64,000 nucleotides of DNA from Falseniella ignava CCUG 37419 (GTDB lineage: Bacteria > Bacillota > Bacilli > Lactobacillales > Aerococcaceae): assembly GCF_000301055.1 (NCBI RefSeq), contig NZ_JH932301.1, positions 661,979-725,978 on the forward strand, read 5' to 3'. The position numbers were made by a program, and so were the translations under genes. The notes under the pieces were generated by a model, which was given only the letters and a program-made list of their open reading frames with translations, was not told where the DNA came from and ran no database searches. Of this stretch, positions 1 to 64,000 are shown one piece after another. Numbering within the stretch: the stretch's first letter is position 1; each line of letters begins with the position of its first letter.

Positions 1-570
1 GCTAATGGGAAGAATTTAATCGGAAAATCTTGGGATAACCGCTATGGTTGTGTGGCAATTTTAGATTTATTAGAATACGTACAAGGAAAAGAATTAGATT
101 GCGACTTAATTATTGGCGCGAACGTGCAAGAAGAAGTTGGGTTACGCGGCGTTCGTGGAGCGGTAACACGTTACCAACCGGACGTCTTTATTGCGGTAGA
201 TTGCTCACCAGCAGGTGATTCAGAAAGCTCTACCGGAGTTCAAGGGCGTCTTGGGGAAGGATTTTTATTACGAATGCAAGACCCAGGCATGTTGACCCAT
301 CGTGGTTTAATTGATTATTTCGTTGAAACAGCTGAACGCCATGAGATTGATTATCAATATTTCTTCTCAAAAGGCGGTACGGATGCAGGAGCTGCTCATA
401 CGATGAATGAAGGTATTATTAGTGGTGTAATTGGCGTTCCGGCACGTTATATTCACGGTCATCAATCAATTTATCGACTGTCAGATTACAAAGCAGCGAT
501 TGCTATGCTGCAACAAGTTGTCACGGAATTTAATGTAGAAACATTAAAAACAATCCGTGAAAATAATTAG
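1..570 (+). CDS. M42-family metallo-aminopeptidase, 5' end cut by window
   Basis: The frame is open from base 1, so the start lies outside the window and 189 codons of an enzyme that normally has about 350 residues are present. The visible part carries M42 (glutamyl aminopeptidase/endoglucanase-like) signatures: SWDNR near the left edge, VQEEVGLRG with the catalytic glutamate, VDCSPAGD with a metal-ligand aspartate, KGGTDAG, and the late YIHGHQSIY histidine motif. The family trims N-terminal residues from cytosolic peptides with two metal ions. Next comes ytpR, as in the Bacillus ytoP-to-ytpR neighbourhood. Family assignment is firm; substrate preference is not. Confidence 0.88.
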   Translation, partial: ANGKNLIGKSWDNRYGCVAILDLLEYVQGKELDCDLIIGANVQEEVGLRGVRGAVTRYQPDVFIAVDCSPAGDSESSTGVQGRLGEGFLLRMQDPGMLTHRGLIDYFVETAERHEIDYQYFFSKGGTDAGAAHTMNEGIISGVIGVPARYIHGHQSIYRLSDYKAAIAMLQQVVTEFNVETLKTIRENN

Positions 571-581
571 GAGGGAAGCCT

Positions 582-1208
582 ATGTGGTTAGCATTTTATA
601 ATCCAACAGCAACAGGAGATGTCCTGTTATTAACGCGAGATAGCAACTCAACAAGTGCAAAATCATTCGAACGAAAAGGTGATGTCGCGGTAGTTCGTCC
701 GGCACACCAAGAGGAAATTGTCAGTGTCAATATATTCAACGCTTCTCAATACTTAGACTTAAGCGAAACGGGTCAAGTTTTGTTGTCTAATGAACAACTC
801 AAAACAATCAATGAGTTGATCTCAAAAACCGATTATGAGGCAGAAGTGAAGGTTGATGCGACACCGAAATTTGTAGTGGGGTACGTTGAATCTTGCGATC
901 CAGTCGAAGATAGTGATCATCTTTCGCTTACGCAGACGAATGTAGGTGATACAACCTTACAAATTGTATGTGGAGCGAAAAATATTCGCCAGGGACTGCA
1001 TGTATTAGTAGCACGTCCAGGCGCAGTAATGCCAAGTGGTTTAATTATTTGGCCAAGTGAACTGCGTGGTGTTCCAAGCTATGGCATGGTCTGTTCAACT
1101 CGTGAGTTGCAACTCGAAGGAGTAGGCAATACTGAAGGAATATGGGAATTGCCAGATCATTTTGAACCAGGGACACCATTAGATGAAGTAATCGCACAAT
1201 TGAATTAA
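582..1208 (+). CDS. ytpR: YtpR-type tRNA-binding domain protein
   Basis: A 208-residue protein with an N-terminal DUF4479-like half (about 1-90) and a C-terminal EMAP/OB-fold tRNA-binding domain (about 95-200), seen in KFVVGYVESCDPVEDSDHLS and IVCGAKNIRQGLHVLVA. The same fold is fused to PheT in phenylalanyl-tRNA synthetase, but YtpR is the free-standing Firmicutes form; its exact role is unresolved. It lies 11 bp after the M42 peptidase gene with a gagggaagcc ribosome-binding site and probably shares its transcript. Length matches the family. Confidence 0.9.
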   Translation: MWLAFYNPTATGDVLLLTRDSNSTSAKSFERKGDVAVVRPAHQEEIVSVNIFNASQYLDLSETGQVLLSNEQLKTINELISKTDYEAEVKVDATPKFVVGYVESCDPVEDSDHLSLTQTNVGDTTLQIVCGAKNIRQGLHVLVARPGAVMPSGLIIWPSELRGVPSYGMVCSTRELQLEGVGNTEGIWELPDHFEPGTPLDEVIAQLN

Positions 1209-1224
1209 GGAAAGAGTGGAGAGA

Positions 1225-1863
1225 ATGTCTCAAGGACATGAGCAAAATAAAGAATTGAATCGAAAGTTTGATGCTCAGTCAGCTCGACGTCAAAGAGAAC
1301 AAGATTTAGAGATGCCACCGATATTAAAAGATACCAATATACGTAAGACAACTCAGTCCTTTAGTTCATCATCCCAATTGCATCCCAAGTCATCATGGAA
1401 ACAGCCTGCGTCGATGTCGACTGACTTAGCGAACCATTATGAAGTTCCATTTGAACGCCAACAGACTCGTTCACAAGTGTCGCATAAAGAGTGGCGGACT
1501 ACAGATGATTCATTACTTCAACGTCAGTCCGTCCTGTCGGATACAGCGACACCGAAGACCGACTACCAACCTTCGTATCTAGCGACGAGGCCAGCAAAAA
1601 ATAACCTAGGTGATTCAAACGAAAAACTTGATTCAGAGAGTATAAACAAGTATTATATAAAATCGGAACGTTCATCTTACTCTCCACCTCAACTTCCGCA
1701 TGGAGAGCAAAATTTAGAGTCCTCAAACGACACGATGAACACACATCGAAAGTCATCAGCAAGCTCTAAGGATTCAATTGATCCATCGGCTATTCCTGAA
1801 TTAGTTCAGCGATTGTCGAAATCATATGAAGACTTTCTATTGTTCGATCTTCAGGAGGAATAA
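1225..1863 (+). CDS. Hypothetical hydrophilic protein in the ytpR-murC gap
   Basis: I do not recognise this gene. The ATG is preferred over an in-frame GTG nine bases upstream because gtggag sits at proper spacing before the ATG. The 212-residue product is rich in Ser, Gln, Lys, Arg and Thr, has no membrane segment and looks disordered. Only the last 30 residues (IPELVQRLSKSYEDFLLF) look foldable. In Bacillus and many relatives the gene between ytpR and murC encodes the DNA translocase SftA (YtpS), which also has a long disordered N-terminus. This could be an SftA N-terminal remnant, or an unrelated protein; the motor domain is absent. It sits 16 bp after ytpR and 4 bp before murC. Confidence 0.6.
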   Translation: MSQGHEQNKELNRKFDAQSARRQREQDLEMPPILKDTNIRKTTQSFSSSSQLHPKSSWKQPASMSTDLANHYEVPFERQQTRSQVSHKEWRTTDDSLLQRQSVLSDTATPKTDYQPSYLATRPAKNNLGDSNEKLDSESINKYYIKSERSSYSPPQLPHGEQNLESSNDTMNTHRKSSASSKDSIDPSAIPELVQRLSKSYEDFLLFDLQEE

Positions 1864-1867
1864 TTTT

Positions 1868-3205
1868 ATGCACTTAGACAAAACTAAAACGTATCACTTT
1901 ATTGGAATTAAAGGCTCAGGTATGAGTGCGCTAGCGCTGATATTACATGGAGAAGGCTATAAAGTCCAAGGTAGTGACGTTGGTAAGTATTTCTTCACAC
2001 AACAAGAACTTGAAAATCATGAAATTCCAATTTTTACTTTTGATGCTGATAATATTCAATCAGATTACGTGGTAATTGGTGGTAATGCCTTTGGTGAGGA
2101 TCATCCAGAGATTCAACAAGCACAAGCTTTAGATTGTGAGTTTTACCGGTATCATGATTTTCTAGGAAAAATGATTGAAGGGTACATTAGTATTGGGATT
2201 ACAGGATCACACGGCAAGACTTCTACGACAGGTCTTTTAGCACATGTCTTGAGTCACTTAGCCCCAACCAGTTATTTGATTGGGGATGGTACAGGGTCAG
2301 GAGATGAGGAAGCTACTTACTTTGTATTAGAGGCCTGTGAATATCGTCGTCATTTTCTAGCGTATTCACCGGATTACGCCATTATAACAAATGTAGATTT
2401 TGACCATCCAGACTATTTCCGTTCGATTGATGATGTGTTTGATGCGATGACTACATTTGCCAATCAAGCTAAAAAGGCCATTATAGCGTGTGGTGAAGAC
2501 CCATTATTACGACAAATTGAAGCATCAGTCCCAATCCATTACTATGGATTAACTGAGGAGTGCGATATTCAAGCGACACAAATTGAGCGAACCGTTGAAG
2601 GCTCAAATTTTGATGTAATTTATTATGGTCAGAATATGGGACATTTCTCAATTCCAGTTTATGGAGAACATAATATTTTGAATGCCTTGGCGGTGATCGG
2701 AGTATTGTTGGAGGAAGGGTTCGATTCAGTACAAATACAGAAATATTTAGCGAATTTCCCAGGCGTAAAACGTCGTTTTTCAAGTCGACAAGTTAATCAA
2801 TTAACAATTATTGATGATTATGCGCACCATCCTTCAGAAATTGAAGCGACGATTGATGCAGCCAAACAACGCTATCCAGATCGAGAGATTGTAGCGATTT
2901 TCCAACCGCATACGTTCAGTCGGACGACAGCGCTCTTAAGTGAATTTGCTGAAGCATTAAAACAATCGGATGTCATCTATCTAGTTGATATCTTTACCTC
3001 GGCAAGAGAACAGTCAGGTCGGGTAAGGATTGAAGACTTAGCCAGTTTGATTGGTGATGAAGTCGAATTGATTTCGCAAGACCATCTTTCACCATTAATG
3101 GATTATGAAGACGCCGTTATATTATTTATGGGTGCGGGTGATATTGATGAATTATCTAAGCACTTCGAACAGTCTTACGCACAATTAAGACCAAACTTAC
3201 TTTAA
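1868..3205 (+). CDS. murC: UDP-N-acetylmuramate--L-alanine ligase MurC
   Basis: This enzyme adds L-alanine to UDP-MurNAc in the cytosolic stage of peptidoglycan synthesis, using ATP. The start chosen is the ATG preceded by ttcaggaggaata; the open frame extends upstream but overlaps the preceding gene. The 445-residue protein has the N-terminal Rossmann motif FIGIKGSGMSALA (about 10-22), the Mur-ligase P-loop GITGSHGKTSTTG (about 105-117) and the C-terminal DDYAHHPSEI motif. Length and order are typical. A hairpin terminator follows directly. Confidence 0.97.
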   Translation: MHLDKTKTYHFIGIKGSGMSALALILHGEGYKVQGSDVGKYFFTQQELENHEIPIFTFDADNIQSDYVVIGGNAFGEDHPEIQQAQALDCEFYRYHDFLGKMIEGYISIGITGSHGKTSTTGLLAHVLSHLAPTSYLIGDGTGSGDEEATYFVLEACEYRRHFLAYSPDYAIITNVDFDHPDYFRSIDDVFDAMTTFANQAKKAIIACGEDPLLRQIEASVPIHYYGLTEECDIQATQIERTVEGSNFDVIYYGQNMGHFSIPVYGEHNILNALAVIGVLLEEGFDSVQIQKYLANFPGVKRRFSSRQVNQLTIIDDYAHHPSEIEATIDAAKQRYPDREIVAIFQPHTFSRTTALLSEFAEALKQSDVIYLVDIFTSAREQSGRVRIEDLASLIGDEVELISQDHLSPLMDYEDAVILFMGAGDIDELSKHFEQSYAQLRPNLL

Positions 3206-3211
3206 GATGCC

Positions 3212-3244
3212 AACCAATGAAAAATGCTTTTCATTGGTTTTTTG
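3212..3244 (+). terminator. Rho-independent terminator after murC
   Basis: A perfect 12-bp stem, AACCAATGAAAA / TTTTCATTGGTT, with a 4-base loop is followed by a T-run. An ATG inside this hairpin extends the polA reading frame upstream but cannot be the real start, since it is buried in the stem and has no ribosome-binding site. Confidence 0.88.
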
Positions 3245-3270
3245 TTTATAATAAAGATGGAGGGGATAAG

Positions 3271-5934
3271 ATGACAACTCGAAAAATAGTATTAATTGAT
3301 GGAAGCAGCCTAGCTTATCGTGCGTTTTATTCGATTTTAGATTTAGAACGCTTTAAAAATCAAGCAGGATTGCATACCAACGCTTTGTATAGCTTCTATC
3401 GTATGTTAGATAATCTTATCAAACAATTTGATCCGACACATATTATGGTTGCATTTGACCAAGCGGGACCAACGTTTCGGACCGAGATGTATCAAGAATA
3501 TAAAGGGGGGCGCCAAAGTACGCCGTCTGAATTAAAGGAACAAATGCCATATTTACGAGTCTTACTCGATGCTTTTGGCATTCAATATTATGATATGGCT
3601 GAATTTGAAGCGGATGATATTATTGGAACGTTGGCGTATCAAGCAGATTCGAATGACCAAGTCCATGTAATTTCTGGGGACCGAGATTTGATTCAATTGG
3701 CAAGCCCACAAACGACTGTCCATATTACGCGTCGTGGTGTCAGTGATTTAGTCGAATACACGCCAGAAACGATTGAAGAAGAATACGGGATTACACCTCG
3801 ACAAATTATTGATTTGAAAGGTTTGGTTGGGGATAGCTCCGATAATTATCCTGGTGTAACGCGTATTGGTGAAAAGACTGGACTTAAATTGCTCTATGAA
3901 TACCATTCGATTCCAGAGCTTTATGAACGAATTGATGAATTAAAACCATCAAAAATGAAAGAGAACCTGATTAACGAACGAGATATTGCCTTTATGTGTC
4001 GTGATTTAGCGGAGATTAAGCGCGATATTGATTTAAAATTTAAATTGGATGACTTTGCTTATCACGGGAGAGATATTGAAGCCTTAATCGAATTTAACCG
4101 TTCGATGAATTTTAATTCTTTTTTAAGTGATTTAATGCAGGATAATCCGGTAGATTTTTCTAATCAAGCTAACGAAGTTCCCGATGCACCTGACTATGAA
4201 ATCAACTATTTAAAACAAATCGAATCGACCCATTTACCGGATGCAGCGACAATATACTTTGAAACATTAAGAAGTAATTATCATGAAGAACCGATTCAAG
4301 CGGTTGCATGGTATGATATTTCAACTCAAAACGCTTTTGTCACGGAAGCGAATATTGCTTTTGATAGCGAAGAGTTTAGAGCGTGGTTAGAAGATCCGAT
4401 GATACCAAAGACTATGTTTGACTCTAAGCGGACGCAAGTTCTAGCTCACCGAAATGGTGTGGAATTAAAAGGTATTGACTTCGATTGTTTAATCGCGGCT
4501 TATTTAGTGATGAATGATCACCTTAAGGAAATTCCTGATATTTTACGGGAGTTTAATATCCCATTAGCGGTAGCTTATGATGAGGCTGTTTATGGCAAAG
4601 GTAAAAAGATTGCTTGGCCGTCAGAAGAAGTTTGGCAACCACACTTAGCAAGTAAAGTGGTCGCCTTATCCCAATTGGTAGAACCCTTAAAAGAACGTTT
4701 AAATACACTCGATATGATGGAATTATATACGGATATCGATATGCCGGTAGCCCGTATATTATCCGAAATGGAAATAACGGGAATTAAAGTTGATCCGGAG
4801 ATACTCCAAGCTAAAAGTGAGGAAATCGAAGCTCGCCTGTTAGAGATTGAAAAGGATGTATTTCAGCTGGCGGGAGAATCCTTTAATTTGAATTCACCCA
4901 AGCAGTTAGGTGAAATTTTATTTGAAAAGTTAAACCTGCCAGTAATTAAGAAGACGAAGACCGGGTATAGTACGTCAGCGGATGTGCTAGAAAAGCTACA
5001 ACATCAACACCCGATTATTGAATTAATTCTAGATTATCGTCAACTTAATAAGTTGCAAGGGACTTATTTAATTGGATTACAAGATTATATTCAAGCAGAT
5101 GGGAAAATTCATACCCATTTTGTTCAAACACTGACCCAAACGGGGCGGTTATCTAGTACCGATCCGAATTTACAAAATATTCCAATTCGAATTGAGGAAG
5201 GACGTAAAATCCGTCAAGCCTTTGTACCAAGTGAGCCGGGCTGGCAATTATTTAGTGCAGACTACTCACAAATAGAATTGCGTGTCCTCGCTCATATCAG
5301 TGGGGATAAAGCCATGCAACAAGCCTTTATTGATGGAGAAGATATTCATTCGGCGACAGCTCGAGCGATATTTCATTTAGATGACGATCAAAAAGTTACC
5401 CCGAACGATCGACGTCAAGCTAAGGCGGTTAACTTTGGGATTGTCTATGGTATTAGTGATTATGGGTTGTCACAAAACTTGAATATTTCAAGAGCTGAAG
5501 CTAAACGCTTCATCGATCGCTATTTAGAGACCTATAGTGGAATTCATCAATTTATGGAAAAGATTGTCGAGCAAGCGAAGAAGGATGGGTATGTTAGTAC
5601 GCTATTCCATCGTCGACGTTACTTGCCAGATATTCACTCAAGCAACTTTAATGTTCGTTCTTTTGCTGAGCGGACGGCTTTAAATTCACCGATTCAAGGT
5701 ACAGCTGCAGATATTATTAAAATTGCGATGATTCGATTAGCAGAAAAACTAGAGGCAATGAATTTATCTTCTCGAATCCTTCTGCAAGTGCATGACGAAT
5801 TGATCCTTGAAGGACCGAGTGAAGAGATGGAAATCTTAAGTGAGATTGTTCCAGCGATGATGGAACAAGCAGTTGAATTATCGATTCCGTTAATTGTCGA
5901 TTATAATCAAGGCAATAATTGGTACGAGTTATAA
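3271..5934 (+). CDS. polA: DNA polymerase I
   Basis: Start taken at the ATG after agatggaggggataag. The 887-residue protein has an N-terminal 5'-3' exonuclease domain (about 1-290; FEADDIIGT and GDRDLIQL), a central 3'-5' exonuclease-like domain and a C-terminal polymerase domain. Polymerase motifs are intact: A, SADYSQIELRVLAH; B, RRQAKAVNFGIVYGIS; C, LQVHDELI. The middle domain has FETL where proofreading enzymes carry the metal-binding D-x-E, so proofreading is probably lost, as in Bacillus relatives. The enzyme fills repair gaps and removes Okazaki primers. It opens the polA-mutM-coaE block; mutM starts 21 bp later. Confidence 0.97.
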   Translation: MTTRKIVLIDGSSLAYRAFYSILDLERFKNQAGLHTNALYSFYRMLDNLIKQFDPTHIMVAFDQAGPTFRTEMYQEYKGGRQSTPSELKEQMPYLRVLLDAFGIQYYDMAEFEADDIIGTLAYQADSNDQVHVISGDRDLIQLASPQTTVHITRRGVSDLVEYTPETIEEEYGITPRQIIDLKGLVGDSSDNYPGVTRIGEKTGLKLLYEYHSIPELYERIDELKPSKMKENLINERDIAFMCRDLAEIKRDIDLKFKLDDFAYHGRDIEALIEFNRSMNFNSFLSDLMQDNPVDFSNQANEVPDAPDYEINYLKQIESTHLPDAATIYFETLRSNYHEEPIQAVAWYDISTQNAFVTEANIAFDSEEFRAWLEDPMIPKTMFDSKRTQVLAHRNGVELKGIDFDCLIAAYLVMNDHLKEIPDILREFNIPLAVAYDEAVYGKGKKIAWPSEEVWQPHLASKVVALSQLVEPLKERLNTLDMMELYTDIDMPVARILSEMEITGIKVDPEILQAKSEEIEARLLEIEKDVFQLAGESFNLNSPKQLGEILFEKLNLPVIKKTKTGYSTSADVLEKLQHQHPIIELILDYRQLNKLQGTYLIGLQDYIQADGKIHTHFVQTLTQTGRLSSTDPNLQNIPIRIEEGRKIRQAFVPSEPGWQLFSADYSQIELRVLAHISGDKAMQQAFIDGEDIHSATARAIFHLDDDQKVTPNDRRQAKAVNFGIVYGISDYGLSQNLNISRAEAKRFIDRYLETYSGIHQFMEKIVEQAKKDGYVSTLFHRRRYLPDIHSSNFNVRSFAERTALNSPIQGTAADIIKIAMIRLAEKLEAMNLSSRILLQVHDELILEGPSEEMEILSEIVPAMMEQAVELSIPLIVDYNQGNNWYEL

Positions 5935-5955
5935 GCATAAGAAAGTAGGGAAGCT

Positions 5956-6798
5956 ATGCCTGAATTACCCGAGGTCGAAGTGAATCGCAGAGGACTGGAA
6001 CGGTTAGTTCAAGACAAAGTCATCAAAAATGTTCAAGTATTTTGGCCAAAAATTGTTGCGGATATGGATGTAACAGCGTGGCAAGAACGGTTAATCGACC
6101 AACAAATTCTCTCTGTGAGTCGACGCGGAAAGTTTTTAATTTTTAATTTAACGGATGGGTATCTTATCTCCCACTTACGTATGGAAGGGAAATACTTCTT
6201 TTATTTACCCGAAGAGGTGCCGCTCGATAGAGATAAACACAGCCATATTATTTTTACGTTCGAGGATAACAGTCAACTTCATTATCATGATGTCCGTAAG
6301 TTTGGTCGGATGAATTGGGTTGAAGCTGGGGTGTTGGATTCATTCTTTGATGCGAGACAACTCGGACCTGAGCCGACAGAACGTGAGTTTGATCTAGAGG
6401 TTTTTACTCAACAATTGCACGAATGTCGTCAAATGATTAAACCTGCCCTTTTATCGCAGCGCTATGTAGCGGGTTTAGGTAATATTTATGTAGATGAAGC
6501 ATTATATTTAGCACAAATTCATCCGATGACTCGAGCTAATACCCTGACAGAGTCCGAAATTTGTCGACTTCATTATCAAATTATCAATGTCCTACAGCGG
6601 GCTGTTGATGCAGGTGGGTCCACTATCCGAACTTATCGCAATATTATCGATGAAGCAGGCAGCTATCAAGATCAATTAATTGTGTATGGAAAACAAGGTG
6701 AGCTCTGTCCACGATGCCAGACCCCGATTGAAAAGATGAAAGTAGCTCAACGCGGGACGCACTGGTGCCCGACATGTCAAATATTAAAGGAGAGATAA
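5956..6798 (+). CDS. mutM: Formamidopyrimidine-DNA glycosylase (Fpg)
   Basis: A bifunctional base-excision enzyme that removes 8-oxoguanine and formamidopyrimidines. The 280-residue product begins MPELPEVE, supplying the N-terminal proline nucleophile and catalytic glutamates. It contains SRRGKFL with the conserved DNA-contacting lysine and ends in a zinc finger, CPRC...CPTC (about 258-275). Length is exactly typical. It follows polA and ends 1 bp before coaE, so the three repair and cofactor genes are likely translated together. Confidence 0.97.
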   Translation: MPELPEVEVNRRGLERLVQDKVIKNVQVFWPKIVADMDVTAWQERLIDQQILSVSRRGKFLIFNLTDGYLISHLRMEGKYFFYLPEEVPLDRDKHSHIIFTFEDNSQLHYHDVRKFGRMNWVEAGVLDSFFDARQLGPEPTEREFDLEVFTQQLHECRQMIKPALLSQRYVAGLGNIYVDEALYLAQIHPMTRANTLTESEICRLHYQIINVLQRAVDAGGSTIRTYRNIIDEAGSYQDQLIVYGKQGELCPRCQTPIEKMKVAQRGTHWCPTCQILKER

Positions 6799-6799
6799 A

Positions 6800-7405
6800 A
6801 TGTATGTTGTGGCGATTACAGGCGGGATTGCGACAGGAAAATCAACTGTAACTCGTTTTATCTTGGAGCTAGGGTATCCGGTGATTGATTTAGACTATGT
6901 AGCTCGTCAAGTTGTTGAAGTAGGTCAACCTTGTTGGCAAGCAATTGTAGATCGGTTCGGAACAGACATTCTCCAACAAGATCAGACTTTGAATCGAAAA
7001 AAAATGGGTGAAATCGTCTTTAACGATTCGGACGCGTTGGAACAGTTAAATCAAATTATGCATCCAGCAATATATCAAGCGACTCTACAGCAACTTGCAT
7101 ATTACCGAGAGGAAGCGGAACCGCTTTGTTTTATCGATATTCCCTTGCTGTTTGAAACCGAAGAAAATTACCCTTATGATGAATCTTGGCTAATCTATGT
7201 GCCGGAAAATATACAATTAGAGCGCTTAATGGCACGTGATCATTTATCAAAAGAAGAAGCATTACAACGAATGAAACAACAACAATCGATAGAATGGAAA
7301 AAGACCGTTGCAGACCGGATTATTTATAATGATGGATCCTTTTCCCAAACCTATCAGCAAGTAAGAAATGAACTTGAAAGAATAGGTAAACTTATTACAT
7401 TGTGA
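6800..7405 (+). CDS. coaE: Dephospho-CoA kinase
   Basis: This enzyme catalyses the last step of coenzyme A synthesis, phosphorylating the 3' hydroxyl of dephospho-CoA. The 201-residue protein opens with a P-loop GGIATGKST (family norm GGIGSGKS/T) and has the conserved DLDYVARQVVE and IDIPLLFET segments. It starts 1 bp after mutM with aaaggagag as ribosome-binding site, giving tight operon coupling. The order polA-mutM-coaE is a Firmicutes hallmark. Confidence 0.95.
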   Translation: MYVVAITGGIATGKSTVTRFILELGYPVIDLDYVARQVVEVGQPCWQAIVDRFGTDILQQDQTLNRKKMGEIVFNDSDALEQLNQIMHPAIYQATLQQLAYYREEAEPLCFIDIPLLFETEENYPYDESWLIYVPENIQLERLMARDHLSKEEALQRMKQQQSIEWKKTVADRIIYNDGSFSQTYQQVRNELERIGKLITL

Positions 7406-7443
7406 TAAACTATATTTATTATTGATTAGAAGGAGGCGTCAAT

Positions 7444-7938
7444 ATGCGTTGCCCAAAGTGTCATCATACATCATCTAAAGTGATTGATTCTAGACCGAGT
7501 GAAGAGACCGATACGATTCGCCGTCGAAGAGAATGTCTAAGTTGTGGCTATCGTTTTAATACGTATGAGCGTATTGAAAAGCTTCCTTTACTCGTTATTA
7601 AGCGGGATAATGTTCGTGAAGAATTTAATCGCGATAAACTCTTGCGAGGTATTATTCGATCGGCTGAGAAGCGGCCGATTCAATTAGAAGCGATGAATAA
7701 ATTAGTTGATTCTATTGAAGAGAAAATCCGTGAATCTGGTAAGCAAGAAATACCGAGCGAAGTGATTGGCGAAATGGTGATGGAGCGCCTTTTTGAATTG
7801 GACGAAGTCGCTTATATCCGTTTTGCGAGTGTCTATCGTGAATTTCAATCGCGTGAGATGTTTATGAAAGAATTAGAAACAATGGTCGATAAATATCGAG
7901 CCGAGACCGATTCGAATTCGAAAGGGGATCTTTCATGA
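7444..7938 (+). CDS. nrdR: Transcriptional repressor NrdR
   Basis: NrdR senses (d)ATP and represses ribonucleotide reductase genes. The 164-residue product has the N-terminal zinc ribbon (CPKC at 3-6, CLSCGY at about 31-36) followed by an ATP-cone domain beginning near LLVIKRDNVREEFNRDKL. An aaggaggcg ribosome-binding site precedes the ATG. Its stop codon overlaps the dnaB start (ATGA), so the two are translationally coupled. Length and order match Bacillus, where nrdR also precedes dnaB-dnaI. Confidence 0.96.
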   Translation: MRCPKCHHTSSKVIDSRPSEETDTIRRRRECLSCGYRFNTYERIEKLPLLVIKRDNVREEFNRDKLLRGIIRSAEKRPIQLEAMNKLVDSIEEKIRESGKQEIPSEVIGEMVMERLFELDEVAYIRFASVYREFQSREMFMKELETMVDKYRAETDSNSKGDLS

Positions 7939-9389
7939 AAATAAATGATTCGGCTTGGCGGATGCATTCTACTCAACCATTACAAGTGCAATCACTTTCG
8001 CAAATCAATCGACAAGAAATTCATCATCTTATTTCACTGTACCAGCCGCTAGTTGGGCCGTTGGGAGTTGCATTGTATTTAACACTCGAATCATTAGCTG
8101 ATTCTCCACAAGAATCTCTACAACATCAAGATATTTTCAAAGTAATGAATATGGGAGCGGCAGATTTTCATTGGGCGCGTCAAAGACTTGAGGCGGTAGG
8201 ATTGTTAAAGACATTCTTATATTCATCAAGTGATCAGCCAAGTAAGTATCAACTCGCTGTCTATCAAGTATTAAAGCCTAAAACTTTTGCAGCATTTAGT
8301 CAATCAAGCCAACTTAAAACCGCACTCCTACATTATATGGGGCCTGGGTACTTTGAACAGTTGATACAAGAAAATGAAGCCCCGTCAGTGGATTTGCAAC
8401 AGTTTGAAGAAGTTACGCAACCATTCAAAGCGATTTATAGTGGGATTGCGGCAAATGTTAATGCGTCTGATCAAAATAGCGATAGTTCGATCGAAAATTT
8501 TAAAAGAACACCGGTCTCTCAAACAGTACATAAGGTAATTAACGCTTTGATTAAGCGTGGTGTCAATCATCAATTATTCACAGTTCGGTTTATGGACGAA
8601 CTAAACGCTTTACAGACCTTATATCAATTCGATGAACAGACGTTATATCAGTTATTGAATCAAGTCATTCAATCTCAATCAGATTCGATTGATTATCAGC
8701 AATTGCATGCGGAAGCAAAAACCATCCGGACGAAGAAAGACACCCTTCATGAATCTGCTCAATCAAAGGAAATTGAAACGAAGATTGATAAGGGCGCGAC
8801 AATGAAAGAGACATCTTTTCCAATTGAATATACGATGACGTCCTTAAGGGAACGTCAAACGCAATTAATGGAAGCCTATCCAGATTTGCGAGAACAAGAT
8901 ATCCAATTGATTTTGACCACCGAACAATTACCTCATGCAGTATTTTTGGAGCGAATTAAGCAAGGTAAAGGTGGTTTTGCTACGAATTACGAGCAGAAGA
9001 ATTTAATTGAATTGACTAAGGTGGTTTCTTTGAACCCAGCGGTGATCAATTTCTTGATTTATTATATTTTAATTATTTTGAATAAATCAACACTGTATCA
9101 AGGGGATCTCGAACGTTATGCCAACGAATGGCAGCAAAATCATTTAGAACATGTTGTTGATGTGATGCACTATCTTCGTAAACAAGAAGTGATTCGAAAA
9201 AAACAAGTCAATCCGAAACGAAAATCAACGACTTATTCAAATTATAACGAGCCGATTCCTGAGTGGATGCAAATGGATAATGAAAGTAAAAGTGAAACAG
9301 CGGGTAGTGATTCAGTTGATCAAAAATTTGAGCAAACATTGAAAGCACGTCTTGAAAAATTAAAACGACAGGAGGATGAGCATGCATAG
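7935..9389 (+). CDS. dnaB: Replication initiation / membrane attachment protein DnaB
   Basis: This is the Gram-positive DnaB (not the E. coli helicase), which with DnaD and DnaI loads the replicative helicase at oriC. The 484-residue protein has an N-terminal winged-helix-like region (about 25-150) and the DnaB/DnaD C-terminal domain near 360-430 (VSLNPAVINFLIYYIL, YANEWQQNHLEHVVDVM), separated by a low-complexity linker. The start overlaps nrdR by 4 bp and the end overlaps dnaI by 8 bp. Divergence is high outside the C-terminal domain, as is usual for this family. Confidence 0.9.
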   Translation: MKINDSAWRMHSTQPLQVQSLSQINRQEIHHLISLYQPLVGPLGVALYLTLESLADSPQESLQHQDIFKVMNMGAADFHWARQRLEAVGLLKTFLYSSSDQPSKYQLAVYQVLKPKTFAAFSQSSQLKTALLHYMGPGYFEQLIQENEAPSVDLQQFEEVTQPFKAIYSGIAANVNASDQNSDSSIENFKRTPVSQTVHKVINALIKRGVNHQLFTVRFMDELNALQTLYQFDEQTLYQLLNQVIQSQSDSIDYQQLHAEAKTIRTKKDTLHESAQSKEIETKIDKGATMKETSFPIEYTMTSLRERQTQLMEAYPDLREQDIQLILTTEQLPHAVFLERIKQGKGGFATNYEQKNLIELTKVVSLNPAVINFLIYYILIILNKSTLYQGDLERYANEWQQNHLEHVVDVMHYLRKQEVIRKKQVNPKRKSTTYSNYNEPIPEWMQMDNESKSETAGSDSVDQKFEQTLKARLEKLKRQEDEHA

Positions 9390-10317
9390 TCTATCGGATT
9401 ATTTGAAAGTGGAACGGAACCCACAGCAAGAAGCAAAATTCAAGCAACGGATGCAAAAAATTTATCAAGATGAAGACATTAAAGCATTTCTTTCAAAACA
9501 CCAATCAGAGATAACGGAAGACATGATTCAAAAGTCACTATCAAAATTAGATGAATTTCTGAAAGAAAAAGAATTGCATCAAGCAGGCTTACCTGGCGCT
9601 AATCCAGGATTTATTCCAAAATTATTCTTAAATGAAGGCTACATTGATGTGAATTACGAACCGAGTGCGGCTTATCTACATGCGCAAAAAGCGGCACGTC
9701 AACAACATAATCTTAAAAATTTAATGGTGCCTCAAGCTGCTCGTCACGCCCGTCTATCTGATATTTATCACCATACGGCAGTGCGGCAACAAGTTTTATC
9801 TGAATTGGTGCATTTTTTAGAACAAGTTCAGTCGCAAGGCATTCAAGATATTCGCGGTTTTTATTTAACAGGTACTTTTGGTGTCGGGAAAACTTATATG
9901 TTGTCCGCATTAGCCAATGAAATGATGGCAATGGATTATCAGGTTTTTATCGTTCATTTTCCAACATTTGTGAATGATTTAAAAGGGTCGTTTGCAGATA
10001 ATACGATGACCCAACAAATTGATCAACTTAAGCAAGTGGATGTACTTATTATCGATGATATTGGTGCGCAGTTTAATTCTGCTTGGTCACGTGATGATAT
10101 TTTAATGCCGATTTTAGAGTATCGGATGCGCGAAGGAAAACCTACTTGCTTTACTTCAAACTTTACAATGAAAGAGTTGGAGGAGCATCTAGCACATTCA
10201 AAAGACGGTCATGAACCGGTTAAAGCTCGTCGCATTTTAGAACGAATCAATTATTTAGCAAAAGAAATGATTCTAAGTGGTGAGAATTTAAGGGCAAAAG
10301 AAAGAGAAAGAGGTTAA
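9382..10317 (+). CDS. dnaI: Primosomal protein DnaI (helicase loader)
   Basis: An AAA+ ATPase that loads the replicative helicase. The ATG at this position has ggagg six bases upstream; an in-frame ATG two codons earlier abuts the same ggagg and is less likely. The 311-residue product has an N-terminal helicase-binding region (about 1-130), Walker A GTFGVGKTYML (about 168-178), Walker B VLIIDDIG (about 221-228) and the DnaC/IstB-type C-terminus. The overlap with dnaB implies co-translation. Confidence 0.95.
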   Translation: MHSLSDYLKVERNPQQEAKFKQRMQKIYQDEDIKAFLSKHQSEITEDMIQKSLSKLDEFLKEKELHQAGLPGANPGFIPKLFLNEGYIDVNYEPSAAYLHAQKAARQQHNLKNLMVPQAARHARLSDIYHHTAVRQQVLSELVHFLEQVQSQGIQDIRGFYLTGTFGVGKTYMLSALANEMMAMDYQVFIVHFPTFVNDLKGSFADNTMTQQIDQLKQVDVLIIDDIGAQFNSAWSRDDILMPILEYRMREGKPTCFTSNFTMKELEEHLAHSKDGHEPVKARRILERINYLAKEMILSGENLRAKERERG

Positions 10318-10320
10318 AAA

Positions 10321-10518
10321 ATGAATCCAAATAATTCAAACGAATATGAAAAACGACGTCGGTTACTAATGGTTTACTTGGTGATTTCATTAATTGTACA
10401 AATTATTATTTTAGGGTGCTATTATTTCCTAGAAAAGCAAGTTCTATTAACATTTCCGATGTTGCTAGGAATCTTTATTACAATTGCGACTTTCCCAGTT
10501 ATAAAAAGTTTAAAATAA
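10321..10518 (+). CDS. Small two-helix membrane protein, unknown
   Basis: I do not recognise this gene. It encodes 65 residues: a charged head with EKRRR (about 9-13), then two hydrophobic segments (about 16-36 and 42-60), and a KSLK tail. The positive-inside pattern suggests both ends are cytosolic. It starts 3 bp after dnaI with agaaagagg as ribosome-binding site, so it is probably expressed at the end of the dnaB-dnaI transcript. Composition is ordinary for the region. No function can be read from sequence. Confidence 0.6.
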   Translation: MNPNNSNEYEKRRRLLMVYLVISLIVQIIILGCYYFLEKQVLLTFPMLLGIFITIATFPVIKSLK

Positions 10519-10536
10519 TTGGATTGTAAATTTAAT

Positions 10537-10565
10537 TTTACTTTATTAGCTGTTTTTGTTATAAT
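10537..10565 (+). promoter_or_regulatory. Promoter of the TPP-controlled thiT unit
   Basis: TTTACT and TATAAT lie 17 bp apart. A transcript starting about 7 bp downstream would include the whole thi-box. Confidence 0.65.
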
Positions 10566-10591
10566 CATTACTATAATATAGATATCAGCAT

Positions 10592-10702
10592 AAACAAGGG
10601 GTGCCATATTGGCTGAGATTATACCCTTTATTGGATCAAGGTAATACTTGCGTCAAGATGTTTAACTCCTTTTTTGTGTTGGCCAAGAAAAGGAGTTTTT
10701 TT
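10592..10702 (+). ncRNA. TPP riboswitch (thi-box) with terminator
   Basis: The conserved thi-box blocks are present: GGGGTGCC, GGCTGAGA, ACCC, and a GATCAAGGTAATACTTGCG segment. AAACA and TGTTT can close the P1 stem at either end (10592-10596 and 10659-10663). Directly after P1 is a terminator hairpin, AACTCCTTTT / AAAAGGAGTT (10664-10697), with seven T. Known mechanism: thiamine pyrophosphate stabilises the aptamer and lets the terminator form. The 3' arm of the terminator contains the aaaggag ribosome-binding site of thiT, so the same hairpin can also hide translation initiation. Confidence 0.92.
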
Positions 10703-11281
10703 ATGTCAAAAATTAAGACACAAACGTTGATTGAGATTACTATCTGTGCGGCTTTAGCACTACTTATTGATTTGTTGATTCCTTCGCCATCATGGAGTTT
10801 TAAGGTATCTGTTAAAATGATTCCGATTATTATTCTTGCCTTACGTCGTGGTACATTAGCAGGATGCTTGGGTGGATTTTTATGGGGATTACTCCAATAC
10901 ATTACAGGTAATGCGTATGTATTAACAATAGTACAATTTGTGATTGAATATTTTGTCGCTTTTTCAGTCATTGGTTTCGCTGGTTTCTTTGCACCTTATA
11001 TGCAAAGAATATTACAAGAAGAGCCAACAAATCGTATGAAACAATGGGTGACAGCTTCCATGGCGACAATTGTAGGATCATTAGCTCGCTATATCGTCCA
11101 CTTTATTGCGGGGGTATGGTTCTGGGGATCTTATGCGCCTGAAGGACAAAGTCCATTTGTATACTCATTCCTAGTCAATGGAGGAGCGTTTCTATCTGAA
11201 ACACTATGCTGTATTATTGTATTAATTTTCTTAACACGTTCATTCCAACCTCTCTTACGCGTAAAAACATCAGGTTATTAA
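10703..11281 (+). CDS. thiT: Thiamine ECF transporter S component ThiT
   Basis: The membrane substrate-capture subunit of an energy-coupling-factor transporter; it uses shared EcfA/A'/T modules encoded elsewhere. The ATG chosen follows the terminator's aaaggag; the frame is open further upstream but that stretch is the riboswitch. The 192-residue protein has about six hydrophobic segments and the YuaJ/ThiT pattern, including WSFKVSVKMIPIIILALRRG and GFLWGLLQYITG. The TPP riboswitch immediately upstream independently supports thiamine as substrate. Confidence 0.93.
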   Translation: MSKIKTQTLIEITICAALALLIDLLIPSPSWSFKVSVKMIPIIILALRRGTLAGCLGGFLWGLLQYITGNAYVLTIVQFVIEYFVAFSVIGFAGFFAPYMQRILQEEPTNRMKQWVTASMATIVGSLARYIVHFIAGVWFWGSYAPEGQSPFVYSFLVNGGAFLSETLCCIIVLIFLTRSFQPLLRVKTSGY

Positions 11282-11309
11282 TTGATTTTTATAACGCTTT
11301 TGCAAACTC

Positions 11310-11338
11310 TTGCATCTTTAATCGTTTAATGGTATAAA
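11310..11338 (+). promoter_or_regulatory. Promoter of the thrS T-box leader
   Basis: TTGCAT and TATAAA lie 17 bp apart, placing transcription start just before the T-box stem I. Confidence 0.6.
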
Positions 11339-11357
11339 TAAGGTATTATAAGTTATC

Positions 11358-11610
11358 TAATAATGAAGACAGCGTTACTTATTTGAGTTGTTTATAGAGA
11401 GAGATGGGTTGGTGTAACATCTTCGCTCACTAAGTAAAGACCCCTTCATTAGAATCTTGATGAACCACTATGCGAATTGCATAGAAGAGTAGTTAAGATC
11501 GTGATCACGCGTTAAGTGACTGAGGATAATCGTCAGATTATTAAAGTTTGGGTGGAACCACGTTATTAACGTCCCATTGATTGTTATGGCAATCAATGGG
11601 ATTTTTTATT
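11358..11610 (+). ncRNA. T-box leader, threonine-specific
   Basis: A T-box riboswitch that senses uncharged tRNA-Thr. Stem I is closed by TAATGAAG / CTTCATTA. The specifier bulge on its 3' side reads AAAGACCCC, placing a threonine codon ACC at 11440-11442. The hallmark T-box sequence GGGTGGAACCACG follows at 11550-11562. It ends in a terminator, CCCATTGATTG / CAATCAATGGG with a T-run (11573-11608). Known mechanism: uncharged tRNA bridges specifier and T-box and favours the antiterminator. The specifier assignment comes from hand folding. Confidence 0.93.
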
Positions 11611-11627
11611 TTTAAAAAGGAGGAATT

Positions 11628-13577
11628 ATGATGTCTCAAATAACACTAACATTTCCGGATGGAAATCAACGCACTTACGAACAAGGAATTACGGTAGAAG
11701 ATGTGGCAGGATCGATTGCTAAATCGCTTCAAAAAGCGACGTTAGCAGCGAAGTTAGATGACGAATGGGTAGATTACCGTGAGCCGATCTTACGTGATGG
11801 TACGATTCGTTTGATTACTGAGAAAGATCCTGAAGCTTTGGAGTTACTTCGTCACTCCGGAGCGCATTTGCTAGCGCAAGCTTTGACTCGCTTGTATCCA
11901 GGAATTCATTTTGGAGTAGGACCATTTATTGATTCTGGATTTTACTACGATACCGATAGCCCGACGACGATTACTGAAGAAGATTTACCGCGAATCGAAG
12001 CTGAGATGAAAAAAATTGTTAAAGAAAATTATCAGATTGAAGGTCGTGAAGTATCGCGTGAAGAAGCGCTAGAAATTTTTGCTGAGGATCCATATAAGCA
12101 AGAGTTAGTTCGTGATTTACCTGAGGACGAAGTCATTACTGTTTACCAACAAGGAGAGTTCATTGACTTATGTCGTGGTGGCCATGTTCCATCTACTGGG
12201 AAAATAAAAGTCTTTAAATTATTATCACTGGCCGGAGCATATTGGCGAGGAAATTCAGACAATAAAATGATGCAACGCGTCTATGGGACAGCGTTCTTCT
12301 CCCAAGAGGAATTAGACGAATTTCTAAGATTAAGAGAAGAGGCTAAAGAGCGCGATCATCGTCGTTTAGGTAAAGAACTGGGAATCTTTATGATTAGCCA
12401 AGAAGCTGGCCAAGGGATTCCATTTTGGTTACCGAATGGCGCAACAGTTCGCCGAGTGATTGAACGCTATATTGTTGATAAAGAGACAGAGCTAGGGTAT
12501 GACCATGTCTATACGCCAATTATGGCAAATGTTGATTTATACAAAACATCAGGGCACTGGGATCATTATCACGAAGATATGTATCCACCGATGGATTTAG
12601 GTGACGGCGAGATGTTAGTCTTACGTCCAATGAACTGCCCGCATCATATGTTGATTTATAAAGATGATATCCATTCCTATCGTGAATTGCCACTTCGAAT
12701 TGCTGAGCTGGGTATGATGCACCGTTATGAAAAATCAGGTTCATTATCTGGTTTACAGCGTGTGCGTGAAATGACCTTAAACGATGCGCATATCTTTGTT
12801 AGACCGGATCAAATTAAAGAAGAATTTATTCGAGTATTACGTTTAATCCAAGAGGTTTATGAAGATTTCAACATTACCGATTATCGTTATCGCTTAAGTT
12901 ACCGCGATCCACATGACACGAAAAAATACTTTGACGATGATGAAATGTGGGAAAAAGCACAAACGATGTTAAAAGAAGCAATGGATGAGCTTGACTTAGA
13001 TTACTTCGAAGCAGAAGGGGAAGCGGCTTTCTATGGACCTAAATTAGATGTTCAAGTGAAGACGGCGATTGGAATGGAAGAAACTCTTTCAACTGTTCAA
13101 TTAGACTTCCTCTTACCAGAGCGGTTTGACCTAACCTATGTAGGAGAAGATGGGCAAAATACGCATCGTCCAGTCGTTATCCACCGAGGCGTTGTGTCAA
13201 CAATGGAACGATTTGTGGCATACTTAATTGAAGAATACAAAGGGGCGTTCCCTACATGGTTAGCTCCTACTCAAGTGAAGTTAATTCCAGTCAACGTAGA
13301 AGCGCATGGTAATCGAATTGAAGAAATCTATCATGATTTACGCAGTAAAGGATTTAGAGTTGAGATGGATTTACGTAATGAGAAACTGGGCTATAAGATC
13401 CGCGAAGCCCAAACATCTAAGATTCCATATCAACTAGTAATTGGAGATCAGGAAGTAGAGGACGGTACCGTAAATGTTCGCCAATATTCATCGAAAGACC
13501 AATTGAGTATGTCTTATGAAGAATTTATTCAATACTTAAGTGATGATGTTACTTCGAAGAGTCGAATTAATCAATAA
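11628..13577 (+). CDS. thrS: Threonyl-tRNA synthetase
   Basis: Charges tRNA-Thr. The 649-residue class II synthetase has the N-terminal TGS domain (about 1-62), the second editing domain with [11 protein letters not shown] (about 76-86) and the catalytic core with [12 protein letters not shown] (motif 2 region; zinc-binding Cys and His), followed by [17 protein letters not shown] (motif 3) and a C-terminal anticodon-binding domain. Two adjacent ATGs are possible starts after aaaggagg; the first is given. It is controlled by the T-box upstream and ends at a strong terminator shared with grdB. Confidence 0.97.
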
Positions 13578-13598
13578 TTAAATAAATCAAAATAAAGA

Positions 13599-13634
13599 AC
13601 CGCTGGTCACAAAACTTGTGACCAGCGGTATTTT
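13599..13634. terminator. Bidirectional terminator between thrS and grdB
   Basis: A 14-bp perfect stem, ACCGCTGGTCACAA / TTGTGACCAGCGGT, with a 3-base loop. T-rich sequence follows on the plus strand, and the minus strand reads GGTTCTTTATTTTG, so it can end both convergent units. Confidence 0.85.
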
Positions 13635-13651
13635 GTTTGATTAAATTATAA

Positions 13652-14944
13652 TTAATCGAATACAGTTTGACCTGAAACAGGAGTTGTTAAAGCGTTAAGT
13701 GCTTTGTCAACTAATCTCTCACGTAGTTTGTATTCTTCCTCTTTATCCAATGCTGGATTTCCAAGTGGGTGAGGAATAGCAATTGTAGGAACGATACGGT
13801 TCGCTCCAACTGTTTGAGAGATTGGAACAACAGTACACATGTGAACCACAGGAATACCAGTTGCTTCGATACCTTTTACCATCGTTGCTCCGCAACGTGT
13901 ACAGGTCCCTCAAGTAGAGGTTAAGATAACAGCATCTACGCCATTTTCGTGAAGTTCTTTAGCGATATCTTCAGAGAATGCTTTTGCGTTTGCAACGGCA
14001 GTACCGTTACCAACAGTAGAGTAGAAGTAGTGGAATAATTCACCAATTTCACCGTTTTTCTCTTTGTTGCGTAAAACGTCAACAGGGATAACACGGTTCA
14101 TATCTTCGTTAGCTACAACAGGGTCGAAACCACCGTGAGCTGTTTCCCATTCACCTTCTACTAAGTCATCAACAACCGCAATGTCATAACGACCAAATTT
14201 AGATGCTGATGAAGATTCGATACGGTCTGGGTTACCATGTGGAACAGGTCCACCAGAAGATACAATCGCAATCTTAGCTTTAGTAATATCTTTAATTGCT
14301 GCTGCTGGTTCAACGTTGTCGAATTCAGGCATTGGGAATTCAGTTTCGAATTCTTCGCCTTTCATTTTCTTAATTAACATTTCAACCGCACGTTGTCCAC
14401 CAATCTTATCTGCATGGTAGTTTTTACGGTGACGAACGAAGTAACCGTCCTCTTCAGGATTTGGTTCCTCACCAGCGATTAATTTGTTAACAACTTTAGC
14501 GATAGCTGGAACAGCTTTACGCATTGCTGCTGCAGAGTTACCAGTTCCTACAATGTAAGGAACTTTCTTATACATTTCAACCCCAGGGTTTTCTTCGTAC
14601 ATACCTGTAACTGCAGGAATTTCTAAACGTTCCATCACTGCAGTTGCTACAGCACCTGCTGCAACCCCGTAACGACCCGCGTTAAATGCAGGACCTGCGA
14701 TTACTAAGTCAGGGTTGAATGATTTAATCATTTCGATAACTTCGTCGATTGCTTCTGGATGCTCGTTAAAGTATGAGTCACCACAAGCTACTGTACCAAC
14801 GATTTCAGCGTCTTCTAATACTTTACCAAACGCAAGACCAGGTCCGACAGGGCCATCTTCTTTGAATGGTTTTGTATCAGCTTTTTCTTCTCCACCAATA
14901 CCAGCGTAGAACTGGTTGATGTAATGTACAATACGTTTTGTCAT
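13652..14944 (-). CDS. grdB: Glycine reductase component B gamma subunit GrdB, selenoprotein
   Basis: The substrate-specific selenoprotein B of glycine reductase; its selenocysteine attacks the alpha carbon of the substrate bound to the GrdE pyruvoyl group. The gene must be read through TGA at 13910-13912 (codon 345), giving VDAVILTST-U-GTCTRCGATM; this fits the GrdB family Sec position. Without readthrough it would look like two ORFs, but frame and homology continue to the stop. Total about 430 residues, normal for GrdB. A 6-bp hairpin follows the UGA. It is last in grdX-grdE-grdB, 29 bp after grdE. Glycine rather than betaine or sarcosine specificity is inferred from the presence of grdA/C/D and not proven. 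Confidence 0.95.
13883..13897 (-). promoter_or_regulatory. Likely SECIS hairpin of grdB
   Basis: On the minus strand CGTTGC-GGA-GCAACG forms a perfect 6-bp stem whose first base is 12 nt past the UGA. Bacterial SECIS elements lie immediately downstream of the UGA and bind SelB through the apical loop. Confidence 0.7.
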
Positions 14945-14973
14945 TCTATTACCTCCTTTTATATTCGTTTAGA

Positions 14974-16260
14974 TTACACACCGCGCGCAGATTGAACGTT
15001 GAAGCCTAATTCGTTAGTAGCTCCAGTAATAGCTTGCAATTCAACAACAATTGAGCCGTCTTCTTGTAAGCTTCCGTCGAATCCACCTGCGATTGTATCA
15101 ACGTAATCTAACATTCCAATGACTTTATCCATTGGAGGTAGAGTGATTAATTCGTTTGCGTTACCACCAGTAACTACAGCGTTAGCTGCTGGATCCGCAT
15201 CCGCTAATGATTGAGAAGCTCCGTCACGACCAGCATACTCGTCAGTTACGATAACTGTGTCGATACCTTTAGCTTCAATTTTCTTACAGTTCATGATTAA
15301 GTCAGTATCTGGGTTACCAAAACCTTCTTGAGTTACGATAACACCGTCAAGACCTAGGTATTCAGCTAATTTAGAAGTCCAGTTAGATGAACGTTCTTTG
15401 TCAGCTAAGTATACGTTCTCGTTAGTGATGATAACGCCCATGAAGTTTAAGTCTTTACCATGGTGTTCGTATAAATGCTTGATAACTGGGTTGTTTAAGT
15501 GGTGGTAAGTTGTATTCTTATCACATGCAGACACACAGTTACCTGATACAATTGCGCCGTCCATAACTTCAGTAGGGTAAAGGATTGTTGGAACAATCTT
15601 CTTAGCATCCACACCGTAAACATAAGTGTCGTGTAATAACCCTTGTGTTTGAAGCATGTATACATAACCTACTTTAGGTAAGTCAGGGAATTCTGCCGCT
15701 TGTTCGAAAACAGGTTTTGTTTCAAAAGTATGGATTTCATCTGGTTCAACGTCATGACCTAGTTTACCTAAGTATTCTGCAACCTTGAATCCTGCGAAAC
15801 GAACTGCTTCTTCGTATTGATGTTGTTTTAATCCTTCAACTGGATCAATTACAAGACAGATATTGATATTTTTAGAGAATGGAGTTTTTTCTGCTCCAGG
15901 TCCTTGCATATCAACAATACCTTCTTGGAAACCAACAATCTTACCAACAGTCATAACTTCACAGCCTTTAAGAACGTGAGTACGTCCTTCTCCAACTGTG
16001 TCAACTTTGTTGATTACACCTGGGAAGATTCCAGCTGTAGAATCAACTTTAACGCGTGGCTCGATAACGTCCTTAACTGGCGTAATACGCACGCTGTCAC
16101 CTGGCTTCGCAATCTCAACGCGACACTCAGCTAAGTGCTCGTCTTCAAGAACAATATCAATGATTTCTTGCGTGTTAATGTAAAGAACGTTTTTTTCTAC
16201 TTTAGATTCTTCACCTAACACGACATCGTTGATTAGGATGTTACCTAATTCTAACTTCAT
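14974..16260 (-). CDS. grdE: Glycine reductase component B alpha/beta proprotein GrdE
   Basis: The proprotein of the pyruvoyl-containing subunits of component B. The 428-residue sequence contains the self-cleavage site SGN-CVSAC, with Asn241-Cys242. In studied GrdE proteins, cleavage before this Cys yields a 47-kDa-type precursor split into two chains, with a pyruvoyl group formed from the Cys; here that is inferred from the motif. The pyruvoyl group holds the amine substrate as a Schiff base for attack by GrdB. It starts 45 bp after grdX and precedes grdB. Length and motif agree fully with the family. Confidence 0.95.
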   Translation of the reverse strand: MKLELGNILINDVVLGEESKVEKNVLYINTQEIIDIVLEDEHLAECRVEIAKPGDSVRITPVKDVIEPRVKVDSTAGIFPGVINKVDTVGEGRTHVLKGCEVMTVGKIVGFQEGIVDMQGPGAEKTPFSKNINICLVIDPVEGLKQHQYEEAVRFAGFKVAEYLGKLGHDVEPDEIHTFETKPVFEQAAEFPDLPKVGYVYMLQTQGLLHDTYVYGVDAKKIVPTILYPTEVMDGAIVSGNCVSACDKNTTYHHLNNPVIKHLYEHHGKDLNFMGVIITNENVYLADKERSSNWTSKLAEYLGLDGVIVTQEGFGNPDTDLIMNCKKIEAKGIDTVIVTDEYAGRDGASQSLADADPAANAVVTGGNANELITLPPMDKVIGMLDYVDTIAGGFDGSLQEDGSIVVELQAITGATNELGFNVQSARGV

Positions 16261-16305
16261 TCTATCACCTCAACTATATATTTCTCTTTAACCCGAGATA
16301 AGGTT

Positions 16306-16698
16306 TTACAAGTACCGAGGGGGGACTTGTATTTGACTTATAGCGCCTTGAATAATATGGAAGTCTACAACTGCAAAGTCCTCTAAGATTCGCTCATTCC
16401 AATCCGGAGTTTTACGCATTTCCTGGAAATGATCATAAACATCTATTGCCTTTTCCACAATGACTAAGCTCTCCATATCAACGGAGTGGCTTTTCTGGGG
16501 TGCCACGATGATTGACTTATAGACGGTCTCATTCGGTTTAATGCTGCCACTCAACGGGTGGGTAAGCAGTGCGTAAGAATTTTCGACGATATCACGGTGC
16601 GCCTTTAACAACACATCGCGATAAGATCCTTCAATAAAATCAATCGGGATATTATCGATTTCTTTCGCTACTAGGGGATTGTTCGTTATAATCTTCAT
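16306..16698 (-). CDS. grdX: GrdX family protein
   Basis: A small protein found at the head of grd operons; its function is unknown. The ATG chosen has ttaaggagtatt before it and gives the typical MKIITNNPLV start; a longer open frame upstream lacks a ribosome-binding site. The 130-residue product is soluble. Its visible features are ERLNAY-like family wording in relatives, not a catalytic motif, so no activity is assigned. It heads grdX-grdE-grdB and is preceded by a long leader with alternative hairpins and a strong promoter. Confidence 0.88.
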   Translation of the reverse strand: MKIITNNPLVAKEIDNIPIDFIEGSYRDVLLKAHRDIVENSYALLTHPLSGSIKPNETVYKSIIVAPQKSHSVDMESLVIVEKAIDVYDHFQEMRKTPDWNERILEDFAVVDFHIIQGAISQIQVPPRYL

Positions 16699-16759
16699 AA
16701 TACTCCTTAAATAACCAATAATTTTCAAACAACTTGTCAACTAAGTAAACAAACTTGTT

Positions 16760-16820
16760 TTACATCACCGGTCAACGCGCCCGATGATGGATACTCGCTT
16801 GGATCATCATCTGTCCTATC
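16760..16820 (-). promoter_or_regulatory. grdX leader with mutually exclusive hairpins
   Basis: On the minus strand three segments occur in order: GATGATG (16805-16811), CATCATCGG (16781-16789) and CCGGTGATG (16763-16771). The middle can pair with the first (7 bp) or with the third (9 bp with one G-U), not both. The leader from the promoter to grdX is about 185 nt. I see no glycine-riboswitch consensus in it and no T-run terminator, so translational control or mere chance both remain possible. Confidence 0.45.
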
Positions 16821-16891
16821 TCCTTATCATATGATTTAGTAAAGATTTGTATAAATAAGTGCATAACGAATAAGCGCACTTTCTTACTTAG

Positions 16892-16920
16892 ATTGTACCA
16901 CACAGAAATAGAAAGTGCAA
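16892..16920 (-). promoter_or_regulatory. Promoter of grdX-grdE-grdB
   Basis: On the minus strand TTGCAC, a 17-bp spacer and TACAAT form a good sigma-A promoter. The rest of the 16741-17133 gap holds the selD upstream region and no further gene. Confidence 0.75.
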
Positions 16921-17133
16921 TCTTTCACTTAGCTTCGGTTTCATATATTATCTTTACATTTTGATTAAAATTCATCTTATATTATATAAGAAATTGATGG
17001 CATCTTGAAAATCATTTTGATGAGTGTATTTAATGTTGGATTTTATAAGCAAAACCATTAATTTTTTTAGAGTTTTATGATAACATAGTTTGTGAAATAG
17101 ATAATATAAAGATGTATCCATAGGAGGAATATT

Positions 17134-18165
17134 ATGTCAGAATATAAAGAGCTTGTTGCTTGTGGTGGATGAAGTGCCAAATTAGGACCTGATAGTTTAT
17201 CAGGATTATTAGATCGCTTACCACGACAAGTGGACGAAAGGTTGATTGTTGGTTTTGACTCAGCGGATGATGCAGCTGTATTTAAAGTTTCAGATGATAT
17301 TGCCTTGATTCAAACATTGGACTTTTTCCCAACGATGGTTCCAGATCCTTATATTTTTGGGAAAGTTGCTGCAGCGAATGCTTTAAGTGACGTATACGCG
17401 ATGGGCGGCACTCCAATTACTGCGATGAATATCGTTGCTTTCCCTCAAGATGGGGATATGGAGATGCTCGCTGAAATTATGCGAGGTGGTGCGGAAGTTG
17501 TTGCGGATGCTAAATGTGTATTAGCAGGAGGTCATTCGATTAGTGATGCGACACCAAAATATGGATTATCTGTTACTGGTTTGGTGCATCCCGATAAAGT
17601 GATTATGAATAATTCGACCCAAGCAGGGGATGTTTTAATTACAACAAAACCACTCGGGAGTGGAATTGTAACGGGTGCTTACCGTAATGATAAAGCAAGT
17701 CACGAAGCTTATGAAGAAGCTATCAAATGGATGACTACCTTAAATCGTGATGCAGGGGAGGTAATGTTAGAATACCCTGTCTCAAGTGCAACGGACGTGA
17801 CAGGTTTTGGTCTATTAGGTCATTTGCACGAAATGATGCGTCCAGATATTACTGCGATCATTTACGCTGACCAATTACCATATATTGAAGAAGCATTTAC
17901 TCTCGGTGAACAGGGGATTGTAACAGGAGGCAGCAAACGAAACCGTAAGTTCTTAGCGAATGCGTTACGGTTTGATGATGTCGCAAAACCATACCAAGAA
18001 CTATTGCTTGATCCACAGACATCCGGTGGATTATTAATGAGTGTCCCTAAATCTTATGCAGATGAAGTAACAGCCGCTTTGAAATCTCGCGGTGTTCCTG
18101 CAGCGGTGATTGGGGAAGTCATTGAGCGAAAAGACATTGAGATGATTGTCAAACCATCAAAATAA
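17134..18165 (+). CDS. selD: Selenide, water dikinase SelD, itself a selenoprotein
   Basis: Makes selenophosphate from selenide and ATP, the selenium donor for Sec-tRNA. The ATG follows taggaggaatatt. Codon 13 is TGA (17170-17172), giving VACGG-U-SAKLGPD, exactly where SelD proteins have their catalytic Cys or Sec. Including it the product has 343 residues, the normal length; starting downstream at the GTG-type site would remove the active site. The nucleotide-binding core is seen in DDAAVFKV and TLDFFPTMVPDPYIFGKVAA. It heads selD / DUF3343 / selB / selA. Confidence 0.96.
17188..17204 (+). promoter_or_regulatory. Likely SECIS hairpin of selD
   Basis: CCTGATA-GTT-TATCAGG is a perfect 7-bp stem beginning 16 nt past the UGA with G-U in the apical loop, which matches the known bacterial SECIS layout. 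Confidence 0.8.
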
Positions 18166-18233
18166 TTAAATAAGATGGTTGATCGATCGCAAGATAATGA
18201 TATTAATTATTATGTACAATTAGAGGGGGAAAT

Positions 18234-18518
18234 ATGGATAAACAACCTGATCGTTATTTAATTGCTTTCGATGATACTCATGTCGCCATTCATACTGAAA
18301 AACTTGTACAAGAGGCGGGCTGTAAAGCTCGCCTTGTTGGTACGCCGGAATCTATCTCTGCAAGTTGTGGGTTGGCGTTACTAGTAAAACGTGAAGAGAT
18401 GGCGATAGTGTGGGATTTAGTTCAAGAGCACCAGTTAATTGAAGAAATCGCCCCGTATTGTGTCTATCGAACCGGAGCACATAAAACTTACGAACCTTAT
18501 CAACCTAAAGAAGATTAA
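18234..18518 (+). CDS. DUF3343 protein (putative Se/S carrier)
   Basis: A 94-residue protein with the DUF3343 pattern: YLIAFDDTHVAIHTEKL near the start and the core PESISASCGLALLV with a single conserved-looking Cys. DUF3343 is annotated as a putative selenium/sulfur carrier because it recurs beside selenium genes; biochemical proof is limited. It starts about 70 bp after selD behind agaggggg and lies 17 bp before selB, so it is almost certainly in the sel operon. A second copy is encoded beside yedE in this window. Confidence 0.85.
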   Translation: MDKQPDRYLIAFDDTHVAIHTEKLVQEAGCKARLVGTPESISASCGLALLVKREEMAIVWDLVQEHQLIEEIAPYCVYRTGAHKTYEPYQPKED

Positions 18519-18535
18519 TCCAAAGGAGGGAATGC

Positions 18536-20410
18536 ATGAAGCGGGTAGTAATTGGTACTGCAGGTCATATTGACCACGGAAAAAGTACGTTAATTAAGAC
18601 ACTTACTGGAATTCAGACTGACTCGACTAAAGAAGAACAACAACGTGGTCTGACCATTAACTTAGGATTTGCCCATCTTGATTTACCAAGTGGTGAAAGT
18701 GTAGGGATTGTCGATGTCCCCGGGCATGAGAAATTTATTAAAAATATGGTGGCGGGCGCCATTGGGATTGACTTAGTGTTGTTAGTGATTGATGCGCATG
18801 AGGGAATTATGGCACAGACACGTGAGCATGTGGCGATTATGACCTTATTAGGTATTAAAAATTATGTCATTGCTTTAACAAAAGTTGCGGATGTTGATCC
18901 AGAATTAAAAGATTTGGTCTATCTCGATATCCACGAACAATTTCAAGGAACTCCATTAGAGAATGCTCCAATCGTTGAAACCGACGCGATTGCAGGAATT
19001 GGTTTGGATGAATTGAAACAAGTATTAGATGAAGTTTCCCAATCTGTTCGTAGTGAAGCGTTAAGTTTACCAGCCCGTATGAACATTGACCGAGCATTTT
19101 CGGTTAAAGGATTTGGAACGGTTGTGACGGGAACTTTGATTGAAGGTCAAATCAAAGTGGGGGATGAATTATTCGTATATCCCGCGGGAATCAAAACAAA
19201 AGTACGCTCAATTCAAATTCATGAAGAGGAGCAACCTGTAGCGGAAGCAGGAAATCGAACTGCTTTAAACTTAACAAAAGTAACGCTAGATGACATCGGT
19301 CGAGGCAACGTTTTGAGTCAAAATGAATTAGAACCTACTTATATGTTAGATGTTAAATTACACTGCTTAGAACATGCACATCAACCGATTGAGCTATGGG
19401 ACCGCGTTCACTTACATATCGGAACGAGAGAAGTGTTAGCGCGAGTCGTTCCTTTAGGTCAAGAAATTATTATGCCAGGTTCAGATGGCTATGCACAATT
19501 AAGATTGGAAGAAGAAGTCGCCGTTAAACGGGACGACCACTTTATTATTCGTTCGTACTCGCCAGTTGACACCATTGGAGGAGGGATGGTCTTAGATACT
19601 CATCCGCAAAAACATAAGCGTTTCAATGAAGAAGTGATTGAAAGTCTGGAAATTAAAGAAGCGGGGGATTTGTCCGATATTATTTTAGACTTTATGAATC
19701 GTCGTACCTTTGCGACCATTAGCGCTAGCGAAATTGCGGATTACTTAAATGAAGAACCTGAACAAGTTGACGAAGCGCTGGACAAATTAGTTGCTCAAGA
19801 ACAGTTGACCCTTTTTGGCCACCGATATAATTCCACGGAACGGATTGAAGATTTAATTGGTACGATGATGCAGTTGCTTAAGGATTATCATGAAAAATAT
19901 CCTGTTCGTAATGGGATGCCTTTAGAAGAATTTCGTTCAAATTATAATAAGCTCGCACCGCGTGATTTAAGTGCGATTATGAAAGAGCTTGAAACACGAG
20001 GATTAATCGCTATAGAAGGAGAATTTATTCGTTCGGCTGATTTCGAACTTGAGTTAGACGAAGCGCAACAAGCGCTGAAAGATGCCATGCTCAATGAACT
20101 TAAAACAGCTCAATTACAACCTCCAACGTATGAGGAATTAGTTGGTAAGAGTGCTGAACGTAAAGAAATGTTGAATTCTTTATTAGATGAAGAAATTATT
20201 CAGTTAGACCGAATTACCTTTATTCACAAAGAAGTATATGAACAAGCGGTTGAAGCGGTCGTTCATCATATTCAGGAACATGGACAAATTACTTTAGCTG
20301 AGTTTAGAGATTTAATGGATACGAGCCGAAAATATTCGCTAATATTCCTAGATTATCTCGATGAACATGGCATTACCAAACGCATTGAAGATTACCGCGT
20401 GTTAGCTTAA
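18536..20410 (+). CDS. selB: Selenocysteine-specific elongation factor SelB
   Basis: Delivers Sec-tRNA to the ribosome at UGA codons marked by a SECIS hairpin. The 624-residue protein has an EF-Tu-like GTPase domain: GHIDHGKSTL (P-loop, about 9-18), DVPGHEKF (G3) and LTKVADVD in the G4 region. Domains II and III follow, then four C-terminal winged helices (about 370-624) that bind the SECIS RNA. The start used has ggaggg upstream; another ATG four bases earlier is out of frame. It lies between the DUF3343 gene and selA. Confidence 0.97.
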   Translation: MKRVVIGTAGHIDHGKSTLIKTLTGIQTDSTKEEQQRGLTINLGFAHLDLPSGESVGIVDVPGHEKFIKNMVAGAIGIDLVLLVIDAHEGIMAQTREHVAIMTLLGIKNYVIALTKVADVDPELKDLVYLDIHEQFQGTPLENAPIVETDAIAGIGLDELKQVLDEVSQSVRSEALSLPARMNIDRAFSVKGFGTVVTGTLIEGQIKVGDELFVYPAGIKTKVRSIQIHEEEQPVAEAGNRTALNLTKVTLDDIGRGNVLSQNELEPTYMLDVKLHCLEHAHQPIELWDRVHLHIGTREVLARVVPLGQEIIMPGSDGYAQLRLEEEVAVKRDDHFIIRSYSPVDTIGGGMVLDTHPQKHKRFNEEVIESLEIKEAGDLSDIILDFMNRRTFATISASEIADYLNEEPEQVDEALDKLVAQEQLTLFGHRYNSTERIEDLIGTMMQLLKDYHEKYPVRNGMPLEEFRSNYNKLAPRDLSAIMKELETRGLIAIEGEFIRSADFELELDEAQQALKDAMLNELKTAQLQPPTYEELVGKSAERKEMLNSLLDEEIIQLDRITFIHKEVYEQAVEAVVHHIQEHGQITLAEFRDLMDTSRKYSLIFLDYLDEHGITKRIEDYRVLA

Positions 20411-20423
20411 TAAGGAGAATAGA

Positions 20424-21809
20424 ATGAAAGACATACTTAGACAACTCCCTTCAGTCAATGATTTATTGAAGGTACAATCGGTTGATGAATTGATTGGTTT
20501 GTACTCCTACGACCGAGTTAAGGAGGCTTTACAGCAAGCAATTGATCAAGTGCGTCAATCTATTTTATCAGGTGATAAGGTAGACATTCACGATGCTGCA
20601 ATCATCGATGAAGCTTCGCAGCAATTAGAAACTTTGAAATCCTCTTCACTGAAAAGTGTTATCAATGCGACTGGAACCGTCTTACATACGAATCTAGGGA
20701 GAGCATTATTATCCGAAGGTGCGATTGATGCGATGGTTCAAGTTGCAAGAGGCTATAATAATTTAGAGTACTCGATTGAATCAGGCAGTCGTGGGACTCG
20801 ATATGAGCATATCGAGCAAATTATTACAGAACTGACCGGAGCAGAATCAGCTCTATTAGTGAATAATAATGCTGCCGCTGTTATGTTAATGTTAACGACC
20901 TTTACTAAAGGTAAAGAAGTATTAATTTCGCGTGGCGAATTGGTTGAAATTGGAGGATCGTTCCGTGTTCCAGAAGTAATCTCGAGCGGGGGTGCGATTT
21001 TACATGAAGTGGGTTCCACTAATAAGACGCATTTGAAAGATTATCAAACGGGAATTAATGAAGAGACGGGTGCAATTTTACGAGTTCATACAAGTAACTA
21101 CCGTGTGATTGGTTTCACAGAGACGGTTACAGACCGTGAACTGGTTGAATTAGCACATTCTCATGATTTACCAGCATTTAATGATTTAGGTAGTGGATTG
21201 CTTATTGACTTGCAACATTTGGGCTTATCATATGAACCCACCGTTAAAGAAATGATTGATGCGGGTTATGATTTAGTCTCTTTCAGCGGCGATAAGCTCC
21301 TCGGAGGACCTCAAGCTGGAATTATTGCAGGTAAAAAATCTTATATTGATCAATTGAAAAAGGCGCCGCTACTGCGAGCGCTCCGTTCTGATAAAGTGAC
21401 GATTGCCGCCTTGGAGGCAACTTTACGCGCTTATCTCAATCCTTCAGAAGCCATTAAACAGATTCCTACATTACAGATGCTGGGCTATTCAATGGATGAA
21501 TTAAATGAACGTGCACAATCGCTATCTCAAAAACTATCAGAAATTGATGGTATTGAAGCGAAAATTGTAGATGGCTTCTCTCAAGTGGGTGGGGGATCTT
21601 ACCCAGGTGAGTATTTACCAACGAAGCTAGTTAACGTAACTACGCAAAAAATTGATGAAGCTACCTTTGAACGTGAGCTGCGTTTATCAGCTCATCATAT
21701 TATTCCGCGAATTCATGATGGTAAGATTCAGTTTGATGTTCGTACCATTTCGTTAGCAGACTTTGATACCATCGTGGAAGAGGTACGCGTTATTCTTACC
21801 GAATATTAA
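20424..21809 (+). CDS. selA: L-seryl-tRNA(Sec) selenium transferase SelA
   Basis: A PLP enzyme that converts seryl-tRNA-Sec to selenocysteinyl-tRNA-Sec with selenophosphate. The 461-residue protein has the typical N-terminal domain (PSVNDLLK), the NATGTVLHTNLGRALLSE segment and the PLP-lysine motif SFSGDKLLGGPQAG (about 288-301). It follows selB by 13 bp with aaggag before the ATG. Sec synthesis in this window is complete: selA, selB, selD and selC are all present. Confidence 0.97.
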   Translation: MKDILRQLPSVNDLLKVQSVDELIGLYSYDRVKEALQQAIDQVRQSILSGDKVDIHDAAIIDEASQQLETLKSSSLKSVINATGTVLHTNLGRALLSEGAIDAMVQVARGYNNLEYSIESGSRGTRYEHIEQIITELTGAESALLVNNNAAAVMLMLTTFTKGKEVLISRGELVEIGGSFRVPEVISSGGAILHEVGSTNKTHLKDYQTGINEETGAILRVHTSNYRVIGFTETVTDRELVELAHSHDLPAFNDLGSGLLIDLQHLGLSYEPTVKEMIDAGYDLVSFSGDKLLGGPQAGIIAGKKSYIDQLKKAPLLRALRSDKVTIAALEATLRAYLNPSEAIKQIPTLQMLGYSMDELNERAQSLSQKLSEIDGIEAKIVDGFSQVGGGSYPGEYLPTKLVNVTTQKIDEATFERELRLSAHHIIPRIHDGKIQFDVRTISLADFDTIVEEVRVILTEY

Positions 21810-21909
21810 TAATTATCATCAAAATATTATGTAAGACAATAAAAACGATTACGTGATTGATATCACAAGGTTTTGGTTTCAAGCTTCTATTTCTTGTGAA
21901 TTCAATCGC

Positions 21910-21937
21910 TTGACAATGTTTTGTTTCATGGTAAACT
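21910..21937 (+). promoter_or_regulatory. Promoter of grdA
   Basis: A perfect TTGACA, 16-bp spacer and TAAACT. It gives grdA its own transcript, separate from selA, consistent with protein A being needed in large amounts. Confidence 0.7.
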
Positions 21938-21969
21938 TAAAGCATATCAAGAATATAGGAGGAAATATT

Positions 21970-22425
21970 ATGTCACTTGAAAACAAAAAAGTGCTTGTAA
22001 TTGGTGACCGTGATGGTATCCCAGGACAAGCTATTGAAGAATGTCTTAAGGGCACTTCTGCTGAAGTAATTTTCTCTTCTACAGAGTGTTTCGTTTGAAC
22101 GGCCGCGGGAGCCATGGATTTGGAAAATCAACGCCGTGTTAAAGAAGCAGCTGAAGAATTTGGTGCTGAGAACGTAGCAGTCGTCATCGGTGGTGGCGAA
22201 GCTGAATCAGCAGGACTTGCAGCAGAAACTGTTACATCTGGAGACCCAACATACGCAGGTCCACTTACAAACGTAGCATTAAACTTAGCGTTTGTTCACC
22301 CATTAGAGCCTGAGTTCAAAGAATTTGTTGATCCTGAAGTTTACGATGAACAAATCGGAATGATGGAAATGGTATTAGATGTTGATTCAATTATTGAAGA
22401 AATGGAATCAATCCGTAACGCGTAA
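21970..22425 (+). CDS. grdA: Glycine reductase protein A GrdA, selenoprotein
   Basis: Selenoprotein A carries the carboxymethyl group from component B to component C and is re-reduced by thioredoxin. The ATG follows ataggaggaaatatt. Codon 43 is TGA (22096-22098), giving [18 protein letters not shown], the established GrdA active site with a nearby Cys40. With Sec the product has 151 residues, the usual size. Downstream pairing is possible around the GC-rich cggccgcgggagcc, which may be its SECIS. It has its own promoter and terminator and stands apart from grdE-grdB and grdC-grdD. Confidence 0.96.
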
Positions 22426-22456
22426 GCGCCAAACTATGTTCAACATTTAAGAATTA

Positions 22457-22486
22457 AGCCCCACTCATAGAGTGGGGTTTTTGTTT
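22457..22486 (+). terminator. Terminator after grdA
   Basis: CCCCACTC-ata-GAGTGGGG followed by TTTTTGTTTT. Confidence 0.88.
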
Positions 22487-22577
22487 TGTGTTAAAGAAAA
22501 GAGATTAAAACAAATCCCCCAATCTGAGGTGACCCCCGAAAGTTAGAGTTAAAAACTAACTTTATGGGGGTCATTTT

Positions 22578-23120
22578 ATGTCTAAAAAATATAGTTACGA
22601 ATTTAAAATGCGTGTTGTTGAAGAATATTTTGAAGGAAAACTAGGTTATAGAGCATTAGCGAATAAATATCAAATTTCTGATAAAAGTCTGGCAAAACAA
22701 TGGGTTAATAACTATAAGAATTATGGGAAGAATAGCCTGAAACCTCGCAAAGGAAAAACAAAGTATCCTTTAGATTTTAAACTTAATGTATTACACTATA
22801 AGCAAGAAACTGGGGCTTCCTACAGAGAAACCGCCAAAAAATTTGGTTTAAACAATCCATCTCTTATCGCCAACTGGCGGCGGGCTTATCTTGAAGGAGG
22901 GGCTAATCAGTTAAATAATCCAATCGGGAGGCCTTCCAACATGCATAAGAAGCCAAAACTAAGTAAAAAATCACAAAAAATGAATCTTAGCGAAAAAGAG
23001 GAACTTGAACATTTACGTCAGGAAGTAAACTATTTAAAAATAGAAAACTTATACCTAAAAAAGCTAAAGGAATTGGGTCTGAGAGACCATCGAGATCCCA
23101 ACAAACCCAATTCGCTATAG
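22578..23120 (+). CDS. IS3-family transposase OrfA
   Basis: A 180-residue DNA-binding protein with two helix-turn-helix repeats (YRALANKYQISDKS and YRETAKKFGLNNPS) and a C-terminal leucine-rich coiled segment (EELEHLRQEVNYLKIENLYLKKL). Near the end the bases AAAAAAG at about 23056-23063 form the classic slippery site for -1 frameshifting into orfB. OrfA alone acts as a regulator; the OrfAB fusion is the transposase. Confidence 0.9.
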   Translation: MSKKYSYEFKMRVVEEYFEGKLGYRALANKYQISDKSLAKQWVNNYKNYGKNSLKPRKGKTKYPLDFKLNVLHYKQETGASYRETAKKFGLNNPSLIANWRRAYLEGGANQLNNPIGRPSNMHKKPKLSKKSQKMNLSEKEELEHLRQEVNYLKIENLYLKKLKELGLRDHRDPNKPNSL

Positions 23121-23980
23121 AAATTTTTGAAAAGGGATTTCAGCTAAAGGACATCTTAACTGTTCTGGAGTTACCAGAAAGTAGCTATCATTATCACAAA
23201 AATCGTTTAGAGCAGCCGAATCCGGATGAAGTGTTAGAAAAAGAAATTCTAACTATTTTTAACGATTCACAGGAAACTTACGGTTATCGACGAATAACTG
23301 TTGAATTAAAGAAGCGATTGGATGAAAAAATTAATCATAAGAAAGTTCAACGATTAATGAAAAAATTAGGCTTAAAATGCACGAAGTTCTGGAGAAAATC
23401 ACGTAGGTATAATTCTTATAAAGGAAAGATTGGTAAGACCGCACCAAATCGTTTAAAACGTCGTTTTAATGCGAAATATCCGCTTCAAAAAATTGTTACT
23501 GATGTGACAGAATTTAATACAATCGATGGGAAGAAACTTTATTTAAGCCCGATGATGGATTTGTTTAATTCAGAGATCATTACTTGGAATATCAGCGCTC
23601 ACCCGACCTTAGATTTTGTGATAAAACCTTTAAAGGAAACGATACGTATAATTGAAAGAGACGCTGTATATCGAACCACCATTCATAGCGATCAAGGTTG
23701 GCAGTATCAACACAGACAGTGGGTTAACACTTTGAAGGAAAACAAAATTTTTCAAAGTATGTCTCGAAAGGGAAATTGTCTGGATAACTCACCGATGGAA
23801 AACTTTTTTGGAATTTTAAAACAAGAAATGTATTATGGTGAACCTTTAATGACTTATGAACAATTAAAACAAAAGATAAATAAATATATTAACTATTATA
23901 ATAACCAGCGAATAAAAGAAAAATTGAACGGTATGTCTCCAGTTGAATACCGAAAACATACCGCTCAATTAGCCGCTTAA
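23061..23980 (+). CDS. IS3-family transposase OrfB domain (reached by -1 frameshift)
   Basis: The frame runs from the AAAAAAG slippery site: after KKAKG it continues through TQFAIEIFEKGFQLKDIL without a stop to the catalytic core, so a separate start near 23231 is not needed. The DDE triad can be placed at DVTEFNT, HSDQGWQY and SPMENFFGILKQE. It ends RKHTAQLAA. The product is the integrase-like half of OrfAB. No frameshift or stop damages it, so the element may still be active. Confidence 0.88.
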
Positions 23981-24040
23981 ATAAAACTCCAACTTTTGGG
24001 GTTCACATCAATCACAAAATGCGACTGGGGGATTCATTAT

Positions 24041-24775
24041 TTATTGATTTAAAAATCGTTTTAAAAATTCTTTGGTTCGATCGTGTTTTGGATTTTCAAA
24101 GATGTCTTTGGCTGAGCGGTCCTCTATAATAATTCCTTTATCCATAAAAAGAACTCGGTCGGAAACATCCCTAGCAAAATCCATCTCATGGGTTACGATA
24201 ATCATCGTCATCCCGCTTTGAGCTAGGGAAGTCATTACATCAAGCACTTCTCCAACAGTTTCAGGATCTAATGCGGAGGTGGGTTCATCAAATAGTAGAA
24301 TTTCAGGATTCATGCAGAGTGCGCGCGCAATTGCGACACGTTGTTTTTGTCCACCTGAGATCTGACTCGGTTTGGCATTGATATACTGAGCCATTCCGAC
24401 AGATTCTAAAGTTTCGATGGCAATTTTCTTTGCTGTATCCTTTGGAATTCCAAGAACTTTTTCTTGTCCAATCATGCAATTTTCTAAAATGTTTTTGTTG
24501 TTAAACAGATTGAAGTTTTGAAATACCATTCCAACTTGAGAGCGGTATTTTCTTAAATCAAAAGTATGATCTAAAATGTTCTGGCCATGATACTCGATGG
24601 ATCCACTGGAAGGGACTTCAAGTAAATTGAGACAACGAAGTAGGGTAGATTTACCGGATCCTGAAGATCCGATAATGGTTACAACTTGCCCTTTTTCAAC
24701 TTCCATATTGATATCCTTAAGTACTACGTTATCGCCATAGCTTTTTTCAAGGTTAGTTATTTTTAGTATTGACAT
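24041..24775 (-). CDS. Polar amino-acid ABC transporter ATPase (GlnQ type)
   Basis: A 244-residue ATPase with Walker [16 protein letters not shown] (about 35-49), signature [15 protein letters not shown], Walker [14 protein letters not shown] and the H-loop VTHEMDFA. This is the glutamine/polar-amino-acid importer class. Its start overlaps the end of the upstream permease gene by 23 bp, so they are translationally coupled. The original downstream terminator has been split by the IS3 element. The substrate is unknown; a place among grd genes makes an amino acid such as glycine conceivable, but that is a guess. Confidence 0.9.
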
Positions 24776-26327
24776 TGTTAGCTCCTGTCGATGATTCTAG
24801 TATAAAGTCACGTTCATTGTATTTCTTTTCTAATAGTAAGAGAATTCGTGTAATCGTAAAGGTTAAAACTAAATAAATGAGTGCCGTAATAATGTACGTT
24901 GGGAAATATTGATAGGTTGAACCAGCAACCGATCGCGACATAAAGAATAATTCTGTAACAGAAATAACGTTAAGGACGGATGTATCCTTAATGTTAATGA
25001 CGAACTCATTCCCTAATGAAGGGAGAATCGTTTTAATGGTTTGAGGTAGAATAATGTTGGTCATTGCCTGCCAGTTTGTCATTCCGATTGCCTTACAAGC
25101 TTCAAATTGTCCTTTATCGACCGAGTTAATACCACCTCGAACGACCTCTGATAAGTATGCGCCAGTATTTACGGATACAATTAATAAGGCTGCGAACATT
25201 GGCGATAAATCAATATCAAAGTACTGTTTCAAACCATAAAATATAATAACAGATTGGACCATCATCGGCGTTCCTCTAAAGAGTTCGATATAGATTGTTA
25301 AAAGCGTGTTTACAAATTTATGCATATAGTAGCCAAAAGGACGTGTTTGTTTATTCGTTTCCATCTGTCTAATAATTGCGACAATCAGACCGATAATAAA
25401 TCCTACAATTGTTGAAACAATTGAAATAAATAAGGTATTTAAAATTCCTCTCAGAAACAGCTGGGAATATTGACTCCAAATTGTTTTAACTTCGGCAAAA
25501 AATGATAAATCATGTTCATCTTGGGTTGTAATATCGACCATTTCACTCATAATTTCATCTTGCACTTGATTGATATCTAATTCACTTAAATAGTCATTAA
25601 TCATTTCTGTGAGGGGGGAGCCTTTTTTTAAACCAACGGCTATAGTTGTATCGCTATCACTTGTTTTAAAATTTTTTTCATCTTCAAATTTTAAATAAGT
25701 AAGATTCGGATTTGAAGCGATCGCAGCGAGTGCGCCGGCTTCTTCGGAGATATAGCCATCAAGATTGCCTGCATTTGTTGCTGCAATCATGGTTGGGAAA
25801 GAATCCATCGGTTCTTGTTTAATGACACCATCCATTTGATTTACAACTTCAGCATGGAAAGTTCCTAATTGACCAGTGATTTTTGCGCCTTTAAAATCAT
25901 CAATCGATCGAGCATTGATAAATGGGGAATCTTTTGGAATAACCACAACCATCTTTGCTTTATAATAAGGTTCTGTAAAATCAACTTGTTTAAGTCGTTC
26001 CGTAGTAGGGCTCATTCCAGCTAAAATAGCATCGATTTTACCGCTGGTTAAAGCAGGAATTAAGCCGTCCCAATCAATTTTGTATATTTCTAACTTTTTC
26101 CCGAGGTGATCCGCTATTTTTTGAGCGAATTGGACATCGTAGCCGTTAGCATATTCTCCTGCAGAATTCGCGATAGGATAGCCACCATTAGCGTCATCGG
26201 TTTGTGAAAAATTATATGGAGCATAATTTACCTCCATACCCACTTTTAACACATCTTCGCTGGCTTCTACGGGTCCGATTGGGATCAATAGATATAGGGC
26301 CAACAGCCAATAAATTATTTTTTTCAT
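24753..26327 (-). CDS. Amino-acid ABC transporter, substrate-binding/permease fusion
   Basis: A 524-residue fusion. Residues 1-22 are a signal peptide, about 25-270 a periplasmic-type amino-acid binding domain ([48 protein letters not shown]), and about 290-500 a membrane permease with the HisM-type loop [21 protein letters not shown]. Such fusions are common in Lactobacillales. It forms a two-gene operon with the ATPase. Upstream, on this strand, is a palindrome ATTAGCTAAT also seen before the MetE-like gene. Confidence 0.9.
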
Positions 26328-26743
26328 TGCAATCCTTTCCTTTACTTTTTTTACAAGATGATTAGCTAATAATCATTTTTATCTCAACAAAGTTTAAAAG
26401 CATCCTGCAATTTACTACATGGATGCGTTGTTTATGGTTGATATTAGAAATTTACCACAAATATCACAAAGTCTTTGGCAATGTTACCTGAAAATATGAA
26501 TTATGTCAAATAACATCTAGTTATCTTTAGTTAAATATAATAATAATTTGACAGAATAAGCTGAACGAATGATATAAAAATATGTTACCTCATTCTAGGG
26601 GTGTCTTGAGGCAGATTGAGTAAGAAATGATGATGTATTTAAGAAGCTTGTATTCGTATTCAGTTTTAGAAGTGATATTATGTACAATCGTGAGTTTTAT
26701 GCTATAATAAGAGTATAATATGATAGAGGAGGCTTAATTCTAT
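26328..26743. other. Divergent intergenic region between ABC operon and grdC
   Basis: No gene is visible in this 416-bp stretch. On the minus side it holds the palindrome ATTAGCTAAT (26361-26370) near the ABC start and an inverted repeat GCATCC...GGATGC (26401-26427 region). On the plus side a TTGACA motif near 26548 and an inverted repeat CCTCA...TGAGG (about 26587-26610) precede the likely grdC promoter. None of these is confirmed as a site. Confidence 0.5.
26677..26707 (+). promoter_or_regulatory. Probable promoter of grdC-grdD
   Basis: A clear TATAAT in TATGCTATAATAAG with an extended TG motif, and TGTACA 16 bp upstream as a weak -35. It lies about 40 bp before the grdC start. Exact edges are approximate. 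Confidence 0.55.
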
Positions 26744-28291
26744 ATGAATTATTCAGTTCTTAAAGCAGCAAGTTACATTCTGGCACATACCCCAGATATG
26801 GTGGGTGAAGGTGGTACAACCATCTCAACTGAGAGAGTTACGGCACCTGATAGTGAGTATCTAAAAACTTACGAGAAATATTTAAGAAGAGATTTCAATG
26901 ATATCGTAAATTATGCTCCAAACCAAACTTATATTGGTAATTACCATTACAAAGAGCTTAGTGAATTACCAGAGCCATGGCATGAAAACTTATTAGAAAA
27001 TCAATCTCGTTTCAGTGATACGGGCGAGATTATGCCGCAAATGGAATTTTATGCATTATTATCTATCGTTGATGTTTTTGACTTAGTATTCCTAGAAGAA
27101 GAATTTGCAGAAAAAGCAAAAGCTGAGTTAGCAAAACATGAATTATTCAAAGACCGTGTAGACGAAGTTGACCAAGTTCACGATCTTGAATGGATTAAAA
27201 AACATATTGAAGAAGTGGAAGCAACGCCATTATATCACGAAGGTGAAGTAGTAGGTTGTGTGCTACGCGCTCACGAAGTTGACCCTAACTTAACTTCTCA
27301 CATTATTATGGAGAACTTAGTATGTAAGGCTTCAGGTGTCTTAGCAGCACTTAACTTATTAAAACAAGAAGGAATTAACGCAGAAGATATCGACTATGTG
27401 ATCGAATGTTCTGAAGAAGCGATTGGTGACATGAACCAACGTGGTGGTGGTAACATGGCGAAATCAATCGCAGAAATTTGCCACATCAAAAACGCAACAG
27501 GTTCTGACTTGCGTGGATTCTGTGCGGCACCTACGCATACATTATTAGCAGCAGCTTCTCACGTATCAGCTGGAACATTCAAGAACGTTCTAGTTGTATC
27601 AGGTGGTTCAACAGCTAAGTTAGGTATGAACGGTAAATCTCACGTTGGTAAAGATATGCCAATTCTTGAAGACTGTGTTGCAGGTCTTGCTTTCTTAGTA
27701 AGTGAAAATGATGGCGTACATCCTGTAATTCGTCACGACGTAACAGGTCGTCACGTTGTAAACTCAGGATCATCTCCACAACACGTTACACAAGCTTTAG
27801 TAGCAGACGCATTAGCGAAAGAAGACTTAAAAGTTCAAGATGTGGATGTTTATGCTTCTGAATTACAAAACCCTAATATTACGGTTCCAGCTGGTGCAGG
27901 TAACGTACCATTAGCGAACTTGAAGATTATTGGTGCGATTGGGGTAGTACGTAAAGACTTAGAACGTACTGAATTACCAGAATTTATTAATAGCAAATCC
28001 GTTCCAGGTTGGGCACCTACTCAAGGACATATCCCTTCAGGTGTTCCATACTTAGGCTATGCATTACATGACTTAGTTGAAGGTGACTTAAACCGTGCGA
28101 TGATTATCGGTAAAGGATCATTATTCTTAGGTCGTATGACAAACTTATTCGATGGTGTCTCTGTAATGATTGAGCGTAATAGCGATAAGTTTGCTTCAAC
28201 AGGCGTTGATTCAGACCTGAAAGAAACTGTTAAGACTGAAGTAGCAGCAGCTTTACGTGACTTCGCTGCGAACTTCTCAACAGAAGACTAA
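26744..28291 (+). CDS. grdC: Glycine reductase component C beta subunit GrdC
   Basis: A 515-residue thiolase-fold (FabH-like) protein that, with GrdD, converts the selenoprotein-A-bound carboxymethyl group to acetyl phosphate. Family stretches include HTPDMVGEGGTTISTER, ECSEEAIGDMNQRGGGNMAK and FCAAPTHTLLAAASHVSAG. Length agrees with studied GrdC proteins. The ATG follows atagaggaggctt. It is followed by grdD at 22 bp; both share a terminator. Codon use is smooth and biased, suggesting high expression. Confidence 0.95.
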   Translation: MNYSVLKAASYILAHTPDMVGEGGTTISTERVTAPDSEYLKTYEKYLRRDFNDIVNYAPNQTYIGNYHYKELSELPEPWHENLLENQSRFSDTGEIMPQMEFYALLSIVDVFDLVFLEEEFAEKAKAELAKHELFKDRVDEVDQVHDLEWIKKHIEEVEATPLYHEGEVVGCVLRAHEVDPNLTSHIIMENLVCKASGVLAALNLLKQEGINAEDIDYVIECSEEAIGDMNQRGGGNMAKSIAEICHIKNATGSDLRGFCAAPTHTLLAAASHVSAGTFKNVLVVSGGSTAKLGMNGKSHVGKDMPILEDCVAGLAFLVSENDGVHPVIRHDVTGRHVVNSGSSPQHVTQALVADALAKEDLKVQDVDVYASELQNPNITVPAGAGNVPLANLKIIGAIGVVRKDLERTELPEFINSKSVPGWAPTQGHIPSGVPYLGYALHDLVEGDLNRAMIIGKGSLFLGRMTNLFDGVSVMIERNSDKFASTGVDSDLKETVKTEVAAALRDFAANFSTED

Positions 28292-28313
28292 TTGAATATA
28301 GGAGGAGATTTAT

Positions 28314-29468
28314 TTGTCAAATCAAGTTAAAGAGACGATCAAAGAAGTCTTCAATGACTTGGCTAATGCGCTTGAAACAGGCGAATTAGGCGAGAAAATT
28401 AAGATTGGTCTTACTATTAATGGTAGTGAGCTTGGTTACGATGTAATGAAGCGAGCTGCTTATACAGTGAAAGATAAAGGACTATTTGATGTAGTCACAA
28501 TTGGTACAGCACAAGACTGGACTGCTGATTTTGAACATTATGAAGCGACTACTGAAGAAGAAGTAGAAGCTAAGCTAGATGAGTTATTAGCAGATCAAAC
28601 CATTCAAGGTAGTGTAACATTACACCACCCATTCCCAGTAGGCGTAGCAACCGTTGGACGAATTGTGACACCTGCTTTAGGTAAGCCGATGTATATCGCG
28701 ACAACCACTGGTACGACAGCAACTGTACGTACCGAAGCAATGGTGCTTAACACAATTAACGGTATTGTTGCAGCTAAAGCTGCTGGCGTTGAAAACCCAA
28801 CGGTGGGTATTTTAAATGTCGATGGCGCAAATACGGTTGAGCGTGCATTACGTAAATTAAACGAAAATGGTTACCCAATTAACTTTGGTGAATCTCAACG
28901 TAGCGATGGTGGTACCGTTCTTCGTGGTAATGACGTATTAATGGGTTCTGTTGATGTATTAGTCACAGACTCATTAACAGGTAATATCTTGATGAAATTA
29001 TTCGGTGCTTATACTTCAGGTGGAAACTATGAAGTAAGTGGATCTGGTTATGGTCCTGGTATTGGTGATGGATTTAAAGAAAACATCTGTATCGTATCAC
29101 GTGCGTCTGGAGCTCCTGTAATTGCGGGTGCTTTAGAGTACGCTTATGAAGTGGCTAAGGGTGGCTTAGCAGACGTAAGTAAACGTGAATATGACCTAGC
29201 TAAACATGCTGGCTTGAATGAAATTCGTGAATCACTTCAACCAAAAGCTCCAGCAGCCGAAGAAGAAGTGAAAATGCCTGAGAAAGAGATTGTCACAGCA
29301 CAAATCAATGGTATTGATGTTCTTGACCTAGAAGAAGCAGTTAAAGCGCTTTGGAAAGAAGGCATCTATGCTGAAAGTGGTATGGGATGTGCAGGACCAA
29401 TCGTTCTAGTTAGCGATGCTAACCTAGATAAATCGACAGACATTGTTAAAGAAAAAGGATTTCTGTAG
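28314..29468 (+). CDS. grdD: Glycine reductase component C alpha subunit GrdD
   Basis: The 384-residue subunit that releases acetyl phosphate; it resembles PlsX/phosphotransacetylase folds. It starts at TTG behind ataggaggagattt, an unusual but well-supported start since no ATG is near. The C-terminal YAESGMGCAGPIVLVS contains the Cys proposed in the family to carry the acetyl thioester. Acetyl phosphate would yield ATP via acetate kinase, not encoded here. It ends 12 bp before a terminator. Confidence 0.94.
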   Translation: MSNQVKETIKEVFNDLANALETGELGEKIKIGLTINGSELGYDVMKRAAYTVKDKGLFDVVTIGTAQDWTADFEHYEATTEEEVEAKLDELLADQTIQGSVTLHHPFPVGVATVGRIVTPALGKPMYIATTTGTTATVRTEAMVLNTINGIVAAKAAGVENPTVGILNVDGANTVERALRKLNENGYPINFGESQRSDGGTVLRGNDVLMGSVDVLVTDSLTGNILMKLFGAYTSGGNYEVSGSGYGPGIGDGFKENICIVSRASGAPVIAGALEYAYEVAKGGLADVSKREYDLAKHAGLNEIRESLQPKAPAAEEEVKMPEKEIVTAQINGIDVLDLEEAVKALWKEGIYAESGMGCAGPIVLVSDANLDKSTDIVKEKGFL

Positions 29469-29479
29469 TTAGATTCCTA

Positions 29480-29512
29480 GGGCAAGTGTGATAGAAGCAC
29501 TTGCCTTTTTTA
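29480..29512 (+). terminator. Terminator after grdD
   Basis: GGCAAGTG-tgatagaag-CACTTGCC followed by seven T. Confidence 0.87.
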
Positions 29513-29538
29513 TATTCTAAAAATGAAGGAGGGTTTTG

Positions 29539-30684
29539 ATGATTTATTTAGATAATGCAGCAACCACCTTACGTAAACCACAAGTTGTCATCGATGCAGT
29601 AGTACATGCCTTAAGTACCTTAGGAAATGCGGGACGTGGAGCAACGGAAGAGTCGTTGAATTCTGCCAGAATGATTTACGAAGCACGTCATCAAATTAAT
29701 CGGTTAATCAACGGAGTTTCGCCTCAGCACGTTGCATTTACATCGAATATTACGGAATCATTAAATATTGCGATTCAAGGTCTGTTCCTGCCAGGCGATC
29801 ATGTTATTACTACGATGATGGAGCATAATTCTGTCTTACGTCCGCTTTATGCTCTTGAAGAACAGGGACTAGAATTAACTATTATCCCTGCTAATAAAAG
29901 TGGAAATATTGATCCGAAAGCCATCGAAGCGCAGTTGCAACCTAATACCAAGGGGATTGTCGTAACACATGCTTCAAACTTAACGGGTAATATCAATTCC
30001 TTAAATGAGATTGGTAAAATAGCACAAGCTCATGACCTATTATTGATTGTAGATGCGGCACAAACATTGGGCGCCTATCCCGTTGATGTTCAAGCGATGC
30101 AATGTGATGTTCTATGTTTTACTGGACATAAATCACTGCTTGGGCCTCAAGGGACTGGGGGGCTTTATGTTCGCCCCGGCTTAGAGATTAGACCACTTAA
30201 AAGCGGTGGTACAGGCGTTGAGACATATAATAAGCGACAACCTCAGCAAATGCCAACTCACTTAGAAGCTGGTACGATGAATGGTCATGGTATTGCGGGG
30301 CTATTAGCTGGAGTTAAATACGTGCAAGATTATGGCGTTGAAAAGATACATCAAGAGGAAATGCAATTATGGCAACAAATGTATCAAGGCATCAAAGATA
30401 TTGATAATGTGAGCATTTACGGAGATGTCACAACGACCGAACGCTGCCCAGTATTGGCATTAAATATTGGTGATTTAGATTCATCAGAAGTAGCGGATAT
30501 CTTATTAGAAGATTATGACATCGAGGTTCGCTCAGGCGGACATTGTGCACCGCTAATGCATGAAGCGTTAGGGACTGTTGAACAAGGAGCCGTGAGATTT
30601 AGTTTTGGTCACTTTACCACGCCCGAAGAAGTAACGATTGCTATTCGAGCAGTTCAAGAGATTGCTCAGCAAGTAGCGCAATAG
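29539..30684 (+). CDS. Class V aminotransferase, cysteine desulfurase / selenocysteine lyase-like
   Basis: A 381-residue PLP enzyme of the NifS/SufS type: MIYLDNAATT start, THASNLTGN, the PLP-lysine motif CFTGHKSLLGPQGTGG (Lys about 202) and RSGGHCAPLMHEALG with the active-site Cys. It resembles the desulfurase subfamily found beside selD in other Firmicutes, which may supply selenide to SelD; that role is inferred. The ATG with ggagggttttg upstream is preferred to a TTG one codon earlier. It lies between grdD and the ABC transporter, each with its own signals. Confidence 0.88.
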   Translation: MIYLDNAATTLRKPQVVIDAVVHALSTLGNAGRGATEESLNSARMIYEARHQINRLINGVSPQHVAFTSNITESLNIAIQGLFLPGDHVITTMMEHNSVLRPLYALEEQGLELTIIPANKSGNIDPKAIEAQLQPNTKGIVVTHASNLTGNINSLNEIGKIAQAHDLLLIVDAAQTLGAYPVDVQAMQCDVLCFTGHKSLLGPQGTGGLYVRPGLEIRPLKSGGTGVETYNKRQPQQMPTHLEAGTMNGHGIAGLLAGVKYVQDYGVEKIHQEEMQLWQQMYQGIKDIDNVSIYGDVTTTERCPVLALNIGDLDSSEVADILLEDYDIEVRSGGHCAPLMHEALGTVEQGAVRFSFGHFTTPEEVTIAIRAVQEIAQQVAQ

Positions 30685-30714
30685 TTGGTCAAATTTACTT
30701 TATTGTGTTATAAT
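30685..30714 (+). promoter_or_regulatory. Promoter of the solute-binding protein gene
   Basis: TTGGTC, an 18-bp spacer and TATAAT immediately after the desulfurase stop, so the ABC genes are not merely an extension of it. Confidence 0.6.
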
Positions 30715-30742
30715 TCACATATCAATTAGAAAGGATGATTCG

Positions 30743-31783
30743 ATGAAATTTATTCGAAAAATTGCCGTCGCTTTAGTTGCATTTACAATGTTAATGGGAT
30801 CACTTATTCCATTCACTTCAGTGAAAGCAGAAGAAAAAGAGTTTGAAGGTCGCACATTGAATGTTGTTGCAACAAGTGAGGCTTATAAACCACTTTTTGA
30901 CTTGTTTACAGAAAAAACAGGTGCGGAAGTTGAATTCTTATCAATGTCCAGTGGCGAAGTTTTAGCTCGAATTGAAGCAGAAGGAAAATCAATGGCCGAT
31001 GTATGGTTTGGTGGTGGACTTGATGCATTCCAATCCGCTAAAGAAAAAGGATACCTTGAAAAGCACGAACTTGAAAATCCAGACGTAGTAGATTCTCGTT
31101 TCTACGACGAAGATGGTTTTTGGTTTGCGAAAGGTTTAACGGTTGTAGGATTTTTAATTAATAATGACAATATTGAAGAGTTAGGATTAGATGTTCCTAC
31201 TTCATGGGCTGATTTAGCGGATCCACAATATAAAGATGAAGTCATTATGAGTGATCCATCCGTATCTGGAACAAACTATGCAGCTGTTAAAGGCTTATTA
31301 GACCTATTCGGTGAAGAAGAAGGTTGGGCATATCTTGAAAAATTAAATGAAAATATACCATTCTATGGTAAACGTGGTAAAGACCCAGAAGAGAAAACAT
31401 TACAAGGTGAATTTACGATTGGTATTATTCCAGCAGATAAAAAATCATTTGATTTAGCTGAAGATAATAACTTAACAGTTGTTTACCCTGAAGATGGTAT
31501 TCCATGGGTACCAGAAGGAGTAGCGATGTTTGCTAACTCTGAAAACACTGATGTTGCACATGCATTTATCGACTTTATGTTAACGGAAGAAGCACAAAAA
31601 ATTATTGCTGAAGTTGACGGTAAAGATAGTGCACAATTGATTGTAGAAGGTGTTGAAGGTTTTGATTTAGGTCTTCCAGTTGATAAATTAGTTGAACAAG
31701 ATTTATTAACATTTGGTTCTTCACGTGAGTCAATTCTTTCTCGCTTCACAGAGATTGCTGGATCTAAATTAGACGAACAATAA
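30743..31783 (+). CDS. ABC transporter solute-binding protein, AfuA/FbpA-like
   Basis: A 346-residue secreted protein with a signal peptide (about 1-29, ending SVKA) and a type 2 periplasmic-binding fold: TLNVVATSEAYKPLFDLFTEK, ADVWFGGGLDAF, SDPSVSGTNYAAVKGLL and AFIDFMLTEEAQKI. Closest families bind ferric iron, phosphonates or sugar phosphates; the ligand is not evident. Unusually, there is no lipobox Cys after the signal peptide and no other anchor. A strong long-loop terminator separates it from the permease, so it is probably made in excess. Confidence 0.88.
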   Translation: MKFIRKIAVALVAFTMLMGSLIPFTSVKAEEKEFEGRTLNVVATSEAYKPLFDLFTEKTGAEVEFLSMSSGEVLARIEAEGKSMADVWFGGGLDAFQSAKEKGYLEKHELENPDVVDSRFYDEDGFWFAKGLTVVGFLINNDNIEELGLDVPTSWADLADPQYKDEVIMSDPSVSGTNYAAVKGLLDLFGEEEGWAYLEKLNENIPFYGKRGKDPEEKTLQGEFTIGIIPADKKSFDLAEDNNLTVVYPEDGIPWVPEGVAMFANSENTDVAHAFIDFMLTEEAQKIIAEVDGKDSAQLIVEGVEGFDLGLPVDKLVEQDLLTFGSSRESILSRFTEIAGSKLDEQ

Positions 31784-31822
31784 GATTGATTTATAGCCAA
31801 TACAATAAAGCTTGAATCATTT

Positions 31823-31903
31823 AACCGAACTTTCCAAAGTTTGTATTATCATAAGTCATTATGGTAAATTTTAAGCAAGCTGTTTGGGGAGTTCGGTTTT
31901 TTA
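31823..31903 (+). terminator. Attenuating terminator between binding protein and permease
   Basis: AACCGAACTTTCCAAA (31823-31838) pairs over 16 bp, two of them G-U, with TTTGGGGAGTTCGGTT (31883-31898), then a T-run. The loop is about 44 bases. Placement suits partial termination within the operon. Confidence 0.75.
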
Positions 31904-31955
31904 TCAGGTCTAGAGCAAGCGATTTTATTATTAGCAGGAAGGAAGAGATCATTCG

Positions 31956-33578
31956 ATGCATCGAGCTCAAAAAACGAGTCGTTTCAATCAATGGCTTGAT
32001 CGTTTTATTTTATTGATGTTAGTTTCACTCGTACTTATTTTTATATTATATCCATTTATTCAAGTTATTATTCGGAGTTTTTATTCTGATCAGGTTTTTG
32101 ATTTTACGTATTATCGACATCTTTTTGAGAATCCAACGTTGATTACCAACTCCTTAAAGCTTGCTTGCATCACGACCATCCTATCGCTTATTTCGAGTCT
32201 GGCGGTTGCACTCTATTACTATTTATCGCCTGAAAGTATCCGAAGAGTGGTCAGTATCATTTTAGGGGTTACGATGATTAGTCCGCCATTTGTCACGGCG
32301 TTAAGTTATATTACGTTATTTGGTCGTCGCGGTTGGATTACTTATGGAATATTCAAGTTGCGACTGATGCCTTATGGTATGTGGGGGGTCGCGTTGATGC
32401 AAATGCTTGGTTTTTTATCGATGAATAGTTTGATTTTGATTAGTTCGTTAAATCAATTTGACGAAGATATCATCAAAAGTGCACGTTCCTTACATGCATC
32501 GACAACTCGGACGATAATCGATATTATTCTGCCCAATATAAAACCAGCCGTGATGGTTGCGACATTTCTGACTTTTATTCGGACGTTAGCAGATTTTGGT
32601 ACGCCAACCATTATCGGAGGTAATTTTACGACGTTGGCAACAGAAGGTTACCTCTCAGTTATTGCGCAAGGGAATTTTCAAAAGGCAGCTACGATAAACG
32701 TATTAATCTTAATTCCTGCGATTGTTATTTTCTTAATATATAATCGACAGCTGATGGGAAGTGTATCATCTAGTCAAAAAGTAGATCAATCCAATGGTAA
32801 TTTACCGCGAAAAGGATGGCTATTTCAGATCTTGAGGTTCGTTGCTATTTTTATGCTAGTTTGGATTTCGCTTCAATATTTAACCATTTTACTTTCAGCA
32901 TTTACAAAAATGCAACAAGGACAGCGCATCCTCACGTTGATTAATTTTAAAGAAGCGATGCCTTATATCGATTCCACGATTTGGCGTAGTGTTCGATTTA
33001 GTCTGATTGCAGCTTTCTTCGGTAGTATCTTTGGCTTACTGATTGGGTATTACGGTGTGATTCGAGAAGTTAAGATTATGAAATGGATTGATTTTATTGC
33101 GACATTACCTTATGTAATTCCGGGAACCTTTTTTGGGCTAGGTTATATTTTAGCGTTTAATCATCAGCCACTTTATTTAATCGGTACAGCAACGATCATT
33201 GTGACGAATGTATTGTTTAAGCAGTTGCCTTTCTCGAGTCAGATGGGGAAATCAACGATGCAAGCAATCGATCGTAATACGTTGCGAAGTATTCAGGACT
33301 TAGGAGGAGAGTTTAGTGATGTCATTCGCGATGGTATTTTGCCATTATCGATTCGTGGACTGATTTTATCATTTATGAATGCTTTTATTAGTACAATGAC
33401 TACCTTAGGTTCAATTATATTCTTAATGTATCCACGTCACAAAGTATTAACCATTGTCATGTTTGATGTGATTGCGCGAGGTCGATATGATATTGGATCG
33501 GTCATCGCTTTCTATATTATGATTATTTGTATTTTAGTTTATTTAAGTATCAATCGATTAGCAAAGTGGGTGAAGTAA
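31956..33578 (+). CDS. ABC transporter permease, FbpB/AfuB-like (two fused halves)
   Basis: A 540-residue membrane protein with about twelve hydrophobic segments arranged as two similar permease halves (about 20-265 and 285-540). Each carries an EAA-like loop, seen as SARSLHASTTRTIIDIILP and, in the second half, SIQDLGGEFSDVIRDGILP. This duplicated layout is that of ferric-iron type permeases. The ATPase ORF starts immediately after its stop. Substrate is not evident. Confidence 0.88.
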   Translation: MHRAQKTSRFNQWLDRFILLMLVSLVLIFILYPFIQVIIRSFYSDQVFDFTYYRHLFENPTLITNSLKLACITTILSLISSLAVALYYYLSPESIRRVVSIILGVTMISPPFVTALSYITLFGRRGWITYGIFKLRLMPYGMWGVALMQMLGFLSMNSLILISSLNQFDEDIIKSARSLHASTTRTIIDIILPNIKPAVMVATFLTFIRTLADFGTPTIIGGNFTTLATEGYLSVIAQGNFQKAATINVLILIPAIVIFLIYNRQLMGSVSSSQKVDQSNGNLPRKGWLFQILRFVAIFMLVWISLQYLTILLSAFTKMQQGQRILTLINFKEAMPYIDSTIWRSVRFSLIAAFFGSIFGLLIGYYGVIREVKIMKWIDFIATLPYVIPGTFFGLGYILAFNHQPLYLIGTATIIVTNVLFKQLPFSSQMGKSTMQAIDRNTLRSIQDLGGEFSDVIRDGILPLSIRGLILSFMNAFISTMTTLGSIIFLMYPRHKVLTIVMFDVIARGRYDIGSVIAFYIMIICILVYLSINRLAKWVK

Positions 33579-34514
33579 ATGTTTCTAGAGGTTAATCAGC
33601 TTAATAAATTTTACGGCTCGAATCAAGTTTTGCATGATATTCACTTTGGCGTAGAAGAAGGGAAACTATTGTGTTTACTCGGACCTTCAGGATGTGGTAA
33701 GACTACGATTCTAAATGCAATTGGTGGTTTTTTGACAGATTATACGGGGGATATTATTATCGATGGGCAAAATATTTCATCACTGCCACCAGAGTCACGC
33801 CCTGTATCAACGGTCTTCCAGTCATATGGCTTGTTCCCGCATTTAACGGTCTTAAATAATGTTGCATATGGGTTAAAATTTCAAGGTTATTCGAAAGAAG
33901 AACGAATACAAAAAGCAGAAGCAATGCTTGAAATTGTGGGATTGTATAATCACCGACATAAACATATTCACCAATTATCAGGGGGGCAACAACAACGTGT
34001 TGCTTTGGCCCGTAGTTTAGTGGTCGAACCTAAGGTATTGTTACTGGATGAACCTTTAAGTAATTTGGATGCAAAAATGCGTTCGAATTTGAGATTGGAG
34101 ATCAAATCGATTCAACAACGGTTGAACATTACAACCATTTTAGTGACCCATGATCAACAAGAAGCCTTCGAAATGGCAGATCAAATTGTACTGCTTAATC
34201 AAGGAAGAATCGTTCAAACAGGAGACCCACGGGAAATATACGATCAACCGGCAAATGATTTTGTCGCTAATTTTGTCGGGGAAATGAATAAAATTGATCA
34301 CCATTTTATTCGGCCAGAAAGATTAGAAATTACTGATCAAGGCGTTCCGATGACGATTGATCAAATCATTTTTCAAGGTGAAACCCTGAAAATCTATGCA
34401 TCGAATCAAACTTATCAGAATGTAGAGATCACAGTTTTGAATCAAAAGATGTATCAAGTAGGACAAAAAATTTATGTTCAAGGATTCGAGGAATTAATCG
34501 AGATAAAATCTTAG
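33579..34514 (+). CDS. ABC transporter ATPase, FbpC/PotA-like
   Basis: A 311-residue ATPase: Walker A GPSGCGKTTIL (about 37-47), signature LSGGQQQRVALARSLV, Walker B LLLDEPLSNLDAKM, H-loop VTHDQQEAFEMAD. The C-terminal extension (about 235-311) looks like a short TOBE-type regulatory domain (FIRPERLEI). Its ATG follows the permease stop directly. Completes the binding protein/permease/ATPase set. Confidence 0.9.
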   Translation: MFLEVNQLNKFYGSNQVLHDIHFGVEEGKLLCLLGPSGCGKTTILNAIGGFLTDYTGDIIIDGQNISSLPPESRPVSTVFQSYGLFPHLTVLNNVAYGLKFQGYSKEERIQKAEAMLEIVGLYNHRHKHIHQLSGGQQQRVALARSLVVEPKVLLLDEPLSNLDAKMRSNLRLEIKSIQQRLNITTILVTHDQQEAFEMADQIVLLNQGRIVQTGDPREIYDQPANDFVANFVGEMNKIDHHFIRPERLEITDQGVPMTIDQIIFQGETLKIYASNQTYQNVEITVLNQKMYQVGQKIYVQGFEELIEIKS

Positions 34515-34523
34515 GAGGTTATA

Positions 34524-35744
34524 ATGAAAGTATTACATGTTTTAGCGCAATTACCTGTACGCACAGGCAGTGGTGTTTACTACACGAATCTAATCGATGG
34601 TTTAAGTCATGATACTGATTTGATTCAAGGAGCAATCTATGGGATTCAATCTCCTTACCAGGTTGATTTGAATGTTGCTTATGAAAATCCGGTTGTGTTT
34701 AAAACTGAAACACTCCCTTTTCCAATTGCAGGGATGTCTGATGAGATGCCTTACGAGAATACAGTTTATAGTCAAATGACCGATGCGATGGTCGAACAAT
34801 GGCAACAAGCATTTCTAGAACGATTGAATCATGCTAAAGAACATTTTCAACCAGATATTATCATTGCGCACCACTTGTGGTATTTGACTTCAATGATTGT
34901 CGAACTTTTCCCTAATATTCCGATAGTCGGTGTTTGCCACGTAACAGATATTCGTCAAACTTTGCAACATCCGATATTGGCTGAACGCTATGTGAAACAT
35001 CTTGACCAATTAGCGTTAGTATTTGCGCTCTCTGATAAAGATAAAGCTCAAATTCATCAACTTTACCAAGTCCCCGAAGAGAAAATTTTTGTTTCTGCCG
35101 CTGGGTTTAATCAGCAATTATTCAATACCGAAGGCGTTCTTCGCTCTCATGATTCAATTGAAGTTGTCTATGCGGGTAAAATTGCTCATGCAAAAGGAGT
35201 CTATCAATTAGCGCAAGCTTATCCAGCATTGAAACAACGCTATCCGATGTTGAAGTTTTCTATAATCGGTAGTATCGATGACAAAAATCGAGATCTATTG
35301 TACAATTATGCCGAACATTTGGATGACTTTAATATCTTTGATGTGAAAAGCCAAGCGCATTTAGCAGAATATATGAAGCAAGCAGATATTTTTGTCTTAC
35401 CAAGTTATTATGAAGGAATGGGATTGATTGCTATTGAAGCACTGGCCTGTCAGATGCGCGTTGTTGTGACGGAAATAGAAGGATTGATGGAATTATTAGG
35501 CCCTACAGTTAATCAATCGGATGTAATTGAATACGTAGGCTTACCTAGACTTAAAAATCAAGACGAACCTTATGAAGAAGATATTCCAGCTTATGTTGAA
35601 CGTTTAGAAGCAGCGATTGCAAAACAAATTGACCGAACGCTCGAAGGGATACCATTTGATGATCGGATTTATCAACGTATTATAAGACATTCATGGGGAG
35701 AAGTTACTAAGCAACAGTTACAGCGCATTAAACAGTTAGTATAA
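34524..35744 (+). CDS. GT4-like glycosyltransferase
   Basis: A 406-residue GT-B-fold enzyme. The N-terminal half holds the acceptor-side domain (MKVLHVLAQLPVRTGSGVYYTNL; IIAHHLWYLTSMIV), and the C-terminal half the GT4 donor-binding elements VYAGKIAHAKGVYQLAQAYP and LPSYYEGMGLIAIEAL, with the EX7E-type glutamates. It starts 9 bp after the ABC ATPase with taggagg, so it is probably cotranscribed, but why is unclear. Acceptor and donor are unknown. Confidence 0.82.
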   Translation: MKVLHVLAQLPVRTGSGVYYTNLIDGLSHDTDLIQGAIYGIQSPYQVDLNVAYENPVVFKTETLPFPIAGMSDEMPYENTVYSQMTDAMVEQWQQAFLERLNHAKEHFQPDIIIAHHLWYLTSMIVELFPNIPIVGVCHVTDIRQTLQHPILAERYVKHLDQLALVFALSDKDKAQIHQLYQVPEEKIFVSAAGFNQQLFNTEGVLRSHDSIEVVYAGKIAHAKGVYQLAQAYPALKQRYPMLKFSIIGSIDDKNRDLLYNYAEHLDDFNIFDVKSQAHLAEYMKQADIFVLPSYYEGMGLIAIEALACQMRVVVTEIEGLMELLGPTVNQSDVIEYVGLPRLKNQDEPYEEDIPAYVERLEAAIAKQIDRTLEGIPFDDRIYQRIIRHSWGEVTKQQLQRIKQLV

Positions 35745-35770
35745 CCTCATTTTGAGAAGGGAAAATCGAT

Positions 35771-37702
35771 ATGAGTGATACAAAATATTATCAATTGCTG
35801 AAAGAAAAATTCAAGACAAAAGAAAATGTTCTAACTGAAATTATCAGTCTTGAAGCCATTATGGAATTGCCTAAAGGAACAGAACACTTTGTTAGTGATT
35901 TACATGGGGAGTTTCTGGCGTTTAATCATGTAATGCGCAACGGATCGGGGAGTATTAAAGAAAAAGTCAAAGGGGCTTTTGAAGCAGAGCCAACCGCGCA
36001 AGTAGATATTGATGATTTAGCAGTATTAATTTATTATCCAACAGATAAGCTTCATCTCGAACAAGAACGTCTAAGTGAAGAGGCATTGAAAGATTGGTAT
36101 CGACAAAGTATTGAACATTTATTAAAAGTGGTCAAATATGCCAGTATAAAGTATACCCGAAAAAAAGTACGGAAAACATTCCCTAAACAGTATCGCTATA
36201 TTATGGATGAATTGCTCTATGAGCTCAATCCGATACCCAATAAACAAGCTTATTATGAATCGATACTTCAAAATATTGTCGAACGTAATCAAGCGCCACA
36301 ATTAATTCGACATCTTGCGATTGTGATCCAGCAACTTACCGTAGACCATTTGCATGTCGTAGGTGATATTTATGATCGCGGGCCAGCTCCAGATCAAATA
36401 ATGGACCGATTAATGGAAGTTCCGTCCATCGATATTCAATGGGGAAATCATGATATGATTTGGTTAGGAATTCTAGCAGGAAGCTATCTCTGCATGATAA
36501 GTGTTCTTAGAATTAGTGCGCGTTATGGCAACTTAAGTGTGTTAGAAGAAAGATATGGCATTAATTTAAGACCTCTCTTTGAGTATGCAACGCGTTATTA
36601 TACACCTAAGGCTGCATTTATTCCAAAGCAAGATGAAGGGCCTTCGTTAAGTCAAGCTGAGCTGGATGACTATAATTGCGTTCAGCAAGCGACGATGATT
36701 CTTCAAGCAAAACTTGAAACTCAACTCTATCGACGTCGTCCAGAATTTAAAATGGATGCACGTGATATGCTATCAAAAATTGATTTCGCACAGCAAACAA
36801 TTAATTTGGCAGGAGAGACTTATACGCTCAAAGATTTCTCTGCGCCAACACTCGATCCATCGAATCCAAGTTTGTTAACAGATGAAGAACAAAAATTATT
36901 GGAACGATTACTCCATGCATTTCGAATTAGTGAACGGTTTGAACGGCATATGCGCTTTATGCTGGATATTGGCTCTCTCTATTTGATATACAATGGTAAC
37001 TTGTTAATTCATGGATGCTTGCCGTTGGAAGAGGATGGCCATTTTCAAACCATCGAACTTCAAGGGAAAGCCTTACAAGGGCGGTCTCTTTATGACTTTT
37101 TCGAGCGTCAAGTCTATCAAAGTTTTCAATCCCCTACGATATCGGATAATTTTGCGACTGATTGTTTATGGTATTTGTGGTGTGGTCCTGCTTCACCGCT
37201 CTTTGGGAAGCACGCCATGAAAACTTTTGAACGCTATTATATTGATGCGCCGGAGACACATCGAGAAATTAAAAATCCTTATTATGCTTTGCGTGAGCAA
37301 GAAGCTGTTTGCGTCAATATATTGGAAGAGTTTGACTTAGCAACATCAGGTCACATTATTAACGGACACACACCCATTCGAGAAAAGGATGGTGAGAACC
37401 CAGTGAAAGGAAATGGTCGATTAATTTGTATCGATGGAGGCTATTCTAAGCCATATCACCGAACAACAGGAATCGCAGGTTATACGTTACTCTCCAACAG
37501 TTGGGGTATGCAGCTTGTTGCCCACCAGTCCTTTGTTTCTCCTAAAGAAGCGGTTGAACGTAAGCAAGACGTAATTTCATTAAAACGACTCGTTGAGCGC
37601 GTGCCAAAACGCACGTTAGTAAAAGATACAACCATCGGAAGTCAACTTAAGTTACAAATTGAAGATTTAAATTATCTCTATCAACATTATGAAAAGATTT
37701 AA
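35771..37702 (+). CDS. fbp: Fructose-1,6-bisphosphatase class III
   Basis: The Firmicutes-specific gluconeogenic phosphatase. The 643-residue protein has metallophosphatase motifs: SDLHGEF (about 40-46), GDIYDRG (about 198-204) and WGNHDMIWLG, and late ATSGHIINGHTP and ICIDGGYSKPYHRTTG. Length agrees with the family. It begins 26 bp after the glycosyltransferase with agaaggg. Its presence with PPDK and its regulators next door points to gluconeogenic or amino-acid-based growth. Confidence 0.95.
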   Translation: MSDTKYYQLLKEKFKTKENVLTEIISLEAIMELPKGTEHFVSDLHGEFLAFNHVMRNGSGSIKEKVKGAFEAEPTAQVDIDDLAVLIYYPTDKLHLEQERLSEEALKDWYRQSIEHLLKVVKYASIKYTRKKVRKTFPKQYRYIMDELLYELNPIPNKQAYYESILQNIVERNQAPQLIRHLAIVIQQLTVDHLHVVGDIYDRGPAPDQIMDRLMEVPSIDIQWGNHDMIWLGILAGSYLCMISVLRISARYGNLSVLEERYGINLRPLFEYATRYYTPKAAFIPKQDEGPSLSQAELDDYNCVQQATMILQAKLETQLYRRRPEFKMDARDMLSKIDFAQQTINLAGETYTLKDFSAPTLDPSNPSLLTDEEQKLLERLLHAFRISERFERHMRFMLDIGSLYLIYNGNLLIHGCLPLEEDGHFQTIELQGKALQGRSLYDFFERQVYQSFQSPTISDNFATDCLWYLWCGPASPLFGKHAMKTFERYYIDAPETHREIKNPYYALREQEAVCVNILEEFDLATSGHIINGHTPIREKDGENPVKGNGRLICIDGGYSKPYHRTTGIAGYTLLSNSWGMQLVAHQSFVSPKEAVERKQDVISLKRLVERVPKRTLVKDTTIGSQLKLQIEDLNYLYQHYEKI

Positions 37703-37712
37703 TAACACTGCA

Positions 37713-37742
37713 TTATGCGTCGCTTATGCGACGCATAATTTT
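37713..37742 (+). terminator. Terminator after fbp
   Basis: A perfect 11-bp stem TTATGCGTCGC / GCGACGCATAA with a TTAT loop and only four T downstream, so moderately strong. Confidence 0.7.
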
Positions 37743-37791
37743 ATGATGCACTATTTAGAAAAATAAGAATGAAAACACTTTTAAATAACTA

Positions 37792-37841
37792 TTTACTTTT
37801 ATTAAGATGCATTATATAATTTAAACAAACAATAATGCATC
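37792..37841 (+). promoter_or_regulatory. ppdK promoter with flanking inverted repeat
   Basis: TTTACT (37792-37797), 17 bp, TATAAT (37815-37820). GATGCATTAT (37806-37815) and ATAATGCATC (37832-37841) are a perfect 10-bp inverted repeat around the -10 and start site. A CcpN-type repressor is encoded just downstream, making this a reasonable operator, but the link is inferred. Confidence 0.55.
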
Positions 37842-37867
37842 ACATATATTTAGAATGGAGTGTTATA

Positions 37868-40489
37868 ATGAAACGTGTGTATTCATTCAATGAAGGTAAT
37901 GGCGAGATGTCTGATTTACTAGGAGGTAAGGGAAGTAATTTAGCACAATTAACACGGTTAAAGATGCCGGTACCGAGCGGGTTGACGATTACAACACAAG
38001 CTTGTTTAGAGTATTTAGATGAGGGGCAAGGTCAACTGAATGAATCACTTTTAGAAGAATTAAACCAACATCTGTTGGAGTTAGAAGAACGGACAGGGAA
38101 AAAGTTCAATGATCCCAACAACTTATTACTCGTATCAGTGCGAAGTGGGGCAAAGTTTTCGATGCCTGGAATGATGGATACAATCCTAAATATCGGATTA
38201 AATGATAAGAATGTTGAAGCGCTTGGTAAAGTAACAGGAGATGAACGCTTTGCTTACGATTGTTATCGCCGATTAATTCAAATGTATGGGAATGTTGTCT
38301 ATGAAATTCCAATGCTTTATTTTGATGAAATTTTAAATGAAGTCAAAGAAGAAAACCACTATCGCTTTGATTATCAATTGACGGCAGCGGATTTGAAACA
38401 AATTATTACTCGCTATGAACAATTGTTTCAAAATCTTCTGAACCATCCGTTCCCTCAAGATGTTTATGAACAAATCTATGGTGCTGTAAAAGCTGTCTTT
38501 CAATCTTGGAATAATGATCGTGCTAGAACGTATCGCCGTTTAAATCATATTCCACATAATTTAGGAACTGCAGTCAATATTCAAGAGATGGTCTTTGGGA
38601 ACTTAAATGAAGCGAGTGGAACCGGCGTATTATTTACGCGAAACCCAGCGACAGGTGAAGATGAATTATATGGTGAATATTTATTAAATGCGCAAGGCGA
38701 GGACGTGGTAGCGGGAATTCGAACTCCTGAACCGATTGCCAAATTAAAAGAACAACATCCAGCGATTTACGAAGAACTTTACACCAAAGTCAAAGAATTA
38801 GAGCGCTACTATCGTGATATGCAGGACATCGAGTTTACCGTTGAAGATGGGCGTCTTTATCTGCTTCAAACACGTAAAGGAAAACGTACCGCTAAAGCTG
38901 CTTGCCGTATTGCAGTTGAGATGGTTGAAGCAGGAATTGTGTCAAAAGATCAAGCCTTATTAACATTGGATGCGAATGCGATTTCGCAATTACTTCATCC
39001 AAGCTTCAATCCTGCAGCATTAGCAGAAGCACGAATTATTTCAGATCAAGGGTTACCAGCTAGTCCAGGAGCTGCCAGTGGTGCCGTAGTATTTACGTCC
39101 GAACAAGCAGTAGAATGGGCACAGCAAGGTAAACGTGTGATTTTAGTGAGACACGAGACATCTCCAGAAGACATTGAAGGGATGAATATGGCCGAGGCAA
39201 TTGTCACTTGTCACGGTGGGATGACTTCTCATGCAGCTGTAGTTGCTCGAGGGATGGGTAAATGTTGCGTGACCGGTTGTGAATCGTTATCGGTCAATGA
39301 AACTAGTGAAGTAATTGATTATCCAGGGGGCCAATTGAAATTAGGTGACATGATTTCAGTTAATGGGGACACCGGAGAAATCTATCTTGGTGAAATTGAA
39401 CGTTCGATTAATAATGAAAATCATTATTTTGATCAAATCCTTGAATGGGCACAATCTGCAGCAGGGTTAAAAATCTGTATGAATGCGGAAACGAAATTGG
39501 ATATTGAACAAGGGCTTAAATTTGGCGCTGAAGGGATTGGATTAGTTCGAACCGAGCATATGTTTTTCCCACCAGCGGCCTTAAAATCCATTCGTCAATT
39601 TATCTTAGCCTCATCATCTGACGAACGACAAGCTGCTTTGGATCAAATTGTTCAAATTCAACAAGCTGATTTTGAATCAATTTATAGCGTGATTAAAGAT
39701 CGTGGTGCGGTCATTCGCCTATTAGACTTACCACTGCACGAATTCTTACCTAAGACTGAGCAAGAAATTGCCAAAGTTGCAAATGAATTGTCGGTAGCTC
39801 CTGAAGAGATTGGTTCACGGATTAAGAATTTAGCCGAGCAGAATCCGATGTTAGGTCATCGTGGGTGTCGTCTAGCAATGACCTATCCGGAAATTTATTT
39901 AATGCAAGCAGAAGCCATTATTCGAGCAGCAGCGCGTATGAGTCAACCAGATTGTCAAATTGTGCCTGAAATTATGATTCCATTAGTTTGTAGTCAAGAA
40001 GAAATTACTTACTTGAAAAAACGTATGGAAGCCCATCTTGAATCGATTATCGAACAAGAAGGCTGGGAGATGACTTATCACATTGGCTCAATGATTGAAA
40101 CACCAAGAGCTTGTTTAATAGCGGATCAAATTGCAGAAGTTTCGGACTTTATTAGTTATGGTACGAATGATTTAACGCAAATGACCTATGGATTTTCACG
40201 AGATGATGTAGCAAAATTCCTTCATCATTACCTCGACCAAGGCGTCTTAGAAGTTGACCCATTCCAACAAGTAGATACGGTAGCTGTTGCGGAGTTATTA
40301 CAAATATCTGTTGAACGGGCTCGTAAAGTTAAACCAACTATTAAATTAGGTATTTGTGGCGAACATGGTGGAAACCCTGCATCTATCCAACTATTTAAGC
40401 AACTAGGCTTTACCTATGTTTCATGTTCACCATTTAGAATCCCAATCGCAATCATTGCAGCTGCTCAAGCGGAAATCGCACAGCACTAG
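37868..40489 (+). CDS. ppdK: Pyruvate, phosphate dikinase
   Basis: Interconverts pyruvate, ATP and phosphate with PEP, AMP and pyrophosphate. The ATG used has tggagtg upstream; an earlier in-frame ATG lies in the promoter region. The 873-residue enzyme has the N-terminal ATP-grasp domain (GGKGSNLAQL; VRSGAKFSMPGMMDT), the phosphohistidine motif TCHGGMTSHAAVVARGMG and a C-terminal TIM barrel with GICGEHGG (catalytic Cys). It is followed by its probable transcriptional repressor and its kinase/phosphorylase. Confidence 0.96.
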   Translation: MKRVYSFNEGNGEMSDLLGGKGSNLAQLTRLKMPVPSGLTITTQACLEYLDEGQGQLNESLLEELNQHLLELEERTGKKFNDPNNLLLVSVRSGAKFSMPGMMDTILNIGLNDKNVEALGKVTGDERFAYDCYRRLIQMYGNVVYEIPMLYFDEILNEVKEENHYRFDYQLTAADLKQIITRYEQLFQNLLNHPFPQDVYEQIYGAVKAVFQSWNNDRARTYRRLNHIPHNLGTAVNIQEMVFGNLNEASGTGVLFTRNPATGEDELYGEYLLNAQGEDVVAGIRTPEPIAKLKEQHPAIYEELYTKVKELERYYRDMQDIEFTVEDGRLYLLQTRKGKRTAKAACRIAVEMVEAGIVSKDQALLTLDANAISQLLHPSFNPAALAEARIISDQGLPASPGAASGAVVFTSEQAVEWAQQGKRVILVRHETSPEDIEGMNMAEAIVTCHGGMTSHAAVVARGMGKCCVTGCESLSVNETSEVIDYPGGQLKLGDMISVNGDTGEIYLGEIERSINNENHYFDQILEWAQSAAGLKICMNAETKLDIEQGLKFGAEGIGLVRTEHMFFPPAALKSIRQFILASSSDERQAALDQIVQIQQADFESIYSVIKDRGAVIRLLDLPLHEFLPKTEQEIAKVANELSVAPEEIGSRIKNLAEQNPMLGHRGCRLAMTYPEIYLMQAEAIIRAAARMSQPDCQIVPEIMIPLVCSQEEITYLKKRMEAHLESIIEQEGWEMTYHIGSMIETPRACLIADQIAEVSDFISYGTNDLTQMTYGFSRDDVAKFLHHYLDQGVLEVDPFQQVDTVAVAELLQISVERARKVKPTIKLGICGEHGGNPASIQLFKQLGFTYVSCSPFRIPIAIIAAAQAEIAQH

Positions 40490-40539
40490 ATTCTGGAAGA
40501 CCATTGTAATATAATAAAAAAGAAGTGAGGGGTGCGCTA

Positions 40540-41154
40540 ATGCAATTAAGTCAACGCCAAGAACGTATTATCCAGATTGTTAAAGAACAAGAACCGATTA
40601 CAGGTGACCTAATTGCGGAAGCGATTGGTTTGACCAAATCAACATTGCGTAGTGATTTTGCGATATTAACTAAAACAGGTATCTTAGATGCCAAACCAAA
40701 AGTAGGTTACATTTATCGCGGAATGAATACCCCATCCTTTTTAAAAGATACATTATCGCAAACTAAAGTACAGGAAATTATGTCACAACCTGTTGTAGTG
40801 CATCCCGATATGACGATACAAGATGCCGTGGTAGAGTTATTTATGCATGATTCCGGATCACTTTATGTTTGTGAGAATGGGGAAACTCGGTTAATGGGTG
40901 TAGTTTCTCGTAAAGACTTACTTCAAGGGTTGGCAATGGGTCAATCCCCTGATACGTTGATTGCATTAATTATGACACGAATGCCAAATATTGTAACGAT
41001 TTTAGGGGACCAAACGGTCATGCAGGCAGCTCAATTAATTGTGAGACATGAAGTGGATTCGCTGCCGGTATTAGATGCTGATGAATCGGTACTTGGAAAA
41101 ATTTCCAAGACCAATATCGTTAATTTGGTAGTTGAGATGACAGGAGAGGACTAG
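40540..41154 (+). CDS. CcpN/YqzB-type transcriptional repressor with CBS domains
   Basis: A 204-residue regulator: an N-terminal winged helix (about 1-65; RQERIIQIVKEQEPITGDLIAEA, TKSTLRSD) and a pair of CBS domains (about 75-200; VVVHPDMTIQDAVVELF, VDSLPVLDADESVLGKI) that may sense adenine nucleotides. Bacillus CcpN represses gluconeogenic genes. The ATG with gaggggt upstream is preferred over a GTG five codons earlier. It lies between ppdK and the PPDK regulator, as in relatives, so ppdK is its likely target. Confidence 0.9.
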   Translation: MQLSQRQERIIQIVKEQEPITGDLIAEAIGLTKSTLRSDFAILTKTGILDAKPKVGYIYRGMNTPSFLKDTLSQTKVQEIMSQPVVVHPDMTIQDAVVELFMHDSGSLYVCENGETRLMGVVSRKDLLQGLAMGQSPDTLIALIMTRMPNIVTILGDQTVMQAAQLIVRHEVDSLPVLDADESVLGKISKTNIVNLVVEMTGED

Positions 41155-41157
41155 AGT

Positions 41158-41967
41158 ATGGATAAAGCATTAGACTTCTATATTGTTTCGGATTCTGTAG
41201 GTGAGACTTCTTTGCGTGTCGTCAATGCCTCATTAGCGCAATTTCCAGCTTTAAGTCATTCAAAGTTGAGACGATTTCCTTTTATTGAGTCAGAAACGGA
41301 ATTACTTCAAGTGTTAGATGAAGCGAAGCAGCAGCAAGCCGTTGTTGTCGCGACATTAGTGAATCCAAAGTTTGATGAAGTGGCACATAATTATGCTTTA
41401 ACACATGACATCATCTATATTAATCCGATTAATGAATTAATTAATGCGATTTCGCAACGTACAGGTTATGCTCCTCTTGAAAGAAGTGGCACCTTACATA
41501 CTTTAGATGATTTTTACTTTGACCGAATTCAAGCAATTGAGTTTGCGGTAAAGTATGACGATGGTAAAAACCGAAGTGGTTATCCGATTGCAGATATCGT
41601 TCTATTAGGTATTTCGCGTTCATCAAAAACACCACTCAGTATGTATTTAGCAAATCGTTCATATAAAGTAGCGAACTTACCACTTTTTCCAGAAAGTCCT
41701 GTTCCGGATATAGTGTATGATCTTCCTAAAGAAAAAGTGTTCGGATTGATTGCATCACCTCAATATACGGCTTCAATCCGCAAAGAACGAATCAAGCACT
41801 TAGGATTACCTGAAGATGCGAGTTATTCGAATATAGAGCGGATTAAAGAAGAGTATCGCTATGCATTAGATTTGTATCATCAACTTGGAATTCCAATTGT
41901 GAATATTGAAAACAAATCAATCGAAGAATTGGCTGAAGAAATCTTACAAATATACGAAGAACATTAA
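41158..41967 (+). CDS. PPDK regulatory protein (kinase/pyrophosphorylase, DUF299)
   Basis: A bifunctional enzyme that inactivates PPDK by ADP-dependent threonine phosphorylation and reactivates it by Pi-dependent dephosphorylation. The 269-residue product opens FYIVSDSVGETSLRVV and has the P-loop GISRSSKTPLSMYLAN (about 157-172). It starts 3 bp after the CcpN-like gene. The Bacillus counterpart YqfL has the same neighbour. A terminator follows. Confidence 0.94.
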   Translation: MDKALDFYIVSDSVGETSLRVVNASLAQFPALSHSKLRRFPFIESETELLQVLDEAKQQQAVVVATLVNPKFDEVAHNYALTHDIIYINPINELINAISQRTGYAPLERSGTLHTLDDFYFDRIQAIEFAVKYDDGKNRSGYPIADIVLLGISRSSKTPLSMYLANRSYKVANLPLFPESPVPDIVYDLPKEKVFGLIASPQYTASIRKERIKHLGLPEDASYSNIERIKEEYRYALDLYHQLGIPIVNIENKSIEELAEEILQIYEEH

Positions 41968-41969
41968 TT

Positions 41970-42022
41970 AAAACCCCATTTACTGGTACTACAACATTCG
42001 TAGTCAGTAAATGGGGTTTTTA
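41970..42022. terminator. Bidirectional terminator
   Basis: AAAACCCCATTTACTG / CAGTAAATGGGGTTTT form a 16-bp stem between convergent genes, flanked by A- and T-runs on both strands. Confidence 0.85.
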
Positions 42023-42033
42023 TATATAAGATA

Positions 42034-42852
42034 CTAGTGAGTTGATGTATAAGAACAATCAACTTGTACGCCATAGTGATCACTGACAATGGGGCCATGA
42101 GAACCATCTAATACAGATTGATAACGGCGAACGTCAAATTCATTACTGAGGAGCACTAAATCAATCCGCTGTTCACAAGTTGTATCTTTCCAACCATCAA
42201 TGCCCGAAGGAACGGTAGCATTTCCCGAGACTTCCTTGGCTTGAAGATAAGCATCATTTAGGGAACGAGTCGCTAAATCATAAGATTGTTGGCGAATGTG
42301 TGCTGGGGCATTGAAGTCTCCCATTAAGATAATGCCTTTATCGGACAGTTTGTCGTTCAGTTGGAGTTGTTCCCATTCATATTTGAATCCACTCCCATCG
42401 GATTGCCACCAAGAGAAGTGACATGAACCAACGATAAGGTGTTCAGTGTTAGCAACTAAAGCAGCCCGCGTATGATAATCGGTTGGATCATCGGACTCAG
42501 AAAGCAAGACTCGCTGCGGATTGAAAGGTTGTTTAGCTAGTAAAGCGACCCCTTCTTCATATCGGTCATAACCGATATGATTGTATGCCCATGCCCAATA
42601 ATAATTCAAACCGTGTGCTTCGAGCGCTTGAATTAACATCCAAGCATAATTATCTTTTAAGATGGGCTGTTGTTGGTCTGTTTTAAGGAAGCGTGATGGA
42701 TTTGGGACGATGTCCCCTCCGATTGTTTGATTGACTTCTTGCAGAGCAATCCAGTCATAATCTTCATCTATTAAATGTTGAACCAACTGTTCGAATTTTT
42801 CTTCTGCCGCCGATTCAAGCCAGGCATGAGTGTTTAAAGTTAATAGTTTCAT
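42034..42852 (-). CDS. Endonuclease/exonuclease/phosphatase family protein
   Basis: A 272-residue EEP-fold hydrolase: MKLLTLNTHAW, ALQEVNQT with the metal Glu, GSCHFSWWQSDGSG, MGDFNAPAH and the late SDHYGVQVDC. The group covers nucleases, sphingomyelinases and phosphatases; the substrate cannot be read from sequence. No signal peptide, so cytosolic. It lies downstream of the maltose-type PTS gene across a hairpin. Confidence 0.85.
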   Translation of the reverse strand: MKLLTLNTHAWLESAAEEKFEQLVQHLIDEDYDWIALQEVNQTIGGDIVPNPSRFLKTDQQQPILKDNYAWMLIQALEAHGLNYYWAWAYNHIGYDRYEEGVALLAKQPFNPQRVLLSESDDPTDYHTRAALVANTEHLIVGSCHFSWWQSDGSGFKYEWEQLQLNDKLSDKGIILMGDFNAPAHIRQQSYDLATRSLNDAYLQAKEVSGNATVPSGIDGWKDTTCEQRIDLVLLSNEFDVRRYQSVLDGSHGPIVSDHYGVQVDCSYTSTH

Positions 42853-42865
42853 CTTTGCCTCCTAA

Positions 42866-42891
42866 AATGCGGAGTATGGATACTCCGCATT
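42866..42891 (-). terminator. Hairpin between PTS and endonuclease genes
   Basis: AATGCGGAGTA / TACTCCGCATT, an 11-bp stem with a 4-base loop. On the minus strand only ATTTTAGG follows, so it may be a leaky terminator or an mRNA-stability element. Confidence 0.55.
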
Positions 42892-42904
42892 CTTTCAATC
42901 AATT

Positions 42905-44608
42905 TTAGATATCATTATTTGTTGAATGGATGCCAGGAATTTGAACGCCTCGATCTAACGCGTCATGAATATCATTTTTTAGGGCATCAGCTTTTGGACC
43001 GTAGACCGCTTGAATACCATGTTCGCGTATAATTAATCCCATGGCACCAGCTTGTTTCCATTGATCTTCATTGCCAACTAATTGGGGATCCTTGACTGAA
43101 ACGCGAAGGCGGGTCATGCAAGCATCGACTTGTTCAATATTATCGGTTCCACCGAGGAGACGAATAATTTGATTGATTTGGTCGTTTCCACTGGCCGTTA
43201 TTGAACTTTCATTACTACTTTCTTTCGCGGTATCTTGATCGCTGTCGTAATTACCCAATCGACCAGGTGTCGCATAATTAAAGCGTTGAATCATATAATT
43301 AGCGATGAAATAGGTGACGATTGCAAATACAATCGAGGCAATCACAAAGTTAAGTAAATCTTGCGTTAAACCTGCTTTGACAATGAGTGGGGTTCGACTT
43401 AATAACTCGATAATCCCAAAGGAATGAACTCGAAGTGAAATAATATCTGCTAAAGCAAAAGCTACACCTTGAATTAGTGCATAAACCACGTATAGTGGGA
43501 TCGCCGCAAACATAAACATAAATTCTAAAGGCTCGGTAACTCCCGTTAAAAAGACCGCTATCGCCGCTGAAGTAAACATTGATTTGTAGCGATGTAACTT
43601 ATCTTTATCAACATTACGATACATAGCGAATGCCATCCCCATTAAAATTCCTGTTGAACCAATCATTTGACCAACTTTGAAACGGGCTGGGACAAAGTTT
43701 GTTAATAAATACTCAAATTGTTGCGTATTCCCAGAAGCTTTGGAATTTAATAAGTCGGAAGCCCAAGCTAACCAGAGTGGGTCTTGTCCTAACACATGTT
43801 GACCGGCTTGTGCTCCAGTCAGAATTTCGTATGTACCACCTAATTGAGTATAGTTAATTGGAATTGTTAGCATATGATGCAGTCCAAAAGGTAACAGTAA
43901 CCGCTCCAATGTTCCATATAAAAATGGCGCTAAGACAGGGGCTGAATCTTGTGACGTTGCGATCCATTGACCAAAGGCATTAATCCCCGTTTGTATACCA
44001 GGCCAAATGATTGCAAGAATTAAAGAAGCAACTAAACTCCAGGCAATGACAACAAAAGGTACAAATCGTTTTCCGTTGAAAAATGACAGAGCATCTGGTA
44101 GTTTGCGATAGTTATAATATTTATTGTATGCATTGGCACCGAGGAAACCAGCAATAATCCCAACGAAGACTCCGAGATTCAGTGCAGGTGCACCCAGTAC
44201 ATCAATAAAGTATCCATTTACCGGAATGGTGCGGTGAAAGAGCGTTTGAGTAACCGCTTCTGGATCCAATAGCATTTCGGATGTGACAGAAAATATGGCA
44301 CCGGTAATTCGATTGATTAAGATAAATGAAGTAACGGCAGCAAATGCACCTCCAGCACGTTCTTTTGCCCAAGAACCTCCAATTGCGACGGCAAAGAGTA
44401 AATGAAGATTGACAATAATTCCCCAGCCGATATTTTCGATAACACCACTGGATTTAATGAGCCAACCCCACTCGGGATTGATCAGTGGTAATGATTTTCC
44501 CAAACTAATCATTAACCCAGCTGCAGGCATTACTGCAATGACAACCATTAAGGCTTTACCAAATTGTTGCAAAAACTCAAAATTGAAAATACGTTTAATT
44601 TTATTCAT
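42905..44608 (-). CDS. PTS transporter subunit IICB, glucose/maltose-type
   Basis: A 567-residue phosphotransferase permease. The membrane IIC domain covers about 1-440 (FGKALMVVIAVMPAAGLMISLG; GVTEPLEFMFMF is the conserved motif), and a IIB domain lies near 475-560 with VDACMTRLRVSV carrying the phosphorylated Cys. There is no IIA domain, so a IIA encoded elsewhere must serve. Proximity of LacI-type regulator, malQ and phosphorylase suggests maltose or an alpha-glucoside as substrate (inference). An operator lies between its promoter and start. Confidence 0.9.
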   Translation of the reverse strand: MNKIKRIFNFEFLQQFGKALMVVIAVMPAAGLMISLGKSLPLINPEWGWLIKSSGVIENIGWGIIVNLHLLFAVAIGGSWAKERAGGAFAAVTSFILINRITGAIFSVTSEMLLDPEAVTQTLFHRTIPVNGYFIDVLGAPALNLGVFVGIIAGFLGANAYNKYYNYRKLPDALSFFNGKRFVPFVVIAWSLVASLILAIIWPGIQTGINAFGQWIATSQDSAPVLAPFLYGTLERLLLPFGLHHMLTIPINYTQLGGTYEILTGAQAGQHVLGQDPLWLAWASDLLNSKASGNTQQFEYLLTNFVPARFKVGQMIGSTGILMGMAFAMYRNVDKDKLHRYKSMFTSAAIAVFLTGVTEPLEFMFMFAAIPLYVVYALIQGVAFALADIISLRVHSFGIIELLSRTPLIVKAGLTQDLLNFVIASIVFAIVTYFIANYMIQRFNYATPGRLGNYDSDQDTAKESSNESSITASGNDQINQIIRLLGGTDNIEQVDACMTRLRVSVKDPQLVGNEDQWKQAGAMGLIIREHGIQAVYGPKADALKNDIHDALDRGVQIPGIHSTNNDI

Positions 44609-44644
44609 GTTTCCTCCTTTATAACCTATAAAAAGCCTTTACGA

Positions 44645-44676
44645 ACGCAAACGTTTGCGTGGTGTCTATCATTATA
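44645..44676 (-). promoter_or_regulatory. Promoter and operator of the PTS gene
   Basis: ACGCAAACGTTTGCGT (44645-44660) is a perfect 16-bp palindrome of the LacI-family type. It lies just downstream of a -10 TATAAT with extended TG (44671-44676, minus strand), positioned to block elongation or initiation. Confidence 0.85.
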
Positions 44677-44706
44677 GCATACATTGAAGTAATTTGCGAA
44701 AAGTTC

Positions 44707-44748
44707 AGTGAATAAAAAAACAGTGATCGATTAAAATCACTGAAAAAA
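44707..44748 (-). terminator. Terminator of the malR-like gene
   Basis: On the minus strand CAGTGAT / ATCACTG with an 8-base loop is preceded by A/T-rich sequence and followed by TTTTTTT. Confidence 0.8.
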
Positions 44749-44766
44749 ATGTATGAATATGAATAA

Positions 44767-45771
44767 TTAAGGAATAACTAAATCTCCTGCAATTAATTCA
44801 TAGACAAAGCGTTCATGTTTAGAATCAGATTTGTTAGAAATAATTTCAATTAAAATTTCCATCGCACGATCAGCAAGTTGTTGTGAATGAAGGTTAAAGT
44901 ATGGGTAATGAATATAATCTGAATTTTGATAAACTTCATAGGGTTTGAAAGTAATGAGTTGATATTCATTTAATAAGCCATATTCTAAAATGGCATGATA
45001 AACACCTTGGGCTACAAGTTGGTCTCCGATAACTAAACCATTGTATCGATTGGTTTTCATAATTTGTTTCATGATATGGTAGCCTTCATTTTCTAAGAAT
45101 GGAAAACCATTATAAATATCGGCGTCACTTAATGGCTGATGGTGCACTTGTAACACTTGTTGAACACCTTTAATCCGCTGTTGAATAAATTGTTGTTTTT
45201 CATCACCGCCGATAAATGCAATACGTTGGTATCCTTGTTGCCATAGATATTCGGTTGCTTCTTTTGCAACCCGGATATTATCGTTATCAATGGAATTCAT
45301 CGGAATGCCATCAATATTTCCGATAATAACAAATGGAAATTGTTCGTCGATGACAAAGGATAAAATGGGATCATTTTGTGTGGCATAAAGGAAAATTAAG
45401 CCATCAACTTGCTTGCCATAAATCATCTTCTTAATGTGGTCAAGTCGTGATATATCATCATCTCCTGTTGAAAGTAATAAAGAATATTGGTGACGGCTGG
45501 CCGCTTCATTAATGCCACGTAAAGCGGTTGGGAAGAAGGGGTTTTGATAGAAGGCATCATTCGCTTCAGGTAAGACGATGCCCACCGTTTTACTCCGTTG
45601 ATTCACTAGCTGTCTGGCATTGTAGTTAGGGTAATAGTGGAGCTCATCCATAATGGCTCGTACGCGTTGTTTCGTTTTTTCACTGATGGATGGATGATCC
45701 GCTATAACCCGTGAAACCGTTGATGGAGCAACACCAGCAGCTTTTGCCACTTCTTTGATTGTAATTGTCAT
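44767..45771 (-). CDS. LacI-family repressor, MalR-like
   Basis: A 334-residue regulator with the N-terminal LacI helix-turn-helix TIKEVAKAAGVAPSTVSRVI (about 3-22) and hinge, then a sugar-binding core (KTVGIVLPEANDAFYQNPFF; FAFIGGD-type strand seen as IAFIGGDE). The ATG with gaggtg six bases upstream is preferred over the GTG three codons earlier. It lies between the PTS gene and malQ, and identical CGCAAACGTTTGCG operators flank it, so it probably controls both. The effector is presumably a maltose-derived sugar. Confidence 0.9.
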   Translation of the reverse strand: MTITIKEVAKAAGVAPSTVSRVIADHPSISEKTKQRVRAIMDELHYYPNYNARQLVNQRSKTVGIVLPEANDAFYQNPFFPTALRGINEAASRHQYSLLLSTGDDDISRLDHIKKMIYGKQVDGLIFLYATQNDPILSFVIDEQFPFVIIGNIDGIPMNSIDNDNIRVAKEATEYLWQQGYQRIAFIGGDEKQQFIQQRIKGVQQVLQVHHQPLSDADIYNGFPFLENEGYHIMKQIMKTNRYNGLVIGDQLVAQGVYHAILEYGLLNEYQLITFKPYEVYQNSDYIHYPYFNLHSQQLADRAMEILIEIISNKSDSKHERFVYELIAGDLVIP

Positions 45772-45817
45772 TTCATTCACCTCATTGCTATTATACTTGA
45801 TAATTTTAAGAAAAGAT

Positions 45818-45856
45818 ACGCAAACGTTTGCGCTTCTTTAAAATTTAGTTTATAAT
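45818..45856 (+). promoter_or_regulatory. Promoter and operator of malQ-glgP
   Basis: TTGCGC (45828-45833), 17 bp, TATAAT (45851-45856). The palindrome CGCAAACGTTTGCG overlaps the -35, so repressor binding would exclude RNA polymerase. Confidence 0.88.
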
Positions 45857-45885
45857 GAGGTTGAAAAATAAAAGGAGGTTGTCTT

Positions 45886-47397
45886 ATGCAGCGAACGAGC
45901 GGTGTATTAATGCATATTACGTCACTAGCGAATCAATTTGGCATTGGAAGTTTTGGTCAAGAAGCCTATCGATTTGTTGATTTCTTAGAGGAGACCGGTC
46001 AAACCTATTGGCAAATTTTGCCTTTAACAACCACCTCCTATGGAGATTCACCGTATCAATCATTTTCTGCTTTTGCTGGGAATACCCATTTAATTGATTT
46101 TGAACAATTGATTCAGTCAGGCTACTTAACTTCAGAAGACTTGAAGGGGATTATTTTTTATCAACGTCTAGATCAAGTGGATTATGCGATGATTTTCCAT
46201 CAGAGAAGACCTATACTCGAACTCGCAGTACAACGATTTAAAGCATCCGCAAGTGAAGAAGAAAAAACAAAGTTAATTCATTTTATTGAAGCACAACAAG
46301 ATTGGTTAATTCCATTTTGTGAATATATGACTGTAAAAGAATGCTTTGACTTAAAGAGCTGGACGGAATGGCCTGAACCCTATCGTAATTATCAGTCGAA
46401 AGAAGTCAAGTCACTTCTGGAACAAGAAACGGATAAAATCTATTACCATCAAGTCACCCAGTATTGGTTCTATCATCAATGGTTAGCATTAAAGACTTAT
46501 GCGAACGAACATAATATTCAAATCATTGGAGACATGCCAATCTATGTGGCGATGGACAGTGTAGAAATGTGGCAAGATGGACAAATGTTCAAAACAGATG
46601 AAGCTGGACTGCCTACTGCACTCGCAGGTACACCTCCTGATCAATTTACATCGGATGGACAGTTTTGGGGGAATCCGATTTACGACTGGGATTTCATGGC
46701 TGAAGATGGCTATGCATGGTGGATTCGTCGTATTGAAGCGAGTTTCGAGCTGTATGATGTACTACGTATCGATCATTTTAGAGGCTTTGAATCTTACTGG
46801 GAAGTTCCAGCTGGAGCAAAAACAGCAGCAGAAGGACATTGGGTCAAGGGTCCCGGCATGAAATTATTTGACGCTTTGAATGAAGCGTTAGGAACTTTAC
46901 CAATCATTGCTGAAGATTTAGGATTTATGACGCAAGGAGTGATTGATATGCGTCATGCTACGGGTTATCCAGGTATGAAAATCTTACAGTTTGGCTTCAA
47001 CGGTCATGGAGATTCAACAGACTTACCGCATCATTATCCAGCTCACTCTGTCGCATATGTCGGAACACATGATAATGAAACAGCACGCGGTTGGTGGGAA
47101 GATTCGACGAATCAAGCACAACGTGATCAAGTTGATGCATATTTAAATCGCAAGCCAGGTCAATCGGCCAGTGCAGTCTTAAACCGTGGCCTTGCTGCTT
47201 CAGTAAGTAATACGGTAATTTATTCAATGCAAGATTTACTCGATTTAGATAATGATGCTCGGATGAATACACCTTCCACTATTGGATGCAATTGGAAATG
47301 GCGGATGGTGTCGGACGAAGTTCCAATGGATGTTAAGGAACAACTACTTGAATTAACCGAGACCTATTTCAGAATGAATCCACATAAAAAGAAATAA
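45886..47397 (+). CDS. malQ: 4-alpha-glucanotransferase (amylomaltase)
   Basis: Transfers maltodextrin segments and releases glucose. The 503-residue GH77 enzyme has the start RTSGVLMHITSLANQFGIG, QILPLTTTSYGDSPYQSFSAFAGN, the catalytic region RIDHFRGFESYWEVP (nucleophile Asp), ITAEDLG-like IIAEDLGFMT and YVGTHDNETARGWW. Length is typical. An aaaggaggttg ribosome-binding site precedes the ATG. It is the first gene after the malR-like operator and is followed by glycogen phosphorylase at 19 bp. Confidence 0.95.
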   Translation: MQRTSGVLMHITSLANQFGIGSFGQEAYRFVDFLEETGQTYWQILPLTTTSYGDSPYQSFSAFAGNTHLIDFEQLIQSGYLTSEDLKGIIFYQRLDQVDYAMIFHQRRPILELAVQRFKASASEEEKTKLIHFIEAQQDWLIPFCEYMTVKECFDLKSWTEWPEPYRNYQSKEVKSLLEQETDKIYYHQVTQYWFYHQWLALKTYANEHNIQIIGDMPIYVAMDSVEMWQDGQMFKTDEAGLPTALAGTPPDQFTSDGQFWGNPIYDWDFMAEDGYAWWIRRIEASFELYDVLRIDHFRGFESYWEVPAGAKTAAEGHWVKGPGMKLFDALNEALGTLPIIAEDLGFMTQGVIDMRHATGYPGMKILQFGFNGHGDSTDLPHHYPAHSVAYVGTHDNETARGWWEDSTNQAQRDQVDAYLNRKPGQSASAVLNRGLAASVSNTVIYSMQDLLDLDNDARMNTPSTIGCNWKWRMVSDEVPMDVKEQLLELTETYFRMNPHKKK

Positions 47398-47416
47398 GAA
47401 GAAAAAGGAGATATCA

Positions 47417-49684
47417 ATGCACAGAATAGAAGAATTAGCGTTGGCGAATTTTAATCAACCGCTAAAAGACTTAAATAATCAAGAAGTTTATAAAGTTATT
47501 TTAGATTTTGTTCAAGATTTAACGGCAGCTCAACCATTCAATGACTCAAAACGTAAATTGTATTATGTTTCAGCTGAGTTCTTAATTGGTAAATTATTAT
47601 CGAATAATTTACTGAATCTAGGGTGTTACGAGGAAGTGGATCAAGTCTTACAATCCCATGGACACTCACTTCATGAAGTTGAAAAAGCTGAAGCTGAGCC
47701 GTCATTAGGGAACGGTGGATTAGGAAGATTAGCTGCGTGTTTCTTAGATTCTATTTCGAGTTTAGGCATTAATGGTGATGGTATAGGACTGAACTATCAT
47801 TTTGGGTTATTCCGTCAAGTTTTCGAAAATAACCAACAAACTTGTGAACCGGATGTCTGGTTAGAGCAACCTACTTGGATCAAGCGAAGTGCTATTTCTT
47901 ATCCAGTCCCATTTAAAGATTTCACTTTAAAGTCAACATTATACGATATTGATATACCAGGTTATCACCAAAAAACAAAAAATCGTTTGCGATTATTTGA
48001 TTTAGATTCTGTGGACGAGGCGATTATTAAAGGGCAATCGATCAACTTTGATAAACAAAATATTAAAGAAAACCTCACGTTGTTCTTATATCCGGATGAC
48101 TCTGATGAGGCAGGTGAATTATTACGTATTTACCAACAATATTTTATGGTATCGAATGCGGCACAATTAATTATCGATGAAGCCGTAGCCAAGGGAAGTG
48201 TCATTACGGATTTGGATGAGTATGCTGTTGTTCAAATTAATGATACGCATCCGGCGTTCATTATCCCAGAATTTATCCGTTTATTTACAACGCAACATGG
48301 CATTTCATTTGAAGAGGCGGTTCAAATTGTTTCACGTACAGTTGCTTTTACGAACCATACGATTTTAGCTGAAGCCTTAGAAAAATGGCCGATGGATTAT
48401 ATCGAAACAACGGTTCCTGAAATTGCGCAAATTATACGTCAACTTGATCAAGTTATTCGTGAGCAATTCCCTCAAAACGATGCGGTTCAAATTATCGATT
48501 CAATCGGTCGCGTTCATATGGCGCACATTGCCATTCATTTTTCAAAGAGTGTCAATGGGGTGGCACAACTTCATACCGATATTCTAAAAGAAACAGAATT
48601 GAATGCATTCTTCAAGTTGTATCCAGAACGATTTAATAATAAAACCAACGGGATTACATTCCGCCGATGGTTAATGGCTGCCAATCCTGCGCTATGCGAA
48701 TTACTCGATGATAAATTAACCAATGACTGGCGCAATGATCATGATTTATCTGGTTTGTTGGAATTTGTAGAGGATTTAGACACATTGAACCGACTGCAAA
48801 CGATTAAGCATGATAATAAATTGAACTTGAAAGAATTTTTAGAAGATAATCAAAGTGTGACTTTACATGACAGTGCGATTATCGATGTTCAAATTAAACG
48901 AATTCATGAATATAAACGTCAACAAATGTTAGCTCTCTATATTATTCATAAATATCTAGATATTAAAGCGGGTAATATTCCAGCGACGCCAATCAGTATT
49001 ATTTTTGGAGGTAAAGCAGCACCAGCGTATATTATCGCTCAAGATATCATTCATTTAATCTTGAATTTATCAGAGATGATTGCCAATGATCCTGAGGTGA
49101 GTCCGCATCTCCAAGTCGTGATGGTAGAAAATTATAACGTTACGGCAGCTGAAAAACTGATTACAGCAGCAGATATTTCTGAACAAATTTCACTGGCCTC
49201 GAAAGAAGCGAGCGGAACAGGGAATATGAAATTTATGTTGAATGGCGCTTTAACCGTTTGTACCTTAGATGGGGCGAATGTTGAAATTGCTGAACAAGTT
49301 GGCCATGACAATATCTTTATTTTTGGGAAATCAAGTCAAGAAATCGTGAAGTTATATGAAGAAGAAAGTTACGATCCAGGCACTTACTATCAACGTCCAA
49401 TTATTAAACCACTTGTGGACTTTATTGTAAGTGATGCCATGCTTGAGATGGGTAATCGTGAGCGTTTAGAGCGACTCCACCACGATATGAAGACAAAAGA
49501 TTGGTTTATGGCATTGATTGACTTAGAGGAATTTATTGAATGTAAAGAAGTTTGCTATCAAGCTTACGAAGACCAAAAAACTTGGATGCAAAAATCATTA
49601 GTAAATATTGCTAAAGCGGGTTACTTCTCAAGTGATCGTACGATCCGTCAATATGAAGAAGAAATCTGGCAAACCCGTGACTAA
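47417..49684 (+). CDS. glgP: Glycogen/maltodextrin phosphorylase
   Basis: Releases glucose-1-phosphate from alpha-1,4-glucans. The 755-residue GT35 enzyme shows YYVSAEFLIGKLL, AEPSLGNGGLGRLAACFLDS and the PLP region ASKEASGTGNMKFMLNGALT. Maltodextrin is the likelier substrate here because malQ and a maltose-type PTS are adjacent and no glycogen-synthesis genes are seen; malP would then be the name. It is cotranscribed with malQ and ends at a terminator. Confidence 0.94.
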   Translation: MHRIEELALANFNQPLKDLNNQEVYKVILDFVQDLTAAQPFNDSKRKLYYVSAEFLIGKLLSNNLLNLGCYEEVDQVLQSHGHSLHEVEKAEAEPSLGNGGLGRLAACFLDSISSLGINGDGIGLNYHFGLFRQVFENNQQTCEPDVWLEQPTWIKRSAISYPVPFKDFTLKSTLYDIDIPGYHQKTKNRLRLFDLDSVDEAIIKGQSINFDKQNIKENLTLFLYPDDSDEAGELLRIYQQYFMVSNAAQLIIDEAVAKGSVITDLDEYAVVQINDTHPAFIIPEFIRLFTTQHGISFEEAVQIVSRTVAFTNHTILAEALEKWPMDYIETTVPEIAQIIRQLDQVIREQFPQNDAVQIIDSIGRVHMAHIAIHFSKSVNGVAQLHTDILKETELNAFFKLYPERFNNKTNGITFRRWLMAANPALCELLDDKLTNDWRNDHDLSGLLEFVEDLDTLNRLQTIKHDNKLNLKEFLEDNQSVTLHDSAIIDVQIKRIHEYKRQQMLALYIIHKYLDIKAGNIPATPISIIFGGKAAPAYIIAQDIIHLILNLSEMIANDPEVSPHLQVVMVENYNVTAAEKLITAADISEQISLASKEASGTGNMKFMLNGALTVCTLDGANVEIAEQVGHDNIFIFGKSSQEIVKLYEEESYDPGTYYQRPIIKPLVDFIVSDAMLEMGNRERLERLHHDMKTKDWFMALIDLEEFIECKEVCYQAYEDQKTWMQKSLVNIAKAGYFSSDRTIRQYEEEIWQTRD

Positions 49685-49694
49685 TCTTAGTTAT

Positions 49695-49730
49695 AAAAAA
49701 ACTCCTGATACAAAACCAGGAGTTTTTTGA
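49695..49730 (+). terminator. Terminator after the phosphorylase gene
   Basis: AAAAAACTCCTG / CAGGAGTTTTTT with an A-run before and T-run after. Confidence 0.87.
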
Positions 49731-49738
49731 ATTTAAAA

Positions 49739-49765
49739 CCCATGCCGCAAAAAGGCATGGGATAA
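49739..49765 (-). terminator. Terminator of the yedE operon
   Basis: On the minus strand CCCATGCC-tttttgc-GGCATGGG is followed by TTTTAAAT. Confidence 0.75.
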
Positions 49766-49813
49766 GATTAAATTTTATTTCGTATGGGGATTAGAAGCTC
49801 TATAAAATATTGA

Positions 49814-50347
49814 TTAAGCGCTCAATACTTTACGTGCTTGTTCTAAGACGTATTCTTTGAATTCGGTTCCTTCAATAAAGACATGGTCTAGGTCTGACCA
49901 ATCCGCTTCAATTTTGAAGAAGTTAATTGTCAGCTCATTCGGTGAAGCAATCGAAGTCAAGTTATAAGCAGGAACAAAATTAACAACGAGTGTCTCTGGT
50001 GCATCCTCTTGGTTGAATTCTTCCTTCAACTCATCTAAATTTAATTGCTTGATTGGAGGTAGCATCATTTCTACGTTACCTGGGTCATCCGCATTGAATT
50101 TATTGTAGTGATAAAACTCAAGTTCTTTATCTGTTGCTTCGTTGACCGGTTCATGATTAATTACAGCAGACAGAACTTTGCGAGCTGATTGTTCATCGAA
50201 GCCATCGGTATAAATTGATTTCATCGAAGGATGATTTACAATTTCCATAATATAAGTATCATTTACTTTATTATTTTTTGCGGCGGTTTCCCAAAAGAAC
50301 TGCAATAATTCGATCGTATCGTAATTAATTTTGATTGTTTTTAACAT
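49814..50347 (-). CDS. Unrecognised acidic protein in the yedE operon
   Basis: I do not recognise this 177-residue protein. It is soluble, acidic, contains no cysteine and has no signal peptide. Noticeable stretches are IKINYDTIELLQFFWETAAKN at the N-terminus, MMLPPIKQLNLDELKEEF in the middle and EFKEYVLEQARKVLSA at the end; the short ARKVLSA occurs twice (about 60-66 and 171-177). The ATG follows ggagatggagtt. It is the third gene after yedE and a DUF3343 gene with 23-bp spacing, so a selenium-linked role is suggested by context only. Confidence 0.65.
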   Translation of the reverse strand: MLKTIKINYDTIELLQFFWETAAKNNKVNDTYIMEIVNHPSMKSIYTDGFDEQSARKVLSAVINHEPVNEATDKELEFYHYNKFNADDPGNVEMMLPPIKQLNLDELKEEFNQEDAPETLVVNFVPAYNLTSIASPNELTINFFKIEADWSDLDHVFIEGTEFKEYVLEQARKVLSA

Positions 50348-50370
50348 AACTCCATCTCCTCAAACTTACC

Positions 50371-50589
50371 TTATGATAAATCATGAATTGCTGAAAATTT
50401 GATATCTTCCATCATTTGATGTAGCTGTGACACACTATGTCTACGAGTACGCCAGGCATAGCCACAACCCGATGAAATTTCTCTTGGAACAGATACCAAT
50501 TTACCAGATAATCCACGTTCTTTAGCTATTTTATCATATTCTATTGCTTCATATAAGTCCTCAAACGATACATATACATTTAATCTCAT
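50371..50589 (-). CDS. Second DUF3343 protein
   Basis: A 72-residue protein with the DUF3343 core REISSGCGYAWRTRRHSVSQ. It shares the Ser-x-Cys-Gly core with the copy between selD and selB (SASCGLALLV) but differs in the flank. It begins 15 bp after yedE. The single Cys in a glycine-rich turn is the obvious candidate for binding reduced selenium or sulfur; this is inferred. An aaggag-like ribosome-binding site precedes the ATG. Confidence 0.82.
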   Translation of the reverse strand: MRLNVYVSFEDLYEAIEYDKIAKERGLSGKLVSVPREISSGCGYAWRTRRHSVSQLHQMMEDIKFSAIHDLS

Positions 50590-50604
50590 AAAATCTCCTA
50601 TGGG

Positions 50605-51714
50605 TTACGCTTCAGCAACAATATCTGCGCGTTTATTAACGACATAATAGGCTAAAGCGAATAAAAATACAATCGATCCAATGACAAAAATTTGACCGTT
50701 CAATCCCGGACCTCCAGAGACTGCAGCTGCTTCAGCCGTTGCAGCCACCGATGGGGCGCTGGCTAAGCTAAAGTTATGGGCTAATGCAGCACCAAAAACC
50801 ATCCCCATAAAGGTCATAATTGCATTACCATGTCCTGATCCAGCTAAGACAACTTGGCGCACTGGACATCCACCAAATAACACACCAGCAAAACCGACAG
50901 CAAACATCGATAATACATTCCATAGATGTTGGTTATGGGCAATCGGTCCGAAAGCTACAATATTAAAGTCACCTGTCATAATATTATAAATTAGCATCAC
51001 AACAAACAATCCGATAATCGGTGTAATCAGTGTGAAGTCTCGGATTAAAATAATATCACGAACAGACCCTACGAAACATAAGCGAGTTGCAAATGCGATG
51101 GCTCCAAATACTAACCCTACAATTAAAGCAATGATAGGTGTAGCGTGGAAGCTACCTGGTCCTGCTTCTGACCAATTAAAGAGCTGAGGTGTAACCCATG
51201 ATAACAATAAGAAAAGAACCGAAATCATTGGGATAACCCATATATTAATCTGTGCAGGTGCGACATTAGCTTGCCCTAAGGTGAACCCTTTTTTAATAAA
51301 ATGCACACCGACAAAAACGCCTAGAACAAATCCAACTAGTCCAACAATAGCACTTAGGTCACCGCTCGCTAATCTAAGAACCATTCGCAATGTACAACCT
51401 AAAAAGACGAGGGAATTGACCATTAAAATAATTCCACCTAAAAATCTTAAACCAGGAGCGCTAGCCGCTCGAGCTTTGGTCCCAGTTGCTAAGCCTAGAG
51501 CTAGGGCACCTACTAGAATCCCAACAATTTCCGGTCTAAAATACATCGTTCCAGCACTTTGATGCATATTTAAGGCACCAACTTGATCACGAATAAAGCA
51601 AGCAGTACAAAGTGCCATATTTTTAGGATTCCCTAAGTATGCGAGCCAAATTAAGCCTAATCCCAATAAAATCCCAAGAAATAAAGCTTTACTTTTTGAT
51701 ATTTTTATTTCCAT
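50605..51714 (-). CDS. yedE: YedE-type selenium-metabolism membrane protein
   Basis: A 369-residue YeeE/YedE-family membrane protein with about ten hydrophobic segments. It shows the paired Cys motifs of the family: ALCTACFIRDQ near residue 35 and GGCPVRQVVLAGSGHG near 282. Related transporters move thiosulfate; the YedE branch occurs with selenium genes and may import a selenium compound. First gene of a three-gene unit with a DUF3343 gene and an unknown gene. Promoter on the minus strand: TTGATT, 17 bp, TATCAT near 51755-51783. Confidence 0.88.
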   Translation of the reverse strand: MEIKISKSKALFLGILLGLGLIWLAYLGNPKNMALCTACFIRDQVGALNMHQSAGTMYFRPEIVGILVGALALGLATGTKARAASAPGLRFLGGIILMVNSLVFLGCTLRMVLRLASGDLSAIVGLVGFVLGVFVGVHFIKKGFTLGQANVAPAQINIWVIPMISVLFLLLSWVTPQLFNWSEAGPGSFHATPIIALIVGLVFGAIAFATRLCFVGSVRDIILIRDFTLITPIIGLFVVMLIYNIMTGDFNIVAFGPIAHNQHLWNVLSMFAVGFAGVLFGGCPVRQVVLAGSGHGNAIMTFMGMVFGAALAHNFSLASAPSVAATAEAAAVSGGPGLNGQIFVIGSIVFLFALAYYVVNKRADIVAEA

Positions 51715-51805
51715 GATATGCTCCTTTATTAAAAGAGCACCTTCGCACTTTTATGATAGCATATCGTAATAGCGCAATCAATTTGACGAATGTCAGAATC
51801 ATTTG

Positions 51806-51836
51806 AAAATGGAGGTAGATATAGTGTATAATAATA
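51806..51836 (+). promoter_or_regulatory. Promoter of the 170-residue unknown gene
   Basis: TTGAAA, an 18-bp spacer and TATAAT in TATAGTGTATAATAATAAATG. It is divergent from the yedE promoter. Edges are approximate. Confidence 0.6.
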
Positions 51837-51870
51837 AATGTTAAGAAAACTATTTCTAGGAGGTAATCAA

Positions 51871-52383
51871 GTGAGTTTAGCATTACAACGTTTTGTTGAT
51901 TCAGGATTATTTAATGAGAAAGTGGCTGAAGAACTTGAAGCAGCTGCAGTACGTGGTGAGTCAATTATCGTAGCGGGAGACCGTTCAACAGGTAGCCGTC
52001 CATTAACAGCGATGATTATGGGATTAGTTAAGAAAAATCATGATGCAGTACAAGTACGTAAAGTAGAAGATTTAGAAAAAGAAGGTACTCACTACATGAT
52101 TTTAGGTATCGAAGGTGAAAAACTTGAAGATTTAGTAGCTAAAGCCTTAGAAAATCCTAATGCACAAGTCGTAACTGTTAAAGAAGCAGAAAACCCAATT
52201 TCAGTTAATAAAGTTTTAAAACAAAACTTCAAAAAACATGGTCATTCAGACCGCACTTTCTTACAAATCGAGTTGGATAAATTCCCTCGTAATGAAGATG
52301 GTGTACCATTCACAGATAAATTAACTCGTCTATCGGTTGATGAAAAAGGTAAAATCCAAAAAGAAAATATTGAATTCAAATAA
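51871..52383 (+). CDS. Unrecognised 170-residue protein next to yedE
   Basis: I do not recognise this gene. It starts at GTG behind ctaggaggtaatcaa; an upstream in-frame ATG at 51838 coincides with the promoter region and is rejected. The soluble product begins SLALQRFVDSGLFNEKVAEEL and has a glycine-containing turn IIVAGDRSTGSRPLTAMIMG that faintly recalls a P-loop but lacks the Lys. It contains no cysteine. Codon use is highly biased (repeated GTA, GAA, CGT), like the grd genes, which suggests strong expression. Divergent from yedE and upstream of the DsrE-like gene; a selenium link is by context only. Confidence 0.7.
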   Translation: MSLALQRFVDSGLFNEKVAEELEAAAVRGESIIVAGDRSTGSRPLTAMIMGLVKKNHDAVQVRKVEDLEKEGTHYMILGIEGEKLEDLVAKALENPNAQVVTVKEAENPISVNKVLKQNFKKHGHSDRTFLQIELDKFPRNEDGVPFTDKLTRLSVDEKGKIQKENIEFK

Positions 52384-52391
52384 TTCATTCA

Positions 52392-52427
52392 AGGACCTCC
52401 CAATCTCGTATGGGAGGTTCTTTGTTT
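52392..52427 (+). terminator. Terminator after the 170-residue protein gene
   Basis: GGACCTCCCA / TGGGAGGTTC (one G-U) with an 8-base loop, followed by TTTGTTT. It isolates the downstream leader RNA and DsrE-like gene as a separate unit. Confidence 0.82.
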
Positions 52428-52450
52428 ATTAATTTGTTCACGAAATAGGA

Positions 52451-52478
52451 TTGGTTACCTTTTCACAGTGTGATATAA
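52451..52478 (+). promoter_or_regulatory. Promoter of the leader RNA and DsrE-like gene
   Basis: TTGGTT, 16 bp, TATAAT. Transcription would begin near 52485, leaving a leader of about 260 nt before the next start codon. Confidence 0.6.
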
Positions 52479-52513
52479 TTATCGTATAAAAGAGAAGGAG
52501 GGGTGGTAGTGAA

Positions 52514-52691
52514 ATCAATATTCAAACAAAGGTTATCACATTGATGTCCAAGAGTGTCGTTAGTTAACGATTATGTTGTTGGGTTTCAATGAGATAATAA
52601 CTAAATATTATTTGATTGAAGCCCAATAACATCAAAGAAAAAGGGCACCTTCGCAGGTAAAACGGACCATGTGATGGTAACGAGTATTGAT
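52514..52691 (+). ncRNA. Candidate branched structured leader RNA, class unknown
   Basis: Nested pairings close the whole segment. P1: ATCAATATTC / GAGTATTGAT (52514-52523, 52682-52691). P2: GTTA+TCACAT / ATGTGA+TAAC with a 3-nt bulge (52532-52541, 52669-52681). P3: GTCC / GGAC. Inside these are three hairpins: TCGTTA / TAACGA (52557-52570), an 18-bp ATGTTGTTGGGTTTCAAT / ATTGAAGCCCAATAACAT extended by ATAATA / TATTAT (52573-52632), and ACCT-tcgc-AGGT (52647-52658). I matched it to no riboswitch class I know, and it is not tmRNA, SRP RNA or RNase P. No T-run terminator is seen, so translational control or an independent RNA is possible. Confidence 0.6.
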
Positions 52692-52746
52692 ATACAATTA
52701 ATTTCTTGTTGTAGTGTCGTTGATAAGTTTTTAAGGAGGATAAAAA

Positions 52747-53091
52747 ATGTCATATATTGTTGTATTAACGAGTGATGAAATGGGTCATAATAACCAAAGT
52801 AGTGAAATCGGTGCAAAATTAATGAATGCTTTCTTACATAAATTAACAGAACAACCAGAAATGCCAACGCATGTTTTATTATATAACTCAGCAGTATGGT
52901 TGAATAAACCTGATGCTCCAACTGTAGAGGATTTAAAAATTTTAGCCGATAAAGGTGTTAAGTTATTAACATGCGGTACTTGTATGAACTATTTTGAACA
53001 AGACCAAGAACAACTGCCAGTGGGTGAAGTTGGAAATATGGGGCAATTTATTGAAATTATGCGTGAAGCAGAAAGAATCGTTCAACCTTAA
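52747..53091 (+). CDS. DsrE-like protein related to the YedF C-terminal domain
   Basis: A 114-residue protein with a DsrE/DsrF-like fold: MSYIVVLTSDEMGHNN, a HVLLYNSAVWL strand and the redox-looking LLTCGTCMNYFEQDQ with a CxxC. It resembles the C-terminal part of YedF, the sulfurtransferase-like selenium-metabolism protein, but the usual N-terminal TusA domain is missing. The ATG follows ttaaggaggataaaa. It stands behind the long structured leader and ends at a shared terminator. Role in selenium trafficking is inferred from family and neighbours (yedE, two DUF3343 proteins). Confidence 0.82.
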   Translation: MSYIVVLTSDEMGHNNQSSEIGAKLMNAFLHKLTEQPEMPTHVLLYNSAVWLNKPDAPTVEDLKILADKGVKLLTCGTCMNYFEQDQEQLPVGEVGNMGQFIEIMREAERIVQP

Positions 53092-53099
53092 TGAAATCA

Positions 53100-53132
53100 A
53101 AAACTCTCCTGATTTTTCAGGAGAGTTTTTGT
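53100..53132. terminator. Bidirectional terminator
   Basis: AAACTCTCCTG / CAGGAGAGTTT with T-runs on both strands, between the convergent DsrE-like and MetE-like genes. Confidence 0.85.
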
Positions 53133-53148
53133 TTGAATAAGATTTGAT

Positions 53149-54342
53149 TTAACAATATTTATGGCGTAGTTTTTCTTGGGCTTCGACCATGGCTTCCATT
53201 TTGCGTTCAACAATTTGCATTGGATTCATTGGACGATTTTGGAACGTTGCAAATCCACAGTCAGGGTTCAACCAAATTCGTTGTGGGTCATCAATATATT
53301 TCATGGCCTGTTCTACAGAACCTATAATCTCATCTGCTGTTTCGATATGATCAATTCTTGGGTTGACGACACCAACGCCAAGGGCAACTTTATCTTTAAG
53401 TTGTGGGTTTTTGAATAGGGCATCAACTGAACCTGCACGAGGTGTTGACATCTCTAATGTTAGCATATCTGCATCAATTGAAGCAAAAAAGTCTGATAAC
53501 TTCTCATAGTTACCTTCGAGAAGGGATGATTCTTGACGGGTAAAGTTACCACGACAGACATGCAATTGGCTCACGACATTTGCATTTTTCATATCACTTA
53601 AGACTGGTTCAATTAAGTCATAAGCGAATTCTAGTTCTTTGCTCTCCAGAGCTCTCTCAGATAAGACACCTCAGTAAAAGGAACGCGCTGCGTCATTACT
53701 TGCAAAGCATACTTCTGCTAGAATTGGCTCATCTAATTGAATGACTTCAACACCAAAGTCAATTAAGCGTTGGATTTCATTACGAACAAGTTGTAAAATA
53801 TCTTTAGCCAAATCACGTCGTCCGCTATAATATTTTCCAGACAATTCTTTCACCCATAAGTTGCGGACTAGGAGGTATGGGCTAGGAACTGTTGCCTTCA
53901 ATGGTTTTTTAGTCATTTCACGCAGTTCCTTCATCTCTGGAAGAACAAATTCTGCGTTAACATCTAATTTACCAGTAGCGGCAGGACTGTTCATAGAATG
54001 GTCATCTGCATCACGCTCCGCTAAGCTCTCAGCAAAATCTTCTTGATGCTCTCCAGTCGTAATTTGTGTTAATTCCTCCGTACTGAACATGGATACGCCT
54101 GGGACATTTTGCGCAACAAATGAGATAAAGTTATCGCGGTGGTATTCACCTCCGGTAATCACATCGATGCCTACTTTTTCTTGCAACTGAACTACTTTCA
54201 TCGTTTCGTCATGAATAACTTGATTGTATTGACGCTGATCAATGCGACCTGACTTCAAGTCATCCTGTGCTTGGAATACTTCTTGAGTTCGTGGCATTGA
54301 TCCCATCAAATTCGTTGTAAACGGCTTAAAATCTTTTAACAT
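53149..54342 (-). CDS. MetE-like methyltransferase, probable selenoprotein
   Basis: A 397-residue cobalamin-independent methionine synthase family (MetE C-terminal type) protein, read through TGA at 53671-53673 (codon 224): AARSFY-U-GVLSERALES. Everything after the UGA is conserved-looking and in frame, including the zinc ligands QLHVCRGN (His261, Cys263), LTLEMSTPRAG (Glu297) and NPDCGFATF (Cys362); the N-terminal part has LIQLDEP-like VIQLDEPIL. A 5-bp hairpin GCTCT / AGAGC lies 18 nt past the UGA. With selC, selA, selB and selD nearby, selenocysteine is more likely than a nonsense mutation. The methyl donor and acceptor are unknown; the N-terminal MetE repeat is absent. The promoter overlaps a large palindrome. 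Confidence 0.85.
53641..53652 (-). promoter_or_regulatory. Candidate SECIS hairpin of the MetE-like gene
   Basis: On the minus strand GCTCTGGAGAGC folds as GCTC-tgga-GAGC (or 5 bp with a GG turn), starting 18 nt after the UGA, close to the spacing in selD. Short, so moderate support. Confidence 0.5.
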
Positions 54343-54373
54343 ATCACTTTCTCCTTTCTATAAACTCGCTTTT

Positions 54374-54428
54374 ATCATACCATGGTATTATTAGCTAATC
54401 AATTCACAAGATGTATTGATTAGCTAAA
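54374..54428 (-). promoter_or_regulatory. MetE-like promoter with overlapping palindrome
   Basis: On the minus strand TTGATT (54397-54402), 17 bp and TATGAT (54374-54379) form a promoter. A perfect 13-bp inverted repeat, TTAGCTAATCAAT (54391-54403) and ATTGATTAGCTAA (54415-54427), covers the -35 and upstream side. It looks like a repressor or activator site. Confidence 0.6.
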
Positions 54429-54636
54429 CGCTACGGTTTTTATCATCTATGTTTGATAAAGGATTAAATTTTGGGTCTTCGGAATATATAGTGGAATTAC
54501 TTTCTTAATAGTTTAAAAACAACTGGTGTTTAAATCGGATTTTCTGGTGGGATGTTAGGACAATCAATAGTATTATATAAAAGCATCAATCACATACGAG
54601 TGATACGTTTGGGAAAAATAAAATAGTCCAATTTAC

Positions 54637-54668
54637 TTGACCGCGTACTATGGTACACGGTTTATAAT
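54637..54668 (+). promoter_or_regulatory. MerR-regulated mer promoter/operator
   Basis: TTGACC and TATAAT are 20 bp apart, longer than the usual 17. Within the spacer GTAC-TATG-GTAC (54645-54656) is the dyad of mercury-responsive MerR sites. The long spacer is the known basis for MerR activation by DNA twisting. Confidence 0.88.
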
Positions 54669-54687
54669 ATTCATGGGGTGAAATAAG

Positions 54688-55080
54688 ATGATTTATCGCA
54701 TTAGTGAGTTTGCAGATAAATGTGGAGTTAATAAAGAAACGATTAGATATTACGAGAGAAAAAATTTATTACAAGAACCTCACCGAACGGAAGCTGGTTA
54801 TCGGATATATTCATATGATGACGTTAAGCGTGTTGGGTTTATTAAACGAATACAGGAACTTGGTTTTTCTTTAAGCGAGATTTATAAAATACTTGGTGTT
54901 GTAGATAAAGATGAAGTTTGTTGTCAAGACATGTTCGAATTTGTTTCTAAAAAACAAAAGGAAGTGCAAAAACAAATAGAGGATTTAAAACGAATTGAAA
55001 CTATGTTAGACGACTTAAAACAACGATGTCCAGATGAAAAGCAATTACATTCGTGTCCAATAATAGAAACATTAACATGA
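54688..55080 (+). CDS. merR: Mercury-responsive regulator MerR
   Basis: A 130-residue MerR-family activator: N-terminal winged helix YRISEFADKCGVNKETIRYYERK, a long dimerisation coil (about 85-118), and three cysteines typical of Hg sensors (CCQDMF near 79-80, RCPDE near 114, SCPI near 123). The ATG follows atggggtgaaataag. It lies 20 bp downstream of its own operator and is followed by merA in the same orientation, so it is autoregulated. It is part of the ISL3-bounded element. Confidence 0.93.
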   Translation: MIYRISEFADKCGVNKETIRYYERKNLLQEPHRTEAGYRIYSYDDVKRVGFIKRIQELGFSLSEIYKILGVVDKDEVCCQDMFEFVSKKQKEVQKQIEDLKRIETMLDDLKQRCPDEKQLHSCPIIETLT

Positions 55081-55104
55081 GACATTAACGAAAGGGGATT
55101 TTTT

Positions 55105-56745
55105 ATGAATAAATTTAAGGTAAATATTCAAGGAATGACTTGTACGGGTTGTGAAAAACACGTAGAATCAGCACTTGAAAAGATAGGTGCTAAAAATATT
55201 GAGTCTAATTTTCGTCGTGGTGAAGCAGTATTTGAACTGCCCGATGATATTGAGGTTGAAAGTGCAATAAAGGCGATTGATGAAGCAAATTACCAAGCCA
55301 GAGAAATTGAAGAAGTATCAACACTAGAAAACGTGGCGTTAATTAATGAAGACGATTATGACCTTCTTATTATTGGTTCTGGTGCTGCTGCCTTTTCTTC
55401 GGCAATTAAAGCTATAGAATACGGTGCAAAAGTTGGAATGATTGAGCGTGGAACGGTTGGGGGAACCTGTGTGAATATTGGCTGTGTTCCGTCAAAAACT
55501 CTTCTTAGGGCAGGGGAAATCAATCATTTATCAAAAGACAATCCGTTTAAAGGTTTACAAACATCCGCTGGAGAAGTGGATTTAGCTAGTTTAATCACGC
55601 AAAAGGATAAATTGGTGAGCGAACTTCGGAATCAAAAATATGTGGATTTAATTGATGAATATAATTTTGATTTAATTAAAGGTGAAGCAAAATTCGTTGA
55701 TGCTAGTACGGTTGAGGTCAATGGGGCAAAGTTATCTGCAAAACGCTTTTTAATTGCAACAGGTGCATCGCCTTCGTTGCCCCAAATTTCAGGACTTGAA
55801 AAAATGGACTATTTAACTAGTACAACACTTCTTGAGTTAAAGAAAATACCAAAACGATTAACTGTAATTGGCTCAGGATACATTGGAATGGAGCTTGGAC
55901 AACTATTTCATCATTTAGGTTCAGAAATAACGCTTATGCAAAGAAGTGAGCGACTTTTAAAGGAGTATGATCCTGAGATTTCAGAGTCAGTTGAAAAAGC
56001 GTTAATTGAACAGGGTATAAACCTTGTCAAAGGGGCAACTTTTGAGCGTGTTGAACAAAGTGGAGAGATAAAAAAAGTTTACATAACAGTAAATGGCAGT
56101 AAAGAAGTCATTGAATCAGATCAGTTACTTGTTGCCACTGGAAGAAAACCAAATACGGATTCTTTAAATTTAAGTGCAGCAGGTGTTGAAACTGGAAAAA
56201 ATAATGAAATCCTGATCAATGATTTTGGTCAAACAAGTAATGAAAAGATTTATGCAGCAGGAGATGTGACGTTAGGACCGCAATTTGTATATGTAGCAGC
56301 CTATGAAGGTGGAATTATTACTGATAATGCTATCGGTGGATTAAACAAAAAAATAGATTTATCGGTAGTTCCTGCTGTTACGTTTACGAATCCGACGGTT
56401 GCAACGGTTGGTTTAACAGAAGAACAAGCAAAAGAGAAAGGGTATGATGTGAAGACATCTGTATTACCTTTAGATGCTGTTCCAAGAGCAATTGTAAACC
56501 GTGAAACAACCGGTGTATTTAAACTAGTAGCAGATGCAGAAACACTAAAAGTATTAGGGGTTCACATTATATCTGAGAATGCAGGAGATGTCATCTATGC
56601 AGCATCATTAGCTGTTAAATTTGGCTTAACGATAGAAGATTTAACAGAAACCCTAGCACCATATTTAACAATGGCTGAAGGGCTAAAATTAGCTGCACTT
56701 ACGTTCGATAAAGATGTTTCGAAATTATCTTGTTGTGCAGGCTAA
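55105..56745 (+). CDS. merA: Mercuric reductase MerA
   Basis: Reduces Hg(II) to volatile Hg(0) with NADPH in the cytosol. The 546-residue flavoprotein has an N-terminal heavy-metal domain (about 1-70; [15 protein letters not shown]), FAD-binding [14 protein letters not shown], the redox-active [19 protein letters not shown], an NADPH-binding [14 protein letters not shown] and the C-terminal Hg-relaying cysteine pair LSCCAG. It follows merR by 24 bp with aaagggg. No transporter gene merT/merP and no merB are seen, so uptake must rely on other systems. Cargo of the ISL3 element. Confidence 0.96.
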
Positions 56746-56977
56746 GGGAACTTTTTTTACAACTCCCTATTCAAGTGAACCAGCTAATACTGTACTAAAG
56801 GTGTGCAGTAGTTTAGCAAAGTCTACAAAAGATTTCATACACTATTTTGCGATCACCCATTATATAAATGCTTTAAGGGATTTTCTAAGTGCATTTGTGG
56901 TCACAAAAATAATTTAACACTGATGATTTCGACATCAAATCTATAATTGATACCTTAACACCGCAGAGTAATAAAGG

Positions 56978-58312
56978 ATGAACAATATGTCAGACTTATT
57001 ATCCCTACCAGACATTAAAACAATAGAACCACCGCAAGAAAATGAAACCGATATGATGTTTAAAGTTGAAGCAGTCGGACCACCTGAACGTTGTCCTGAA
57101 TGTGGTTTTGACAAGTTGTACAAACACAGTTCAAGAAATCAACTAATTATGGATTTGCCCATTCGTTTAAAGCGAGTGGGCTTACAATTGAACCGTAGAC
57201 GATACAAGTGTCGTGAATGCGGATCTACCTTCTGGGAACGCCTAATATCTGTAGATGAAAAGCGTAGTATGACCAAAAGGCTTTTAAAGTCCATTCAAGA
57301 GCAATCCATGTCTAAGACCTTTGTAGAAGTCGCAGAAAGCGTTGGTGTTGACGAGAAAACTATTAGGAACGTTTTTAAGGACTATGTGACACTCAAAGAA
57401 CGTGAATACCAGTTTGAAACTCCTAAGTGGCTTGGGATAGACGAGATACATATTATCCATAGACCTCGGCTTGTATTGACTAATATTGAACGCAGGACTA
57501 TTTATGACATCAAGCCAAACCGTGACAAGGAAACAGTCATCCAACGTCTTTCAGAAATCAGTGACAGGACTTATATTGAGTACGTCACAATGGATATGTG
57601 GAAGCCTTACAAAGACGCAGTGAACACTATCCTTCCACACGCTAAAGTTGTCGTAGATAAGTTTCATGTAGTTAGAATGGCTAATCAAGCCTTAGATAAC
57701 GTCAGAAAGTCTTTGAAAGCCCATATGAGCCAAAAAGAAAGACGTACCCTTATGCGTGAAAGGTTTATCCTTCTAAAGCGTAAACACGATCTAAATGAAC
57801 GTGAATCATTCCTCTTAGATACTTGGTTAGGTAATCTTCCTGCTTTAAAAGAAGCCTATGAACTCAAAGAAGAGTTTTACTGGATATGGGATACTCCTGA
57901 TCCAGATGAAGGTCGTCTTCGTTATAGTCAATGGAGACACCGTTGTATGTCCAGTAACTCTAAAGACGCATATAAAGACCTCGTGAGAGCCGTAGACAAC
58001 TGGCATGTCGAAATATTCAACTACTTTGATAAAAAAAGGCTCACTAACGCTTATACGGAGTCAATTAACAGCATTATTAGGCAGGTAGAGCGAATGGGTA
58101 GAGGTTACTCGTTTGATGCCTTACGAGCCAAAATCCTTTTCAATGAGAAGCTCCATAAAAAGCGTAAGCCACGATTTAATTCAAGTGCTTTCAATAAAGC
58201 TATGTTATACGATACTTTCAATTGGTATGAAGTGAATGATCACGACATTACAGACAACTTTGGTGTCGATTTTTCCACACTTATTAAGAATTTGGAGAAG
58301 GGTGATTTATAA
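56978..58312 (+). CDS. ISL3-family transposase
   Basis: A 444-residue DDE transposase with the N-terminal zinc finger CPECGFDKLYKHSS plus CRECGSTFWE (about 38-85), a helix-turn-helix (VAESVGVDEKTIRNVF) and the ISL3 catalytic core: LGIDEIHI, VTMDMWKPYKD and the late TNAYTESINSIIRQVERMGRGYSF. The frame is intact. It is the last gene of the mer element, 30 bp before the right inverted repeat. The 232 bp between merA and this gene hold only short open frames and no recognised feature. Confidence 0.94.
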   Translation: MNNMSDLLSLPDIKTIEPPQENETDMMFKVEAVGPPERCPECGFDKLYKHSSRNQLIMDLPIRLKRVGLQLNRRRYKCRECGSTFWERLISVDEKRSMTKRLLKSIQEQSMSKTFVEVAESVGVDEKTIRNVFKDYVTLKEREYQFETPKWLGIDEIHIIHRPRLVLTNIERRTIYDIKPNRDKETVIQRLSEISDRTYIEYVTMDMWKPYKDAVNTILPHAKVVVDKFHVVRMANQALDNVRKSLKAHMSQKERRTLMRERFILLKRKHDLNERESFLLDTWLGNLPALKEAYELKEEFYWIWDTPDPDEGRLRYSQWRHRCMSSNSKDAYKDLVRAVDNWHVEIFNYFDKKRLTNAYTESINSIIRQVERMGRGYSFDALRAKILFNEKLHKKRKPRFNSSAFNKAMLYDTFNWYEVNDHDITDNFGVDFSTLIKNLEKGDL

Positions 58313-58363
58313 GCCCTTTTCCACCATGAAATCCGAATACCCTAAATTTTTAGGTTATTACGG

Positions 58364-58392
58364 TTGAATTTTAATATAATATTCAGTATAAT
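58364..58392 (+). promoter_or_regulatory. Promoter of selC
   Basis: TTGAAT, 17 bp, TATAAT. Its -35 lies 21 bp outside the right end of the mer transposon, so the promoter survived insertion. Confidence 0.7.
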
Positions 58393-58414
58393 CAATATTG
58401 TTCGTTAAATTTAC

Positions 58415-58511
58415 GGGAGCGGATGGGTTCTGGTGTGCCCTCTGGTCTTCAAAACCAGTATGAGGGGTTAAGAGCTTCTCGGGTGAGTTCGATTCTCACA
58501 CGTTCCCGCCA
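58415..58511 (+). tRNA. selC: tRNA-Sec (anticodon UCA)
   Basis: The 97-nt molecule has the anticodon stem-loop CTGGT-CTTCAAA-ACCAG with anticodon TCA, a long variable arm, a T-arm GTGAG-TTCGATT-CTCAC, discriminator G and encoded CCA. The acceptor pairs GGGAGCG with CGTTCCC; the eighth pair expected in bacterial tRNA-Sec would be G-A here. Together with selA, selB and selD it completes the selenocysteine insertion machinery. A terminator follows. Confidence 0.95.
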
Positions 58512-58522
58512 TGAATATAAAC

Positions 58523-58557
58523 AGCCACTTGCTTTTTGCAAGTGGCTGGTTTTTTTA
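58523..58557 (+). terminator. Terminator after selC
   Basis: A perfect 10-bp stem AGCCACTTGC / GCAAGTGGCT followed by GGTTTTTTT. Confidence 0.88.
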
Positions 58558-58893
58558 TTATCTACGAACCATATCAGTTTTATTTTCATAGGCCGTGGTA
58601 AAGAATGAGATGGCGATGGCAAGAATCGCTGCACTGAAAAATCCGTCGATATACACACCATTAATCATTTTTGCGGCCAGTAAAACCATAAACACATTAA
58701 TCACTGCATTAAATAGCCCTAAAGTAATGAGATTGACTAAACATCCTACTAATTTCAAGATGTTACCTAAAAAGAAATTAAAAATTCCAAGTACTAAAGC
58801 AAACAATAATGCACTAAAAAATCCTGAGACAACAATTCCGGGTAAATAATGGCTTAATATTAAAGTAACAATGGCAGTAATAATTAAGTTCAT
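58558..58893 (-). CDS. YvlD-like / phage-holin-family small membrane protein
   Basis: A 111-residue protein with about four hydrophobic segments (IITAIVTLILSHYLPGIVV; FFSALLFALVLGIFNFFLG; LNLITLGLF-like LVNLITLGLFNAVINVFMVLL; FFSAAILAIAISFF). The DUF family is annotated as phage holin family/YvlD, in Bacillus an envelope-stress-linked gene, and is not a real holin. The stop lies within the selC terminator hairpin region. The start follows taggaggagaaaat. Its function is not established. Confidence 0.82.
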   Translation of the reverse strand: MNLIITAIVTLILSHYLPGIVVSGFFSALLFALVLGIFNFFLGNILKLVGCLVNLITLGLFNAVINVFMVLLAAKMINGVYIDGFFSAAILAIAISFFTTAYENKTDMVRR

Positions 58894-59094
58894 ATTTTCT
58901 CCTCCTATCTAAATATAATTATAGCAGAAAAAAGGAAACATAGGATAGGTCTAGAGACCTATTTCGAAAATGATGGCATTATGACTGATACAGCTAATGT
59001 AACAGAGCAACCTTGAAAAACGATAACTGTTATAATACAGGAAACAAATGTTGTTATAAAAGGGATTATCTGTATTAAAAATCTATATTTTATA

Positions 59095-59123
59095 TTGACA
59101 AATATGCAATTGTCGGTTATGAT
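59095..59123 (+). promoter_or_regulatory. Promoter of pflB
   Basis: A consensus TTGACA, 17 bp, TATGAT. An inverted repeat GACAA-atatgcaa-TTGTC runs from the -35 into the spacer and may be a regulator site. The rest of the 58894-59168 gap contains a second TATAAT near 59033 and no gene. Confidence 0.72.
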
Positions 59124-59168
59124 AAGATTGTTAAAAAAATCACAATTAAAAATCAGGAGGAAAGAGAG

Positions 59169-61424
59169 ATGGAAAAAGCTCAAGATACTTCGATGGTGCA
59201 CGCTTGGGACGAGTTCAAAGGACATGTATGGCAAGAAGAAATTAACGTTCGAGATTTTATCCAACAAAATTACTCTTTATATGAAGGGGATGACAGTTTC
59301 TTAGAAGGAGCTACGGCAGCAACGTTTGAGCTGTGGGATCAAGTCATGGACTTGACCAAACAAGAACGTGATGCTGGTGGAGTCCTTGATATGGATACTA
59401 AAGTCGTATCGACGATTACTTCCCATGATGCAGGTTATTTAAATAAAGATTTAGAGAAAGTTGTCGGATTCCAAACTGATAAGCCATTTAAACGTAGCTT
59501 ACAGCCTTTTGGTGGAATTCGTATGTCAGTAAATTCAGCTGAAGCTTATGGCTATCATATTGACGATGAGGTTCAACATATTTTTACCGAATATCGTAAA
59601 ACACATAACCAAGGTGTTTTTGATGTATATACGCCTGAAATGCGCGCAGCGCGTCGTTCTGGTGTTATTACAGGTTTACCGGATGCATACGGACGTGGAC
59701 GGATTATCGGCGATTACCGCCGGGTAGCATTATATGGTGTAAATCGTCTTAAAGAAGAAAAACAAAAAGATTTCGCCAATATTGGCTATGGCACTATGAC
59801 GAACGATGTGATTCAACTACGTGAAGAAGTCTCTGAACAATATCGTGCATTGGATGAACTCATCGAACTAGGTAATATTTATGGATTTGATTTATCACGT
59901 CCAGCAGAAACAGCGCAAGAAGCATTCCAATGGTTATATTTAGGATATCTTGCAGCAATCAAACAACAAAATGGGGCAGCAATGTCACTTGGTCGTGTCT
60001 CAACATTCTTAGATATTTATATTGAGCGTGATTTACGTAATGGTATTTTAACGGAAAAAGAAGCTCAAGAATTGGTCGATCACTTTGTCATGAAATTACG
60101 TTTGGTGAAGTTTGCCCGAACACCTGAATATAATGAATTATTCTCTGGGGACCCAACTTGGGTAACTGAATCAATTGCAGGTGTGGGTGTGGATGGACGT
60201 CCACTTGTTACGAAAAACTCATTCCGCTTCTTACATACTTTATCAAACTTAGGACCTGCTCCAGAACCAAACTTAACTGTTTTATGGTCACCAAAATTAC
60301 CAGAAAACTTTAAGAAATTTGCAGCGAAGATGTCGATTGAAACATCTGCGATTCAATATGAAAATGATGAAGCAATGCGTCCAATTTATGGCGATGATTA
60401 CGGTATTGCATGCTGTGTGTCTGCAATGGAAATTGGTAAACAAATGCAATTCTTTGGAGCGCGTGCAAACTTAGCGAAAGCTTTACTTTATGCAATTAAT
60501 GGTGGGGTTGATGAAATCTCTAAAGTACAAGTCGGACCAGCTTACCAACCGATTACTTCTGAAATTTTAGACTATGACGAAGTAATGGAAAAATATGATG
60601 ATATGATGGAGTGGCTTGCAGGATTATACTTAAATTCATTAAATGTGATTCATTATATGCATGATAAATATAGTTATGAAAGTCTGGAGATGGCTTTACA
60701 TGATACTGAGGTATTACGTACAATGGCTACCGGTATTGCAGGCTTCTCAGTTGCCATCGACTCTTTAGCGGCGATTAAATATGGTACGGTTCGTACGATT
60801 CGTGATGAATCAGGTCTAGTTGTTGACTTTGAAGTTGAAGGTGACACACCGAAATACGGTAACAATGATGATCGTGCAGACCAAATTGGAGTAGAATTAC
60901 TGAAATCATTTATGTCTAAAGTGAAAAAACATCCAACTTACCGCGATGCTAAACATACGACTTCAATTCTAACGATTACTTCGAACGTTGTATATGGTAA
61001 AAAGACAGGAAATACTCCAGACGGACGTCGTGCCGGTGAACCATTTGCACCTGGCGCCAACCCAATGCACGGACGCGATACGCATGGAGCACTTGCGAGC
61101 TTACTATCGGTCGCAAAAATACCTTATGAATATGCTTTAGATGGTATTTCAAATACGTTCTCAATCATTCCTAAAGCTTTAGGGAAAGAAGAAGACATTC
61201 AACAAATGAATTTAGTTTCCTTATTGGATGGTTATTCTGTTGAGGGTGGACATCATCTTAACGTCAACGTATTTAACCGAGATACCTTGCTTGATGCAAT
61301 GGAGCATCCTGAAGACTATCCACAATTAACAATTCGTGTTTCAGGTTATGCTGTTAACTTCATTAAATTAACTCGTGAGCAACAACTCGATGTAATTAAT
61401 CGAACCATGCATGAGTCAATGTAA
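59169..61424 (+). CDS. pflB: Formate acetyltransferase (pyruvate formate-lyase)
   Basis: Converts pyruvate and CoA to acetyl-CoA and formate without oxygen. The 751-residue glycyl-radical enzyme has the catalytic Cys pair in [14 protein letters not shown] (about 416-417) and the C-terminal radical loop [17 protein letters not shown] with the Gly. Its ATG follows caggaggaaagag. pflA follows at 38 bp. No formate dehydrogenase is seen in the window, so formate would be exported or used elsewhere. Confidence 0.97.
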
Positions 61425-61462
61425 ATTTAGATTTTTAATAAGATTTGTATAGGAGGAACTGA

Positions 61463-62248
61463 ATGATGGTGACATCTGTGAATCGTCAAAAGGATCAGAT
61501 TAAAGGGTATATCCATTCGACCGAGAGCTTTGCCTCAGTGGATGGTCCAGGAATTCGGTTCCTTGCTTTTATGCAAGGGTGTCGGATGCGCTGTCAATTC
61601 TGCCATAATCCGGATACTTGGAAGTTGACGGGTGGCAAAGAATATACGCCCCAACAGTTATTTGATGAAGCAATTAAATATCGATCTTTTTGGGGTAATA
61701 ATGGAGGGGTAACTGTTAGCGGGGGTGAGCCGCTCCTTCAGCCAGAGTTTATTTTAGAATACTTTAAGTTATGTAAGGCGCAAGGAATTCATACAACGAT
61801 TGATACTTGTGGAGCACCGTTTACACATGAAGAACCTTTCTTTAGTGTATTTGAAGAATTAATGGAGTATACGGACCTCTTGTTATATGATATTAAACAT
61901 ATTGACCCCAAGGGACATCTTAAGCTAACAGGACATTCGAATCAACCGATTCTTGAAATGGCACGTTATCTCTCAAATATTAAGAAACCGATTTGGGTTC
62001 GGCACGTACTCGTCCCTTATCGGACGGACTATGATGAATATTTGCAACGTCTGTCTGATTTTATTCAAACATTAGACAATGTTCATAAGGTAGAAATCTT
62101 ACCTTATCATAAGTTAGGTGTTTATAAATATGAAGCCTTAGGTATTCGCTATCCTTTAGAAGGGATTGAGCCGCCTACAGCAGATCGCGTTGAAAATGCA
62201 CGTCGCATTTTACGTTGTGATCAATATACGAAGTATTTAACGGATTAA
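61463..62248 (+). CDS. pflA: Pyruvate formate-lyase activating enzyme
   Basis: A radical-SAM enzyme that installs the glycyl radical on PflB. The 261-residue protein has the Fe-S motif GCRMRCQFCHNPDTW (Cx3Cx2C, about 39-46) and SGGEPLLQPEFI for SAM binding. Two adjacent ATGs are possible; both follow taggaggaactga. It is cotranscribed with pflB and ends before a hairpin terminator. Confidence 0.96.
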   Translation: MMVTSVNRQKDQIKGYIHSTESFASVDGPGIRFLAFMQGCRMRCQFCHNPDTWKLTGGKEYTPQQLFDEAIKYRSFWGNNGGVTVSGGEPLLQPEFILEYFKLCKAQGIHTTIDTCGAPFTHEEPFFSVFEELMEYTDLLLYDIKHIDPKGHLKLTGHSNQPILEMARYLSNIKKPIWVRHVLVPYRTDYDEYLQRLSDFIQTLDNVHKVEILPYHKLGVYKYEALGIRYPLEGIEPPTADRVENARRILRCDQYTKYLTD

Positions 62249-62272
62249 TCCGATCATAAAATACGTCAATAG

Positions 62273-62310
62273 TCGCCAATCTATCTTAGTAGATTGGCGA
62301 TATTCTTTTG
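62273..62310 (+). terminator. Terminator after pflA
   Basis: TCGCCAATCTA / TAGATTGGCGA, an 11-bp stem, followed by TATTCTTTT. Confidence 0.82.
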
Positions 62311-62333
62311 AGGGAGGGTTCTCTTTACATTTC

Positions 62334-62366
62334 TTGACATTCAAGCATGTTATGTTAAGCTATAAG
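62334..62366 (+). promoter_or_regulatory. Promoter of ssrA
   Basis: Consensus TTGACA; the -10 is less clear (TAAGCT at 16 bp or TATAAG farther on). Confidence 0.5.
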
Positions 62367-62377
62367 TGTATCTTTGC

Positions 62378-62740
62378 GGGGGCGTTCCGGTTTCGACAGG
62401 TATTCTTCGTGCAGGTGATGCGTCAAGGAGGTTGCGACTCCTTAATAACGCTACAGTTAAATATAACTGCAAACAATACAAACAACAATTTAGCTTTCGC
62501 AGCGTAAAAAACTGCTAGCTAAGATCAGTCTAACTTCTCCCATGAGTTAGTAACTGGTCTCAAATGAAGTGGGATACGTGTATATTCTCCGTCTGTGAAT
62601 GTACAAAGAGATAATCAGACTCGCTAATACTGATGCTTGTTTATCGGCTAGGTTGCAGCTAACTCTAAATAGATAAACTATTGACGTAGATTCATCTGAT
62701 ACGTGATATTTGGACAGGAGTTCGATTCTCCTCGCCTCCA
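62378..62740 (+). ncRNA. ssrA: Transfer-messenger RNA (tmRNA)
   Basis: The 5' GGGGGCG pairs with the 3' CGCCTCC, and the T-arm GGAG-TTCGATT-CTCC precedes it, forming the tRNA-Ala-like half. Internally the resume codon GCA opens a tag reading ANNTNNNLAFAA before TAA (about 62470-62508). It rescues stalled ribosomes with SmpB, tagging the product for proteolysis. The 3' CCA is not fully encoded: only the discriminator A follows the acceptor. Pseudoknot-forming segments fill the rest. Confidence 0.94.
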
Positions 62741-63532
62741 TAATACACTATATATTGATTTTAAAATGTTTCATTTAGGCTTGATATGACAATGTTTTTC
62801 AGAAACAAAACTTCAATCAATTTCAATCAATTTCAAAAAAACCTTGTAACTTTCCTTGTAACTTTTGAGGATTTAAAAAAATAACCGCCCTATCAAAACA
62901 ATAGAAAAGAAATAAGCGCATCGATTTTCGGTGCGTTTTTTAATTGCATGAGAATAGACAAACCTCTTAAATGGCTTAAATTAGCCCGTTTTAGGCGTTT
63001 GATATTACCTAATACAACCCCTTTGGGTCTTCGTTCAAAAGGGAATTTTGTGTGTGATTGATGGACAGGGCGGTCTTTAAGAGGCTATTCTTCATGATTT
63101 CGGGCGGGGGGATACATGTGAAGTTGCACTAAACAATCTGATCGTGTATATGTGGTTGTTCGCTCGTGTTGATTTTTGCTGTTTGTTTTCGCGTTGATTT
63201 CTTCGTTTTTCGTCAGTTTTCTTGCAAAGTTTATTATTTATTTTATCGATTGATTTTATTTGTCTTATTTGCTCATCAACTTAAGAAGATTCTTTATTAA
63301 TGAATAAAATTTTTTTCTATAAAACTTTTCAAATGAACATAAAAAATAAGGGCAAAGGTTAGCGTTAGCATTCGCGCTCCTTTGTACCCTCAGTACGTGA
63401 TTGCACTGTGGATACAACATCGCGTATCAAGCAATCACTTTAATTGCATTGGTGACTTCGGTTGTCGTCTATTACAATAAATCTTTTGAATTAACTGTTA
63501 CCGTTTCAATAATCGGTAGGCACTCATAACGG
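62741..63532. other. Non-coding edge of a likely integrated element beside ssrA
   Basis: No convincing gene in this 792-bp stretch. It holds a short tandem repeat of TCAATCAATTT (about 62813-62835), a repeated CTTGTAACTTT (about 62842-62868), a terminator hairpin CGCATCG / CGGTGCG with T-run (62917-62941), and AT-rich DNA. The 3' end of ssrA is a common phage and island attachment site, and an ArpU-like gene follows. No integrase gene is visible and the other attachment site is outside the window. Confidence 0.5.
62917..62941 (+). terminator. Hairpin terminator at the element edge
   Basis: CGCATCG-attttt-type loop-CGGTGCG (one G-U) followed by six T. Confidence 0.7.
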
Positions 63533-63979
63533 TTAGTGCAATTTACTGGCATCGTATTGCCAATGAAGTCGTACCTTAAACGCAATGTACAACCCCTCTG
63601 GCCATATCTTATCTAGTATCTTTACGGCTCCTTTTCTCATGGCATTGACGTCTTCGATGCTAACGTTCAACTTTTCGGCTATCTCTCTACGCTTTAGGTT
63701 GCCAATGCATTTTAAAGCTAAATAGGTTCCTGATACTTCATCTTTAGCGTGAACAGATTTAATGATTTCCCTAATCTGTTTCAGTTCGCTTTCGTACTCG
63801 TCAACGATTCTTTGTTCTACAATCACGCTGTCATTGAATCCTGAAATATTCGTACTTCGATATGATTCTTTAGACGATTCTAGGTCGTGTTCATGGAGTT
63901 CCTTATACCTTTTGATTCGGGTATAATTTTCAAGTTGTTGAATCTTTGTCTTTTTCTCTCGGTCTTTCAACCGTTCCAC
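63533..63979 (-). CDS. ArpU-like phage transcriptional regulator
   Basis: A 148-residue basic protein starting at GTG behind a gagga sequence. The N-terminal part is highly charged and likely coiled (about 1-95); the C-terminal LKRREIAEKLNVSIEDVNAMRKGAVKIL (shown in parts: REIAEKLNVSIEDVNAM) is a sigma-70 region 4-like helix-turn-helix. The layout fits ArpU/RinA-type late regulators of Gram-positive prophages. Family assignment is by pattern and moderate. Together with its place beside ssrA it suggests a prophage extending beyond the window. Confidence 0.65.
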   Translation of the reverse strand: MERLKDREKKTKIQQLENYTRIKRYKELHEHDLESSKESYRSTNISGFNDSVIVEQRIVDEYESELKQIREIIKSVHAKDEVSGTYLALKCIGNLKRREIAEKLNVSIEDVNAMRKGAVKILDKIWPEGLYIAFKVRLHWQYDASKLH

Positions 63980-64000
63980 TCCTCGTATTCGGGTGTTGTT

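Follow-up and report, generated by a model that had tools for sequence, protein, structure and literature searches.

A predicted strand-specific RNA fold with a short reading frame upstream of a yedF-like selenium gene of Falseniella ignava CCUG 37419

The plus strand at 52514-52691 of the 64,000-nucleotide stretch of the Falseniella ignava CCUG 37419 genome analysed here (the window) contains, as a prediction, a real, strand-specific and statistically strong RNA fold, located upstream of a yedF-like gene. The earlier note on this DNA had proposed a branched leader RNA before a DsrE-like selenium gene, and a structured RNA leader that is specific to one strand and precedes a DsrE gene of the YedF type is supported. 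Our tentative explanation, to which we assign somewhat less than an even chance, is that positions 52486-52740 form a lineage-specific, structured, cis-acting 5' leader of the yedF messenger that includes a leader open reading frame (ORF). The fold, its strand bias and significance, the single copy of the element, its absence from the genomes searched and the signals of the leader ORF were computed here; transcription of the leader, translation of its ORF and an effect on yedF are what we infer.

The 114-amino-acid protein encoded at 52747-53091 scored 108.2 bits against TIGR03527 (YedF), just under the cut-off of 110, and also matched Pfam DsrE; full-length YedF has an additional N-terminal SirA-like domain, as an excerpt of PMC5322559 states. 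The gene is preceded by a gap of 363 nt and adjoined by yedE and a Se/S carrier-like gene, in surroundings rich in selenium genes. Genes for selB, selA, grdG and tRNA-Sec are found elsewhere in the window, and in-frame UGA codons are present within it in selD, in grdF and in a GrdA-like frame (named by eye rather than by family search). The organism decodes UGA as selenocysteine (Sec), since selA, selB, selD and tRNA-Sec are encoded together with in-frame UGA in GrdF, SelD and the GrdA-like frame. The principal features of the locus are:

52391..52422, plus strand: terminator-like hairpin after the upstream 181-aa gene
52451..52479, plus strand: promoter-like site read by eye, -35 TTGGTT and -10 TATAAT separated by 17 nt, a TG lying one base upstream of the -10
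52495..52501, plus strand: AAGGAGG, ribosome-binding site (RBS) of the leader ORF, most of it base-paired in outer stem P0 of the predicted fold
52509..52544, plus strand: leader ORF, GTG plus 10 codons (VKSIFKQRLSH), with UGA at 52542-52544 and UGU (Cys) as the next codon
52733..52739, plus strand: AAGGAGG, RBS of yedF
52747..53091, plus strand: yedF-like gene, stand-alone DsrE-type domain, 114 aa

Several neighbouring genes were also noted. The 181-aa gene between yedE and the leader (51838-52383, plus strand) gave no match in NCBIfam and none of significance in Pfam. Two neighbouring frames at 53149-54342 (minus strand) correspond to the N- and C-terminal parts of one family of the cobalamin-independent methionine synthase type, and this gene looks broken between 53593 and 53670. 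Genes for MerR and mercuric reductase (54688-56745, plus strand) adjoin the yedE/yedF selenium genes, and behind them lies an ISL3-type transposase gene, approximately 4 kb from the leader.

The terminator-like hairpin at 52391-52422, after the 181-aa gene, suggests that the leader is a transcription unit separate from that gene, and a terminator scan found no terminator inside the leader or between the element and yedF. The promoter that had been claimed before the leader was recognized by eye as a promoter-like site with -35 TTGGTT (52451-52456), a 17-nt spacer and the extended -10 TGATATAAT ending at 52479, from which transcription would be expected to start near 52486; the site is absent from a consensus scan because its -35 matches at only three of six positions. 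The promoter spacer includes a perfect 11-bp palindrome, TCACAGTGTGA (52463-52473). Its candidacy as an operator was rejected, as no regulon emerged: sequences with at most one mismatch occur at five places, versus five for a reversed control pattern. The 12-mer of this palindrome has no other exact copy in the genome.

The stems and hairpins discussed below are:

52493..52511, plus strand: P0 5' arm, outer stem with many G-U pairs, partner 52693-52712, from the predicted fold of 52487-52745
52514..52523, plus strand: P1 5' arm, 10-bp closing stem
52531..52549, plus strand: h0, local hairpin of 2+5 bp, weak, equalled by 31% of shuffles
52532..52541, plus strand: P2 5' arm, stem of the earlier note, partner 52669-52681, outside the predicted fold
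52546..52549, plus strand: P3 5' arm, stem of the earlier note, partner 52664-52667, outside the predicted fold
52556..52571, plus strand: h1, hairpin of 6 bp with loop AGUU, the loop 17 nt from the leader UGA
52573..52632, plus strand: h2, long hairpin of 18+8 bp
52647..52678, plus strand: h3, local hairpin of 3+5+3 bp, equalled by 2.7% of shuffles
52682..52691, plus strand: P1 3' arm
52693..52712, plus strand: P0 3' arm

The transcribed strand is predicted to fold into a branched RNA, with the 10-bp stem and a G-U-rich outer extension as its closure, which would enclose three local hairpins, the first two of them small, and, between the second and the third, a very stable hairpin of 26 bp. 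The plus strand of 52514-52691 folds to -62.4 kcal/mol (z -7.9, with none of 200 shuffles as stable) and the minus strand to -40.1 kcal/mol; the difference is -22.3 kcal/mol, a value that 6 of 1064 equally long sliding windows reach or exceed in absolute terms, and one of the six (52561) overlaps the element. After removal of the long hairpin, 3 of 1000 shuffles were as stable as the remaining fold, and the outer stem (P1 plus its extension) was equalled or bettered by 0.85% of 2000 shuffles. By the shuffle frequencies listed above, the fold of h3 is moderately significant and that of h0 is not. Both strands of 17 intergenic gaps were compared, the gaps being hand-picked (13578-13651, 41968-42033 and 53593-53670 are among those left out), and the leader gap had the lowest z of these 34 gap-strands (-9.8), lower than the stretches that hold tRNA-Sec and tmRNA; all of these gap z-scores are inflated because the best window per gap was taken, and a fixed-grid sliding z-score, with windows not centred on the element, was -2.0 at this place. 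The second-lowest z of the gaps tested (-7.2) belongs to 22426-22577 (plus strand), the gap that separates the GrdA-like frame from a transposase-like one.

The earlier note had described nested stems of 10, 10 and 4 bp, of which the closing 10-bp stem (52514-52523/52682-52691) holds and the two inner stems fail. The inner 10-bp stem (GUUAUCACAU/AUGUGAUGGUAAC, with a 3-nt bulge) and the 4-bp stem (GUCC/GGAC) are complementary, yet they lie outside the predicted fold, in which their segments are instead part of the local hairpins at 52531-52549 and 52647-52678. When P2 and P3 were forced, the energy was -55.8 versus -62.4 kcal/mol, a cost of 6.6 kcal/mol; their pair probabilities are at most 0.01, and 11.5% of shuffles gave as good a P2/P3 duplex. 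The nested three-stem arrangement was rejected as the dominant fold on the grounds of its energy cost, its pair probabilities and the shuffles. Other particulars were recovered with small corrections: the long hairpin has 18+8 bp (52573-52632) rather than 18+6, G-U pairs make up 7 of the 61 pairs in the stems, and the element ends 41 nt, rather than about 50, before the AAGGAGG at 52733.

A new observation, going beyond the earlier note, is a probable 11-codon ORF in the leader. Its signals consist of AAGGAGG, a spacing of 7 nt, GTG at 52509, 11 codons and an in-frame UGA stop, that is, an RBS properly spaced from a start codon and followed by a stop in frame. The sequence AAGGAGG occurs 12 times in the window (both strands), nine times with a start codon 4-11 nt downstream. 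Eight of these nine pairs head open frames of at least 114 codons, three of which (selB, grdF and yedF) were compared with protein families, and the ninth is the leader ORF, whose 7-nt spacing is the same as that of several of the others. The leader ORF is likely to be translated, because the other eight AAGGAGG-start pairs all head frames of such length. Its codons 3-5 share nucleotides with the 5' arm of P1, and its RBS is mostly paired with 52693-52712 in the predicted ensemble of the full leader.

The leader would most likely act in cis on yedF expression. Since the outer stem is predicted to pair with the RBS of the leader ORF, ribosomes entering the ORF would have to open the closing stem, and an elongating ribosome would melt the codons that overlap P1. 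The balance between ribosome entry and folding could set the lifetime or the processing of the mRNA. The long hairpin would be a plausible substrate of a double-strand-specific RNase, and mRNA stability or cleavage of this 26-bp hairpin is the simplest guess for the route from the leader to yedF. A cis-acting leader is favoured by the z-score of the fold and its plus-strand bias, by the leader ORF signals with their paired RBS, and by a terminator-like site that separates the upstream gene while none separates yedF. Against it, no homologue was found in the genomes searched, the 11 stand-alone yedF loci of relatives do without such an element, and the modelled ribosome positions leave the exposure of the yedF RBS as it was: a ribosome modelled at either leader stop caused no change. 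Blocking of the leader RBS itself was the only modelled state that altered this exposure, and slightly; no masking of the yedF RBS dependent on the leader fold was found, its exposure being nearly constant over the modelled states.

A second leader ORF was noted on the minus strand at 16772-16810 (coordinates calculated by hand), ahead of grdX, with which the sarcosine reductase cluster begins; it has the RBS AAGGAG, the sequence MMIQASIHHRAR and the stop UGA, and grdX itself probably starts at an ATG near 16698 instead of at the TTG that is listed. The window has 24 genes preceded by a gap of 60 nt or more, and in two cases, yedF and grdX, that gap contains an RBS-led short ORF. Both ORFs have 11-12 codons ending in UGA and both genes belong to the selenium/Stickland gene set, but the shared ending is a lead rather than evidence, because UGA stops 21 of the 46 RBS-led short ORFs that were listed, some entries of which overlap.

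A search of 52380-52760 with 4227 Rfam 15 families gave no match at or above the gathering threshold, and the best matches below it came mostly from microRNA models that aligned with the long hairpin and, at 13-26 bits, fell well short of their cut-offs; the assignment to no known class is thus borne out by the covariance-model search. The element is present as a single copy in its genome, and plasmid and phage sequences contain no match to it beyond 25-31 nt. Its ends form a 10-bp terminal inverted repeat, and no target duplication was seen by eye. Identification as a mobile or scattered repeat (MITE) was rejected on the basis of the one genome copy and the lack of a substantial match among plasmids or phages.

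The genus is represented by one genome in the comparison set, and in 76 genomes of the family a search at the nucleotide level gave nothing elsewhere beyond fragments of approximately 20-40 nt. Covariance models were built from the single sequence, R1 with the predicted fold and R2 with the fold of the earlier note; the window matched itself at 225.9 bits (R1) and 228 bits (R2), and all other matches were at most 20.5 bits. Searches with R1 gave matches in 2 of 395 genomes of the order (E ≤ 1) and in 2 of 398 genomes of the phylum (E ≤ 0.1), none of them convincing. The search of yedF-bearing genomes that the earlier note had recommended (R1, laxer filters, E ≤ 1) matched 5 of 39 genomes, in none of them near yedF, and yielded no convincing homologue. 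R2 found only the window itself in the 76 family genomes (E ≤ 0.1). Exact core patterns of 16-18 nt were found in 2, 5 and 0 stretches of genome and viral contigs, and the seven loci contain no R1 match; a protein scan of the genome contigs found no near YedF relatives. These negatives are no proof of absence, because a model built from one sequence has little power to detect diverged relatives. Within the genomes searched, the element is confined to one lineage.

Stand-alone yedF loci (11 among the matches listed, drawn from 26 yedF loci of the family search and new ones of the order search, each search being limited to 30 loci) are in 8 cases located directly behind the apparent end of selD, as judged by eye, and in 3 cases preceded by a gap of their own; none of the 11 matches R1. 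The earlier note had named two outcomes that would count against its leader RNA, and one of them was encountered, as all 11 of these loci lack the element; yet the other was not, the element being single-copy and no scattered repeat. As no homologue was found, there is no covariation and no evidence of selection, for or against conservation. In the literature searched, with most subscription journals outside its scope, no account of an RNA leader for yedF or of a Sec-decoding bacterial leader ORF was found, nor any description of how yedF is regulated.

The UGA of the leader ORF was compared with limits for bacterial SECIS elements that excerpts of PMC13188914 give as a loop of 3-9 nt, a stem of 4-16 bp, G in the first two loop bases, a distance of 16-37 nt from the UGA and an energy of -7.5 kcal/mol or lower. 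It passes, with loop AGUU, a 6-bp stem, 17 nt and -8.0 kcal/mol, as do 160 of the 2851 UGAs in the window (5.6%). Among the controls grdF passes and selD and grdA fail; the test discriminates poorly, because the Sec codons of the latter two are likely genuine. The pattern RBS-start-UGA-UGY occurs at eight places genome-wide, and by eye only the leader ORF has the UGA in frame.

The main rival to the cis-acting leader is a stretch without function, fortuitous or decaying inverted repeats in a 5' UTR such as the relic of a mobile element, with P1 as its terminal repeats and h2 as an internal palindrome. We consider it unlikely, though deserving of real weight. The restriction to a single lineage with no relatives found, the 10-bp terminal inverted repeat and the ISL3-type transposase gene about 4 kb away would all suit such a relic, but it has a single genome copy without a target duplication visible by eye, plasmid and phage matches do not extend beyond 25-31 nt, and G-U pairs are kept on the plus strand, the minus strand folding 22 kcal/mol worse. 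The earlier note had suggested a sensor of a selenium or sulfur compound or a separate RNA, readings whose positive support is limited to location and shape. Riboswitch aptamers are normally conserved across many species, and here no relatives were found in the genomes searched, hence no conserved aptamer with covariation in several species, and no Rfam class applies. A riboswitch of unknown class that alternates between the fold with local hairpins and the one with nested stems (P2+P3) would agree with the position upstream of yedF and with two alternative folds made from the same segments. It is nevertheless rather improbable: the P2/P3 duplex is equalled by 11.5% of shuffles, and the reading is unsupported because no expression platform is visible, neither a terminator nor a masking of the RBS that depends on the fold. 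An independent small RNA, cleaved out of the yedF messenger to act in trans, is about as improbable or slightly more so. The compact closed fold with a promoter-like site of its own speaks for it, and the lack of an intrinsic terminator at the 3' end of the element, of a second copy and of conservation speaks against it.

Two further explanations concern what the leader frame encodes. If its UGA were read as Sec by means of the SECIS-like hairpin, the supply of Sec-tRNA would set how far ribosomes reach: with plentiful Sec-tRNA and SelB they would proceed 15 codons further, through h1 into the long hairpin, and the translation state of the leader would convey selenium status to the selenium gene that follows. 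The organism does decode Sec, the UGA passes the SECIS test and is followed by UGU, and this is the only in-frame case among the eight genome-wide RBS-start-UGA-UGY matches. A 5.6% background of passing UGAs is not rare, however, the likely genuine Sec codons of selD and grdA fail the same test, and there is neither a homologue in the genomes searched nor an effect on the yedF RBS in the model, so that we regard Sec decoding in the leader as very improbable. Scarcely credible is a remnant of the SirA/TusA-like N-terminal domain of full-length YedF. It was considered for the stand-alone DsrE domain of the neighbouring gene and for a leader frame that reads V-K-x-I ... C-P, but the matches from tblastn with 18 YedF N-terminal parts were all short, scored no more than 17.3 bits and were out of order along the leader, and there was no Pfam match at E values up to 10; a cut-down SirA/TusA domain was rejected on these results.

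Should the leader act on yedF, this selenium gene of a Sec-decoding relative of lactic acid bacteria would have a control point at the level of RNA. If the leader is inert, the case would still show that a fold of very high significance in a single sequence may be an orphan, and that the significance of a fold alone is no ground for calling an RNA a riboswitch. In the selAB leader of E. coli, a SECIS-like element, a hairpin that binds SelB, serves as selenium feedback; the yedF leader likewise places a candidate SECIS-like hairpin before a selenium gene, although yedF is a different gene and SelB binding and feedback are hypothetical here. In common with the bacterial SECIS elements of the excerpts of PMC13188914, the hairpin has its loop 17 nt after a UGA and, at one of the first two loop positions, a G with a U after it. 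Unlike them, it sits in a leader ORF rather than in a selenoprotein, and 5.6% of UGAs pass equally. The yedF leader resembles riboswitch aptamers in its predicted branched shape, its closure by a P1-type stem and its place at the 5' end of a messenger, and differs from them in having no relatives, known class or demonstrated conserved core. Ribosome-responsive leader ORFs in structured bacterial 5' UTRs are familiar from attenuation and leader-peptide control. The yedF leader departs from these in that no terminator, masked downstream RBS or conservation was found, and it is like them in its short ORF with a strong RBS, its strong fold, the metabolic gene behind it and the overlap of the ORF with the closing stem.

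Follow-up and report, generated by a model that had tools for sequence, protein, structure and literature searches.

Sequence comparisons strongly support the reading that a seemingly stop-broken MetE-like gene of Falseniella ignava CCUG 37419 (positions 53149-54342, minus strand) encodes a full-length selenoprotein. The gene lies in the window, by which we mean the whole 64,000-nucleotide stretch of DNA that was analysed. Its product is almost certainly a single-domain, zinc-dependent TIM-barrel enzyme with selenocysteine (Sec) at residue 224 in a loop of the catalytic face, and represents, in its Sec form, a MetE-like family active in selenium metabolism. The explanation as a whole is in our view highly probable, the specific reaction proposed below less likely than not.

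The gene runs from 54342 to 53149, on a strand that the original prediction had left unstated, and, as originally predicted, forms a single frame of 397 codons interrupted by one TGA, at codon 224 (53671-53673, minus strand) in the context RSFY-U-GVLSER; no other stop and no frameshift is present. The claim that the zinc-ligand motifs all lie past the TGA also holds. By analogy with MetE, the putative ligands are His261 and Cys263 of the HVCRGN motif (53554-53562), Glu297 (53452-53454) and Cys362 of the NPDCGF motif (53257-53259), all on the minus strand and invariant, the HVCRGN pair in both alignments.

The genes for Sec insertion had been placed in this window, and they are there: SelD (17134-18165), SelB, the Sec-specific elongation factor (18536-20410), and SelA (20424-21809), the latter two recognized by eye from their translations, together with tRNA-Sec (selC, 58415-58511), about 4.1 kb from the MetE-like gene; all four are on the plus strand. 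The MetE-like gene was correctly called the fourth selenoprotein gene of the window, in which SelD (UGA at 17170), GrdA (21970-22425, plus strand, UGA at 22096) and GrdB (13652-14944, minus strand, UGA at 13912) are likewise read through a UGA. Because selA, selB, selD and tRNA-Sec are found in the window along with three other UGA genes, the genome is equipped to decode Sec, and we infer that Sec is inserted at codon 224 in the cell. Between the MetE-like gene and selC (54688-58312) lie genes for a MerR regulator, a mercuric-reductase-like flavoprotein with an HMA domain and a transposase-like gene.

Homologues were compared at the level of the family and wider; the host genus is represented by no other genome. 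A single-protein query against genome contigs gave no match. An alignment query retrieved at least 569 relatives, and the comparison used the best 80, which come from named organisms. At the column of codon 224, the 82 aligned homologues, which include these best 80 of at least 569, have either Cys (64 sequences) or TGA (18 sequences) without exception; Trp and Arg never occur there, and a second stop is found in 0 of the 82. The original prediction had named an FMCGALSE-like motif in related proteins, and such a motif is real: Cys forms read FMC-A/G-x-L-S/T, and FMC-A-x-LSEK stands at the site in the paralogue of the same genome (FMCASLSEK) and in others.

The UGA is common to other Sec-decoding genomes, as 17 further genes from other species carry it at the same aligned codon. 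The reading as a MetE-family selenoprotein withstood all the sequence checks that had originally been suggested. Four other genomes of the same family have a homologue of 47-51% identity with exactly one TGA at the same place (FY-U-G-x-L-S/G), and the carriers as a whole include Aerococcus, Facklamia, Atopobacter, Vagococcus, Companilactobacillus, Bombilactobacillus, Gemella, Parvimonas and a Tissierellia. Identity to the window's protein is 40-48% before the TGA and 48-56% after it, which indicates that protein-level selection acts fully on the part beyond the TGA. Since 17 genes of other species share the aligned TGA and conservation persists beyond it, the TGA is more than a chance occurrence.

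The tRNA-Sec gene showed a matching distribution. It scored above the Rfam cut-off in 11 of 76 genomes of the family, and the eight genomes with any member of the MetE-like family are all among these 11 (p about 9e-9 if genomes are assumed independent, which related genomes are not). It was also present in 13 of 13 other TGA-form genomes, so that 18 of 18 in total exceed the cut-off. Many of these genomes contain both a Cys and a Sec copy. In a quick tree, the TGA forms make up one group with a support of 100, inside which falls the Cys gene of Aedoeadaptatus pacaensis; this distribution amounts to two changes and is consistent with a single acquisition of Sec followed by a single reversion to Cys, a direction that we infer. 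A broken homologue with stops and frameshifts was also seen in one related genome that bears tRNA-Sec (G013:C12:324811-325970, locus L010).

A bSECIS-type hairpin, GCUC-[UGGA]-GAGC, occupies 53641-53652 (minus strand), and its stem starts exactly 18 nt downstream of the UGA, where a hairpin had been predicted. When the window stretch was folded alone, the hairpin was absent from the minimum-free-energy fold (z = +1.0, no better than shuffles); the lone sequence therefore proves nothing, and the proof is carried by comparison across genes. Similarly, random synonymous codons for the window peptide gave the stem in 10% of draws and the stem with the loop G in 4%, which makes the hairpin of the window modest evidence when taken singly. 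In a comparison aligned by codon of 17 distinct TGA genes and 63 Cys genes, a four-pair stem 18 nt after the UGA with the loop NGNN was found in 17/17 TGA genes versus 0/63 Cys genes, and G at the second place of the loop in 17/17 versus 1/63. All cells were paired (100%), versus 7-47% in slid-partner controls.

In the window copy, three of the four pairs are changed on both sides (U-A to C-G, C-G to U-A and A-U to C-G), and the residues encoded across the changed pairs go from KVKVD to RALES. The hairpin sequence is the same in the majority of TGA genes, and the independent covariation therefore comes mostly from the window's own lineage; the short stem of 4 bp is a further point against the element. 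In the Cys (TGC) gene of A. pacaensis that lies inside the Sec clade (L043), the hairpin has decayed. The SelD, GrdA and GrdB hairpins of the same window share the geometry, with loops of the GGA or GU type that start 19-24 nt after the UGA. An Rfam search found a SECIS after the UGA of GrdB (SECIS_4) and none after that of the MetE-like gene; this miss says little, since the Rfam SECIS models omit some bacterial forms.

The protein matches PF01717, the MetE catalytic domain, with 104.9 bits against a Pfam gathering cut-off of 21. Its predicted structure (mean pLDDT 86, pTM 0.89) superimposes on MetE structures with Z about 36 and an rmsd of 2.3-2.6 over 334 residues. The roles of the zinc ligands and homocysteine-site residues are known from MetE (PMC7857596), and the homocysteine-site residues S15, E66 and D204 align with those of Thermotoga maritima MetE and are invariant. 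In the predicted model, Sec224 lies inside a low-confidence loop (213-231) between two strands, the barrel strand that terminates with D204 and the one that supplies H261 and C263. TIM-barrel loops of that kind face the catalytic side. By this general layout, the modelled loop, presumably a mobile one, would belong to the catalytic face. The original proposal placed Sec close to the zinc as a nucleophilic or redox residue in selenium or thiol chemistry, which fits this predicted anatomy and the selenium-linked neighbours.

Several known systems resemble the MetE-like selenoprotein in part. It shares with the C-terminal catalytic domain of MetE (PF01717; T. maritima 1xpg/1xdj) the TIM barrel, the His/Cys/Glu/Cys zinc ligands and the Ser/Glu/Asp homocysteine residues, but it differs from MetE in its identity of about 22% and in an insertion, a presumably mobile loop in which Cys or Sec is invariant. 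A folate-dependent methionine synthase was considered and rejected: the 397 residues form a single catalytic domain without the N-terminal folate domain of MetE, and the genome has no MTHFR. The core methionine synthases MesA, MesB, MesC and MesD likewise have a single catalytic domain with the same zinc and homocysteine residues, and one of the best matches to the fold is a MesD structure (3rpd); however, the link to SelD and other selenium genes and the Cys/Sec loop set the MetE-like selenoprotein apart from MesA-D. The best NCBIfam methionine synthase model gave 144.2 bits against a cut-off of 406 and the others also stayed below theirs, although these models do not represent MesA-D one by one. 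The single-domain MetE proteins YxjG/YxjH (PRK06233/PRK06520; 1ypx) have the HxCRGN and CGF motifs in common with it, whereas the segment of Cys/Sec224 is absent or different in the aligned members, at 24-31% identity. With the known prokaryotic selenoproteins it shares the UGA, Cys homologues, the SECIS hairpin and the Sec machinery.

The surroundings of the gene point to selenium. Convergent with it lies a gene for a YedF-like protein (52747-53091, plus strand) that scores 108.2 bits against 110 for TIGR03527 and consists of the DsrE half alone, without the SirA/TusA half. A single-DsrE gene of this YedF-like type adjoins the TGA form at 16 of 18 loci and is the sole conserved neighbour of the Sec forms; at 15 loci it stands on the same strand, 30-492 bp upstream, and in the window it is convergent. 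The same short DsrE-only form thus accompanies the Sec-MetE gene at 15 other loci. Nearby are also the putative selenium transporter YedE (50605-51714, minus strand; TIGR04112, 374.6 bits against a cut-off of 200) and a Se/S carrier-like protein (50371-50589, minus strand; PF11823, formerly DUF3343). A TDE2712 family protein (NF051430; 49814-50347) adjoins the genes of these two.

Two loci differ. The Vagococcus locus (L034, 3818-9004) has, in place of the YedF-like gene, a triple rhodanese and a betaine-type (OsmF/OpuC-type) ABC importer, a set that it has in common with the Cys-bearing sister in Aedoeadaptatus (L043, 3682-8974). With such an importer and a triple rhodanese as neighbours of the MetE gene, the substrate may be an onium-type selenium compound. 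In Aerococcus HMSC062A02, neither the YedF-like gene nor the rhodanese/importer set was found within the stretch read.

The Cys forms have operon partners of their own, namely acyl-CoA-dehydrogenase-like (53 loci), phosphonate-binding-like (54 loci) and OsmC-like genes (58 loci, some of them TusA-fused). The genome of F. ignava has a complete Cys operon besides the Sec gene. This four-gene operon (Rv1679-type, Rv1680-type, Cys MetE-like and OsmC-like; L123:5889-9586) recurs at 53-58 other loci, and a literature search on Rv1679/Rv1680 found no paper. The Cys form adjoins selD/selA/selB in Siminovitchia and lies inside a glycine reductase cluster in some others. SelD is present in 45 of 46 Cys-form genomes from many phyla, and the exception is a metagenome assembly. 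With SelD at its side across many phyla, the four-gene Cys operon looks like an undescribed selenium-linked operon. Given the neighbours of both Cys and Sec forms and the 45 of 46 Cys-form genomes with SelD, the MetE-like family as a whole tracks selenium use. Elsewhere in the F. ignava genome (L124:6507-10743), which is without MTHFR, there are genes for a corrinoid protein, a reductive-activator-like protein and an MtaA/UroD-like methyltransferase.

These observations bear on what the enzyme may do. The conserved zinc and homocysteine sites suggest that a methyl group is passed either to a zinc-bound thiolate or away from it, and the constant company of selenium genes suggests a selenium-containing donor or product; methyl-THF is disfavoured as the donor in this genome because it has no MTHFR and no full MetH and the protein has no folate domain. 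Substrate and direction of the reaction are proposed from these features. Our best guess, and a tentative one, is that the enzyme demethylates a methylated selenium compound and thereby frees selenium for SelD. A zinc-bound homocysteine-type thiolate would take the methyl group from the methylated selenium compound, Sec/Cys224 would hold the selenium during the transfer, and a carrier of the DsrE/TusA/rhodanese type, for example YedF, would receive the freed (per)selenide and deliver it to SelD. This methylated-selenium idea draws on gene context and the chemistry of MetE by analogy and is possible rather than probable; it offers no obvious explanation for the four-gene Cys operon with its acyl-CoA-dehydrogenase-like, binding-protein-like and OsmC-like members.

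Other functions would also suit a part of the evidence. The same selenoprotein could be a folate-independent methionine synthase like MesA-D, in which Sec or Cys is a redox or methyl-relay residue and the tie to selenium reflects merely the availability of Sec. The zinc and homocysteine-binding residues are all kept, and the genome has neither MTHFR nor a full MetH, yet has a corrinoid methyltransferase cluster as a possible source of methyl groups. However, a role in methionine supply leaves SelD in 45 of 46 Cys-form genomes of many phyla unexplained, the methionine synthase model scores lie far under the cut-off, and the genome has two copies, one of them in the four-gene operon; we consider this function unlikely. 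Similarly improbable is a reuse of the MetE fold as a Se/S transferase that carries a perselenide or persulfide on Sec/Cys224 and performs no methyl chemistry. Neighbours of the DsrE, TusA, OsmC and rhodanese types would suit such a transferase, but a simple carrier has no need of the full zinc and homocysteine site that is invariant throughout the family.

The reaction might instead run in the reverse direction, with excess selenide or selenol being methylated for detoxification and loss and the Sec residue coupling synthesis of the enzyme to selenium sufficiency. Many genomes do hold a Cys and a Sec copy, synthesis of the Sec enzyme requires the presence of selenium, and YedE has been proposed as a selenium exporter (PMC5322559). 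Nevertheless, no partner gene for synthesis of a methyl donor is conserved nearby and the site retains its residues for binding homocysteine in the role of methyl acceptor, which makes methylation of selenium a rather remote prospect. A true stop, an error of sequencing or the decay of a pseudogene is a scarcely credible account of the TGA and practically refuted: gene callers would terminate the frame there, the stretch after it folds no better than shuffles and one relative (G013) has a truly broken copy, but the TGA recurs in 17 genes of other species that have no further lesion, the column is otherwise Cys, the hairpin is conserved and conservation continues past the TGA. Reading of the UGA as another amino acid such as Trp, through suppression or an altered code, has a negligible probability, as we found nothing in its support and the column holds Cys only besides TGA, every TGA-form genome has tRNA-Sec and the hairpin is present.

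The preferred reading, a Sec-form MetE-like zinc enzyme, was set against published inventories. The 2026 inventory lists 119 prokaryotic selenoprotein families and subfamilies, among them other methyltransferases such as arsenite methyltransferase (PMC13188914, Table 1), and includes the families of Haft and Tolstoy 2025. A MetE/PF01717 entry is absent from this table, and "MetE", "homocysteine" and "methionine synthase" are absent from the text of the inventory paper; MetE and methionine synthase also go unmentioned in the other sources consulted. Our search of the freely accessible literature found nothing relevant on a selenoprotein of the MetE type or on a selenium gene resembling MetE. 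Within this coverage, a MetE-family selenoprotein is unreported.

Taken together, we identified an undescribed branch of the methionine synthase family that is almost confined to selenium-using bacteria, and this near-confinement indicates a step of selenium metabolism that is as yet unknown. Known selenoproteins are mostly redox enzymes. Sec in a zinc methyltransferase fold, beside a zinc-thiolate site, would, if true, be a departure from them. Many genomes probably annotate the MetE-like selenoprotein as two fragments. It is conceivable, though somewhat doubtful, that the family marks a new selenium-supply pathway of many phyla, in which zinc methyltransferases with Sec or Cys would demethylate selenium compounds and YedF/TusA/OsmC-like carriers would hand the selenium to SelD. 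The form of selenium that SelD uses in vivo and the system that delivers it are still incompletely known (PMC13188914), and the MetE-like family, together with its operon, offers tangible candidates for the selenium supply of SelD that can be put to the test.
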